NCBI RefSeq assembly: GCF_000001735.4
Contig: NC_003074.8
Span: 9,858,101 to 9,922,100 of the forward strand
Length of the DNA stretch: 64,000 bases
Source of the DNA: Arabidopsis thaliana
Taxonomy: Eukaryota; Streptophyta; Magnoliopsida; Brassicales; Brassicaceae
Direction: 5' to 3'
The position numbers and the translations under genes are program-made. The first letter of the stretch is position 1; each line of letters starts with the position of its first letter. Positions 1-64,000 of the stretch are shown piece by piece. The notes under the pieces are model-generated. The model saw nothing but the letters and a program-made list of their open reading frames with translations. It did not search any database and was not told where the DNA came from.

Positions 1-1003
1 ATATGTGTATATTATATAAAAACCATCAAAAATAAATATTGACAAATAACAAGTAATGGGAAGAATAGATTTAATTCTAATTTCAAAGTGTGTAAAGAAA
101 TGCTAGTAGTAATTAATAAGTATATATGTACTATAATAGTTATAAGTATATATATTTCAAAGTGTGTAAAGGAATGCTAGTTAATAAGTATATATATACT
201 ATAATAGTTCTTCGCTATACTCTACATGTATGTTTCAGGCCAATATACTTTCAATTAGTTTTTATCCATGAATTATATGACCTACCAAAATATAAACATA
301 ACTAAAATAACATTAAAAAATATAGTTAGATAATAGTATATGAAATTGAGATATATATAAATATACTTGACTACTATAATATGCACATGTATTAAAAAGA
401 GACGTATTGTATTGATTTTTGTTTTTTTAAGTATTGTTGATCTATGGAAACAGAAACGTGTATCATGATAAAAGATGAGTAACGTCTATTTAACTTTTTT
501 TTTTTTAAACACTTTTTGGTAAAATATATATATATATAACTATTTAAATAATAATATCAAATTATATGAGAAATGAAAACGAATTTCTAAATATAAGAAT
601 TTGTTTAATAAGTTTTCAAAAACAAATAAAAAATCTAAATTTCTTAACACTAAAAAGCTGTAACAGATTTCAACTAAAATTTTCAGATCATAAATAAATA
701 AATAAAAATTTAATATTTACCAATTTGTAAATGAATAGTTTGGAGTAAGGAATGAAATACATCAAACTAAATATTTTGATACTATTTTTTTTTCTATTTT
801 TTAACCTTTCTCTACTATTTTTGATTAAACTATAGCAATAGTATAAACCCGTTTAGAAATATGTGTAGATTTTATGTATTGACTTATAACAATTTTTAAA
901 TTAAATTGTAAACTACTTGTGGTTTCATATTTTTTAATCTATTCTCTTATAAATTAATTTGCAGGTCTTTATAAATCTGTCTAAACCTCTTATAAATCAA
1001 GTC

Positions 1004-1039
<36 letters not shown>

Positions 1040-3590
1040 TGAATTGAATGTAAAATTGTATTATCAACCAAAAAAGCTTTTACAATAAATGCATCATATT
1101 TTAAATTACAAATTGAAAATGACTTAGACTGATAAAATGGTATGACGTAGCTTATGGATGAACTTAATTAAGTCATTAAAAGATAACTCTCTAATTAGTT
1201 GTTCTCTTTAAAGGATGAACTTTCTAATGGTTATAAACAACGAAATATTATTAATTCCTTTATAAATTACCTTTAACCTCTTTATTAGAAAATTATATGC
1301 GCTGTATATAATATGCATAATACTCATTAACACTCATTAACATAGAAAAAATGTTTATAAAGGTGATTATTAGAATTTTGAAAATTATACATTAAACCAT
1401 AAAATATAAAAAATTATAAGATAAAAACTCGTCTGCATTCTTATTAAAAATAACGAACACAAGTAATTAAAATAATGTTAAGGAGTTAATATCATAATGG
1501 ATAATAAATTTTGCTATTTTGAATAATTGTTATTGTTTAGCTTGTAAAATTATATGATTTGTTTTTAATAATGTAATTTTCACTCCATTTTTTTGTCATG
1601 CTTTATATATATTGAATTGTTTTTTCTTATATATTTTTTTTGCTTTTTGGTATTCATTTATCTTAATTTTACTGTTATTTATGTATTATTTATAATATTC
1701 TTCTAAAAAACAAGTAAAATAATAAATCTTTATCAATAAAAACAAGTAAAATAATAATAATTATGATATTTATTTTAGTTAATATATATTTATATAGTAG
1801 AAACATATTGTTTGGAGTATTATTATAATACTATGAATTACATTTATAAGCGTTTCCACCACATACCTAGTTTTCGAAAAAACTGCTTCTGTGATTCCAA
1901 ATGTTTCACTTTTGTGCACTCACTTCCAATTTCATGCAACCTACAATCATTATCATTTAAGCTTGTAACAAATCCATAAACCATGAGGACTACAAAAGCA
2001 TGTAAATTTAGTCGTCTATAGACTATATGTTGTCAAAGCATGCAAATAATGTGACATAATGGAATAAAAATGGTAAATCAATTAAAAGAAAAAAAGAAAA
2101 GAATGCAGATTGGCTAATTTCGCCAAGTTAAAGGCCTCTTTTTACTGGGTCGATTCATCAATTTTTAAGTCTAATGTTTCCCTTATTAGAAATAAAGAAA
2201 GTAAGGATAGAAGAAAATTTTACAATCACATCGAAAATTTCTGATCATGTAAATTTCGATTTTGGAAGCAAAAAAGAAAGTACCTACTAATAAGAACTTA
2301 GTACACACAACTTCAGGATCTTATTATTGTAGTAAATCCTTCAATTTATGCTAGGTTATTGACAAAAAAAAAAAAAAAAACTTATCTCTTGAATGTGATT
2401 CGTAATATATGATGAAATTTGGATTCCGGTCCACAGAATTTGACGGTATGTTGATCTTGGTCGTATTTTGCAGTGGCTTCCAGGATTCATTATATTTTGT
2501 AGGACCGCGAAATCTTGATTTGCTCTAAATCAAAGATCTTTATAAAACGATTAGGAAAGTCGGTTTTCGAAAACGAGTGAAGGCAAGATTTGATCTCTTT
2601 CCGTAATCCAAACTAGCTCACGAACATCACCGGAAAAGTCGTCGGAAAATTGGCCGGAGCCACATATGTAAAATTGATTTTTCTAACATATTTGTCGTCG
2701 TCGATTTGCTTCATATATCATTCCAAGGAAAGCATTGATGGAAAGATGTTATATCTCCGTTGATTGCATGCCGATCTTCAACCAAAAAAGGCAACAATAG
2801 TGTGGTTTTATGTCGGTTTCGCTCTCTTTGAGATAATAATTAACTTTCACACAATCTTTTGTTTTTCTTTTGCGTTATAAGTGTGATTTTTCACACTTCT
2901 CACGCACACGATGTCTTTTATTTTCTTAGTACGGTTACTTTTGTTGATGCGTTCTCTCTATATCAAGCCACGCGTACGATTCACGATGACGTCTATTAAT
3001 AGGATATTTTCGATTAAAGATTTGTCATCTTCATAATAAATATCATATATTGAACGTTTTTTTCTTCGGATTTTTAGAATTTTTTACTTTTATTACCTTT
3101 CTAGGTAATACCATGAGAAGCTATCTTTCCCTTCATTTTTTAATATTTCAAATTACAACTCTTTACTCATGGTCACGCCTCGGCAGTTTTAGTATGATAC
3201 TATTTTGTACATTAGGCTTCTTCATAGACTTTAATGTCATTCCCTATGATCTATATCTCATTGCATCTACGTCCACTTTTCCACATTGTATAACTTATGT
3301 TGGTGAGTTTTCTAACCTTTGTTAATGAACAATTCGTTTATTTGTAAAATCTAAATCCTAATAATTTTTATAAATCCAACCCGATATTGAATTTTGTTTA
3401 ATTATAAAATTTAAACGCATTTATAAATCTAAACTAATATTTAACCTTGTTTAATTATTAAATCTAAACCTTAACCTTCCTAATAAATTTAAACCGCTAT
3501 ATGATTTTATTTTTGGTGGTAGATAAGATTTAATAGTTAAATGAATTCAATTTTGTTTAATTTAACTGACAAATTCTAATTGGATAAAAA
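1..3590. other. AT-rich intergenic DNA, no gene recognised
   Basis: No open reading frame with recognisable protein similarity is present on either strand. The stretch is very AT-rich, with TA-repeat runs (for example about 1010-1039) and poly-A/T tracts. A somewhat more GC-balanced part, about 2420-2990, contains CCGGAAAA/GCCGGAG-type motifs and may be a decayed gene or transposon piece, but I could not assign it. The 91-codon frame at 3050-3325 is a low-complexity hydrophobic translation without supporting features. Confidence 0.6.
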
Positions 3591-3761
3591 AATGGGGTGC
3601 ATTTTTCCAAAATTATTAGTCACACTGGTAATTATTGACAAATCCGTGTGTTGCCTTTGTGTCCTCCCGTGACACTTCTATCGCCATAGTGCGACCTATT
3701 ACTGCAGTATGCAGCCTTTTTCCTGAAGCTATTAGGTTTCCCTATGGCTCCTATGCCTCCT

Positions 3762-4025
3762 TTAGACCAACTCCAACGGGAGTTTCTCATAAAATTTCTC
3801 ACCAATAAAATAAGAAAAAAAATGTCAAAAGGAGGAAAGAGGTAAGGGAAAGTTTCTCTTTAGAGAAACTCATCGACAACGTTTCTCACAGTTGTCATTC
3901 AATCATTGGTTTAATTAAAATACTTTTCAATTAAATATTAATAATATTTATGTTCACACTTATATTTATGTTCACACATATATTGAGAAACGGAAGTTGA
4001 GAAATTGCCGTTGCTGATGCTCTTA
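3762..4025. mobile_element. PIF/Harbinger-type MITE with TTA target duplication
   Basis: A 258-bp element (3765-4022) is bounded by TTA on both sides (3762-3764 and 4023-4025). Its imperfect terminal inverted repeats are left GACCAACTCCAACGG and, reading inward from the right end, GAGCATCAGCAACGG; both continue into a TTTCTCA motif. TTA target duplications and GAGCATC-type ends are typical of PIF/Harbinger MITEs. There is no coding capacity; the interior is AT-rich with short TTTCTC/GAGAAA stretches. It lies just upstream of a poly(A)-tailed retroposon remnant. Confidence 0.7.
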
Positions 4026-4029
4026 GTTC

Positions 4030-4722
4030 CTTCTTTCATGTCTATATGATTTGTAGGTTCTCTAAAGTTGAGATGGGTAAATGTTCAGCTAACCCATGGA
4101 GTTGGAATTGTGATTCTCGCTTGTTCACAATTGCTTTTGGTCTTCACAAGGATACTAATTGTATGCTTTGTTTGTGGTTGTGCTTTGTTTGCCATTGTTA
4201 CTCCTTTATGGAGATCTATGTTCTATCAAATCCCCCTGTTGGTGGAAAATCTTTATTTGCAGGGAATGAGAGCTTCTTTGGTGTTTGTGGACTCGCTGTT
4301 ACATCTTGTTTGGACATGCTGTCTTCCAAAACTCTTGAAGTTCCCTTGCGAGACATTTCTGTCGCTTATCGTTCTAGCACCTACACGTTGGTAGCAGAAG
4401 ATATTGTAGCGAAGACTGCCTTATCGTTGAAGAACGCCCTCTTGTTGGTGTGGAATGAAGACTCTTTGGTTTTGCAATTGTTCTTGGATTCCCAGTTCAG
4501 TGTAAAATCTTTCAAGTCACTCGAAGTCACCGTTGAGCTAGGGAGATTTCTGCTTGTTTTAAGCTTCCTCCACCTCCGGTTTATCCCCTTGTTTTTTGCA
4601 TTAATCTCTTGTACTGCGTTTGTATTTGCAGTTCTTTCAGTTCTTAGTGCTGTGTTTTACTCTTGTAATGGAGACTAAATCATTTCTATATCTATGAAAT
4701 CAGTTTGACCAAAAAAAAAAAA
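4030..4722 (+). mobile_element. Poly(A)-tailed retroposon (LINE-type) remnant
   Basis: The plus strand has an open frame (about 4046-4678) ending just before GTTTGACC and a run of A (about 4709-4722), the form seen at the 3' ends of Arabidopsis LINEs (compare the two LINE tails near 40.3 kb). A segment around codons 100-150 (AEDIVAKTALSLKNAL) resembles the end of the LINE RNase H domain (the ADxxAK motif), but the rest matches nothing I know. I read it as a truncated, decayed LINE 3' end rather than a host gene. The assignment is tentative. Confidence 0.4.
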
Positions 4723-4932
4723 AAGAAGAATGCACCCTAACAAAGGCGGCCTTTGGGCAAAAACTATTTCAAAAAATATGTTTAATTTCTCCAAATTTTT
4801 CCTTCTCTTTGTGCTTTAATTGGCCTTTGAATCAATAAGACTCGTTGATTTGTTGTCTCCATCCTTCTCCTCTTCTCGCAGCAAAATTCTTCTTATCATT
4901 GTTTTACTTGGACATGCTCCAAAATTATATAA

Positions 4933-4960
4933 GCTCTGATACCATGTTGGAATATTGATT
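4933..4960 (-). mobile_element. Trace of a Ty1/copia element (LTR edge plus primer-binding site)
   Basis: The minus strand carries TGGTATCAGAGC (4933-4944), the initiator-tRNA-Met primer-binding site of copia elements. Immediately 5' of it is CAATATTCCAACA, a plausible LTR end. No element coding sequence was recognised around it, so this is a fossil fragment only. Confidence 0.4.
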
Positions 4961-5420
4961 CTAGTTCTTAAACTCAACATGTACAAAAAGTGTGTCAAAT
5001 GAAATGTAGGTGTTTTCTCCTCCGACCCAAATGTTGTACATTGCGATGATGTTTTGTGGCCCTTCCACGTCAACGTATGTATGGTCACCGGAGAAATGCG
5101 TTGGGATGATTCTTCCAAATACTACCTCCCCACCGTTGAGACCTCCTTCTCCAGAGTTAGAGAACCGTCTAAGCCATATAGAAAACATATTTTTTGCAAT
5201 CTTGCCTTGGAAAACCATAGAGTGCCAAACAGATGTACCGAAATTTAACGAGTCCGGGAACCTGAGTCCCAATATACCATCAAACGGTACTTTCGTGAAA
5301 AAAACTTTTTTCAAGAGTCTCAACGCCCTCTATGAAGGTCTGTGACGTGATGCTAATCCCACCAACCGTAACGGTGTCAACACTTAAGAAACCCGTTCCA
5401 TACTTGAGCTCTGCCTTTAT
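4960..5420 (-). pseudogene. Aspartic protease (phytepsin-like, A1 family) gene fragment
   Basis: Read on the minus strand from about 5420 downward, the translation goes through YGTGFLSVDTVTVGG, then PFDGILGL, VWHSMVFQGKIAKNMFSIWL, GGEVVFG and HFSGDHTYVDV. This is the order seen in the middle of plant A1 aspartic proteases after the first catalytic Asp. The frame is broken between the first and second blocks by a shift in a T/A run (about 5290-5310). The homology stops after the VGG block, so the second catalytic Asp region, the plant-specific insert and the signal peptide are absent. No start or complete exon set exists. I consider it a dead partial copy of a host gene. The parent gene is outside the window. 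Confidence 0.7.
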
Positions 5421-5429
5421 TCCTATTTT

Positions 5430-8400
5430 ACGCACATACTAGAGAGGTTAACACACTGAACGTATAAATACAGTCTAAACAGATATATAATTCAAATTTT
5501 GACACAGAGCAAAATAAATTCACACCAAAATATATTTGTTTCATGACCATACAAATAATCATCATAAACCATGAATAAGGATTAATACTTTTTTGTAAAC
5601 AGTGAAATTGGATGAAAGATAAAGACAACCATAAAATTTAGAATATATTTGATAAAAAACTATAATAACACAGTCTAAAACTTACCATTTTCTTTAAAGG
5701 TTCTTGATGCACTGGATTTGTAACATATGTTCATAGAGAGAGCTGTGTTTCTGTTTCTCTGTTTGTTTGTTGCGTTCTTGCAGAACTTTTAACCCTCTTA
5801 TGCAATCCAAGCTATGAATATAGTTTTCATATAGTTGTTCTCATATCAACAATTAAGCATTTTGTTATATGAATATTTGATGATCACACCATGATCAGAC
5901 GCCTTCGGATTCATATAAGGGGTAGGCCTTTGCACCGAACCTAACTTTCCCAATCGGAACATAACAATGTATGGTTTTTTTTTTTCAATTTCTTAATGAA
6001 GTTCTATAAGATAATTTTGGTGAATAGTATTAGTATACCCTCCTAAATTCATTGATCACGTGACGTGATATGCTTCATTTTTTTTGTCAACACATGATAT
6101 GTTGCTTCTATTGGTTAAAGCCTTAAAGGCTAAAAGCTTTTTCTTCTATACCAAATTTCCTTCTCATAACTCATTTTTCTTTTCATTGTATATAAATAAC
6201 TTGGAGGATTTAAATCCAAATTTTGTAAACCCATCAGAAATTTAAATTAACAATGAATATTCCAACTATATGCTTATGGTTGAATCACTTTTGTCTTTCT
6301 TTTTCCTCAAGTCAAAACTAAGTTAAATTAACAATTAGTCAAATACTTATGATAAACCAAAAAAAATGATTACACCATCATGGAAATTTTTTTGCAGCTT
6401 CTTCCGCAAGAAAATCAATCAGTAATCAGCAAAATACATCTGGGATGGATGACGTTTCAATAGAAACTTATCTTCTATTCGTCTCAAGAGAACAAAAAAA
6501 GTGTCAACAATACGTGATATGATCAATTTATCACATTTAATGAGATCTGGTCAAATCACCAATCCATTTGTGTATCTGAAATATTTACAATTAGTTTAAG
6601 ACAAATCTCATTATGATAACAATAAAGCCGTCTCTCTTGTCCAAATACTAAATCCGTTGCAAGAGAAGGAGAACATATAACTAGTGTTCTGTTTCTTAAC
6701 TAACTAATAAAAAACAGAGAAGAGACATGGGCTAGAATGAGAGAGACACGAGAGATATTATACTGAAACTTGTTATTTACTTGACAATTTTTACATAAGA
6801 CAACATACACACTTATATAGATGTTTACATAACTAACTACATAACCGTTTGGTGACAATTGTAACTTCTCCGACAAGATACGTCTCTTACTCACACCTTT
6901 TCGTAGTATATCATATGGCATCCATTGCCTCTAAATATAAACTATAGTATATATGATATTTAATCATGGATTCAATTCTAACATAAACATTATCAATCGA
7001 ATCTGTTGTGTATATTTGGTAGTAATTAACAAATATGTCAAGTTATTTGGGTTAGATTAGTTTGGTTATAGCCTTCTAAGCTAATATGTTTTGTATTTCT
7101 TCTACTTTTTGATTATAGCCTTCTAAGAGATTCGACCTATCAAAATGTGTTTATACATGGACTCATGACGAGATTTCAATCAATTGTGAAACCAGCAAAT
7201 TACGGCTAGCCGGCTAGGTGATGATTTACAAAAACTGCAATTATGCTTAATTTGGGGTAATAATGAAAAATTTGACATAGGATTATATAAAGGGAATAGA
7301 GAGAGAAATTAAGTGGTGGTCTTCACATGGCAGCCATTTTTAGAATATGATGAGATGCAAGAGATGAGTGGACCTATCCACAAAAACAACAATGCCAATC
7401 CACCACTCTTCCCATTTATATCCATACATTCTTAGTTTCTTACATTAGCATATCTTTAAAGAGTTGGAAAAACATGTCTTGACAAAATTAGACATGAATT
7501 ATTTGCCCAAATAGATCTTCATCATTCATCAAACGATTTATGTTTTGATGTAAACAAATTTTACCAATTAATACTATTTTTCTGATCTCCAAGTGCTATT
7601 TTTTTATTTTATTTTGCACAAATAGTAACCCAAGGTCTCTAAATACTTAGATTTCTATATTTATGAATGTAAGGAATGAATGATTGCAAGGATCCATCTA
7701 ACAAACGATATAAGTCATTTGGAGGATAATATAATATTATGCATAGAAGAACATTCAATAATATGTATTTTTTATAAATACTTATGAATGTTTCTATGCC
7801 ATTGATGTTCTCTAAAAACAATACACTGCAATTGCTAATCCATTCTAATTTAATTATTGCTAGCTAATTAATTAGTCTTATACCAAATATTTTCTCTAAA
7901 AACAAATGAACAAAAGTTTGGTGGTAAGAGGCAATGAAGTGAGTCTTCTCTTTCATCCAATAATAATACTTTTGTTTTGTGTGTTCCCTTTTGCAATTAT
8001 ATGCAAGTGGGTCTATAATTGAGTTTGATTATGAAGGCTACACACCCATCTTTGTTTTTTTCATTATTTTTTACATATATACATTTTCTTTTGTATTTTC
8101 ACTTTAAAGTTCTATCGGCCAAGGATGGTTGATGTGTTTAGTGTGTTATTCATCTTTTTTTGTCACCATTGAGAAAATATGGTTAACAGCTCCAAAGTTT
8201 TTTAAGAATTGTTTTTGTAATTATTGGTGCGAACAATGAATAATTTGTATATGTAAATATGATTGTCTTGAATAATTGTTTCATCCATATTTCTCAATAG
8301 TAAATAATGTATCGTTTGCTTTCTTAATCGGACAAAATTAACAACAATTGTCGTAGATTCCTTCACATTTTTATCATGAATCATTTAATATTTCAGCCGA

Positions 8401-9479
8401 CCGTTTCAAGTTTCAACCATGTGTACACTGTTTTTTCACATTTACCTAGCATATTCATTTCAATTGTTGCCACCATTTTGAATGAAACCTAAATTAATTA
8501 TTTTGTATTTTATAGAAAAATAATTATTTGAGTAGCGTTTGGATTTATATGATATGGAAAAAAAGGAATTTAATAATAAATTTGCTAATGTCATCACCTA
8601 CTGACTACGTATCTCCACGGATGGTGTATGTCCTCATAACCAGACAAATTCAGCCAGCCTTGCTTTTCTTTTTTTCCTCCTTTAACAACCCACAAAATTA
8701 ATAAAATTAAAAACTCAAACTTTGATTTGTGTAATTAAACTACATTCTCTCTGAAATTCAAAACTTGAAAACAAATTATTGTCGTCAAAAAAACTGTATT
8801 AACAATAAGAAGTGCCAAAAAAATATAATAGTGTATGGAAGAGCTTAATCCTATCTTATTGTGAGCCAAAAAAATATATATTCTATTTCATTTCGGATAT
8901 ATTTAAAGATAATTAACCAAATAGTGTTTTAAAATGTCAAATGTCAAAATATGAAATTTATCCTTGCTTCACTCGGAAATAAAACTTTGTTATGAATATA
9001 ACAAACATCTTCGTTTAAATAATCAATTAACAATAATTTTAGATGGACTGCGTAGAATTTGTTCCTGCTTTGGCCAATTTTTAGATGAATTTAGTTTGCT
9101 CTATGATATGTTTTACAACATTAATTTAGCATATCTAAGATCAATGTATGCTAATGTTATTTTTATAAACTTTTTTTTGGATTGGACAATGAATTTTTTT
9201 TTTGTAAATAAAATTTTTAATTTTGTGGTTTAAGAAAACATTACCAATAGCCAATACGTAGGTAAGTGAATGGTTAACATTCTTTAAATAATAACTAATC
9301 AATCTTTAATCACATAAATTAGTTGAATAATTGATAATTATTAACGAACTACTACTTAATGACTTTATTTCTGCGAGTACATAAATCTCTCTTACTCGCC
9401 CACAAGACAACAATGGCATAATTCCGTAATTAAACCATAAAACCAAGGTCAATTACAAAATCTCTCTCAAGTCTGACAC
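5430..9479. other. AT-rich intergenic DNA upstream of AFB2
   Basis: No gene recognised. Only short, low-complexity frames occur on both strands. The segment around 5700-5830 has a purine-rich minus-strand stretch ending in a GTAAG-like donor and could be a relic 5' exon of the decayed aspartic protease, but this is weak. The remainder is ordinary AT-rich spacer. Confidence 0.5.
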
Positions 9480-10241
9480 TACTACATCACCTTCTCTTTT
9501 TTCTCTCTTTGGCGAGAATGGCCTCGTAACCAGTGATTAGGACACATGCATGCCATTTCCCATCAACGGTCAAGATCCATCTCCTCTTCTTCTCCTTCAA
9601 ACCATTCCCCACCGTTAGATCATCTCCAAACCTAACCACGGTTCATTCTTTAACCACGGTTTGTTTCGGTCAGCCAGGTAGGGGCCTCTCTGATGTCCTT
9701 CAAGACTTTTTATTTTTCTCCATTACCAAAGTCACCAAGAAGCCAGAAGAAAGAGAATAGAGAGAGAGAGAGAGTTTTGTTCTTCTTCTTTCTGGTTCCT
9801 TTGCTTTGCTTTGGTTGCGTGATCTCCTCTCTCATCAATCTTCTTCATCATCATTCTCATCATCATTAGCTTCTTGATTTTTTTTTCCTTCTTTTTTTCG
9901 TTTCAAGAAACTAAACAAAGTTTCTATTTATGGTTTTCTGATTCTTCTTCTACAGATCTATTATTTGATTCTCCTTCGATCATTGTCAACGTTTTCTTCT
10001 TTTGTAATCATCACAGTTTTTTTTGAGAATTTGTTCATTTTTTTTTCTCATATATTGATTCGAGTTCTTTCTTCTTGAATCTTGTTCTTCATAGATCTAG
10101 TTTTTGTTTTTTACTCTCTAGATCTATAGATCTGTTGAATTCACTTCTTTAATCCATCTCTGTGTTCTTGAGTTCCTATGGTCTAAGTCAAACTCAAGTT
10201 CAAGATCTGTTGAATTTGGAATCTTGCTGGTGAAGTTAGAG
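9480..10241 (+). promoter_or_regulatory. AFB2 proximal promoter and 5' leader
   Basis: The 760 bases before the AFB2 start codon turn CT-rich (TTCTTCTT, CTCATC tracts) in the way of Arabidopsis 5' leaders. They contain a clean (AG)8 run at 9759-9774. AGATCT/GATCTA motifs recur between 10095 and 10210. A 75-codon frame lies at 9533-9760, but I cannot tell whether it is inside the transcript. No unambiguous TATA box was chosen. Confidence 0.45.
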
Positions 10242-12364
10242 ATGAATTATTTCCCAGATGAAGTAATAGAGCATGTATTCGACTTTGTAACATCTCACAA
10301 AGACAGGAATGCTATATCTCTTGTATGCAAATCATGGTACAAGATTGAAAGATACAGTAGGCAAAAGGTTTTCATTGGAAACTGTTATGCCATTAATCCA
10401 GAGAGGTTGCTTCGGAGATTCCCATGTCTAAAGTCTTTGACTTTGAAAGGAAAACCTCATTTTGCGGATTTCAATTTGGTTCCTCATGAATGGGGAGGTT
10501 TTGTGCTACCTTGGATTGAGGCTTTGGCTAGAAGCCGTGTAGGACTTGAAGAGCTTAGGTTGAAGAGGATGGTTGTTACTGATGAGAGTCTTGAGCTGCT
10601 TTCTCGTTCTTTTGTCAATTTTAAGTCTTTGGTCCTTGTTAGCTGTGAAGGTTTTACCACTGATGGTCTTGCCTCTATTGCCGCTAATTGCAGGTATCAC
10701 TTTTTTCTTGTGTGTTATAAAAATTGTTCCTTGTGTTGTAAGATTAGGTTTTATATGTGACTATAGATGCTATGTTTCATTGTGGTTTACATATCATTGC
10801 ACACTTGCTTCCTAATATGGCTAAAAAGACGCAAATCTAGCTTTTGGTCGAACAATAATATCCGATTTACTTAGAAAATAGGTGGAATAAACAGTTTAGT
10901 TATTGCAATGGTTCCTTTTGGTTGTGTGTTACAAATGTAGTAGTGTTTGCTGAGTGTTATTATTGTGTTAGGTCTGTAACTCTGTTTTACAATTCTTTCT
11001 TCTTTGTAGGCATCTTCGGGATCTTGATTTGCAAGAGAATGAAATCGATGATCATAGAGGTCAATGGTTAAGTTGTTTCCCAGACACTTGCACGACTCTT
11101 GTCACGCTAAACTTTGCGTGCCTCGAAGGAGAAACTAATCTGGTTGCTCTAGAGAGGCTTGTTGCTAGGTCTCCAAACCTAAAGAGTCTGAAGCTAAATC
11201 GTGCAGTACCGTTAGATGCACTCGCAAGGTTAATGGCGTGTGCGCCGCAGATAGTTGACTTAGGAGTAGGGTCTTATGAGAATGACCCAGATTCCGAGTC
11301 TTACTTGAAACTCATGGCTGTCATAAAGAAATGCACCTCGTTGAGGAGTTTGTCGGGTTTTCTAGAGGCTGCTCCTCACTGTCTCTCAGCTTTCCACCCA
11401 ATATGTCATAACCTCACCTCCTTGAATCTTAGTTACGCAGCTGAGATTCATGGTAGCCACCTTATTAAGCTTATTCAGCATTGCAAGAAACTTCAGCGGT
11501 TATGGGTAAGCGAATGTTTCCTAAAGTGTATATATGAACCGAGCAGATAGATTTATACGTAATGGCTTCAATGTTTTCTTGTAGATTTTGGATAGTATAG
11601 GTGACAAAGGGCTTGAAGTTGTAGCTTCTACATGTAAAGAGTTACAAGAGCTTAGGGTTTTTCCATCTGATTTACTCGGTGGAGGCAACACAGCTGTGAC
11701 CGAAGAAGGTCTAGTTGCCATCTCGGCAGGCTGCCCTAAGCTCCACTCTATACTCTACTTCTGCCAACAAATGACAAACGCAGCTCTCGTAACCGTTGCC
11801 AAGAACTGTCCAAATTTCATCCGTTTCCGACTCTGCATCCTCGAGCCAAACAAACCCGATCACGTCACATCTCAACCTCTAGACGAAGGCTTTGGAGCAA
11901 TCGTCAAAGCCTGCAAGAGCCTGAGAAGGCTTTCTCTCTCAGGTCTCCTTACAGACCAAGTCTTCCTCTACATCGGAATGTACGCGAATCAGCTCGAGAT
12001 GCTCTCCATAGCCTTTGCAGGAGATACAGACAAAGGCATGCTATATGTGTTGAATGGTTGCAAAAAGATGAAGAAACTAGAGATAAGGGATAGTCCGTTT
12101 GGGGACACGGCGCTTCTTGCTGATGTGAGCAAGTATGAAACAATGCGATCCCTTTGGATGTCTTCATGTGAAGTCACACTCAGTGGATGCAAAAGGCTCG
12201 CAGAGAAAGCGCCATGGCTCAATGTAGAGATCATAAACGAGAATGATAATAACCGGATGGAAGAAAACGGACACGAGGGGAGGCAGAAAGTGGATAAGTT
12301 GTATCTGTACCGGACTGTGGTTGGGACAAGAATGGATGCGCCGCCATTTGTGTGGATTCTCTAA
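10242..12364 (+). CDS. AFB2: Auxin signalling F-box 2, TIR1-family auxin co-receptor
   Basis: Substrate-recognition subunit of a nuclear SCF E3 ligase. With auxin it binds Aux/IAA repressors and sends them for degradation, derepressing ARF targets. Three exons fit: 10242-10693, 11010-11505 and 11585-12364, giving 575 residues, the length I remember for AFB2. The F-box is at residues 1-45 ([22 protein letters not shown]), followed by leucine-rich repeats. The TIR1 pocket region is conserved: [10 protein letters not shown] (equivalent of TIR1 Arg403) and RRLSLSGLL (Arg436/Ser438). The C-terminus DAPPFVWIL separates it from paralogue AFB3. The start is the in-frame ATG that begins MNYFPDE; the frame is open a few codons further up but without an ATG. 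A miR393 site lies in the last exon. Transcription is opposite to the MIR169 cluster downstream. Confidence 0.97.
12137..12158 (+). promoter_or_regulatory. miR393 target site in AFB2 mRNA
   Basis: CAATGCGATCCCTTTGGA (12141-12158) is perfectly complementary to the 5' part of miR393 (TCCAAAGGGATCGCATTG). The target 5' end (GAAA, 12137-12140) pairs only partly. The site is in the third coding exon, over residues TMRSLWM. In the TIR1/AFB clade this site is cleaved and can seed secondary siRNAs; that is family knowledge, not visible here. Confidence 0.92.
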
Positions 12365-13740
12365 GTCCTTTTCAGACCAAACTGGTTCTGATTGGTCGTC
12401 TTCCGTTAGTGTGTCTTTCCCGAATTAGGTGTACTTTTTGTTTTCTTTAAATTAAGACAAGAACTGATTCTTCTGTGAAAGCCATTCTGTTTTTGTTTTT
12501 GACTTTCCTCCGTTGATTTATTGGTTTCTTTTTTCAAGTTATTACAAAGTGCTACGGTTTGTCTTATTTTTCTAAGCTTTTTAGATTTACCTTGCTAGGA
12601 AACAAGAATGTACACAATAAAGAAAAAAACATGTACATAATGTAATATGTTAATAGAATCAAGTAATCATAGATTTGAGACTTACAAGTATCTTAATTCC
12701 CTAATCCAATGTTTTAATAGTTTTCGTTGTATTTTTAAATATCATTTTGAATTTTTGATGTTACCAATTTTAATGGTAACGTCACAATAATGAAATCACC
12801 GAGACTGGTGAGGTCAAAATCTAGCCAACAATGAACAATCATCAAAGCATAAGATAATATGTTCTATTCTATGATGCTAAAACTGTTTCCGTAGGATGTT
12901 ATTTTAAGTTTTTAACTGTTACATATTTGATTATTGAGTATCTTTTTAATGAAAATTTTACCAAATGTTGGTCGTAAATAAGATACAAATCTGACACTCC
13001 TTTGTCTGAAGGTTTTTGTAGGAAGAAGCCTATTATGGCCCCAATTCAGAAGGCCCGTAAGAAAAACAGGCAATTTACACGGTCATTTTCAGCTGTTGGA
13101 TTTGTTTTCATACAGATTAACTTGGAGAACACAAGAGATAATATTTACATTATGTACAACATTACTATTTAAGGTCTCATGTTATAATACTGATCAGTAA
13201 TCCGGTGAAGGTGCATCAAGAATTTCATCGCTGCAACAAAAATTTGAGTTTTTGAATCACACGTTATTTTTTGAAGTACATTTTGTAGTTGGATCGGATC
13301 AAAACATATTTGAAATTGTAAACCGGATATTCAAATCTACCTACCAATCTTTGCATCCAAAATCACAATCATCAGATCTTAAGATAACATCAATAATGAT
13401 CTATGATGCCAAAACTGTTAGTGTAGGGTCATGCATCATAACATTTGATGGATGTTAAATTAACTGTCACATACGGATATCTTTTGATGTAACTTTTAAC
13501 AAAACATTTGGTGTAAAGAAACTATGTTATATAAATCAAACAAATGCGACACGACTTGACCACTACGCACAAAACCAAAAGACTTCAAAGTTTTGTTAGA
13601 AACATAGGAAGATGTATGTCAATAATCAGAAAAAGTCTTTCACGTCAAGTGTTGCCACTAACAATGTCAAAGAAATTTGAATTTCAGTTATCATTAGCTA
13701 AATTTACGTCTATATGTCTGATATAGAACATATTTGTCTT
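12365..13740. other. AFB2 3' region and spacer with a diverged direct repeat
   Basis: After the AFB2 stop, roughly 200 bases look like 3' UTR. The rest is AT-rich. Two stretches, about 12838-12975 and 13378-13515, are diverged direct copies (shared blocks CTATGATGC-AAAACTGTT, AACTGTCACATA/AACTGTTACATA, ATCTTTT and AACAAAACATTTGGT-like). No gene is recognised; the 68- and 60-codon frames here fall inside this repeat and look accidental. Confidence 0.5.
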
Positions 13741-13883
13741 AAACAGCTTCCATGAACGTAAAATGTATTACATATATATAGACAATATGCAAAAAGCTCA
13801 AAGTCATCAACATTGTCTCTTTCCATGATCATTCATGTCGTGCCTCTTTAATTTTGTATGAAGGTGAATGTCTGAGATGAAAG

Positions 13884-14044
13884 AGAAGAACATATAAGGA
13901 TAGCCAAGGAGACTGCCTGATATCTTTTTTATAAGCAAAATGGTCATTGCTTGATACAACTTATAGTGACTTCAAACAAGACACTAAACATTTTACACAA
14001 AGAGTCAGGCAAGTCATCCTTGGCTACCAAATATGATTCTTCTA
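13884..14044 (-). ncRNA. MIR169I: miR169 precursor (first hairpin; MIR169I by order)
   Basis: Minus-strand foldback. The mature arm is 14006-14026, read on the minus strand as TAGCCAAGGATGACTT..., 21 nt and identical to the miR169h-n class. The star arm is 13899-13917 (minus strand GGCAGTCTCCTTGGCTATC). The two arms are separated by an 88-nt loop, and the stem extends outward (GAAGAACATAT at 13886 pairing with ATATGATTCTTC at 14031). miR169 silences NF-YA transcription-factor mRNAs, in drought and nitrogen responses. The letter assignment follows coordinate order from memory. Confidence 0.9.
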
Positions 14045-14240
14045 TTCATCTTTGACATCTCCTTCTAAATAATGTGTACACTCACAAACACACTATTAAA
14101 AAAAAATGCTTTCTAAATCGAATGCAAAAAAATTGACATTTTCAACCCAGGAGACACCTTAACAAAGATTGAATTTTTTTTTCTGAAAAGAATTTATAGT
14201 GACTATGGAGACAGAAAGAAAAACAGGTATAACGTGAATG

Positions 14241-14420
14241 AAAAAAGCATGTCAAGATAGCCAAGGAGACTGCCTGAAACCTAACCCGCAAGATTCAACA
14301 TGATTTCAAATTATTATACTTTTGAATGTATAATAATCCAAAACCCATGAATTACAAATTGAATCATGGAGGTGAAAAAGATCAGGCAAGTCATCCTTGG
14401 CTACTAAACATGACTCTTTT
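14241..14420 (-). ncRNA. MIR169J: miR169 precursor (second hairpin; MIR169J by order)
   Basis: The mature arm lies at 14383-14403 (minus strand) and is identical to the other five copies. The star arm is 14256-14274, minus strand GGCAGTCTCCTTGGCTATC. The loop is longer (about 108 nt) than in the preceding hairpin, and the outer stem uses AAGCATGTC against ACATGACTCTTTT. It is about 340 bp from its partner and probably shares one primary transcript with it. Confidence 0.9.
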
Positions 14421-15640
14421 CGCCATGTTAGACCTCTCTTCCTCATTATACTCTTTATTACTCTCAATATGTGTTGCCTCATTCCTCACATGGATGTGCT
14501 CTCTTTTTATAACCCTTGAGAAGGAATATATGCATATAGATTTCTAAATTTATCTATTTTCTTTTTGCATGGGCTAAATATAGTCAACTTTTCTTTATGA
14601 CGGGAATATGTTCCTTTAAATGGACCATTTTAGGGGTCCACTAAGACAATCTTCTTTTCGGTTCATTCACAAAATATAATATCGCAGTACATTGATGGAA
14701 TGGTGGGTTTAAGAGTTTCCACAATGTAGACGAAATTTTACATTGTCGAATCATATAGATTTTGTTTTTATAAAATAAATCAATGTACATTTTATGTGAG
14801 TTCAATTAAATCGATGAACCAAATGCAGATTTAGATGTGGCTATATCAATCAGTATGAAACAATTATCTTTTGAATAGAATAGTTTAATGTTTAAGTTGA
14901 ATAGAATAGCTAAAGATTTATAGAATCGCAGATATTTTAAACCTGAATATTATTAAAGGGATAGTTAATTAAAATCGAAATATACATATTGGCTAAAGAT
15001 AAAAATCTTTTCAACAAATATATATGCGTGGATTAACTCATTGTGGTTGATAAAAAAATGTTTTCATTTTATTTTATATTGCTTTTTATTCTCACAATTA
15101 AGTTGAAATACAATAATGTTAAATCGAGTATATATATTTGTTCCCTTTATCTTAGTGCAATGCGTAAAACAATGTTCCTCTGAATTGATGCTTCTGCCTT
15201 ATGGTATGGGCAAGTTGTTCTTCACTTTTTCTTTAATTAAAAAATTAAAAATCGTTTTCCTTAAAATTCTAAAATAGGAAATGTTTTATGATGGGTTGGA
15301 TTTTTGTATTACCTCTTTTGGATATTGATAGAATGACAGGGTTGACCATTAAATTAAAGAAAGAATACCGTATTTGGGACATTGCCGAATCAATCCAGGC
15401 CTATTCATTTTCAAAAGTAGTCGATTCTCTTGTCTATCATCCATATCTTGTTCACCACCGATTGTTGAGATTTGATTCGGTTCGAATGTCATCATCATAA
15501 CATCATGTCACTTTACTAAGTTTTCACAAATATTATTCACTACCACGTCTCGGAAAAATTGTAACAAGCGTAATCTGTAGAAAAATGTTCAAATACTTGT
15601 TTTCCAATGACATATATATTTATCTCTCATAAAAAAAAAA

Positions 15641-17319
15641 AAGAATCATAACATGTATATTAGAGCATCAGAAGACTTGTAGTTTCTGTTCTCTAGTTTC
15701 GTTTTGGCCTTTTGGGTCCTACTTTTGTTCTTCTCGTGTACTGTTGCTGGTTTGACTTCGGTTATGTGCACACCTGATTTTATTCGGCTATATCCAGCGT
15801 TCATAGATTCGTTAGAATTTTTGGTGGGAACCTTCTGGCTCAGTATTTCAGTTTTAGTGCTTAGCTCTCTTATTCGTCCCATGAGCTGTTTTCTGTAGGT
15901 TCTTGGCCCTTCTTTTGTCTCCGTTTCTTTGGTGCTTTGTTTCTAGAGGAGGGTGTCATGCTGGCTATGTATGTATTACAAAAGTCTTTTTTTTTTCACT
16001 ACAACAATAGTTAGTATTCTTAGTATTAGAAGATAGCAATGGGTGTGGTTCTACTGTATTAGACTTAAGCTTGCATTTTGGATAGCGTTTATGAATATGT
16101 AAACGCTATAATTTGTTTGGTTCAAAAATTACGATAGCACAATTTTCATAACTGCTTTTAAAGGTGTTAATCAAATTTTCGTAACTATATTATAACTTTT
16201 CAAAAACGATAAGCTTTATAATCATATAGATAAAACTAAAATCACTTTGAACCACCAATATTTAACGAAATTCTTTCCCATACGGCCAACACTTAGCCAA
16301 AAAAATAAGGAAAAGCTCAAATTAAAAATCAAACCCTAATTTCTATATCTCTTATGCATCCTCTTTCTCAGGTTTACCTCTTCACTCTCTTTCTCGATTC
16401 ATCCTTTTTACAAAGATTACTTTCTTCTCCTTAACTCTCTTTTATCCCTTTAGTCTCTTCCTGCGATTATACACCCTGGATCTAATATTGGATTTTATCA
16501 ATTTCTATCACTCTTTGTCACTCTCGCTCTCATTTCCAAATTCTTCTTCTTCTTAAATTCTACAGATTCTTTTTTTTTTTTTTTCGCTGGCCTGAAACCC
16601 CAAACCATTGTCGATGCTCGGTTCGCCGTTCAATGACGTCAACCTTCTCTCTCTTTATCCTTCTCTTTTGCCTCCTCCAGTAAAATTTTGTTAGGGTTTT
16701 ATGAGCACTTGGGTTAAATTTTGTTAGGGTTGAGTTGATCGATTTGAATTAGAGTGATTTCTTAGAAACTTTTGGCCAAAGTTATGATGATGTTTTTCAT
16801 GACTTCCCCTATGGAAAATTACCTTCCATAGTGTGATCACGAAATACCACGTAGAACTACATATTCCAATTTACATTCCACGCGGATCTTAGGTTTCATT
16901 TGATCCTGGCACAACGTAAACGTAAGAAAGGTCCGGGGTTCGTTGATCCAATGATCACAACGGTCAAGTGATGAGTTTGATACAAAATTTATTGTGGTAA
17001 TATATATCCCTTTTTTCTTACATTCGAATGCTCTTGTTTTTCATACATTAAAATAATCAAAGCTAATAAACTCTACTACTCACAACCACTTAGATATTCA
17101 GAGGAAGAATCTAAAACCCTAACTTTAGGAAGAAGATTAGATGAAACATATATAAATCACTTCAAAATCCAATTCAAATAGACCTATAAAGAACAATACC
17201 CTGTAATGAAACGTGACTATATATCAAGGTGCGCTGCATCGGAACCATACCCTAAGAGGAAGTTTCCATGAAGCTTCATGGCAAGACTCATTCGAGTCGA
17301 TCCAATCATATAAATATTG
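15641..17319. mobile_element. Inserted mosaic between MIR169 units 1 and 2 (possible CACTA fragment)
   Basis: This block interrupts the otherwise regular spacing of MIR169 units. At about 15998 a CACTACAACAATAG end resembles the CACTACAA termini of EnSpm/CACTA transposons, followed by an ATAGCGTTTAT...AAACGCTAT inverted motif. I did not find the matching opposite end. From about 16300 to 16740 the sequence looks like a gene 5' region (AAACCCTAATTTC, CT-rich leader, repeated TTTTGTTAGGGTT). The stretch 15650-15960 has a 78-codon minus frame and 64-codon plus frame of unknown kind. None is assignable to a functional gene. Confidence 0.4.
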
Positions 17320-17451
17320 ATGTATACGCAAAATGTAATATATGCTATATATTCATCCAAAAAGCCTCCAAAAATCGTCAACATTCGCTCACCATTATAT
17401 TTGTTGTCATGTCTATCTTATTTTGGATGAAGGTAAATATCTGAGTTGAGA

Positions 17452-17612
17452 AAGAAGAACATATAAGGATAGCCAAGGAGACTGCCTGATGTCTATTTAT
17501 AAACAAAATGGTCATTTCTTGGTATAACTTATAGTCACTTCAAAACATGACATCGACCATTTTGTTCAGAGAAGCAGGCAAGTCATCCTTGGCTACCAAA
17601 TATTGTTCTCCT
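17452..17612 (-). ncRNA. MIR169K: miR169 precursor (third hairpin; MIR169K by order)
   Basis: The mature arm is 17575-17595 on the minus strand and the star arm 17468-17486 (GGCAGTCTCCTTGGCTATC on the minus strand). The outer stem pairs AAGAAGAACATAT with TATTGTTCTC. Sequence and loop length match the first hairpin of unit 1 (type A). Confidence 0.9.
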
Positions 17613-17796
17613 ATTCATCTTTGACATCTCCTTCTAAATAATGTGTAGACTCAGCCACATAAACTATGAAAATGCTTTAGAAACCAAAGGCAGAATTTTG
17701 ACATTTTCAAAACATAACACCCTAACAATGATTGAAACTTTTTTAAAGTGAATTTCTAGTGATTCGGAAGACAGAAAAATAAGTATAACATGGATG

Positions 17797-17977
17797 AAGA
17801 AAGCATGTCAAGATAGCCAAAGAGACTGCCTGAAACCTAACCCGCAAGATTCAACATGATCTCAAATTATTATACCTTTTAAACGCATAATAATCCAAAA
17901 TCCACGAACTTAAAATTGAATCATGGAGGTGAAAAAGATCAGGCAAGTCATCCTTGGCTATTAAACATGACTCTTTT
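17797..17977 (-). ncRNA. MIR169L: miR169 precursor (fourth hairpin; MIR169L by order)
   Basis: The mature arm is 17940-17960 (minus strand) and the star arm 17812-17830. The star carries a change to GGCAGTCTCTTTGGCTATC, altering one pairing position opposite the mature strand while the mature 21-mer is unchanged. The outer stem is AAGCATGTCA against AACATGACTCTTTT. Type B hairpin. Confidence 0.9.
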
Positions 17978-19110
17978 CGCCATATTAGACCTCTCTTCTT
18001 CATTATATTTAACTCTCTTTATGTCTCATGCCTTACATTCATGTGCTCTCGTTTTATTTATAACCCTTGAGAGAAGGAATATATGCATATTGATTTCAAT
18101 ATTTATCTCTTTCTTTTTGCATGGGATAAATATAGTCAACTTTGAATTCTTTAACACGGGAATATGTTCCTTTAAATGGACCATGATTCGGGTCACTAAG
18201 ATAATATTCTTGTCGGTTAATTCACAAAACTATACATCGCATTTGATTTGTGGGTGTAAGCGTTTCCACAATGTAACAACTCTACATAAAATAAAACAAT
18301 GTACATATTATGTGACTTTAATTAAATCGGTGAATCAAATGCAGATTTAGATGTGGCTATTTGAATCAGTATGAAACACATGTTTCAGTTTGTAAATTCG
18401 AACATATCTTTAAATATAATGTTAAGTTTGGATTTAATAGTTTATGATTTATAGAACAGCATATATATGATTAATAGAAAGTTTAAAACCTAATAAAATA
18501 TTGGCTAACGATAAAAAGGTTTTTCAACATGTACATGGGTTAACACATTGTGGTTAAAATGTTTCAATTTATTTCATATTGTTTTTATTCTCACAACTTT
18601 GCATGCATACGGTCCCTTTTATCTAAGTTCAAATTCTAATAATAGTAATCGAGTATATATACGGTCCCTACTCCCTTCTATCTAAGTGGAATGTCTAAAA
18701 AAAGTATATGTTCCTTCGAATTGATGCTTCTGCCTTATGGTATGGGCAATTTACTTTTTCTCTAATTTCAAATTTAAAGTAGTTTTCCTTCAAAGTCCAA
18801 AATCGGAAATTTTGATGATATGTTGCATTTCTCTATCACCTCTTTCGGATATAAAAAGTTTTGACCATCAAATGATAGAATCAGAAGACCGTAATTTGGA
18901 TATTGCACATATTCTAGAGTAGTCGATTCTCTATTTTTCATATCATTTTCACTAGGACCCTTGAGAATGTGATTTGATTTGGTTTGGATATCATTATGTC
19001 CTTTTCTTAAGTTTTCATTAATATTATTCACTGGCACCGGTCCGGAATTTTTTTTATAACAATTTTAGTCTGTAGAACAATTTTCAGTTTTTTGTTTTGT
19101 CCAATAACAT

Positions 19111-19929
19111 GTATATTAGAGCAATAGAAGAAAAAAAAATCGATGAATTTTCGAGTTAGTAAAAATGACGTCTTCCCACTGGCTATTAGTTTGCCTTCTC
19201 AAAGCAAATACATGAATTCATGAAGATCAAGAATAAATTATTTTTATTTGTTCTCTTACATTTGATGCGTTTGAAGTTCAAGGTTGATTGTTTAGTTTGT
19301 AACGTTAGACTTCATGCTCAAGATTTTACTTTTGTAAGATCTATGTCACCGATTTAGATTTCAGAACTTTTTAAAAATTTAACTAAGATTATTGATCAAA
19401 CAAAACTGGTATTATATAATAGTTTTGTCATCTTCAATTTACTAAATCAAATACAGCCTTAAGGAAGCCAAGATAAAACGTAATTGTGTCCCAACAGAGA
19501 AATAAAAACAAGTTAGCCTCTTCTCCTACCATTTAATTTGAAGCCTCTGAAGAAAGCATTTTGTAGAAGGGACCGTCTTTTTGAATATAAGATTGGTGAC
19601 GGCCTTCTTTTTTAACACTTCTTACAAATTTGTTTTAAACCCCATTTACATTCGTCCCTACAATATATTGAAAAGACAACGTTTTCTCTGAAGAATTGAT
19701 CGCTCTGACGAACTCCCTCGTTGAGGAGAACATAACGCAATCCGGTCTTATTGTGAGTAAGCTCGAGGAAGCCCAAATAAAACATTGAATTTCCGCTCGA
19801 AGATGCGAGACGAGACGTGGCAAATAAAGGCAGTTCTCACATATATATTTACCTTTCCATGATATGAACACCAAATACCATGCAATTTCGAATGATCCAT
19901 GTTCTTCCACAATCGCTTGATTTTCATGT

Positions 19930-19959
<30 letters not shown>
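19111..19959. other. Spacer between MIR169 units 2 and 3, with a possible gene fragment
   Basis: AT-rich spacer. The part from about 19660 to 19920 is more balanced in base composition and on the plus strand reads EELIALTNSLVEENITQSG and SKLEEAQIK in one frame before stops. It could be a relic exon of a helical protein, but I do not recognise it. A pure TA repeat lies at about 19935-19964, right at the unit 3 edge. Confidence 0.4.
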
Positions 19960-19961
<2 letters not shown>

Positions 19962-20092
19962 TGATGTATGCGCAAAATGCACGACATACATATATATATG
20001 CAAAAAGCCTCGAAATCATGAACATTATCTCTCAATGATTTTTCTTGTCATGTCCATCTTATTTTGAATGAAGGTAAACGTCTGAGATGAGA

Positions 20093-20256
20093 GAGAAGAA
20101 CATATAAGGATAGCCAAGGAGACTGCCTGATGTCTTTTGATGAGTAAAATGGTCATTGCTTGATATAACTTATAGTCACTTGTCAAACATGACACTAACC
20201 CATTTTACTCAAAGAAACAGGCAAGTCATCCTTGGCTACCAAATATGATTCTTCTA
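20093..20256 (-). ncRNA. MIR169M: miR169 precursor (fifth hairpin; MIR169M by order)
   Basis: The mature arm is 20218-20238 (minus strand) and the star arm 20109-20127 (GGCAGTCTCCTTGGCTATC). The outer stem is GAGAAGAACATAT against ATATGATTCTTC, as in the first hairpin. Type A hairpin. Confidence 0.9.
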
Positions 20257-20446
20257 TTCATCTTTGACTTCTCCTTCTAAATAATGTATACACTCACTTT
20301 CATATACTATAACAAAAACTTTTGAAACCAACTGCGAAAATTTGACATTTTTGAAATTTAACACTTTAACAAAGAATGAAAGTTTCTGAAGTGTAAATTT
20401 TATAGTGATTTTGAAGACAGAAAGAAAAGTAGGTATAACATGGATG

Positions 20447-20627
20447 GAAAAAGCATGTCAAGATAGCCAAAGAGACTGCCTGAAACCTAACCCGCAAGAT
20501 TCAACATGATATTTGACCTATTATACTTTAAAAGGTATAATAATCCAAAATGCATGAATTTGAAATTGAATCGTGGAGGCGAAAAAGATCAGGCAAGTCA
20601 TCCTTGGCTACTAAACATGACGCTTTC
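20447..20627 (-). ncRNA. MIR169N: miR169 precursor (sixth hairpin; MIR169N by order)
   Basis: The mature arm is 20590-20610 (minus strand). The star arm is 20462-20480 with the same variant as the fourth hairpin (GGCAGTCTCTTTGGCTATC). Outer stem AAGCATGTCA against AACATGACGCTTT. Type B hairpin. Confidence 0.9.
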
Positions 20628-21898
20628 CGCCATGTTAGACCTCTCTTCTTCATCATACACTTCATTACTCTCTATATGTTTTTGCCTTATTCCATACATG
20701 CATGTGCTCTCTTTTTATAACCCTCGAGACTCGAGAGTTGAGAAGGAATATATGCCTATCATATCGATTTCTAAAATTATCTCTTTTCTTTTTGCATGGG
20801 ATAAATGTAGTCAACTTTATATTCTCCATCACGGGAATATGCTCCTTCATATATCGGACAATTTTTCGGGTCACTAACATAATCTTCTTGTCGGTTCATT
20901 CACTAAATTGTATCGTTTTTCATTGGTGGGTTTAAGAGTTAATATATATATATAACGTTCTCGATCATCTTAGATGTTGTATATTATATATACACACATA
21001 TATAAACAATTAAATGCAACTTTAGACGTGTTTAGTTCATTCTGTCTGAAAGAATTGTTTAAATTTTATGAATCCGAACATATTTTGAAATATAATAACG
21101 TTAAGTTTTGATATAATTATGAAATATCTATATAGATGCATAGGTAGTTTAAAAGCTCAATGATATACTATAGACTTAATATTAAAAACGACATTTCAAC
21201 TAATATATACACACGTGACTCATTGTGGTTGATAAAATGTTCCAATTTATTTAGTGGTTATTAACTTATTATTCTCACTACTTTGCATACGTTTTCTTTG
21301 TACTTTTTGTACTACAATTCAAATTACACGTAGCTAATCGAATACATATTCGGTCCCTTTTACCCTAGTGCCATGTGTAAAATTATGTTCCTTAAATTGA
21401 TGCTTCCGCCTTATGGTATGCTCAAGTGACTCAAGTGGTTCTCGACTATTTCTCTAATTTAAAATGAAAGTTTATTTTTCCTTAAAAATCCAAATTAGGA
21501 AATTTGTGTGATATGTTACATTTTTATCATATAACCACTATTGGGTATAAAAAGGTTTGACCATTACATTAAAGAAGAGTCATAATACTTTTTGGCATAT
21601 TTTTTTTAGGACATTGTGGAATCTCATTTGAAAGTCTTCGATTCTCTTTTCTGTCATCCGATCCATATCTTTTTCATTTCCAATTGTTGAGATTTGATTT
21701 GGTTCGAATGTCATCATCTTGTCGTTGCAATAAAAGTTTACACAAATATTATTCACTGGTACGACTGAGGATATATTGTGGGCTAATTTTTGAATTGGGC
21801 TAAAGCCTCACATGTGATTAATTTTGAGTTGGGCTAAAACCTATCACATAATTGTTAGTTATTTATGTTAAAATAGAGGTTGCTCTCTCTCACTATTC

Positions 21899-22000
21899 AT
21901 ACATTTCTCAGCATTTTGGCTAAGATCAAGTATAGTATCTGATTTTATCAATTTAATATCTGATATATGGACTATTGGTTCACATGATACGCTATTTTTA
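21899..22000 (+). pseudogene. Decayed U2 snRNA copy
   Basis: The sequence follows the 5' half of plant U2 snRNA: ATACATTTCTCAGCATTTTGG, then CTAAGATCAAGTATAGTATC, then TTATCAATTTAATATCTGAT, then GGACTATTGGTTCACATGAT. It keeps the branch-site-pairing block (GTAGTATC as ATAGTATC) and the stem-II region, with scattered substitutions. After about 22000 the 3' half (Sm site onward) is not recognisable. GCCTCACATGTG upstream (about 21807) may be a degenerate relic of the plant snRNA upstream element. I read it as a truncated, mutated pseudogene rather than a working U2 gene. Confidence 0.7.
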
Positions 22001-23027
22001 AGTTAGAAACTCACATTAAAATAGCTTATCTGAGTTTTCACAAGTGGTCTAAGCGTTGCTTATATTATTGCACGGATATGGCTCATTCCCACCACCAAAT
22101 ATAGTCCAAATTTTTATGTAAATGCAAAGACATGGGATTTGGTGGTCTTAGACAACTTGTCTCCAATCTCCCTCCATCTGAGTTTTGTTTTTGAATTTTC
22201 TCTAACTATGTTAGAAAGATTTGTAGTGATGAAACTCTATCATATATCCAACACTTCCCCTAAAATTCCTTTGTTTCCGTTTCTGCATAATTCCAGTTAC
22301 ACACAAAGTGCATGCTTCCATCAAGTAATTCTAAGAAAAAAAACATTTGTTCACAAACTATGTCCTTTCATTTTTGGATGGTATAGTATATATGGGACAA
22401 CAAGTAACTAGCTTTTTTGGAGTGTCTTGTTCAAATTTTTGACATATAGATTTGTTTGTATACTACTATATTTCATTTAACTGCATGTTTTAATAAAGAA
22501 ACGGATCTTTGATACATATAGGTAGTTTTCTAAAATCATTTGGATCTTGTGTCATATCGATTTATTTGTACGTGAGATTTGGCTCACCTTGCCGATTAAA
22601 GTTCAACTAACGTTTTGTAAATTTTATTTTGTTTATAGAAATTCAGAAGAGGAAACTTGCACGTCTAAATTTGTATATAAATTATAAAAAGAGCCAAAAT
22701 GTCACTGTTGTTGGTGTTTATAACCTCTCTTACATACAAGTCGCAAGACAAGAGGTGGTAAATGTGGACTTTTATTCTAACTAATTAAATACAGAAAGAT
22801 GGAAAGACAACTTTCTCAATTACTCTCTCAAACACAAATTTGATTCTAACTAAATTAAAGTTCAACTAAAGTTAGTTTGTAAATTGTATTTTAGGTTATA
22901 CTTAATTGTACTACTTTTTCAAAAAATAAAAAACAACTATGTTTTTATTTTCCGCGCATCTTTGCTTGGACGAGTTTGTCGTGTTCTTATTATAAACAAA
23001 TAGAAAAACGGCAAAAGTCTCACACAA
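22001..23027. other. Spacer and 5' flank of the first PES-type gene
   Basis: No gene recognised. The part about 22620-22840 (GCACGTCTAAATTTGTAT, TGTCACTGTTGTTGG, GAGGTGGTAAAT blocks) recurs at about 27836-27990 and 33280-33490, marking the upstream flank of the PES duplication unit. The 90-codon frame at 22139-22411 is unassigned. Confidence 0.5.
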
Positions 23028-26000
23028 ATGGGGGTTACATTACTTCGCTCAATCTTCGGTCTCTGTGCCGTCTCATCTTCATCAAGAGTAACTGATTCCT
23101 ACTGTTCAACGAAGTCATATCTCCGACGACGCCGGACCTCCGCCTCGAAGCAACGACTCACGGAGATCAAATCCGTAACATCCACTCCTCCTCCTCCTTC
23201 TAGGGGTATTCGACGGAGACGGAAGAATAAAGATGAAAACGTGGTGCACAATCCGTATTCGAAGATGGAGATTTGCGAAAAAGCTTGTTGGATTTTTTGG
23301 AAGAAGCGAGAGATTTCGTTGGGGATGGAGGAGGTCCACCTCGTTGGTTCTCTCCGTTGGAATGCAGAGCTCAAGCGCCAAACTCTCCTCTCCTCCTCTT
23401 TTTACCTGGTTCGTCGTATAAAACTTCTTTCGCCTTTCTATCGTAATATGAATGAATGTGGTTCCCGATGGGATAACTTGATTACACTTCAAACAAGGTT
23501 GTTATACACGTGTAACCACTTGGATTCTTGGGCATTGGTCCGGGTGCTTTAGTTAGGGTGAGTTTGCGGTAACATGCAAAGAGCATGCTCACCTCCGGAT
23601 TAGTCGGACTTGACCTAGACACGATACCGATAATTCAGTTTGGTTGAGTTGGGATAGTTTCTACGGATTTGAAGTTTTATTTCATTTCCATGGAACACTG
23701 AAATGTTAAGTCTTTTCAAGTTAACAAAACTGAGAAAACTAAAACTTGCAGGGATCGATGGTACTGGACTAGGTCTCATTCGTCATCACAAGAAACTTGG
23801 GGAGTAAGTAATGTTTTATTCATTTCCTTTTAAGTTTCTATTAGCTTTTCCATTTTTTTAACATTCCCTGTATCTAAAAGAGTATGGTTTCTCTGTTTTT
23901 GTAACTTTGATTTTAGGTAGTTTAATTTTGAAGTATTGGCATGTTAAGGGATCTTTATTTTTAAAGTTTTTGTATTTGAATAGGATTTTTGATATATGGT
24001 GCCTTCACATTCCCGTCAGTGATCGTACTCCATTTAAAGGTGCCTTTATAACCCCCTTGTAAAGTACCAAAATGGCTATTTAACTGAGAAGATAGCTAAT
24101 CCCGTTTAAACCTTTTTGTGTGTGTTTAGACTTGGTGAAGCTTATTGAGAGGACAGTTAAGTCGGAGAACTACCGTTTCCCAAATAGACCAATATATTTA
24201 GTTGGAGAATCTATTGGAGCATGTCTTGCGTTAGATGTTGCAGCCAGGAATCCCAACGTTGATCTTGCTCTGATCTTGGTTAATCCAGGTACACAAGCTA
24301 GGTCTGCGGGATTCTTATTTTGTCGCAAAAGATAACAAAATATGTACATCTTTGTTCATCATAGACATTAATTAATTTTCGCAGCCACACATGTCAACAA
24401 CTTCATGTCAAAACCTCTATTAGGAATGCTTAATGTTTTACCTGATGGAATTCCCACACTATGGGAAGACGTATTTGGTTTTAAGCAAGGTACTTTTATT
24501 CCCTTATCATATTTTATCTTGAAATACAAGCTTGAGGTCCAAGTTGGATCTCTATAATGGTTTTGGCATCTTGTTGATTTTACTTAGAAAGCAGTGACGG
24601 CTGCAAAATTTTATATAATATCAGTTCCTTGTAGATGGAGAACTTATTAAAACATCAAAAACTTGTGTGTCTTCTTTGTTCCCGGGGCTTTATCATGTAG
24701 GCGCTCCATTGACTGGAATATTAGAAGCTATGTCAAATGAATTTTCCGTCCAGCGAATGGGCGGAGTGGGTGGAGGGATGCTAAGAGATCTCTTTGCAGT
24801 TTCAGCTAATCTTCCAGTAAGTGTTCCTTCTTAGGAACTCATGATTTATAGTTTATAGTCTATACATTTTCAGTTTCACTTATCAAGTTCTTAAGTAATG
24901 CGATCAACACCTTGAAAATTATATTTGTAGACTCTGAGTAGGATGTTCTCTAAGGACACACTCCTTTGGAAGCTTGAAATGCTAAAGTCTGCTATTGCTT
25001 CTGTAAATTCTCACATATACTCAGTTAAAGCTGAAACACTGATACTTCCAAGGTCCAATAATTTTCTTTGTTTTAGAAATTATGAATCTCTTTTACTTTT
25101 TTCAAAGAGATGTTATAGCTTGGAGCATAAGTGTAATGTGATTATGACTATCTCAGTGGACGTGATCAATGGCTGCTTAATGAGGAAGACATTGTCAGAT
25201 ACTCGCGAACGTTGCCAAATTGTATTGTACGTAAGCTTGATGACAATGGACAGTTTCCTCTTTTGGTAAGTGATCTCTCTTCATCCAATACTTAGGGTTT
25301 AATATTGATACTACTATTAAATAGGTTCTTGAAATCTCTATATATCCTACACTTCAATTATCTCTCTTTTACATCTCATGTTAGGAGGACAGCTTAGATC
25401 TGGCTACTATCATCAAGCTTACTTGTTTTTATCGCCGTGGGAAGTCACATGATTACGTTTCGGATTACATTAAACCTACCCCTTTTGAGTTACAACAACT
25501 ATTAGACGAGCACCGGTAAATGCCTTACTAATTGCTATATCTTAGTTTTTCTATATGTATATAGCAAAAGAAATAAAAGGTTATAGTAAATACTGAATGG
25601 AATATTCCGCGGTGCAGATTGCTAATGGATGCTATTTCACCTGTAATGCTATCAACTCTAGAAGACGGTACAATTGTCAGGAGCCTCGAAGGATAACCTT
25701 CGCAAGGGCCGGTTGTGTACGTTGGATATCACATGATATTGGGGTTTGAGTTGGCTCCAATGGTAGGTCTACTCTTAAAAGAGAGGAATATTCACATGCG
25801 TGGTTTGACACATCCGATGGTATTTATGTATATCCAAGACTCGTTAGTCGACCCGAAGATGTTTGACAAATATAAGTTAATGGGTGGAGTACCTGTCTCC
25901 AATATGAATTTCTACAAACTACTGCGTGAAAAGGCTCATGTGCTTTTGTATCCTGGAGGTGTCCGCGAAGCTTTGCATAGAAAGGTTATGTTATAATTAA

Positions 26001-26967
26001 TATATTGTTGCGTGGTGACCTTTTTCGGTTTCTACAATTTTGGATATTAGTGTTTTGGAGGTTAACATGTAAAGAGAGACTTCACAGGGTGAAGAATACA
26101 AGCTGTTTTGGCCAGAACAATCCGAGTTTGTGAGAGTTGCATCTAAATTTGGAGCGAAAATCGTTCCTTTCGGTGTTGTTGGAGAAGACGACATCTTTAA
26201 TGTAAGTATTCTCTACACAAATATTAAGATCTACACTATTTCATTTCCTTCATGTAACTATTTATCACATATGCATTATTAACCCCATTCAAATTTCTAC
26301 TTACTCGAGATTCTCGGCCTTTACCAAGATTGTTGCGTTATTCAACATCTTAAATGTGCGTTCAGCGAACCTCGGTTTCGAGTAACTTTGGCTTGAGACA
26401 TTGGCTGATTTTCAGATTGTATTGGACTCCAATGATCAAAGGAACATCCCTATCCTAAAAGATTTAATGGAAAAAGCAACAAAGGACGCTGGCAACCTAA
26501 GGTGTTTTATGTTTGATCACACTATATATATTCTCATTTATAAACACATATGTGATTTTGAACGTCATAATTGTCAGGGAAGGAGACGAAAGCGAATTGG
26601 GAAACCAAGATTGCTATAATCCCAGGACTTGTACCTAAAATTCCAGGGCGGTTCTACTATTACTTTGGCAAACCAATAGACTTAGCAGGTATCTATATAA
26701 TCTAAGTGTATGCTCTCTACATCAAATCACTGACCTCATTACTTGCAATAATGGCGGGGTTTTTTTTCCATGGCAGGTAAGGAGAAGGAGCTGAAAGACA
26801 AAGAAAAGGCACAAGAGGTTTACTTGCAAGCAAAGTCTGAGGTCGAACAATGCATTGCATACTTAAAAATGAAAAGAGAGTGTGATCCTTACAGACAATT
26901 GTTGCCAAGGATGATGTATCAAGCCTCACATGGTTGGTCTTGTGAAATCCCAACGTTTGATCTCTAA
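23028..26967 (+). pseudogene. Broken paralogue of PES2 (esterase/acyltransferase family)
   Basis: All 14 exons of the downstream PES2 gene can be traced in order: 23028-23410, 23752-23803, 23984-24039, 24130-24288, 24385-24489, 24701-24816, 24931-25052, 25157-25265, 25385-25515, 25618-25984, 26088-26201, 26416-26501, 26578-26688 and 26777-26967. Splice signals are conserved. Three lesions are visible relative to PES2: exon 1 loses frame after NPYSK (a small deletion near 23270-23285, net length 383 versus 382); exon 10 has an in-frame TAA (25693-25695, EG-stop-PSQGP); and exon 13 has one extra base near 26620. Exon 5 is two codons shorter. Motifs that survive include GESIGACLALDVAARNP and LLYPGGVREALHRK. 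I recall an annotated gene here (At3g26820), so alternative models may exist, but full-length protein is unlikely. Confidence 0.8.
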
Positions 26968-26999
26968 CTTATACTGTGGCTATATATGTTATAGACATC

Positions 27000-27189
27000 T
27001 AATCATATGATGTTTAGAGGTTCTAAGATTCTTTAGAGATCTAAAGATCTTTTATTTGTTCATCGAAAATAAGACAAGATTATTTAACTGAATGTACATG
27101 ACATGAATCTATCTATTACTTTCGTAAGATTACAAGTTTTTATTTATGTTTTGAATGTAATGTTAAACTAGACTCAAATAAATATTACC
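27000..27189 (+). repeat. PES 3' flank, copy 1
   Basis: The block TTCTAAGATTCTTTAGAGAT, AAGATCTTT, AAAATAAGACAAGATTATTT just after the first PES-type gene recurs at 32910 and 38094. The flank continues with GAATGCAGTCGTATG and AAAACTCACAACCGAAGAAG (about 27550-27690). It marks the downstream end of the PES duplication unit. Confidence 0.7.
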
Positions 27190-27194
27190 ACAAA

Positions 27195-27455
27195 TCTGAC
27201 ATTCTTTTGAAAAATCTGGCATGCTTTGGAAAATATGGCATTCTTATATCAAGTGTGAGATATTCTTTTGAAAAATCTGACATCTTTTGAAAAATATGAC
27301 ATGATTACATCAAGTGTGACTGTGACATTCTTTAGAAATATATGTGACATAACTCTTTTGAAAAATCTGACATTCTTTTGAAAAATATGTATCATAAGTT
27401 TTTTTAGTACACCAAGTGTGACATATATTCTTTTGAAAAGTCTGAAAATATTCTA
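27195..27455. repeat. Diverged minisatellite in the PES 3' flank
   Basis: At least seven imperfect copies of a unit like TCTGACATTCTTTTGAAAAA run head to tail, with ATCAAGTGTGAC/CCAAGTGTGAC inserts between some copies. The copies differ in length and sequence, so the array is old. The other two PES 3' flanks lack the expansion. Confidence 0.75.
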
Positions 27456-27835
27456 AGAATTTGAGACTTTAGTTTCCAGAGTCAAACCAAACTTGGAGGC
27501 CTTTACATGCATCTCTTATCACCAGTCGCTCGGATTTATGAAAGTTATAATGAATGCAGTCGTATGTAATCTTTCTTTAGGATCAAACAACAATTTCAAT
27601 TACTCTGTCTAAAATTCTTGATTTACATGCGATCAAGGTATACTGTATATAGGTAATTTGTTAAAAATGCAAAACTCACAACCGAAGAAGATTTATGTTA
27701 TTTTGGTTCTTAAAGTACGTAGATAGTTTTCTAAAATCAAATTAAAAATCTAAGAAAATATACAACGTTAAGAAAGAAAAAACAAAGACACACACACACA
27801 TACATGTGAACACCCTCCCGATTGGAGTTAAAACT

Positions 27836-27990
27836 AATTTAAGTTTCGAAATTAAAACAAGATCCAAAAGGTCACTGTTGTTGCGGTCTTTACATCCAAA
27901 AAATGTATTTATTTGTGCTCTACTCTTTTAAATACAACAGGAGGTGTGCAATATGGACTTTCTCAATTATGTTGTATCCTACCTATATAA
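27836..27990 (+). repeat. Orphan copy of the PES 5' flank, left of PAD3
   Basis: AACAAGATCCAAAAGGTCACT, ATTGTTG/CTGTTGTTG, CTCTACTCT, GAGGTG and GGACTTTCTCAATTATG match the region 33320-33480 upstream of PES2 and 22660-22830 upstream of the first PES copy. No PES coding sequence follows; homology ends near 27990 and AT-rich DNA then leads to PAD3. Confidence 0.65.
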
Positions 27991-29540
27991 TGAAATAAAA
28001 TCCAACGGAAGAAGGCCATTAATTCTCCTCCACGTGCGTTATGTCTTTTATTTGTTTTCTATGGGGCTCTATTATGTTTGGTCAGCGCAACCTAATTATT
28101 ATTTTTTTGTATCATCAAACAGTTGTGTTTTTATTCTTCCACGATAGTTCAATCTTGTTTTGTGTTTTTATTCATCAAAGATTCAATTATCTTTTAAACA
28201 CCTAATTTTCATACAAAATATAACTTTTTTTTTTATAAGATGATAAGACTTTTGGTATTCCTTCTATTATAATTGTGATTCCACTCTTGTGTATTGTAAT
28301 TTAAAAACTTAAAATTTTATATTTTAGACTAATATATCGTCAATATTAACCACTTCAAATATTTATTATAAAATCTACTTCGGCATTTTCAAACGTACCC
28401 ACTTCCGATTCTATGCAGTTTAACTTATTACACTAATTTTTATTTTGATGTGTTTTTATTTATTATGAAATTATTACAATAATCTAGTAAAGTTAAATTA
28501 TAATTCACCAAAAGTTTGCGGTTGCCAAATATTCTTCATTATTATTATTTTTCATATCTCAAACAAAGTAGTTATGCAACCTTGCTTAAAATATATGATC
28601 CCATAAATTTTCAAAACCGGTTTTATATGCAAAGTACATGTCAAAACGTTATCTTATTTACATCCATTTACTAATCAAATATCTATTTTACCACAAAAGG
28701 TGTGTTTTATACCCTATCATGTTTTACTCTTGAGATATGTTCTTTGACACCACCCACAAAATATCTCTACGAAATACGAAGCCACTATATGTCTCTTTAA
28801 TTTCACTTTTTATAGTTTTTTTCACCGCTAAAATTGTTGACTAAAAAATATATTGCATAAAAATAATTGATAATATATTTATAAGAAAAACTATGATAAG
28901 AAAAAATATAATCGGTTGAAATGAGTCATGACTAACAATAATTAAAGGTTAGGAAATTAAAAGAAAATAAATTCTGAAATAACTAAAAAAAAAAAAATAG
29001 AAGATGATGATATATGGATCCCTATACTAATATTTTGGAAGTACATTGAAAAACTAACTTTCAAAGACCCAATTAATTAAGCTCATTAAGGATAAACATG
29101 TTAAATACTAACTTATGGACATTAATTAAATTAAAAATTATAAAACGAAAATAAATTGATGACAAAAAAAAAACTATGAATTTTCTTATTAGGATTTGTA
29201 ATCTACTTTCTTGAAAAAAATTGAAGTTTACTGACGGCTTCCTTTTTTTGGAAACTCCAAAATAACAAAACATATGAAGAAGTTTTGGAATAGCCTTTGA
29301 CTCAACAACTTTAACAATAGAAAGAAAACATGTTTAATTAATGTTCATGCACTTCGTCTCGGCTGCCCCTTGTGGCCTGTGGGGTTGCCGGGTTGGCTTA
29401 GCTTGAGACGACCCAATACTGAATTTGTTAGCTCGGTCAGTGAAGTCTACATGCATGATACAAAAAGATTGACTAGTGTTTAAGTTTTTTTTTTTTTTTT
29501 TTTTTTTTTTCATAAATGGTAGTGTCTCATATTAGAAATG
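27991..29540. other. AT-rich DNA and distal PAD3 upstream region
   Basis: No gene recognised. It includes a possible Helitron 5'-end fragment from 29019 (TCCCTATACTAATATTTTGG..., very like the 5' end of the Helitron at 31950), a GC-rich islet 29354-29411 bounded by TCGTCTC and GAGACGA, and a 26-base T run at 29485-29510. Confidence 0.5.
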
Positions 29541-29824
29541 GTAGTTTGAAAAGTATTCAGTTTGTTTGTTCACTTTGGATTATTTGATTTTGGTTTTGTT
29601 AATTGAATCAGTTTTGTTTGAAAAGTATTCACTTTTGAAAAGTGTTCACTTTAAAAAGTTTTGTTTGAAAAGTGTTCACTTTGAAAAGTATTCTTTGAGA
29701 AGTGCTCAGTTTTGGTTTGTCCACTTACGATTATTATTCACAAGCTACAGCGGATAGTAGTGACTAGTGACTTATGACTTTGAATAAAGAATTTCCCTCT
29801 AAAGGAATGAATACATTATAAATA
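29297..29824 (+). promoter_or_regulatory. PAD3 promoter: W-boxes and TATA box
   Basis: TATAAATA at 29817-29824 lies 66 bases before the PAD3 ATG, a normal spacing for a start site around 29850. W-box cores TTGACT occur at 29297-29302 and 29469-29474, and another at 28837-28842. PAD3 is a known WRKY33 target induced by pathogens (established knowledge). Which of these boxes is used cannot be read from sequence. Confidence 0.6.
29544..29712. repeat. Short tandem repeat in the PAD3 promoter
   Basis: Imperfect copies of TTTGAAAAGTGTTCACT (variants AAGTATTCACT, AAGTATTCAGT, AAGTGCTCAG) are repeated about six to seven times with T-rich spacers between 29544 and 29712. The array lies between the W-boxes and the TATA box. 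Confidence 0.7.
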
Positions 29825-29889
29825 GATTATTAACCTAAGCTTGATAGAGAAGACAGAACAAAAAAAAACACAAGAACAGGGCAAGGAAA

Positions 29890-31460
29890 ATGTCGGTTTT
29901 CCTCTGTTTCCTCGTCCTCTTACCCCTGATCTTAATCTTCTTGAACGTTTTGAAACCTTCGAAATATAAGCTTCCTCCGGGTCCAAAGAAGCTTCCCATC
30001 ATCGGAAACTTACACCAACGCAGGACACTACATCCGAGGAATCGCCGTAATCTCGCCGAAATGTATGGACCAGTGGCGCTTCTCCAATACGGATTCGTCC
30101 CCGTGGTCGCGATCTCTTCGAAAGAAGCAGCAGAGGAAGTGCTAAAGATCAACGATCTTGAGTGTTGTAGTCGACCAGAGGCGGCCGGAATGAGAGCAAC
30201 TTTTTACAACTTCAAAGACATCGGGATGGCACCCTTCGGTGACGAGTGGAGTCTGATGCGGAAGCTCTCGGTGGTCGAGCTCTTCAGCGTGAAAAAGCTT
30301 CAATCTTTCAAGTATATCATAGAGGAAGAGAATAACTTGTGTGTCAAGAAACTCTCTGAGTTTGCTACGAGACAATCTCCGGTGAATCTTGAGAGAGCCA
30401 TTTTCACTTTAGTCGGAAATATAGTGTGTCGTATCGGGTACGGGATAAATCTCTATGAGTGTGATTTCTTTGAAGCTGATAGAGTCGTGGATCTTGTGCT
30501 AAAGGCTGAAGCGGTCATAAGAGAAACTGTGTTCTCTGATTTCTTTCCCGGAAGAATCGGTAGGTTCATCGACTGTATCTCCGGTCAGAACAGGAGATTG
30601 AAGAATAATTTCTCGGTAGTAGACACTTTCTTTCAGAATGTTCTTAACGAGCATCTTAAGCCTGGAAGAGAGAGCTCTACTATTGTTGACTTGATGATCG
30701 ATATGAAGAAGAAGCAAGAGAACGATGGAGATGCTCTCAAGTTCACCACTGATCATCTCAAAGGAATGATCTCGGTAAGCCTTTAGTCTTTTTCAAGTTA
30801 TATATATTCCACAGTGGTTAAAAAATCTTGCAACAACATACCAATATATTTGTGACTTTGTGTTTATGTCAGGACATATTTGTAGCAGGGATTGGTGGAG
30901 TCGCTGGCATAACACTATGGGGAATGACCGAGCTGATCAGAAACCCAAGAGTGATGAAGAAAGTGCAAGACGAGATTCGGACAACACTTGGGGACAAGAA
31001 GGAGAGAATCAAAGAAGAAGATCTAAACCAACTTCACTACTTTAAGCTCGTGGTCAAGGAGACATTAAGGTTACATCCAACAACTCCACTCTTGCTCCCA
31101 AGACAGACAATGTCTCATATCAAGATTCAAGGCTACGATGTTCCTGCGAAAACACAGATCTTAGTCAACGTTTATGCGATGGGTCGTGATCCAAAACTCT
31201 GGGAAAACGCAGATGAGTTTAACCCTGACAGGTTTCTCGACAGTTCCGTTGATTTTAAAGGAAAAAACTACGAGTTTATACCGTTTGGATCTGGTAGGAG
31301 AATATGTCCAGGGATGACAATGGGTACCATACTTGTTGAGATGGCATTGTTGAATTTGCTTTACTTCTTCGATTGGGGATTGGCGAAGCAGGAGGAAGCC
31401 AAAGAGATCATCAATGGGGAAGAAAATTTTCTAGCCTTCTTTCAAGTTCTTCACCACTGA
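29890..31460 (+). CDS. PAD3: Cytochrome P450 CYP71B15, camalexin synthase
   Basis: ER-anchored P450 for the last steps of the phytoalexin camalexin, converting cysteine-indole-3-acetonitrile to dihydrocamalexic acid and then camalexin. Two exons, 29890-30774 and 30873-31460, give 490 residues, the remembered CYP71B15 length. Visible features are an N-terminal membrane anchor (residues 2-19), the hinge PPGPKKLPIIGN (about 31-42), KETLRLHP for the ExxR motif, FNPDRF, and the haem-binding FGSGRRICPG near residue 430. The I-helix reads AGIGGVAGIT: the acidic and Thr residues of the usual (A/G)Gx(D/E)T(T/S) oxygen-activation motif are replaced, which suits an enzyme doing unusual C-S cyclisation and decarboxylation (inference). 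It lies between two PES genes, inside remnants of the PES unit, away from other CYP71B genes. Confidence 0.97.
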
Positions 31461-31949
31461 ATATATGGTTTGGTTCCTATCAAAAAAAATATATATATAT
31501 GGTTTTGTTATGTACACTAGTTTCTAAGATAATAAATGAAAATTGTATCTGCTTTTGATTTAGTTTCAATAAAAATAAAAAGTGATGATCCAGTTGGAGT
31601 CAGCTTCTAAATATCTGTATTGTTAATGGTGGAACATTATATCCATATTTTTAATTTCATAATTAATGTTAAAATCTTTCACTTGTGTTTGGCTATATGA
31701 TATTTGATATAGTAGAGAGAATTATTTGTAAAGTTGTTTAGATATGGATATAAGAAATGGCATTAATTGTAATTCTTTTGAAAATGAAGATTTATTTCAA
31801 ATTTTCACTTCAAAAATACTAATATAGATTAAAATTGTGCTACAAAAATGGTCATTATATCACATAATACACACTATGATATGTGAATATATAATACCAT
31901 ATTTAAACAATGTTATCATGGTCACCCTATTATAGCTCCAACAAATACA
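31461..31949. other. PAD3 3' region and AT-rich spacer
   Basis: Probable PAD3 3' UTR for the first one to two hundred bases (AATAAA-like at about 31568), then AT-rich spacer up to the Helitron. No other feature seen. Confidence 0.5.
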
Positions 31950-32874
31950 TCCTATACTATTATTTGGAAAGTACATAATAAAAAATAACCTTATTTTTTG
32001 TAAGTAATTACATAGGTATGCCATTAGAAATAAAATTTTAAAGAGTTAATTAATTTAATTTAATTAGAAAAACGAAAAACATTATTAATTTCCAAAAAAG
32101 TAACCAATCAATATCAACATATAAGATTTGATATCTAAATTTTAATTAATTTAATTTAGTTAGAAAAATAAAATACATTATTAATTTCCAAAAAAGTAAC
32201 CAACTAAAATCAACAAATTAGATTTGATATCTAAATTAACATGTTAATTTTTTATTAATTATTATACTTCACCTCTCATCTTTATATGATTCTATTTTTG
32301 CGAAAGAAATAATATCATCATATCATCAGTATAAAAAAATAATTAGAGTTTTTTCGCATATTCCATGATTTGAATTTTTAAAAACGAATAGAAACTGTTC
32401 AATACATGAAAATATATTATAACGGGTCAAAAATAGATTTAAGAAAACTTTTGACTGAGTAACGGGTCATAATTTGAATATTTATATTTAATTTCATACA
32501 TATTATTTTGAAAATTTATAATCTTATATACTATAATAATTAATAACATATTAGATTTTTTTTTATGTGTATGATGTAATTTAATTTTTAGTACAAGCTG
32601 GAAAATCCTACAATTGACGGGTTTAGATCGATATGAATACAAGATGGTATACTACAGGTGAAACGCTAAAATTAACAATCAAAATACAAGTGTATAATCT
32701 TAAAACACTAAACAATATAAATAATATCAACAAAACATATACAACTCGCAGTGTACTATACATTTAAAATCAAATAAAATAATATCATATATTTATAAAT
32801 CATCTTTACAAAAAATGTTTTTAGTTTAGCTAAAATATAAGTCTACCTGCGGTATACCGCGGGTTAATATCTAG
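31950..32874 (+). mobile_element. Non-autonomous Helitron (AtREP-like)
   Basis: The 5' end TCCTATACTATTATTTGG starts at 31950 after an A. The 3' end is CTAG (32871-32874) followed by T, as expected for insertion between A and T without target duplication. Ten bases before CTAG is the typical 3' hairpin: the 12-base palindrome GCGGTATACCGC (32849-32860) inside CCTGCGGTATACCGCGGG. The 925-bp interior is AT-rich with two near-direct repeats (about 32045-32130 and 32140-32230) and no Rep/helicase coding, so it needed helper proteins to move. Confidence 0.88.
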
Positions 32875-32894
32875 TTGTTTATGAAAACGGTATC

Positions 32895-33215
32895 ACAACA
32901 ATTTTTTATAAGGCATCATATTTAGATGTTCTAAGATTCTTTAGAGATTTAAGATCTTTATTTGTCCATGGAAAATAAGACGAGATTATTTAGTTGAATG
33001 TTCATGAGCCTATCTATTATTCCGGAAGGTGTCAAGTTTAACTAACTTGAGTATAAAGGTTTTATGATTCTAGTCATATGTGATGTGGCTCTAGCAGCAC
33101 AAGTATTTCAACTATACTGTTTGAAATAATGGATTCTTCAGGTACATGTTGAAGGTAGAGAGGTAAAATTTTCATTGTAAAACTCACAACCGAAGAAGAG
33201 CAAATTACACCTTCA
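32895..33215 (+). repeat. Orphan copy of the PES 3' flank, right of PAD3
   Basis: GTTCTAAGATTCTTTAGAGAT, AAGATCTTTATTTGT, TAAAGGTTTTATGA, AGTCATATGTGATGTG, ATGGATTCTTCA and AAAACTCACAACCGAAGAAG match, in the same order, the flank after PES2 (38094-38340) and in part the flank after the first PES copy (27020-27690). Here there is no PES gene upstream, only the Helitron and then PAD3. Confidence 0.75.
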
Positions 33216-34707
33216 AAATACACAACGTTAAAAAAAAAATGACATGTACGTAAGTTTGTAAATTTTGTTTTGTTTTGTAGAAATTTCAGAAGACGAATCT
33301 TGCACGTCTAAATTTGTATCTAAAATTATAACAAGATCCAAAAGGTCACTATTGTTGGTGTTTATAAATGCTTTCTTTTCATTTTTGCTCTAAACTCTCT
33401 AAAATACATGAGGTGGTAAATATGGACTTTTAGTCTAAACTAGATACACACAGATGCGAACAAAACTATCTCAATTATGCTGGAGTTTTGCCTTTCCTAA
33501 ACTTTGTTATAGATTTTCTAGATGTTAGACACAAATAAGATAATATCCTCTAATAGTATATGTCTTCTGTTTCCATTAGCATTATTATTACCAAACCTTC
33601 ATTTATTCCCTGTTGAGTTTTGATCCAATTTTTCCTGTTTCTTTTTAATCTATAATAGTCCTTTTTATTTATCTATCTAAAGAGAATTCTCATAGTGGCA
33701 GCAAGTAAGGATTATTTAGTTTATTGTTATACTTAAAAGTGTAAAGTATAATAATTTAAGTCGATCGAACCAGGGCTTAGATTGATGTCGGCTGGTAGAT
33801 TATAGTGTCCCACGTCAGTTGTCATTTGTAAGGTTGCAATTCATTTAAAATTTGAAAAATTGATATTACCATACACACATTCTATGCATAATGTGCATTA
33901 TCATTTTTTGGACAACGATGTTATTACTTTGCTAGTATATTGTTCTAATTAATCAATCAGTTTACAACTTTGACTAGCCATACAAGAATATTGACTTATC
34001 ATTAACTTGACGATTTCTTACTTCATAAAAATTAATTAGTCAAACGAATATCTATTTCTTAATTTGTAAATTGTTTGGTAAATTCTCTAATATTTATACT
34101 GTTTTCTAAGATTACAAACAACTCTCTTATTTTCATGCATGATTTACACGTGAATAAGTAACAACAACATAGGTCCGCAATGATACCCAAAGCATTTCCT
34201 GACCATTCACACCATTCAGGTCTAGTACTTGTGCTCTTATTCAATCATATATGTTATCACTAGATTTGTTTCTTTATTTATCCCTTTTAATCAAATTGTT
34301 CACCAGTTTCTACGGCTCAAAAACCAAAAAAAATCATAACACATGACACATGTGACATGTCAAATATATATATTTTTATCCAAAAAACGACATGCTAAAG
34401 TTTTATTTTCCAACAGAAAATTCCTTTTTTTGTCTTTTTATTTTTTATATAACTAAGAAATTTTCCAACATAAGTTTTTTTTCTTTCAATAATAACTACT
34501 ATTACTATATTTATTTCATATATTGTCTATTTTTAACCAATAATTACCACATGTGACATGTCCAATATCGTAATTGTATTTTTTTCAAAAAGGAAATACT
34601 AAAGTTTTAATTTCCGCGCACTTTCTTGGCTCTTTCTCGGAATAGTTTGTCGTATTCCGACTATAAACAAAAAAACAAAAACTCTTTTCTTTTAGAGCTT
34701 CTCACAA
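33216..34707 (+). other. PES2 upstream region
   Basis: Contains the PES 5' flank copy (about 33280-33490) and otherwise AT-rich DNA. A diverged direct repeat pair (34346-34411 and 34548-34616) shares CACATGTGACATGTC, a run of A, and ACTAAAGTTTTAATTTCC. CATGTG/ACATGTGAC motifs occur in both. No gene recognised. Confidence 0.5.
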
Positions 34708-37700
34708 ATGGCTGTTACAGTACTTCCTTCCGTCTCCGGTCTCTCTGCCGTCGCATCTTCATCGAACCTACGACGTCTGACCTCCGCCTCGAACCATCGA
34801 CTCACGGCGATAAAATCCGTAACATCTACTTCTTCTCCTCCTACCCCTTCTAGTGGTGTTCAACGGAGACGGAAGAATAATGATGAAAACAGAGCCACGG
34901 TGGCGAAGGTGGTGGAGAATCCGTATTCGAAAGTGGAGGCGGCGCGTCCGGATTTGCAAAAGAGGTTGTCAGATTTTTTGGAAGAAGCTAGAGAGTTCGT
35001 CGGAGATGGAGGAGGTCCACCTCGTTGGTTCTCTCCATTGGAGTGTGGCGCTCAAGCTACAAACTCTCCTCTTCTCCTATACTTACCTGGTTCGTCCGCT
35101 ATATCTTCTTTAGCCTTCCAATTTCTATGGATTTAGATTTTAGTTCCATTCCATGGAACTCTGAAACATTAAGCTATTCAAGTTAACAAAAATTTGCAGG
35201 GATTGATGGAACTGGACTAGGTCTTATTCGCCATCACAAGAAACTTGGGGAGTAAGTAATATGGTTCCTCTGTTTCTGGAAAATTCCTCTGTTTTCTCTT
35301 TTTGGTTTGTCCAAAAAATTTGATTTTAGGTAGCTTTTGAAGTAAGTGATCTTTATTTATATTGTCTTTGAATAGGATTTTTGATATATGGTGCCTGCAC
35401 ATACCAGTCAGTGATCGTACTCCTGTTAAAGGTACCTTCTCGTTGCCCTTTCGAAGCACTACCGAGAAGATAGTTAATGCGAGTTAAAGCCTTATTGTTT
35501 GTGTTCTGTTGTATTCAGACTTGGTGAAGCTTATTGAGGAAACCGTTAAGTCAGAGAACTTTCGTTTACCAAATAGACCAATATATTTAGTTGGAGAATC
35601 TATTGGAGCATGTCTTGCTTTAGATGTTGCAGCCAGAAATCCCAACATCGATCTTTCTCTGATCTTGGTTAATCCAGGTACAGAAGTTCGCCTTATTTTG
35701 TCGGTGAATGTCACGAATGTTTCTCATCATAGACATTGTTTTGTTGCAGCCACACATGTCAACAACTTCATGGTGCAACCTCTATCAGGAATGCTAAATG
35801 TTTTACCCGATGGTCTTCCAACGCTATTGGAAGATATCTTTGATTTTGGTTTTAAGCAAGGTACACTTTTGTTCTCTTCTCATATTCTATCTTGAATCAT
35901 AAATTAAACCAACTAATCAGTTCCTTGTAGATCAAGAACTTATTGAAACGTGACAAAAATGTATCTCTTTGTTACGGTAGGCGATCCATTAACTGGGATG
36001 TTAGACGCTTTGTCGAATGAATTTTCTGTCCAGCGAATGGGCGGAGTAGGTGGAGGGATGCTAAGAGATGTCCTTGCTGTTTCAGCTAATCTTCCTGTAA
36101 GTATTCCTTCATAGAAACTTATGATATATGCGTTTTTCAGTTTATAGCCTACATATTTTCAAGTGTTCATCTAGTATTGTGATCACAATATATTTTCAGA
36201 CTCTTAGTAGGATGTTCCCTAAGGACACACTGCTTTGGAAGCTGGAAATGCTTAAGTATGCTATTGCTTCTGTGAACTCTCACATATACTCAGTCAGAGC
36301 GGAAACACTCATACTTCTGAGGTCCAAAAATTCTGAATATATAAGATTTGTAAAGAGGTATTAAGTGTAAGTGCTTATCTGGTTATGACTATTGCAGTGG
36401 ACGCGATCATTGGCTCCTGAAGGAGGAAGACATTGACAGATACTCGCGCACGTTGCCAAAATGTATTGTCCGTAAGCTCGACGACAATGGACAGTTTCCC
36501 CTTTTGGTTAGTGATATCTCTTCATCCAATACTGATACTAGTTTTCTCATGTCAATTGAGAATATCGGATCATTCATAACTTACACTTCAACTATCTCTT
36601 TTACATCTCATATTAGGAGGATGGTGTAGATCTTGCTACTATCATCAAGTGTACTTGTTTTTATCGCCGTGGGAAGTCTCACGATCACATTACGGATTAC
36701 ATTATGCCTACCACATTTGAGTTAAAACAACAAGTAGACGATCACCGGTAAGCTCTGAGTTATATCAAACAAAATCAGAATATCAAGTAAAAAGTTATAG
36801 GGGATACTGAATGATATATTCCGCAGTGCAGATTGCTAATGGATGGTACTTCTCCTGTAATGCTGTCAACTCTAGAAGACGGCACAGTTGTAAGGAGCCT
36901 CGAAGGATTACCTTCAGAGGGACCTGTTTTGTACGTTGGCTATCACATGATATTGGGATTTGAGTTAGCTCCAATGGTAATTCAACTCATGACAGAGAGG
37001 AACATTCACCTGCGGGGTTTGGCACATCCCATGCTATTTAAGAATCTCCAAGACTCATTAGTCGACACGAAGATGTTTGACAAATATAAGATAATGGGTG
37101 GAGTTCCAGTCTCCCATTTCAATATCTACAAACTACTGCGTGAAAAGGCTCATGTGCTTCTGTATCCTGGAGGTGTCCGTGAAGCTTTGCATAGAAAAGT
37201 GATATATAGTTTGTAAACTTTTTCCGGGTTTCTGCATTCTTGAAACTTGTTATTTTAGAGGCTTTAATGAACAAACAAAATTTGCAGGGTGAAGAATACA
37301 AGCTGTTTTGGCCAGAACGGTCCGAGTTTGTGAGAGTTGCATCTAAATTTGGAGCCAAAATTGTTCCTTTTGGTGTTGTTGGAGAAGACGATATCTGCGA
37401 AGTAAGCTTTCTCATATGCTATACATTATAAATATCCGAACCTCGGTTTGGCGTAACTTTGGTTTGGACATTGAATGATTCTCAGATTGTCCTGGATTCT
37501 AATGATCAAAGGAACATCCCTATCCTCAAGGATTTAATGGAAAAGGCAACAAAGGACGCTGGCAACATAAGGTGTTGCATCACATACTCTATTTATAATT
37601 TGTTCTCATAATACTTCTTTCAAGTAATATTCATATGAACATTGATTTTGAACGTCAGGGAAGGCGATGAGAGCGAATTGGGAAACCAAGAGTGCTATTT

Positions 37701-38054
37701 CCCAGGACTTGTACCTAAGATTCCAGGGCGGTTCTACTATTACTTTGGCAAACCAATAGAAACAGCAGGTATGTACTTAGTCTTAATGTATGCTCTCTAC
37801 TTCAAATCACTGACCTCTATACTTGCAAGTTGCAATAATGGTGGTTTTTCTTTTTCATGGCAGGTAAGGAGAAAGAACTAAAAGACAAAGAGAAGGCACA
37901 AGAGCTCTACTTGCAAGTTAAATCTGAGGTAGAACAATGCATTGACTATTTAAAAGTGAAAAGAGAGAGTGATCCCTACAGACACTTATTGCCTAGGATG
38001 TTGTATCAGGCCTCACATGGTTGGTCTTCTGAAATTCCAACGTTTGATCTCTAA
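34708..38054 (+). CDS. PES2: Phytyl ester synthase 2, plastid esterase/acyltransferase
   Basis: Plastid enzyme that esterifies phytol from chlorophyll breakdown with fatty acids and can also make triacylglycerol during senescence or nitrogen stress. Fourteen exons fit: 34708-35089, 35200-35251, 35376-35431, 35519-35677, 35750-35860, 35981-36096, 36200-36321, 36398-36506, 36617-36747, 36832-37198, 37288-37401, 37486-37571, 37659-37768 and 37864-38054. They give 701 residues with every phase closing. The N-terminus is rich in Ser/Arg and lacks acidic residues, as in a chloroplast transit peptide. The alpha/beta-hydrolase half has YLPGIDGTG and the nucleophile elbow GESIGA. The acyltransferase-like half has YVGYHMILG, followed by LLYPGGVREALHRK and PKIPGRFYYYFGKPI. 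The name separates it from PES1 on chromosome 1. The upstream paralogue is broken. Confidence 0.95.
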
Positions 38055-38093
38055 GTCTCTCTTTGTACCCACCCATTTAATCATGATGAATAG

Positions 38094-38345
38094 AGGTTCT
38101 AAGATTCTTTGGAGATCTAAGATCTTTATATGTTCAAGAAAAGTAAGACAAAAGATCATTTAATTGAATGTGATTGTACATGAACCTACCTATAAAGGTT
38201 TTATGAATGCAGTCATATGTGATGTGACTTTAGGTTCATACATGCGTTTCAACTACAGTTTAAAAGGATGGATTCTTCATTTACATGTTATGAAAGTAGA
38301 GGTAAATTCTGCATTGTAAAACTCACCACAGAAGAAGAACGATTC
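38094..38345 (+). repeat. PES 3' flank, copy 3
   Basis: Third copy of the block described at 27000 and 32895, directly after the PES2 stop. It extends through AAAACTCACCACAGAAGAAG near 38320, close to the 3' end of the convergent gene. Confidence 0.7.
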
Positions 38346-38440
38346 TGACTAAACATCGTTTATCAGACAAGACAAAAATGTAGAATCTTCTCCAGCTGGG
38401 CAAAAGTGTTATGTGAAATCCCCTTTGATTCGCTTATCTA

Positions 38441-39315
38441 CTATGCTTTGACATACTTGTCTACATAACCCTGCCAAAACAAAAATGAAGAACCATGACG
38501 AGTCTGGTTCAGTGAATGATGGACTGAGAGGGGATTATGTTTCTTACCATAACCAGTTTGGTAAGCTTCTGCTGTGAAGAATCAATGTACTTATCGATCT
38601 TAGCTCTTGATTTGGGAATACGACGACCCTCCATTGAGTTTGATACTTTATCCACCACTCTCTTCACAATAGTCTTAAACGCCTCCTTGCTCATATTCCC
38701 TTGTCTCCACGATGGTTTCAGAAGATCCTTGACGAATTTTGTAAGCACGACTTTGAAAAGCTTCATGGACCTTGATGAATCTCTCTCCTTTGATTTCTCT
38801 CGAGACTTTTTCCTTGTGTTATCGCCTTCATGTACATTGTTCTCTACCTTCGGATTCTCATTATCAGAGTTTGGAGTCAAAGTCTCATGGCTATTACATT
38901 CTCTTCCATCGTCCACATTCTTACCAAACTCATCATCCTCTCCAGAAACAACTTCTCCAATCTCAATTCCAGCAGTGTTTTCTTCAACATCAGCTGGTTT
39001 GTTCGAGGAAACACTGACCCGAGCAGTCATTTCTGACTCACATAAAGGTTCCTTATCAACAGCTTGGTTGTTTTCTTCCATACTAAGCGGTCTATTCGAA
39101 GAAATGCTCGCCTTCGGTACAATGCACAAGTCGTTATCTGGTTCATGCTCCTGAACACAATCTAATTTCACAGACGCTGGTTCAAAACTGTCTACAAAAG
39201 GATCATACATATCACCAACAAGACCACATTCCGGAACAATCTTGCCTTTTCCAGAGTAAGGCGAAGAAGAAGCTTGTCTAGAACCATCATCAGGAACCTC
39301 TGTCTGAAAAGTCAT
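38441..39315 (-). CDS. Small nuclear-type protein with conserved C-terminal helical domain
   Basis: Two coding exons on the minus strand: 39315-38548 and 38470-38441, giving 265 residues ending GYVDKYVKA. The first two thirds are acidic, low-complexity and repetitive (two SSNRP/SSNKP + VEEN/MEEN stretches). A basic segment RKKSREKSKERDSSRS follows, then a C-terminal helical block (PSWRQGNMSKEAFKTIVKRV, ending KLTKLV). That block also ends several plant CCCH zinc-finger proteins. I remember the locus (At3g26850) carrying a 'histone-lysine N-methyltransferase' label, but no SET domain is present, so I do not accept that as function. The ATG at 39313-39315 is the first in frame after a TAA about 75 bases upstream, and an acceptor-like TGCAG lies just before that. 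The leader exon appears to come from an RPL36 gene. The 3' end converges with PES2. Confidence 0.82.
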
Positions 39316-39648
39316 GCCTTTGCTTGTTACAGACTTTGGTTCTGAGCTAATAGATAAGTCAATTCGAGAAGTTGGAGTACTTGATTCTTAAGGTCTCAAG
39401 CTAAACGCCACTGCAGAAAGAAAAAAAACACACAAAGCTTTTAGAAAATCAATTCATGGGTTACTTCAATTAAAGCCCTAAAACATGAATCAAAGCAATG
39501 CTGCAACACAAATATCAAAAGTTCAATACTTTAAGAACCCTAAAACCCTAAAACCAAGAATTAGGTGTTAAGCACAGAGAGATTCATCGCCAAACTGAAA
39601 TTGATCAAAACAAAAACAAAATCGAATGTGAAACGAAGAGAAACATAC

Positions 39649-39756
39649 TCCATTACGAGATTGAAGAAGAAGAGAAGCTAAATCGCGTCTAGTGATGAAT
39701 ACATGTCCTTTGTTTAATTCAACGAAGAAACCAGTTTCTACTTGTGAAGTTGTCAT
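39649..39756 (-). pseudogene. RPL36-derived first exon
   Basis: Minus strand 39756-39649 reads MTTSQVETGFFVELNKGHVF, then ITRRDLASLLLQSRNG, followed directly by a GTATGT donor. This aligns with the N-terminus and first-exon end of ribosomal protein L36 ([34 protein letters not shown]). One codon is inserted and several basic residues are lost. No other RPL36 exon follows. Spliced to the acceptor near 39413 the frame would stop after a few codons, so it probably serves now as untranslated leader of the downstream gene. Confidence 0.75.
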
Positions 39757-39952
39757 CTTTCTGATTTTTGTTTTTTTTCTTCTACTCGTTACAAAATCAA
39801 ATCCACCATTACAACAAGAGACGATTTCGGAGAAATCAAGAGAATTGAATAAGAGGAGATGATATTGAATATTGATACCTAAATGTCTTTGGATCGAACT
39901 CACTCCTCAGGCGAATGAAAATTGTATTTTTATATATGAAAGACGAAAGAAG

Positions 39953-39988
39953 AACCCTAACTCTTTTCTTTGGGCCTTTTGTTGGGCC
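39953..39988 (-). promoter_or_regulatory. Telo-box and site II motifs of a ribosomal-protein-type promoter
   Basis: AACCCTAA (39953-39960) and two TGGGCC motifs (39971-39976 and 39983-39988) lie about 200 bases upstream of the RPL36-like ATG. Telo-box plus site II (TGGGCY) is the characteristic pairing in Arabidopsis ribosomal-protein promoters, so the promoter seems to have been captured together with the exon. Confidence 0.6.
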
Positions 39989-40119
39989 TTAACGTTTAGG
40001 TTTGGTGTTGAGACTTAAACTTAGCTAAATTATATTGACCCATTTTAACAGGATTATTTACGGTGGTTGTATTGAATTGAGGATTTGGAGTAATTTGTGA
40101 TATCACATATACCTACCTA

Positions 40120-40281
40120 CAAAATTGAATGTCCGAGCTGACACTTTTGCAAAAGGGGCTCAATCTCGATATGTTATTTTTTCCCATATAAGTTTTCAGG
40201 TTCTAAAGTGGTTGGTTCTCGATGCTCACTTTTTAATAATATATGGAGTCTTTTGGCGTAAAAAAAAAAAAAAAAAAAAAA
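40120..40281 (+). mobile_element. LINE 3'-end fragment, plus strand, with poly(A)
   Basis: The plus strand reads NVRADTFAKGAQSRYVIFSH, the usual end of the RNase H domain in Arabidopsis LINEs (xxxADxxAKxA). It continues to a stop and ends in a 22-base A run at about 40260-40281. A heavily truncated 5'-deleted LINE. Confidence 0.65.
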
Positions 40282-40319
40282 CTTGTCAAGAAGATGATTC
40301 GATGATGCTCGGTTTATGA

Positions 40320-43085
40320 TCTATTTTTTCTTTTTGTCAAACCAAATCATATATCACTTAAACAAGGTTTAGAGGATACATATATAGGGCGGTCTTAGGC
40401 TCTTAGCGAGATGGTCAGCCACATAGTTTGCTGCTTTCGGGATAAACTTACATTTGAAATCACTAAGGGAACTTGAAATAAAGAAGATATCTGATAACAT
40501 GCCATGAATCTCCACAAGGGGCGAGTTCGAGAGGATGGCCTTGACTAAAACTTGGCAGTCTGATTCTAGAGTGACGAAGTTAGCTCCCAGTTGTAAGGCT
40601 GAGATAGCGGAGATAACACATAATTGCAAGAAGAAGAGTGTTTGGTGTATGATCCCGAAGCTTGGGAGAAGATTTTCCATCCCAGGCTCGCACGATGCTC
40701 GGGAAAGTTGAAAGCAGCATCGGATTGCAGGATAAACATATTGGGTTGCAAGGAGTCCTCTCATCATGAATCCGAGGGAAAAGGGAAGGAGTAGAACCAA
40801 GCATGGATCCCATCTGCTGGGCAGTTTGCCATTCCTTTGCGTCAATGATGGATTTCATAATAACTTCCTGCTTAGAGAAAGAAGTGATAGCAAACACCAC
40901 TTGATTGCGAGCAGTCCATAAGTTCCATCAAATCCAAGGGTATAGAGGTCTCCATCCTAAACCCGTAGGAGGGAGACATTGTCTCTTCTTCACAAGAGCA
41001 AAGCCTTCTTTTGTATTAGAGAGGGTAGGCAATTGACATTCTATACTCTCTGAGCAAAAGGGCAGTTGAATAAGATGTGAGTGATGGTTTCAAAGTCTCT
41101 GCATCGGGTGCAGAAAGGTTCTATAGAAATGTTCCGGGAAAGCAGTTGAGCCCCAACAGGAAGAGCATTATTGAGCGCTTTCCAAATGAGGAGTTTGATT
41201 TTTGGGGAGATTTTCAAGGACCAAATATCTCCAATCCAGTTGTTCGTCATATGAGGGACTGGAGGGTTCTATCGCATTATGTTCCTTGCCACATGATAGC
41301 CCGATTTTGTGGTGTAGAGACCATCTGAGCTGAGGAACCAAACTTTTTTGTCAAGGCATAAGTGTTTGCTGGGCTTGATGGCTAGTGATATACCTTTACT
41401 GATTTTAGGCATTATTTAGGCATTTGTTTTTGAGTATTTTTGTTATTTCTAGAGTCGTTTCTATTCCTTTTCATGTTTTTACACGTTTTAGATGCATTTG
41501 GAGATTATGGACACCAATATCTGACGGCAATTCGATTTCGAGTCTCTTTGAAGTTTTAAAGATTTGCATATTCGCCCCAGAACTTTGGGATGCATTTGGA
41601 GATTATGGAGAATTCTAGAAGAAAACATAGAACTTATGCTGTAGAAGAAATCCGGAGACCAAAATTCGCATAGGTGTCGATCGACACCACCCCTAGTGTT
41701 GCTCGACACCAATATCTGACGGCAATTAAATTTCGAGTCTCTTCGAAGTTTTGAAGATTTGTAGATTCGCCCCAGAACTTCTCCCTATTTTCAAAGAAGT
41801 CCATGCACGTTTATAGAACTTATATATAGATTTTTAAGGTCATTTTTAGACCTAAGCTTGGAGAGGTTAATCTCCTTTTCTCTGTTGTTCTTGGGAGAAA
41901 AACCTTGTGGAAACTCCGGTTAGAGAAGATCTTTCTAAACGCTATTCTCTTGTTATTTTCTTTTAAGATTTTTTATTAAATCATGTTGTTTGCTTCAATC
42001 TCCATGCTTGAGTAGTTCTCTTGCTAGGTTGAGGGTTTATCTTTAGGGATTTAGATGATATATAAGATCGCCAAGCTGCTATGATTATCTTTAGAGTTCT
42101 TCGCCTTGATTAATCTTAATGATAGTTCTAGAGTACCTAACTAGAATTTTATCCTAAGTAATAGGTAACCTCTGAAAGGGCGCTTATTGCTAAAACTATC
42201 ATAGATAGGCCTAAGTATTTAGATGTGGATAGCTCTGGTTTCGATACTTAGGTGAGCAGATCAAACCTGATATTAATGCATGTTTAGCAATTAGGGATCC
42301 GCGACTAGCATTGGGATCTTTAGTCATTAGGCATAATTAATTATTGTGACTAGTGTTGGTTAACTTTACATTAGTGATTTGAGTTCTAGAACGGTTCGAT
42401 AACAATCCTAATCATAGCTAGATCTACTAGTCATCTATTTCTTGAGAATATCCTTAAACATGATGCTTTTCTCCATCTGATTTACAACATGATTTTAAAT
42501 GCTTTTCTAGTCTTTAATTTACAATCTTTTTCTGTTTAGATTAATTCGAAACTGTTAGTCTATTGTGTGATCTTGAGAGTTTTGTCGAATTCGACCCTAA
42601 AGTACTGGAGTCGATCTCTTAATTTGAGAGAGTAGTCTTAGGATTAATTTGACATACAACAAATTTATTGGACATGGATGTAGAAGGTGATTTGAGACGG
42701 AAAAGACTTGTCTAGTGTAGGTTCCCACCTTTGGAGGATAACCATCCATTGGGAGAAGTGGAAGAGTTGGTTCTCCAAAGATTTGAGTAGATCAGGTTTG
42801 TTGGCGAATATATCTGGTTCATTGGCGAATTGAAACTAGAAAAGGCTGTTTCCGAGGTCCGCACCCACCAGGCGGGAAGAGGTTTTCCAGTGATCAGAAA
42901 GAAAAGGGATGAGGGACAAACCTTCTCGATTGCAGGATTGGTGAGTCTTTAGATGATTGTGAGTTCATGTCTTCGAAGAAGCTTGGAGTTGTCGAAACCA
43001 GGGACTTCAACTCTAGGAGGTTGACAGGGTGTGGAAGGAAATGATTGAGCTTTTCCCTTTTCCGCCTAGGAGAGACGATGCGCCA
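40320..43085 (-). mobile_element. LINE remnant, minus strand, with most of ORF2 missing
   Basis: The element is read on the minus strand. ORF1 of the DUF4283 type lies at about 43085-42660 (FLSDHWKTSSRLVGADLGNS, ENQLFHFSQWMVILQRWEPT, FPSQI). After an inserted LTR-like block come the zf-RVT region (about 41380-41040: DGLYTTKSGYHVA, WSLKISPKIKLLIWKALNN, CTRCRDFETITHILFNCPFA) and the RNase H domain (about 40845-40380: LESDCQVLVKAI, NYVADHLAKSL). It ends GGTTTGACAAAAAGAAAAAA near 40320. Endonuclease and nearly all of the reverse transcriptase are gone. ORF1 and the downstream reading frames contain stops. It lies tail to tail with the plus-strand LINE fragment. Confidence 0.8.
41385..42660. mobile_element. 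LTR-like non-coding insertion inside the LINE remnant
   Basis: About 1.3 kb without LINE or other coding similarity sits between the zf-RVT and ORF1 parts of the LINE. It has the look of a solo or partial LTR (TGTCGATCGACACC motif, leader-like CT-rich part, ACATACAACA at the right edge). The family is not identified and no target duplication was found. It contains its own partial duplication: TATCTGACGGCAATT...TTCGAGTCTCTT...ATTCGCCCCAGAACTT occurs at about 41516-41587 and 41713-41782. It looks like an old, inert fossil. Confidence 0.45.
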
Positions 43086-43415
43086 TTGAGCTTAACATAA
43101 TGTTACATTTGATTTTTTAAAATATAAATTTTAAATAGAAAAGGATTATTTTAGAACTCCTTTTCACAAAAGTTCTTAACTAGAAAAAGTATATTGTTTG
43201 AATAACATTTGTTTTATTATAGATTTACAAATAATGAAATGTATAACATACAAATTTTAGATTTTATACATAAATGATATACTCAACACAATACAAATAA
43301 TGTTATTATCATTTTACACTCTCATTGAATATTAAAAATTTAAATCTTCTTACATTCAAATAGCTTGTTAACGTTTTTAATATATCCAATCATATTTTTT
43401 ATGCATAAAAACCGG

Positions 43416-43784
43416 TCAATTAACACCTCTCTCAGCTTTTATCTTTAGATAGATCCCATCTTCTCTTGCTCTCCAATCCCATACGCCTCCATCATCTGAA
43501 GCACTGTAAAGTTTAAATGCTGTAAAGTTTTGATGGTGTCTATAATTAGGCCCTTGTCTCAAGGTACACATGAAACGAGTCGTAGCAAATATGTTGGTAC
43601 CAAAATAATTGAACCTATGCCCTCCGATCGGTATTATTAATGGACCTATAACGTCATCTTTGGAATAACATCTCATCCATAAGAGTTTTTTGTTTTTGAG
43701 TTCGTTACCAATCCTGATTCCAGCGCTAGATACATGGCCAAGTATGCAAAAGCTACACACAAGTAGTATTGAGAGGTTTTGCAT
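43416..43784 (-). CDS. S1 self-incompatibility-like (SPH) secreted protein, copy A
   Basis: Single-exon gene of 122 residues. A hydrophobic signal peptide (MQNLSILLVCSFCILGHVSSA) is followed by the plant S1 fold: VxNELKNKK-LWMRCYSKDD near residues 27-46, GPLIIPIGG, FATTRFMCTLRQGPNY with the second conserved Cys, and the C-terminal WDWRAREDGIYL motif. Related poppy PrsS is the stigma ligand for self-incompatibility; the function of most Arabidopsis members is unknown. The ATG follows a conserved AT-rich upstream block shared with the next copies. From memory this is one of At3g26860-26880. Confidence 0.88.
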   Translation of the reverse strand: MQNLSILLVCSFCILGHVSSAGIRIGNELKNKKLLWMRCYSKDDVIGPLIIPIGGHRFNYFGTNIFATTRFMCTLRQGPNYRHHQNFTAFKLYSASDDGGVWDWRAREDGIYLKIKAERGVN

Positions 43785-45187
43785 TTTTACATATATATTT
43801 GGATTGTGTTTGGTAGATGTTTAGATCTTTTTCGTGTTGACTTGTTTTCGTGTGTGCTACATTTGTATTTAAAGCTTTTCTTGTTTCTCTATTAATATAA
43901 GTTTGCTATTGATAGTTGAGGTAACAAATGATCGAAGACTATTAATTTGTGGTCAACCTAAAAAAGGATTTGAATTTGTAAGTACCAGCCTAGCTTGGTT
44001 TTTTAGGTTTTTGAGTGGACCTCGACATCAAACTGGAGGGATCTGGAATGTGGGATTGGGACCGTTTCTGTGGTTGGGTGGTTGTGAGGTCCAGTTGAAC
44101 ATCTGATAAATAAATAGAAATTCTGTCATGATGTCACATCTCTAGAATTAGTCGGATAACTTAAGTTGTTGATGTTAGACCAAGATCTATCTAATCCTAG
44201 ACCCTTAATTCGATGTTGATCCGGATCACCTATAATTATCAACTATGGTAAATAAAAAGATCCAAATTAATATATATTGACTAATAACCATGTTTAAAGA
44301 AATCTTTAAAAAATAAAATCCTAAATTATTGATGTCCAGCCTAAAAAGCTAATAGGTTGGTATCTCATGTCTGTGCCACACCAATAGAAAAAGTGGTTTT
44401 TTATTTTGTATTTGCCAACAAACTAATGCCTATAGTCGAGGTATCAAATCAATTTATGTTAATCCAAATTAATCAATATAATCGAGGTATCAAATCATTT
44501 ATGGTGGAAAAAGTAAGTGAACTAATTTATGAATTATCTCATTCATAGATTGTATCCAATATGTCAACTCTATAATTTGCAGCATACAATATGTCCACCA
44601 AAATGAAATCGCAAATAAGTTGCTAAACTGATACTATCTTCATAATCTATATATACTTACTGATTATGTCCATCGTTTTTGCATATATAAACAAAAAAGC
44701 GCACATGGCGAATCAATCTGTTAACTATATATCCTAACGCAACGGAATTTGACAAAGATTAACTGGGAGTAGAAAACAAATCCAAGATGAAAATTCGAAG
44801 AAGGGTCTATGCATGCATGAATCATGATTATTGATTGTGGGTTACAATAGATATCATTCTTTAGCTAAAGATACTAGTTTTGATTTTACATTAGTAGTTA
44901 CACACGAATTTTGTGGTTGTTACATATGAGTTTAAAGGCAAGTTAATTATAGATAAATTATTATACACATGAATGAAATTATATTATTTTCTTAGAAGCC
45001 ATTACTCATAGTTTTTTGGTGGCACATCACACATAAATTAGTGTTAATAGTTTTACAGCTTATTTAAAAAAAAAAAATTGCTTAGTAGACAAATTAAAAT
45101 TAAAATAAGACTATTTTTGTATACATAATTTGTCTTAATGAAGAGTATTGAATCTTATATATAAATTAGGTAGCTTGTAAATATTTA
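43785..45187. other. Spacer between SPH copies A and B
   Basis: AT-rich. It includes the upstream flank of copy A (GATAGTTGAGGTAACAAATGAT near 43911, shared with the other SPH upstream regions). It also includes two direct near-copies of AATCGAGGTATCAAATCA (about 44434 and 44480). No gene recognised; the 67- and 63-codon frames here look accidental. Confidence 0.5.
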
Positions 45188-45580
45188 CTATATCCAACTT
45201 TGCTCTTTATGCAGATTGTCTGTGTCATCATCAAATTTGGTCTTATAGATTCTTCTTAAATAGATCCCATCTTCTCTAGCTCTCCAATCCCATAAGCCAG
45301 AATTTTTAAATGCTCTAAAGCTCTGACTGTGACTAAATCCAGGCCCTTGTTTTAAGGTACACATAAAACGCGTTGTACCAAATAAATTATGAAAGAAATA
45401 ATCTGTAAATTGTCCTCCATTTGGTATTATTGTTGGACCAAGTACATCATTTTTGGAATAACACCTCATCCAAAGGGTCTTCTTATTTTTGAGTTCGTTG
45501 ACGATTCTGATTCCGGCGCCAGATACATGGCCAAACATGCAAAGACTAAAAAAAATAAAGAAAATTGTGAAATATTTCAT
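45188..45580 (-). CDS. S1 self-incompatibility-like (SPH) secreted protein, copy B
   Basis: Single-exon gene of 130 residues and the closest relative of copy A: GAGIRIVNELKNKKTLWMRC, then GPTIIPNGG, GTTRFMCTLKQGPGF and LWDWRAREDGIYLRR. A signal peptide covers about residues 1-21. The middle is slightly shorter than in copy A (no YSASDDGG stretch). The C-terminal tail YKTKFDDDTDNLHKEQSWI is unique to this copy. Same strand and orientation as A, C and D. Confidence 0.88.
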   Translation of the reverse strand: MKYFTIFFIFFSLCMFGHVSGAGIRIVNELKNKKTLWMRCYSKNDVLGPTIIPNGGQFTDYFFHNLFGTTRFMCTLKQGPGFSHSQSFRAFKNSGLWDWRAREDGIYLRRIYKTKFDDDTDNLHKEQSWI

Positions 45581-46197
45581 TTTTTCTGTAGAGAAATTTT
45601 GATTTTTTTTGTCGTGTTGACTTGTTTTTTTGTGTGTATTTATAACAACATCTATGTTGCTATTTTTGAATTTACAGTTTCTTGTTTTCTGTTAACATAA
45701 ATTTTCTATTAAATTTTGTCCAACAGAAAAAGTTTTCTATTAATAGTTAATATAACAAATCGGAGACTTTCAATATATGTTGGACAAAAATAAATGTATG
45801 AACTTCTAAGTACCAGCCTAGCAGAGGTTATCTCACCCGGATATTGTATCGCCACTTGCATTACATCATTTGCAGCAAATGATATGTCCACCAAAATGGA
45901 ATCTCAGATAAGTTGTTAATATTAACCTTCATAATCTATGTACTTATAATGTCTTTTATTTTGGCATAAACAAAAAGTGCAAATGCCGAATTAATCGATC
46001 AACTATATCTTAATAAACTATTTTTTTACAAGTACTTCAGGGCAATCCTATAGATTATAGAGTTCACTTTTTGTATACAACGCCTCACTACTTATGACAT
46101 CTACTAAAAATTATGAAATTTTAATTCTAAAGCTTGCCCTTTTTTCTCTAATAAATAAGTAGTAGTTTTTTTTTTCTTTTATTGTTTCCAATAAAAC

Positions 46198-46584
46198 TTA
46201 TAGCTAGTAACTAGGCAACAAATCCTCAAGAAAATAGATTTTATCATCTCTAGCTAACTAATTATATGATGATCTACCCTTAACAAACAAACCTTTCGCA
46301 TGATATGTAGTAAAACCTATAAAATTCTTATAATCAGGTCCTTTATATATGTCGCACCAAAATCCCGTCGTTCCCCAAACGTTGGTTTAAAGCTGAATGA
46401 CATAACTTTTCCATTTTTGATATATTTTATACCTATATTGTTTTTATATATATACAATGCACCTTGACGATTTTCTTGCTTTTGCGACTGAATTCGGTCA
46501 TGACCGTAAACATAGATTTTTTCATGTATACATCACCAATATGCAAAGCCCAAAAAGAAATAGAAAGATTGAGAGATTTTTCAT
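46198..46584 (-). pseudogene. S1-like (SPH) pseudogene, copy C
   Basis: The minus strand begins MKNLSIFLFLFGLCI, as in copy D. It continues with recognisable blocks (VWGTTGFWCDIYKGPDYKNF, YNxLARDDKIYF) but stops occur soon after the signal peptide and again inside the domain, so no full-length product is possible. It is clearly a tandem duplicate of copy D, because both coding remnants and the flanks on each side align. Confidence 0.85.
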
Positions 46585-47410
46585 TGTTATATAGAATACT
46601 TTTGTTTAGGTAAACTAGTTAGTTTTCTCTTTGAAGTGTTATATATACACATGCTGGTATTTTAGCAATTACATTTCTCTTTATTATTTTAAATTTTCTA
46701 TTAATAGTTGAGGTAGCAACTCAATACAAACTAATGATTGATAGTTGACAAATGATCTGCGTATTGGACTTTTGTGTAATTAATTATAGATATAAGTCTT
46801 TTCGCTTATAAACATGTTATTGTTTATACTTATACTTATAGTTGACAAATAAGTCTTTAGTATAGTTTGTAGTATTTTGAGTAATATGTTTTTGTAACGC
46901 AGCTTCAATCATCATCCAGCTCTCGAGATGAGAGACCCTAACAACAGAAACAAATTTGAAGAAGAAACTAACAAACTTTTCTTGGTTATGAATCCACAAA
47001 TGATCTTCAGCTCTGTTTATAGCTTCACAACTTGATCAACTTTCTTCTCTCAATTTCAGATTCACCCAATCATCGTTTGCCAAGTCACTACTCATATTCC
47101 CACCAATCAGTTCTTAAGAAAACCTCCACGTCAGTCACTCTTATGCTTCATTTTCATGTATCATGGCTTTAAATACACTAGAATTACCCATTTTTCGTCT
47201 CAGCTTGTTTTATAAATAACTTGAGCAATATGAAACACTTTTGAAACTATATCTTAATACAGTAAAAAATTTCTTTTACGAGTACTTTTGAGCAAAACAA
47301 GATTTCAGAGCCCACCTTTATACTTATTGTAACATCTACTAAAAATTATGAAATTTTAATTCTAGAGCTTGCCCTTTTTTTCTCTAATAAATAAAGTAGT
47401 AGTTTTTTTT
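46585..47410. repeat. Duplicated flanks of SPH copies C and D
   Basis: 46600-46830 (upstream of C) matches 48650-48900 (upstream of D): AAACTAGTTAGTTTT, GAAGTGTTATAT, AATGATTGATAGTTGACAAA, AAACATGTTATTGTTTATAC. 47190-47250 matches 49127-49185, at the 3' end of the neighbouring Atos-like gene (CAGCTTGTTTTATA-ATAACTTGAGCAA). 47330-47409 matches 46100-46175 downstream of C (ACATCTACTAAAAATTATGA). The C and D units are therefore tandem duplicates that include a bit of the neighbour's 3' end. Confidence 0.7.
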
Positions 47411-48195
47411 TGGGTACTATGAATAACATATCTATACTAATATTACAGAAGAACCTAAATAAAATCATATTAGTTTTGTAAGATATAACGTTACAATGCT
47501 TTAGAAAAAAAATTATAACGACCGATTTAATTTACGAGTTATAAAGTCAATTTATGGGTCTACTCACAAATCCTTTTTCTTCTAAACGTTAACACAAAAT
47601 CTAAAGTAGCAATATCACTTATTTTAAAATCTAAGACATTTCTATTTTTCCAATTGAATATACCATTATTTTCATTAATATGACATATTGCTTTAGTAAA
47701 CTTATAAAAATGAAGGTTTGTTATATTTAATTTTTGATATTCCATTTTTTCTAATTTAAAAAAGAATAATTTTCCAAATACAGAAGAAATAAATGTTTAC
47801 TATATATATATTTAGAAATGTTTAGTCTATATATTTGTTCTGTTTGTTCTAATACAAACTGTTATTGTAGCTCAATGATTGAGAATTTCATATGAGTGCA
47901 ACATGTCAGCAATTTGAATCGTCACAAATGCTATATTCGTCTTATTTTTTAATGAAATAATGTTGGCAGAAGACTTCAAATGACGTCGTTTTCATTTAAC
48001 GGAGATTTCTAGCTGATTGTTAAACCCATAAACGTCTAATTAACAAAAACTTTATAAGGTGTCTAGAATGACCCACTTAACGAAACTTGACATTTTTATC
48101 GAAAAGTGAAACTAAAGTTTACGATTAAATGACGTTTCGAAAATTCATATTTTTTATCCCAAATTTTATAGTTTACATTTTCTTACATTTTTGCC
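47411..48195. mobile_element. Insertion splitting the 3' flank of SPH copy D
   Basis: Compared with copy C, about 785 bp interrupts the D flank between the AGTAGTTTTTTTT run and CTTTTATTGTTTC. The inserted DNA begins near TCTATACTAATATTACAGAAG (47431, Helitron-5'-like), but I found no Helitron 3' hairpin. It contains a SINE-like tRNA-derived stretch at 47861-47950 and an ATGACGTCGTTTTCATTTAACG motif. Probably a compound of several old elements. Confidence 0.5.
47861..47950 (+). mobile_element. tRNA-derived SINE-like segment (RathE type)
   Basis: GTAGCTCAATGATTGAG resembles a pol III A box and CAGCAATTTGAATCG a degenerate B box (GGTTCGAATCC). The two are about 40 bases apart, and a T-rich end follows (CTTATTTTTT at 47941). 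That arrangement is typical of Brassicaceae RathE SINEs. No target duplication was established. Confidence 0.45.
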
Positions 48196-48233
48196 ATTTC
48201 TTTTTCTCTTTTCTTTTATTGTTTCAGTAAAAC

Positions 48234-48635
48234 TTATAGCCAATAAGTTTTATAGTAGCTAGGCAACGAATCCTTATGAAAATAGATTCCATCATCTCTA
48301 GCTAACCAATTATACGATGATCCATCTTTGGCGAACAAACCTATAGCTTGATATGCAGTAATACCTCTATAACGCTTATAATCAGGTCCTTTATATAAGT
48401 TGCACCAAAATTCCGTCGTTCCCCAAAAGTTGGTCTTGAAGCTGAATGACATAACTTCTCCAATTTTGAGATATTTTACACCAATATCGTTGTTTTTGGA
48501 TTTACAATGCACCTTGAGGATATTCTTGTTTTTGGGATTTAATTCATTCTTGACCGTAATCGTAGATTTTTTTCCGTATACATCACTAATCATGCAAAGC
48601 CCAACAACAAATAGAAAGATTGAGAGGTTTTTCAT
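48234..48635 (-). CDS. S1 self-incompatibility-like (SPH) secreted protein, copy D
   Basis: Single exon, 133 residues. Signal peptide MKNLSIFLFVVGLCMISDVYG, then ITVKNELNPKNKNILKVHCK (first Cys), then KYLKIGEVMSFSFKTNFWGT, FWCNLYKGPDYKRYRG (second Cys) and NWLARDDGIYF. It belongs to a different SPH subgroup from copies A and B (KxHCKSK instead of MRCYSK), so the array holds two subtypes. Copy C is its dead twin. Confidence 0.88.
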   Translation of the reverse strand: MKNLSIFLFVVGLCMISDVYGKKSTITVKNELNPKNKNILKVHCKSKNNDIGVKYLKIGEVMSFSFKTNFWGTTEFWCNLYKGPDYKRYRGITAYQAIGLFAKDGSSYNWLARDDGIYFHKDSLPSYYKTYWL

Positions 48636-49355
48636 TTCTTGGTATTTGTTTTTGAATTTTTTGCTATATTTATTTGTAGGTAATTAAACTAGTTAGTTTT
48701 ATGTTTGAAGTGTTATATACACACATACTTGTATTTCTATTATTGTAAATATTCTATTAATAATTGAGGTAACAAACTCAATACAAAAATAATGATTGAT
48801 AGTTGACAAATGATCTGTGTATTGGATTTTTTTGTACTAATTAGTTACAGATTTAAGTCTTTTTGCTAAAAATAAACATGTTATTGTTTATACTTACTTC
48901 CGCATCGTTTATAGTATTTTTTAGTTATGTTTTTGTAAAAACAATCTATTTTTTTTATTTAGTTAAAGTGATATTTTCACATTTTCAATATAAGAAATAT
49001 ATGTATATATGTTTCGTTTAGTTAATCTTACAATAAAATGATTATTTCATTGTTGTATTGATAATTTATCAAAACCAAACTAAACCGTGTTCGTCCTTGG
49101 CTCTGACACTATCACAATAAAATTATCCCTTTTTCGTACCAGCTTGTTTTATAGATAACTTGAGCAAAAAGAAACCCTTTTGAAACTCGGTTTTATTATT
49201 ATTCAGTTTTACGAGAACCCGGAAATGGTAAACTGTACAAAGTGGGTCAGAGCCATTCTGATTTGTGACTATAAATTTGTATGTACAGAAAAAGTCCATT
49301 GATTTCTTCTTAAACAAGAAAATCATTGAGCTTGTGTAACCATGAAGTTAAGTTC

Positions 49356-52300
49356 TCACTCGGTGATGTCGAAGTATCTTGGGTTTTCAGGGTAATGGTA
49401 CTCGACATTCAACTGCAACACAGACAAATAAATGATTTTTGTTATCACTTTTACAAAAATAAAACTCAACTAATTTTAGCTATTTGCTGATTTGCAAAAC
49501 GATGGTCAACACTCAAAACACACAAATCTCATACGTACCTTTCCTTCATCGGAATCTGTGTGACGTTGAGGAAACACGACTCTTAAGTCATTGTACAGAT
49601 AGAATCTCCTCTTCCCATCTGAATCCAAGTTTTTCTTTTGCCCCGTGGATTCGGTTTCTTCAGATTTCTTTGAACTTTTCTTAGGTAATGGGCAAAGAAA
49701 TCTCAGATGAAGAGCGTAGCGTAGAGCACCAGAACCACCGTTACATTCTTTCGACGGCTTTAAACAGATTTTTCCACTTTCATGCAACACATCTCCTTCC
49801 ACTGAATCTACTGAATCAGATCCTTCACAACTCTCTTTGTCCCCATGTTTAGAGTTTTCTTTTTCCAAGCTTGTGGCTTTTCTAGTGTTCTCTTGCGTTG
49901 CTTCACTAGTTGGATTAGATGATCCCAGTGTAACCTTTTGGCGCAAGAACGTCTGCATAATACCAAAAAAAAACGAAAACTAATGTTCAAACTTCAATTT
50001 CCATACAACAGAGAACATGCAATGATGAGTTCAAAAGGCGAAACAAGAGCAAATGAAAACTACGACTTCATCAAGTTTTGCTTGAAGCCTAGTGCTTTCC
50101 CAGAAGTGATACAATTACTCTTTATGTCTATAGCAGACACATTATATCATTCCCTAATGATTTTAGTTTCCACAAAAAAAAAAACTCATTTCCTCTTCTT
50201 AAAATGAAAACAAATAAAACGGTGTTATCTTTTATGTTCTCTATTACCTTTGTTCCAGCTGGCATATCAGTCAAGTCATAGTTACAGAGGAAGGTGTGAA
50301 GAGGTGTTTTCTCAGGGTTACTAAGAACCTGCAATAGAACAGTTTATGTCATGAGTGAAGATTCAGAAGCTTTTTGACACTATCTATCAGCAACATTGAC
50401 AAACAGTTTAACTTAGCCTATTAGACATATTTAGCACTGACACTTGACATGGATTACAATTACAAATGTTTAGGTGACGATTCAACATTCAAAGAAATGT
50501 CTAACTCATACTTCATACGCACTTGGCTATTTGGAATCCAGGGAGAATTGCAGAATGCAGCTGTTAACCCACTAATTAGTCTTTTAAAATCATTTACACG
50601 AGAAAATTGCGGTTATGACGAATGATATCTACTGCAACCGGCAAATGAGCTTTTAGCCATACCTTGATAATCCAGTAGCATCTATACTAAACGCAGAATA
50701 AATAGAACAAAAAAAATAAAGAGAAAGGAGATACCAGTTGAATCCGACCCTTCATGGGGATCCGCAGTTGGCTCTTCGAACTCTGGGCATCAGAGTTCAT
50801 TTGACTTGTTTTCACTTTTTGGCCCCAGAATTTGTTCAATTTAGATCCTCCAGCGAGATCTATGGAGGCGTAGTATAACAAGAGGCAATCATCACCAGCA
50901 CTAGTTACTGAGAATGGAAGCTTCTGTGATTTTGGAGAGATGTTTCCCCCAGCAATACTAAGAACGGCAAGAAAGCCGTCAATCTTCTGTACACAAAAAG
51001 CAGACAGAAGTCAAGAATCTAAATTACAAAACAAACAAAAAAGTGATAACGACTTTTTCCTTTTAGTTGTTGCATATATACAATAAAAACTATAAACAGT
51101 CTTCTGCTATAGCCAGTTTTACCAATCCTCAATTTCTAATGCGGCACATTTTTCTTTCATTACTATCTTTTGACATATAAAGTAAGTCATTAAAGCAGCA
51201 GAGTTGAAGATGAAAACCTGATTTGTTGGCCCGCATGACAATCGTCCTGTCAAGAGTGACTCCTCAAAAGAACCAACCAATGACCTCTGAATAGGCCGTC
51301 CACTCAAGCTTCTAATGAACCTTTTACATGGAGATGCAGGAGCTGATTCAGTACTTCTCTCCATTGAAAACGCTCTCCTAATGGCATATGCATCATCAAA
51401 CAATCTACGATCAACTCTTAATTCTGCTTCTTCACTGATATTCCTTAAATCTTCCAGTATTTTCCCAGTTTGGCAACTTCTTACAGCTTTTACTCTCTCA
51501 GAAAACTTCGGACCAAGTGGTGACAGACAAAGCGGCGGAGAGACAGATATTTCCTTATCACAAGGTAAGGGCTTATTGGGTGTGCTAGACGTTTCATATA
51601 GTGGGGAATATAAGCAAACCTCACCTCCTTTGACGGGTTGGCGGAGATCTACAGAGTCAAGCAATGGACCATCAGTGAAGACCATAGACGAGAGTCTACC
51701 ACTGTTTGAGACATTCTTCCACTCCCAGCAACTTGTGGTTGTAGGAGTAGTGGAGAGATGTAACCTACTAGGGGTATTAGCCTTTATGTGATCTTGTGCG
51801 ACAGAGTTGCAGAATCCATTAGACTGACCAGAATAAGTAATTTGTTGGTGGTTACCACAGCTGATATCATGCAGGTCACCTCTGAATTTGACAGGGAAAA
51901 GAGTATTTAAGGGGGAGAGTACTCGTTTCCTGACTAATGCTCCACCGATATCTACTCCTGCAACTCCAACAGTGGATGATAGAGAGTGATCAACAGCGAC
52001 ACTCGTTTGTTTGTTGTCCAGTGAGCTTGTTTCGCCTGACGCAAAACCAACTATCCTTCTAGCTCCAGTAAGACTCGAACTAACCTTACCTGCAGCATAA
52101 CTAGTCGATCCATGAGCACTTGATGAGGTAACAACACAAGTCCCACGGAATCTACACGAATCATCAGTGAACTCCAGAGGCTCCAATGATGTTTTTCTAT
52201 CAAACTCTGCAATGGAAGAGCAAATTCCTTCCTCACTTCCACTGTTAAGAACATCTGAATCATGGGAAGTAGCATACACAGGCAGACTTTGCGAAAGGCT

Positions 52301-52363
52301 ACAACTTGGAGTAGACAAAGCTTCCTGGGATTGTTCACTTGAAGCAGTCTGTGGCAGACCCAT
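49356..52363 (-). CDS. Atos/FAM214-like conserved nuclear protein
   Basis: Five coding exons on the minus strand: 52363-51218, 50986-50735, 50328-50248, 49952-49539 and 49412-49356, giving 649 residues with all phases closing. The N-terminal 350 residues are Ser-rich and disordered. The conserved part starts at about 355 with [20 protein letters not shown] and LTGRLS, passes through the Atos (DUF4210) core ([51 protein letters not shown]) and ends in the 'chromosome segregation' block [20 protein letters not shown]...[15 protein letters not shown]. Animal relatives (FAM214/ATOS) are transcriptional regulators; the plant role is unknown to me. The start is the first ATG ([11 protein letters not shown]) after a non-ATG open stretch. 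From memory the locus is At3g26890. Confidence 0.88.
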
Positions 52364-53540
52364 AACTAATGCTCTTATCAAGTAAAAGGGTTTATGGTCA
52401 CTTCTGAGATGTGAGTTTCCAAATCCCTAATTATCTAAAAACTCCCTAGAAACTACCAAATCCTTGAAAATAAACAATACTGACTAACTCTATCTCTAAC
52501 AGAACAATAAATAAAAATCTAGAATTATGTATCAGTCACAGGCATCCACAACTCGTGCATTGCTTGCTTACTGACCCGCATACAAGAAACCAAACACTTA
52601 ACATTTATCCGACATTGGTTTACGGCAGAACAGTCTGAAGTTACATGAAATGCAAGGGTGACAGATACAGAGTTCATTGCAGTTACCCTTTCCTGAAACA
52701 AATAAAACGGAGAAAGCGAATCAATGACACAGTAAGTAAATACAACCAAATTTGTTCTGCTAGACTGTTAACCTTAATCATCAATAGAACACAAAGTGCA
52801 GAAGTTAATCAGGAATGGTCAAAAGAAGTTATGACTAATTCCAGCTACAAGAATAAGAAACGATCAAACAAATCATGATCCGGAAACATACGCCATAAAA
52901 CCCAAATTATTAATAACACTACTAAGCAAGAAGAAGAGTTCATACAATAACAGCCATTCCAACAAAAATGATCATCACAAATTCTCAAGTGTTATAAGTT
53001 TCAAGCAAACATCACTATAATAAAAAAGTTAAGCAAAATACAAATAATCGAACACTGGGAAAAAAATCTTCCACAAGTGATCAAACAAATCAATGATCCA
53101 CATGAGCGTTCACAAAATGAAACAGAGAGATTGCAACGGGATAAACTTGTGATCAAATCAATCTGATCAAAAATACTTAAGAATGTTTCACATAGGAGAC
53201 AAATAATCACCAGAAAAAAAAAAAAAAAAAATCAGCTCATCAACAACAACAGCATCGTAAAACTCACAACACCGATGCAATCATGAAACTCTTAACGACC
53301 ATGAAAAGACGCACCGATGACGCAACCGGTTCAACAAAACATTTCAGACGAACAAGTTCCCCAAAATCGGAATCATTCACATAAATAAACCCTCTGGATC
53401 CAAAATTAGAATCAAACTCAAAATCAAGAAGAAGAGACGAATCCAAAAGGTAAGAGAAGAAGAATCTTCAAAGAGGTGCGTGAGAGAAAGAAGAAGCAAG
53501 AGGTACCTCTCTCTCTTCTTCTCTTATCTTTCAATCTGTT
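52364..53540 (-). promoter_or_regulatory. 5' leader region of the Atos-like gene
   Basis: Purine/pyrimidine-biased DNA between the start codon and the GAAGAAGAATCTTC/AGAGAGAAAG leader-like stretch at about 53440-53530. It probably contains one or more 5' UTR introns (GT...AG possibilities near 53510 and 52390), but I could not fix them. No separate gene recognised. Confidence 0.4.
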
Positions 53541-53959
53541 TTTTTTATATAACAAATCCCAATAAGCTCATCGCCATTAACATCGCTCTCTTTTTCTTTT
53601 TTCTTCTAATTACCATTTTTTAACCTTTATCAAAATACGTTAAAGTTTGTTTTTCCCAGATTAAAAACATTCTTTGATTCTTTTTTTTATACAATGAAAG
53701 CTCAAATTTCAAATTTCAAAGCATAGAAACAAGAATTTCTCATACTTTTTATTACATTAGATCTTTAATTAATCTATAAACAAAAATAAACCTTACCGTT
53801 TTTATTGTCTTTTTACCGTAAGAAAAAAACAACTCAAACGAACAGAGAAAAAATGGAGAATTAATTATGTTTTGTTTTTAAAAGACGGGAGAGACAAGAA
53901 AGCTGTTGGGAATTGGGATGAGCTATTTTGTGCCCTTTCACTATTTCTCACTCTTATCC

Positions 53960-54010
53960 ATTAGTGGGCCATAATCAAGGCCCACATACTAGTGGATCAA
54001 TATATTAAGC
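53960..54010 (-). promoter_or_regulatory. GGCCCA/TGGGCC motifs upstream of the Atos-like gene
   Basis: TGGGCC (53966-53971) and GGCCCA (53979-53984) followed by a CACGTGAG element (about 54030) lie between the 3' end of SKL1 and the Atos-like leader. Site II type motifs mark promoters of growth-associated genes. Assignment to the minus-strand gene follows from its position. Confidence 0.4.
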
Positions 54011-54213
54011 CCAGCACGTTATCGATCTCACGTGAGAGAAGGCGACAGATTGATGATCCTTCTCCTCCACCACCCAAAGCTGAGCCTCTTTGTATAACAC
54101 ATGTCGACTATGAAATTAAAAATCATATGAGTGATTTTATGCAAAAAAAGCTATATTAATGTCGAGATGATATACAACATAAATCATACTATGAATGAGA
54201 GTGTAAAATCGAC

Positions 54214-56324
54214 CTAGAAAGGTCGAGAAGCTTCTTCCATCATTTTCTTCACTCTTGTCAACTTCTCTATTTCTTTCAGAATCTGAAGAACATTGTTCAT
54301 AAAATTTTAACATTTGTAACCATAAGTTAAAATGATAACCAAAAAGAGCTCAAGACTTTACCTCCAAAGCAATGTCTTCAGAAGTTACTGCTTCCAAGTC
54401 TTCAAATTCTAGCTTTGTAGCTATTTCTGTTTCCGTGTAACAAAGCAGAATCAGTCACATAATAAAAATTGTCATGAATATTATTTGACTTGTGATAGAT
54501 CCTTACTTTCAAGGGAAATGGATACATCTGCTGTTTCGTAACCCTTTCTTGATTTCTCGTAACTCGCTTTTAGTGTGTCAAACAACTGGATTCATCCATC
54601 ATGAAAGTCAGTTTCTCTGTAATAAGGCCAAATAGGAAATTTATGCAGCTCAGAGGAAAGAAGGAAGAAAAACCTCAGGGGAAGGTTCTGAGTGGAATGA
54701 ATCATCATCCCCTTTAGCAGTGATATCCAGAGGAACATCGATCCATATGGAGATCCCGTGTCTAAGAAGTGCACTGTTCAAATATTTACGATCAAATGAG
54801 AACAGACGGGAGAGATATTAAACAGATATAAGCAGCGTGTGTATGTCTTCTAAAAGAATGAACTGCTAGAGAGAAACTAGTGAAACTTATATAGAACATA
54901 CAGATTTCTCAAGCTTTGGACCGCACCATCTCCAGCGCAAACTACAAGCCGACCCATAGATGATAGCTGCTTCAGCACTTCAGTCTGCAGAAACATGTTA
55001 GAAAGTCATCGTCAAAAACCATTTTTGTAAGTGCGATCAATACTCTTTCAGGAACTGGACCAGAGATGCATTTGTACGATAAAAATGCAGATCAAACGAT
55101 ATATAGTTTACCTCTGATTCTTGAAAAGCCTTCTCATCAGCTTCCTTCAAAGCTTGAGCAGACACATTTCCACCAGCCGCCTCTGTGATCAAATTATCAC
55201 TACCCAATCAAAGTAAACTAAAGTTAGAGTAATGTGAAAGTACTTACAAACATTCAATGTGAATTTATTTCAAGACGAGGAGAAACATTATGGTGGCAAC
55301 GGACAACCCTATGTTATGGAGGTAAAGGTCCAAAAGAGAGAGCTTAGAGCTTAAAGCTTAACACTAATGCTCGGATAAACTGGATTGCACAAGGATAAAT
55401 TGGATTGAAACGAAGATAAATACAGTTAGTAACAGTAAGAAATGTCTGAAATTCAGGCCACTCTAAACAACTATAAGGGTTTCAAAAAAAAACTAAAAGT
55501 AGAACTTATGATGAACTTATGAGTGCTTACCTATCAAAGTAGTAATATCGTAATGCCTCAGCCAAAAGCTTCCCCGTGTTCGTTTTAATAGAGTTATTAA
55601 TTCCTATTCCAAATTGTTAATGCTCACACATCAGTATCCATCCATATGAAGTACACACTTCAAAAACGGGAGCTTGCAGCTTAAAAAATCTTAGCCAAGC
55701 CGGCCTTACCAACCAGAAATATGGAAGCTCCTTTCAGTTCAGGGGCTATGTCCATAGCTTTCCTCTGAGTTTCAGACGGAAAATGGTTAAGGAACTTCTG
55801 AAGTAAAGAGGAAGCAAAAGCTGGTTACATCTGTATAAGATGGTTCTTATGAAAACTCTCACCTTTACAACATCAATGGGATCCGAATCAACAACACTGA
55901 TCCCTACGCAACAAAGAATAAACCGAAACAAAACATTTAGATAACTTAGTAAAATTTCTTCGTTTGTTAGAGTAGCAATTTACTAATAGCATCAATGTAA
56001 GACAAAAAAAACACACCAAAATTTAGACTAATTCAGCATCAGACATATCGTCGAACAGTTGGTACACAATCAATCTAACGATTTCGCTAGACTTAGGCAT
56101 CTCTCAAGTTCCAAATTAGGGTTTGAAAACTAACCAGTAGAGGCGGATTGATCTGCGAGAGACCGAGACGGAGCTATACGACTGTGACAAGAAATGAGTC
56201 TAGTAGAAGAAGAAGACAGCAACGGCTTGCAGAGAGTAGTTCGAGCTTGAGGAGAGAGCAAGGGAAGAAGACGAGGAACGAATCCAGTTAAAGTTAGAGA
56301 AGCAGACGCAGAGAAGATCTCCAT
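54214..56324 (-). CDS. SKL1: Shikimate kinase-like 1, plastid protein
   Basis: Ten coding exons on the minus strand: 56324-56135, 55903-55863, 55797-55710, 55603-55531, 55199-55112, 54984-54902, 54773-54674, 54585-54507, 54426-54362 and 54282-54214, giving 291 residues with all phases closing. The N-terminus (MEIFSASASLTLTGF, Ser/Arg-rich to about residue 60) looks like a chloroplast transit peptide. The kinase fold remains (IFLVG, YYYFDSDNLI, GDGAVQSLRNLALLRHG, WIDVPLDI). The P-loop is degenerate: GINNSIKTNTGKL in place of GMMGSGKST, and the DxD/E and shikimate-binding Arg residues are not all kept. SKL1 is known to lack shikimate kinase activity and to be needed for chloroplast development. 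Confidence in exon edges is high, though I remember a somewhat shorter annotated protein. Confidence 0.9.
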
Positions 56325-57203
56325 TGACGACGACGAATGCTCTCTTAAGCTCCTTCTCTCCCTCCTTCCTCTAGTCCCAAGATATCCGCCACGTATTAAT
56401 TTCTTTTATCATATGTTTGTGGAAATTTTATTAAGAAATAAATTTTAAAAATATATATATATATCAAATAAAAAATTAAAATAAATTTATAGACTTAATT
56501 TTTGTTATTCTGCATAAATAAATTTAAGAGGGAGGGAAAACCTCTCCATTGCTTATCCATCCTGATTTTCTCGTTTTACATCCGTTTCTTTTCAAATAGG
56601 TGTAGGTGATCGCCTAAAACCACTGGGATTTGAATGAATGTTATAGTAAAAGTAGTCTAAACAGCTAACGAATTAGGCCATCTTATTCTTAAGGTGAACA
56701 TCAATCCATCGCGGCAGATTTCTTTTATTTTTCTCGATCGTGCTACAGACTGAAATTTGTGAACGATAAATAAAAGCGGTCTAATCCGCAAATCCTAGAT
56801 GTCGAGATGACGTTTAAACTATAGAAGTTACCTTTTTACGCGTTGGAACTATGCATTTTGTATTAGACGGTTTTACGCTATCTTAAACGCACTTTGGGGG
56901 CCTTCCCATCCCGACAACGGAAATGGACAGACATAGACTTAGTTTCATACGTTATATACTTTTGCATTTTTGAAAATTTTATTTTGAGGTTTCGGATATA
57001 GAAGGGGATGAAAGAAGAAAAATTGAGGGGATTGAAAATGAAAAGGGAATAAAGAGCAGAGGCTTCAGATTTACAATGGGAAAAAAAAAAGGAGATTAAC
57101 CAACTAAAGAATAATACATATACTGACTTCTATATTCACTTGTGAAGATCTCTGAATTTGTACAATCAGCGTTTTGGTCAAACGTGACGCAGACGCGGAA
57201 GCC
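56325..57203. other. SKL1 upstream region and spacer
   Basis: SKL1 promoter and short 5' leader, then AT-rich DNA, then a more balanced stretch (56560-56940) without recognisable coding sequence. The last 200 bases are the 3' region of the BAR-like gene. Nothing else seen. Confidence 0.5.
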
Positions 57204-60200
57204 TCATCGTTCGATCAGCTTTCCTACTCCTGCATGATTAATAACCTATGGAGGTTTCAATAAATCCACAGCAAACAAATTCCATTTATGAATCATGCAA
57301 TTACATTTTAAAAATACTTCATGCAGTTACATTTTCGAGTCGTTTGCGTTTGCGTGTAGATTGAAAGTGTCATTCTAAACGCCAAACGCAAACAAAAGTT
57401 AAACAAGAACATTTCATTTGTGTTTTATGGAAAACTGAACATGCTTTTATGTTTCAAAAATATCATTCTTTTTCTGTAAGATTATTTCACGTAAACGCAT
57501 AAAATGAGTTTGAAAGAATCGATTATACCTCTGATTTGACTGGTCTGAGCAACTCCTGTGGCTTGAGGAAGTGGCCTAGACAGGCTCATTGGTGTTAACG
57601 GTGGGGATGCTACTATATCATCTCTCCTTTCGACCAGCCGTTGAGAAACAACTCTCTGGTTTCTTGAAGGTATAGAGTAGCTTCTAGGGACAACCAACGG
57701 AGGAACCGGAAGCGGCGAGGCCACAATGTTGGTGGCGGACGGAACAGCAACAGTGACAGTGCTTCTTTCTTGGTTCCATGCGGTTAGAGGCGCTGAGTGA
57801 CCAACCAGACCAGGGGACTTGGCTCGTCTTGGAGGTGGTGCAAAGTGGCCTGGGGGTCTTGGAAGCTCGTGAAGCTCGTTGAGCCTTGGGGAAGAAGCAG
57901 GAGGAGGTGAAGCGGTAGGGGAGACTCTTGGAGAAGATGATGAATGAGGGTGAGATTGGAGTACTGGAGGAGTCGGCAGAGGACAAAAAGCGCCTGAATA
58001 ACTGTCAGCCATGGTGATGGGTTTTGTTGAGGACGGTCTGAGAGGTCCAGAAAATGCATGTCTTCCTGCTGCTTGCTGCTGATGATGATGCGTGTCTGTT
58101 GTAGAAGGCCGAGGGAGGCGGCCGTAGAAGCTGTTGCTTTCGGCGTCTTTCCCATCTTTCCCGCTTTTTATCGGCTCTAACGGAGATGAATGCCATATGT
58201 TTCCGGCACTGTGGTTTGTTGGCCTCGGATTTAATGCTTGGGAAACCGGTTTTGAGTACCTTGAATCATTTGGTGTTGGTAATACGTAGGCATTAAAAGA
58301 TGGATTCGCCTGTCTCAACCTCTCTGATACATCAGGTTTCTTTTCTGGGAACAACGGAGCTGAATGGCTGCTCAAATACTTATCGCGGGTTGAAACTGGA
58401 TATTCTTCTCTATGATCAGCATTTACCTGTGCAAGAGAGAAGTAAAATACTTATCACACTAGACTCTCATCAACCCGATTAATCGCAGTTGAGAGCATTT
58501 GGTACACAAATATTGGAAAAAAACATACCGCTGCTGGTCTTGTTGTAGAAGGGCGAGGAAACGAGAGGTCTGTATCATCCATCTAGATAAAAAGAGAAGA
58601 GCATAAGAACAAGTTTTATAGGTAATGTGTGTATTTATCGCTTTACCGTCAAATCAACTTACCTTTGTGGCCCATGGTGTAGAGAGAGAAGAAGCTTCTA
58701 CCTTCTGCTCATTTGTTCTGTAATCAAAACTGAGTTCTCCTTCTCTATTCATGTATCGGCCATCATCATCATCATCCTCGCTAGCTTCCATCTCGTTCCC
58801 ATGAACAGATAGATCACAGTCAATGTGTTGTTTCTCTACAGCAACTTTTACATGACGCTCAACTGCCTCGAGCGATTTCAGTCCAGTGTGAAACAAACGC
58901 ATCTATAAAGAATCATAAGAAAGAACCGTCAGAAACACAACAGACGATCACCAAAGTTCATGAGAAATGAAACAAACAGACGAAATTTGAACATAAGCTT
59001 TACCTGAGCAGTGTGGTGACGGACTGCTTGTATTAGGAGACTACGAGCTTGTCCTTCTTTAAGCGATTTCAATCGAAAAATGCACATTGTGGCTTCATCA
59101 TGAAACTCACTGTAAGCAGGTCGAGACTCAGGAGGAATATGTCTCTCTCCTTTACTGCTTTTAGGCCTTCCTTTCTCTTTCACTAGCGACATCTCATACA
59201 CATTCCTGAGAGTTTACAGGTAAAGAAGTTGTTGAAGGAAACTTTATCTAAACTATAAAATAAAAACTCCAGTGTTAGAAAAGTAATAAACCTCTTCCCG
59301 TCGCATTGTTGCTTCATATCCTGCTCATTTATGATGATAAAAAGATGAGTAAACATAAAAAGTAAAAGCGTTCCTTGAATACAAGAGTAGTAAATTATGG
59401 TATACCTCAACATATCTGAGGTCCTTGAGAAGCGCCTCGGACGGGGATGTAATAGTTTCGAATATATGACTACGCTGAAGAACGAAAACCATGATCAGAG
59501 TAAGCTTTCATAGAGTAATAAATAGAGCTTTTGCGGAATTCATGTTTGTAACAAACAACTTACATATGTGTCAAGAAGTCTTTGAAGCTCACTCTGTACT
59601 TTACCCAACATAAACAAGATTCTACCTACAGAAGAAAACAATGTTACAATACATCATAGAAATTCTACACAGGAAAGTAAAGTTCTATAATACTTACTGC
59701 TCTCTTCGTCGTTATGAGGCGCGATTTGCTCCAAACAAGAACCCATTTCTCCCAACGACTCAGAGAACTCTACAATCCACCAAAGTACAACAATAAAGTG
59801 TAAGAATGTTTCTTAAGAAACCTACTTGCATTTTGCATATAACAGACAATTGGATGTTTCTTTACCATATGCGCTATTTGCCGTGGCAGCAGCTGCAGCG
59901 AGTAGTCTATCGTAACATTCTCTCATATCTTGCATATCCTGAGAACCACAAGAGAATAGTGTCTAAGTAAAAATGGAAACTTTTTGATACAGTTTAAAAG
60001 TCAAATTCCATAACTAAAATAGTCCATCTTCCATAGAAAGCCCTAAATCTCATCTAAATGATAAAATTAGCTACCAATTCAAAAGTTTCTAAATTTGTTC
60101 TTCACTCCTAAAAAAGGTTTCAAATAGAACATTTTCCGGCGAATTAAGTAAATCAGAAACTCGATCGAACAACGAGTACGCAATTACAAAGCATAAACCC

Positions 60201-60411
60201 TACTAAAATCTCGACGATTCCGCAACAAAACCCAACTTCGTATGAACATCAAATTACGATAAATTTTCGAAGTTAGCGTAAGTTGTGTTACCTTCCCGGC
60301 TCGATCGAGTTCGTCGATTTGTGTTGTAGCCATGACATCTCCTTTCTCCTTCACATCAACCTTATGTGAATGCGATGTTAATCTCCTTAACTTCTCAATC
60401 GAAGCTTTCAT
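57204..60411 (-). CDS. BAR-like protein with proline-rich tail ('hydroxyproline-rich glycoprotein family')
   Basis: Eleven coding exons on the minus strand: 60411-60292, 59938-59866, 59769-59698, 59625-59564, 59474-59406, 59320-59292, 59205-59004, 58902-58663, 58582-58529, 58426-57529 and 57229-57204, giving 614 residues. Residues 1-250 are a long, charged helical region (MKASIEKLRRLTSHSHK; LFMLGKVQSELQRLLDTY; MCIFRLKSLKEGQARSLLIQ; MRLFHTGLKSLEAVERHVKV) that looks like a BAR/IMD membrane-curvature domain. An acidic DDDDDG stretch follows. The tail from about 330 is disordered and rich in Pro/Ser (PPPASSPRLNELHELPRPPG, SPPLTPMSLSRPLPQ). There is no signal peptide, so the 'hydroxyproline-rich glycoprotein' label is probably only compositional. 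The start is the first ATG, MKASIEK. From memory the locus is At3g26910. Confidence 0.87.
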
Positions 60412-60770
60412 CGTAGAATAATGCCTCAAATCAAAAACCCTAATTACGAAATTTCCAGTCAAAATTCTCTGAGAAAAGCTTGGGATCGAAAATTCTCAAA
60501 AACAAAAGTGAGAGGAGATATAGATGAAATTGTGACTAAAAACAGAGAATAGAAGAGAAGAAAGAGTGAGATTCAAGTATCGTCAGATATGTTCAACGAC
60601 ATTGAAGAAAGAATAAGGAAGACCAAAAAAAAAAAGTTTCTTTGGTCAAAAAAAAACAGATCGAAGAAACAGAGAGAGACGGAGACGGAACCCAGATAAC
60701 AGCAAGCAACGAAGGATGATCCAACGGCGTTAAGTATTTATATGAAGAGAGATGAAAATACACGTGGCGA
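60412..60770 (-). promoter_or_regulatory. 5' leader and proximal promoter of the BAR-like gene
   Basis: Minus strand shows CT-rich leader DNA (complement of GAAGAAAGAGTGAGATTCAAG and AGAGAGAGACGGAGACGG). A TATA-like ATAAATA on the minus strand (about 60733-60741) lies some 325 bases upstream of the ATG. No other gene seen. Confidence 0.45.
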
Positions 60771-62114
60771 AATCGTAACGGATGATAAGGAAGAGTCAAA
60801 AGTCAAAGATTGATGACAGGGAAAGAAAGTGATTATCATTATTTGGGTTTGACCGCCAGTGGGAGGGTCAAACATCTCTTCCCTTTTTTTTTTGACAAGT
60901 TATTAATTGTTTCTTTTGAATCAAAACAAAAGTTGTATTTAATTGCATTAGATATTTAATATCCCCTGAGTTAATTAAAGTCCAAATAATCTGTTCGTTG
61001 GTCAAGAAAATTTAAGCTTCAAATCTATTTTAGATATTAATATCAAACTAGTATGTTTATTGCTAGTTTAAGCTTCAAATCTACACTCTTTAATATTTGG
61101 TTTGTAATATGCAATGAACATGTTCCTATAACAACTTTGTTTACATCTATAGTACATTCTTCTTTCTTTTTTTTACCATAGTCTGATTACTATCAAGACA
61201 AAATTTCATTTTTCTCTAAAACATTTGCCAACATATTAGTACGGTTAACCATGAATTTCGTTTTTAAAAGATACAGGTAATTAAAATTTATAAAACATAT
61301 GTCGTGGAGTTTTGGGAGCTCATTAACTAAACTAAGGAGATAAGAATATACAAATTTGACGAAATTTAAACACAAATAATGGTTTTACTACAATACTTGA
61401 TTAATTTAATAAATTCTTATTATGTTTTAAATATCTAAAATTGTATGAGATGTAAATTTATATACATAAAAATTCTAATAATTAATAAAAGTTACATAAA
61501 AATTAAAATACTAAATATTTAAAAATAACCAAGTATATTTTACTCTAAAATTGTCAGTATCATGATAATTAAATGATTAAATACTGTTTTTTCACTATAT
61601 GATGTACGAGAGTTTTCCATCAAAGCCTAATGATACCGGATCCATATTTGTTATTTGAGAAAAACTTCTAAAGGCACAATAACAAACTCTGATTAGATGC
61701 GTATTTAATGGTGCAAAATATAGTAAACAAAACTGATACAGTTTTTTTTAGATGTTGATAGTGATATTGATAATTTAAATGTAAAAGAAGACCTACATTT
61801 ATAGATGTTCTTGTACATAATCAATATGAGAGTTCTTTGCTAATACAATTTTTTGCCTACAGAATGGGACTAAATGATTGAAAAAGAGCTTTACAACAAC
61901 AATGGTGTCAAGTGTTAGTTATAACCACAATAGTGTTACCTGACCTTTTTGTATGCAAATCAAGTTTTTAACCGTGTTGTTATAGAGTGTAGACATGTAT
62001 GAAACTTATGAGAGTTTCAGGATAATGTGATGTGGATAATGGTGATTGAATATTTCTTTACTTTGCCCGATACCCCAATATGATCATTGAAAAATGGAGC
62101 TTTGATAATCCATA
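60771..62114. other. AT-rich intergenic DNA
   Basis: No gene recognised. There are short low-complexity frames only. A TTTAAGCTTCAAATCTA block is repeated at about 61011 and 61067. Confidence 0.5.
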
Positions 62115-62215
62115 TACTTAAGACCAAGTCTGTTTGGTGGAATCTACTTACGCAGTTACGCTCATGCTTGATAATTCTCCTAATTTACAACTACTCAAGC
62201 TCATTAGTTTCTACT
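62115..62215 (+). pseudogene. Relic exon of an F-box/LRR (FBD) gene
   Basis: TGGTGGAATCTACTTACGCA, ACGCTCATGCTTGATAATTC and TCCTAATTTACAACTACTCAAG match the exon at 63817-63966 of the gene downstream (TGGTGGAATCTGCTTACGCT, CTCATGCTCGACACTTCTCC, AATTTACAAGTCCTCAAG). A GTAAG-type donor follows each copy. It contains a short extra piece and has no gene context, so it is the leftover of a neighbouring tandem copy. Confidence 0.7.
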
Positions 62216-62646
62216 TAGTAAGTTACTGCAATTAAATACAAATTACCAAAATGAGACCAAAAATCGGCACAAGTAAACAGTATGATTTCGAACCGGAAAT
62301 ATAAATCCGGTTTAAAGACGCAAGTGGATTAATTTTGGCCGATATCGTCTTCATTTTTCACATTCCGCCTCCGCTTCATTATTTTCTGAAACCCTAACCT
62401 CAGCCGTGTTTTTTTGTCTCCACCGCCGTCGATTTTCACAGCCCTCGAACTACTTCGTCCTCCCTTAACTCAGCTGGATTTGAAGATCACTAGGAATTGA
62501 TTTATTCTCTATCGAAGAGCTAGCGTTTGGAGTGTTGCGATGCATCTGCGTTTTGAAGGGGATTGAAATAGCGTTTGTAAATGCGATAGTACTCGGGAAG
62601 GAATAATAATTCAATAGGAGATCTTATTGCAATTCGATTGCTTTCG

Positions 62647-64000
62647 ATGACAATGAAACGATGGTATGTTTCCTCTATGTGTGCTTATTTCTTATGAACT
62701 GTTCTTAGGATTTTTTACACTGAAGTTCCAAACTAAGTTAGTAAACGCTGTGGTGAAAGTTTGAGCAATGAGTGATTAGGTCTATGAATTGTCCTTATGG
62801 TTTTTTACACTGTAAGCTCCAAACTAAGTTAGTGTTATTTCGTTTATTGAGTTTTGGGGCTTTTTGTTTCACAGCAAAAGTTGTGGTCAGAGTTTGAGCA
62901 ATGAGGATAGGATCAGTCAGTTACCTGAAGCTTTGCTTCTGCAGATATTATCTTTACTTCCAACAAAAGAAGTGGTCGCAGTGAGTGTTTTGGCTAAACG
63001 ATGGAGGTTTCTTTGGAAGATGGTGCCGAGTCTTGAGTTTTTTTTACTATTTCACAAATGATCTTGAGAGGTTTTCATATAATGTCAGCAAGTGTTTGTT
63101 TTCACATCAAGCTCCGTTTCTACAGAGTTTGCATCTCAATATGAACTTTGGGTGTGACCCTCGTATAATGGATTTTGAGATATTGATTGGAATTGCGTTT
63201 GGACGCCAACTGCGTAAGTTGGTACTCAAAGTTTACTCTGGGGATTGGTTCAAATTTCCTACAAGTTTGTATAACTCCGAAACTCTAGAGACCTTGGAAC
63301 TCTACCATTGCATTCTTATAGATGTCCCTTTTCCGGTTTGTCTCAAGTCCCTTAGAACTCTAAACCTTCACGAAGTGGAGTTTGTAAACGATGAATCAGT
63401 TGTTAACCTTTTAGCTGGTTGTATTAGCCTGGAAAATTTGGTGATTCATCAAACTACAGATCTTAATGTGAAGACTTTTACTATTGCGGTACCATCCTTG
63501 CAGAGGTTAACAGTTATTGTTGAGTATTATGAAGAGTTTTCTGTCTTTGTGGTAAATACTCCATCTTTGAAATACTTGAAGATTGAAGGTATTATTGTAG
63601 ATGATAGGACTTGTATAATTGAGAATACACCTGAGCTGGTGGAGGCAAGTATTATTGATGTGTCTTTTAAAGTCTTTGAGAGCATTCTTGGATCCCTTGC
63701 TTCAGTCCAACGTCTTTCCTTGAAGGTTTCACTCGTGGAGGTAAGGTTTTCCTGTGATTAAATCCAGTTATTAGTTATTGCATTGTTTCTCTACTAATAT
63801 TGCCTTTCATGTATAGATTTTTTCACTTCCTCCTATCAGTAATACCTTTTATCACTTGACATATTTGGAGCTATCCACATATAAACCTAAGTGGTGGAAT
63901 CTGCTTACGCTCATGCTCGACACTTCTCCTAATTTACAAGTCCTCAAGATCTTCGATTTCATGACAGTAAGTTCATCTTTCAACAATGTTTCCAGCTCAG
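62647..64000 (+). CDS. F-box/LRR (FBD-type) protein, 5' part only, with a frame break
   Basis: Exon 1 62647-62663, exon 2 62875-63740 and exon 3 63817-63966 are visible; the gene runs off the window. The product starts [20 protein letters not shown] and has a clear F-box ([38 protein letters not shown]), then leucine-rich repeats ([81 protein letters not shown]). The frame is lost in an 8-T run (about 63038-63045): one T fewer would join the F-box frame to the LRR frame. It is thus either a recent pseudogene, a sequence error, or a gene translated from a different start. F-box/FBD genes are a fast-turnover family in Arabidopsis. From memory the locus is near At3g26920. Confidence 0.75.

What the first reader, a model, noticed from the sequence alone, without database searches (positions are those of the whole stretch)
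27836..33215. PAD3 sits exactly where a third PES gene should be
The PES 5' flank occurs at 22.6, 27.84 and 33.3 kb and the PES 3' flank at 27.0, 32.9 and 38.1 kb. Around PAD3, a 5' flank lies on the left and a 3' flank on the right, but no PES coding sequence is between them. The simplest reading is that a third tandem PES copy was replaced or deleted and CYP71B15 landed in its place, with a Helitron (31950-32874) abutting the orphan 3' flank. That would tie the birth of the camalexin locus to a specific rearrangement.
Basis: partly seen in the sequence, partly recalled or inferred. Interest (0 to 1): 0.7.

Follow-up and report, generated by a model that had tools for sequence, protein, structure and literature searches.

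The report
PAD3's arrival site inside PES array
The plant gene that makes the defence chemical camalexin looks like a relocated copy of a chromosome 1 P450 gene that sits on chromosome 3 in a gap framed by the two ends of a neighbouring, repeated lipid-enzyme gene, so traces of its arrival can still be read.

Summary
PES 5' flanks lie at 22614-22822, 27849-~27985 and 33255-33477; 3' flanks at 27007-27139 plus 27541-27691, 32912-33199 and 38091-38338. The middle flanks match nothing else in the genome. The two junctions beside PAD3 align with each other, so PAD3 lies between direct repeats of the PES intergenic junction. No PES coding relic was detected between them.

PAD3's sister is not a chromosome 3 CYP71B gene but CYP71B28 on chromosome 1 (bootstrap 100), intron included. 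Synonymous divergence is 0.36 for that pair and 0.34 for the two PES genes: indistinguishable. PAD3's protein then changed faster than its sister's (80 versus 24 unique residues).

The flanks do not prove that a third PES gene stood there. Insertion of PAD3 between two PES genes with duplication of the ~0.6 kb junction gives the same picture, and direct repeats matching the target are documented around transposed Arabidopsis genes. I hold the two readings nearly even (0.45 versus 0.42). The Helitron (31950-32874) looks like a later bystander. The outgroup sequences that would decide were not available.

The parts
22614..22822 (+). PES 5' flank, left copy (A5)
   Evidence: 78% to 33255-33477
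23028..26967 (+). Left PES gene (AT3G26820, name recalled), broken in this genome
   Evidence: exons matched to the right copy; in-frame TAA at 25694-25696; frame change in exon 1 and near 26617
27007..27691 (+). PES 3' flank, left copy (A3), interrupted by about 0.4 kb of degenerate short repeats
27849..27985 (+). PES 5' flank, middle copy (M5); firm to 27961, probable to about 27985; left edge of the slot
28425..28994 (.). Old dispersed-repeat remnant upstream of PAD3
   Evidence: 14 other partial matches in the genome, 67-86%
29890..31460 (+). PAD3 (CYP71B15, name recalled): exons 29890-30774 and 30873-31460, 490 aa; homology to the chromosome 1 sister runs 29848-31475, intron included
31606..31829 (.). 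Old dispersed-repeat remnant downstream of PAD3
   Evidence: 8 other matches at 7 places, 71-87%
31950..32874 (+). Helitron-like element, read as a later insertion: TC start, near-palindrome before the end, CTAG end, between A and T
32912..33199 (+). PES 3' flank, middle copy (M3); right edge of the slot
33255..33477 (+). PES 5' flank, right copy (B5)
34708..38054 (+). Right PES gene (PES2, AT3G26840, position recalled); no internal stop in 15 compared exon blocks
38091..38338 (+). PES 3' flank, right copy (B3)

Best explanation
PAD3 is a DNA-level transposed duplicate of the chromosome 1 gene CYP71B28. It occupies a slot in the PES tandem array on chromosome 3 whose edges are the 5' end and the 3' end of a PES unit. 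Shown: the flanks, their restriction to this locus, the aligned junctions, the lack of detectable PES coding DNA, the chromosome 1 sister, the equal synonymous ages, and PAD3's faster protein change. Inferred: the array once held three PES units, and the body of the middle one was lost in a clean replacement when, or before, the CYP71B28 copy integrated; PAD3 then evolved its camalexin role, the left PES decayed, and a Helitron landed beside the right edge. I put the shown core at about 0.9; the confidence below is for the core plus the third unit.
For: Flanks and aligned junctions, restricted to this locus. No body relic despite good power, so the body is gone as a whole, not faded. No displaced third copy: outside this locus the right PES gene matches only a chromosome 5 PES-like cluster (66-91%, exon pieces) and short stretches on C2 and C3. 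PAD3+CYP71B28: 100% ultrafast bootstrap on 5 genes; 81.6% DNA identity through the intron. dS 0.360 (0.283-0.452) for PAD3-CYP71B28 and 0.339 (0.280-0.420) for left-right PES. The middle flanks look as old as the left/right split: 3' flank K2P A-M 0.279, A-B 0.236, M-B 0.227 (three alignment settings agree); 5' flank A-M 0.496, A-B 0.296, M-B 0.295 in two of three settings. So there is no sign that M3 is a young copy of A3, as junction duplication long after the A/B split would predict. The array expands readily: B. rapa A02 lists four PES2 homologues after AFB2, one a 402-bp model (PMC8138439, passages).
Against: No detectable piece of a third PES body survives, and this model needs one more event than junction duplication. 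A third unit made by ordinary unequal crossing-over also predicts M3 closest to A3, which is not seen. The confidence intervals of the 3' distances overlap, and one of three settings gave 5' distances A-M 0.474, A-B 0.195, M-B 0.505; an earlier, looser alignment gave 3' 0.353/0.267/0.281 and 5' 0.660/0.269/0.568 for A-M/A-B/M-B. Without an outgroup, slow evolution of the working right copy cannot be told from shared ancestry. The repeat here (~0.6 kb) is longer than those in PMC2869330, but that study's automated search was set to 30-400 bp and its manual one to about 500 bp either side, so size is weak evidence. The B. rapa copies may be independent duplications.
Confidence: 0.45

Rival explanations
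1. No third PES gene ever existed. A CYP71B28 copy inserted into the intergenic junction between two tandem PES genes, and about 0.6 kb of that junction (3' flank plus 5' flank) was duplicated on either side, as in other transposed Arabidopsis genes with target-matching direct repeats.
For: One event explains both edges. No PES body relic was detected. [quoted passage not shown] lyrata target site; 3 of its 9 parent-known cases came from tandem arrays, as here.
Against: It predicts A3-M3 to be the closest 3' pair, but that is the most distant of the three (0.279 against 0.236 and 0.227, intervals overlapping). The insertion would have to follow the PES duplication almost at once.
Confidence: 0.42
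2. One rearrangement episode made the whole layout: template switching during break repair copied the PES unit in tandem and pulled in the CYP71B28 copy between partial PES ends.
For: PAD3-CYP71B28 and left-right PES have the same dS within error, and the three units are close to equidistant.
Against: It needs several template switches; equal ages within wide error bars do not prove simultaneity; no junction with microhomology could be examined, because the right edge is disturbed by the Helitron.
Confidence: 0.08
3. A Helitron or another mobile element captured and carried PAD3.
For: Repeat remnants lie on both sides (28425-28994 and 31606-31829) and a Helitron lies downstream.
Against: The Helitron has its own two ends (31950 and 32874) and PAD3 lies outside them. 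The genome hit lists of the two remnants share no place, so they are not evidently two ends of one element.
Confidence: 0.03

Closest known systems
Transposed Arabidopsis genes flanked by direct repeats of the target site (Woodhouse, Pedersen and Freeling 2010, PMC2869330; abstract, section 8 and passages seen)
   Same: Gene with a parent elsewhere, parent in a tandem array, landing site bounded by direct repeats of non-transposon, gene-associated sequence native to the target.
   Different: Repeats are longer (~0.6 kb) and farther from the gene (1905 bp upstream, 1452 bp downstream); they are the two ends of a tandem gene unit; the event looks much older than the A. thaliana/A. lyrata split which that paper studied. 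The gene is not named in its main text ('AT3G268' found 0 times); its supplementary tables were not seen.
CYP71B28 / CYP71B29 / CYP71B7 tandem cluster on chromosome 1 (names recalled from position)
   Same: Same gene structure; PAD3 is sister to CYP71B28, 81.6% DNA identity through the intron.
   Different: Different chromosome and neighbours; no shared noncoding DNA beyond 42 bp before the start and 15 bp after the stop, though the cluster members share little more with each other; PAD3's protein changed faster.
Tandem PES array at the same place in Brassica rapa A02 (PMC8138439 and PMC9111173, passages seen)
   Same: PES2 homologues follow AFB2, repeated in tandem.
   Different: Four PES2 homologues and no PAD3 homologue in the B. 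rapa table; the second paper's table ends at its mapping interval and shows two.

Membership tests
Transposed gene with target-derived flanking direct repeats | A related parent gene at another place in the genome | tested here: met
   CYP71B28 on chromosome 1
Transposed gene with target-derived flanking direct repeats | Direct repeats over 30 bp on both sides of the gene | tested here: met
   27541-27985 and 33055-33500 align; at 1.9 and 1.5 kb from the gene, beyond the ~500 bp which the paper inspected by hand
Transposed gene with target-derived flanking direct repeats | Repeat sequence present once at the empty orthologous site | not testable with these tools
   no other plant genome held
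Transposed gene with target-derived flanking direct repeats | Gene absent from the orthologous place in a relative | tested here: inconclusive
   only a published B. rapa gene table lists none; sequence not seen
PES gene (third tandem copy) | PES 5' and 3' flanking sequence in the right order | tested here: met
PES gene (third tandem copy) | PES exons between the flanks | tested here: not met
   nothing above the shuffled level; power 175 of 200 at 100 bp, 200 of 200 at 300 bp
Retrocopy | Intron absent relative to the parent | tested here: not met
   homology runs through the intron
Helitron-captured gene | Gene lies between Helitron ends | tested here: not met
   complete Helitron at 31950-32874, PAD3 outside it

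The most novel reading that the evidence does not exclude
The camalexin locus was born in one datable rearrangement: a CYP71B28 copy from chromosome 1 replaced the body of the middle gene of a PES triplet in the ancestor of camalexin-making crucifers, and the two PES ends are the preserved scar.
Probability: 0.25. Interest if true: 0.65.

Novelty: new member of a known kind. Interest (0 to 1): 0.45.

Why it matters
Camalexin is described as restricted to the Camelineae (PMC6671987, passage), and Eutrema lacks a clear CYP71B15 orthologue, its closest homologue being 66.7% identical (PMC4464140). If the scar around PAD3 is shared by camalexin makers and missing elsewhere, the origin of the pathway's last enzyme becomes one traceable event: a known parent (CYP71B28), a known landing site, an age (dS about 0.35) and a burst of protein change afterwards. 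That makes the question how a new phytoalexin enzyme arose directly testable by comparing genomes and assaying the parent enzyme.

Tried and rejected
Weak continuation of the middle 5' flank towards the PES start codon: 28073-28178 against 22887-22996 scores p 0.024-0.026 on shuffles. Against real AT-matched windows the fractions were 0.014-0.059 over four scorings, and the same stretch against the right PES is at background (30). Not claimed. A leftward continuation of the middle 3' flank was not found (p 0.20-0.85).

A PES relic inside the slot: none. A displaced third PES: none. A B28/B29 chimera, as a recombination circle between neighbours might give: PAD3 is closer to B28 in 9 of 10 coding windows; the tenth differs by 0.015, so no chimera is claimed. 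Transposed-segment limits from noncoding homology: not usable, since cluster members themselves share little beyond the gene.

Literature: 10 searches. None of the listings or passages seen described PAD3's flanks or its CYP71B28 origin; 'CYP71B15' with 'CYP71B28' gave 0 papers and 'AT3G26820' with 'AT3G26840' gave 0. The library lacks most subscription papers, so this is not proof of novelty. PMC6379040 was searched for five terms with 0 found; PMC12027767, PMC12502057 and PMC8801980 gave passages only and no locus comparison.

Full report
What was checked. The window lies at C3:9858101-9922100 of a 119.66 Mb genome in 7 contigs. I take it as Arabidopsis thaliana from recall; the gene names PAD3, CYP71B28/29/7, AT3G26820 and AT3G26840 at these positions are recalled as well, while 'AT3G26840 = PES2' and 'AT3G26810 = AFB2' are printed in PMC8138439.

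The flanks are real. Self-comparison gives three 5' flanks and three 3' flanks (coordinates in parts). The middle pair frames PAD3. The 3'-flank/5'-flank junction left of PAD3 and the one right of it align with each other across the boundary. They are the same tandem junction present twice, as direct repeats. The right copy is about 589 bp and the left about 981 bp, the difference being mostly a short-repeat stretch. Searches of the whole genome with the middle flanks return only this locus.

Nothing of a PES body was detected in between. Nucleotide and translated comparison of both PES genes with 27986-32911 gives scores at the level of shuffled sequence; the shuffles were run for the right gene only. 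At the divergence of these genes the same method finds 175 of 200 random 100-bp pieces and 200 of 200 300-bp pieces, so the body is absent as a whole, not faded. Outside this locus the right PES gene matches a chromosome 5 PES-like cluster and short stretches on C2 and C3, so no displaced third copy was found.

PAD3 came from chromosome 1. Among the matches to PAD3 exon 1, the three best are the neighbouring genes at C1:4461846, 4463983 and 4467272 (73, 68 and 60% protein identity); the best chromosome 3 match is 56%. DNA homology to the first runs 29848-31475, from 42 bp before the start codon to 15 bp past the stop and through the intron, so this was a DNA-level copy. A five-gene tree joins PAD3 and CYP71B28 with 100% ultrafast bootstrap.

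Ages. dS is 0.360 (0.283-0.452) for PAD3-CYP71B28 and 0.339 (0.280-0.420) for left-right PES; fourfold-site distances are 0.272 (0.174-0.377) and 0.345 (0.263-0.437). The two duplications cannot be told apart in time. With CYP71B29 as outgroup, PAD3 has 80 unique residues and CYP71B28 has 24 among 487 sites (p 3e-8), while synonymous third positions are even, 22 and 17 (p 0.52). Protein change sped up on the PAD3 branch after the copy was made.

Which history? Two readings fit. (a) A third PES unit stood here and lost its body. (b) The CYP71B28 copy inserted between two PES genes and the junction was duplicated. Distances among the flanks are nearly star-like: 3' A-M 0.279, A-B 0.236, M-B 0.227; 5' A-M 0.496, A-B 0.296, M-B 0.295 (two of three settings for the 5' end; the third gives 0.474, 0.195, 0.505). 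The middle flanks are thus not evidently younger than the left/right split, and M3 is not closest to A3 as (b) predicts. But a third unit born by unequal crossing-over predicts the same closeness, the intervals overlap, and the working right copy may simply evolve slowly. [quoted passage not shown] its text says 13 of these 18 had repeats present at the A. lyrata target site, although its two tables mark 14 rows 'yes'. I hold (a) 0.45 and (b) 0.42.

The Helitron. 31950-32874 has the ends of a Helitron and dozens of relatives (40 long matches at 84-91%, from 40 scored of 470 candidates). Its closest relative is far more similar than the flanks are to each other, so it most likely arrived later; PAD3 lies outside it.

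Outgroups. A published B. rapa table lists four PES2 homologues in a row after AFB2 and an AT5G14030 homologue, one only 402 bp long, and no AT3G26830 homologue (PMC8138439, passages). This shows that the array expands readily and that PAD3 is not listed there, but not that a third unit is ancestral. Eutrema is reported to lack a clear CYP71B15 orthologue (PMC4464140, passages), and camalexin is stated to be restricted to the Camelineae (PMC6671987, passage). Both fit an origin of PAD3 after the split from those lineages.

Verdict. Observation confirmed; interpretation partly supported.

Noticed in passing
23028-26967: The left PES gene is broken in this genome: an in-frame TAA at 25694-25696 in a conserved exon, a frame change in exon 1 between the start codon and 23270, and a one-base length difference near 26617 against the right copy.
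   Followed up: yes
33500-34570: About 1 kb lies between the 5' flank and the gene in the right PES copy where the left copy has about 80 bp; an insertion or a deletion of unknown origin.
   Followed up: no
28425-28994: Old dispersed-repeat remnant in the PAD3 upstream region (14 other partial genome matches). One of three W-box-like TTGACT sites between 27986 and 29890 (28837) falls in it.
   Followed up: partly
29225-29375: A 151-bp stretch of the PAD3 upstream region has a single other genome match, C3:18655764-18655905 (79%), about 1.5 kb from a bHLH-like open reading frame (L020 6423-7118).
   Followed up: partly
27192-27445: Degenerate short direct repeats interrupt the left PES 3' flank.
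   Followed up: no
32046-32237: A 96-bp tandem duplication inside the Helitron (91%).
   Followed up: no
29545-29735: Short degenerate repeats just upstream of PAD3.
   Followed up: no
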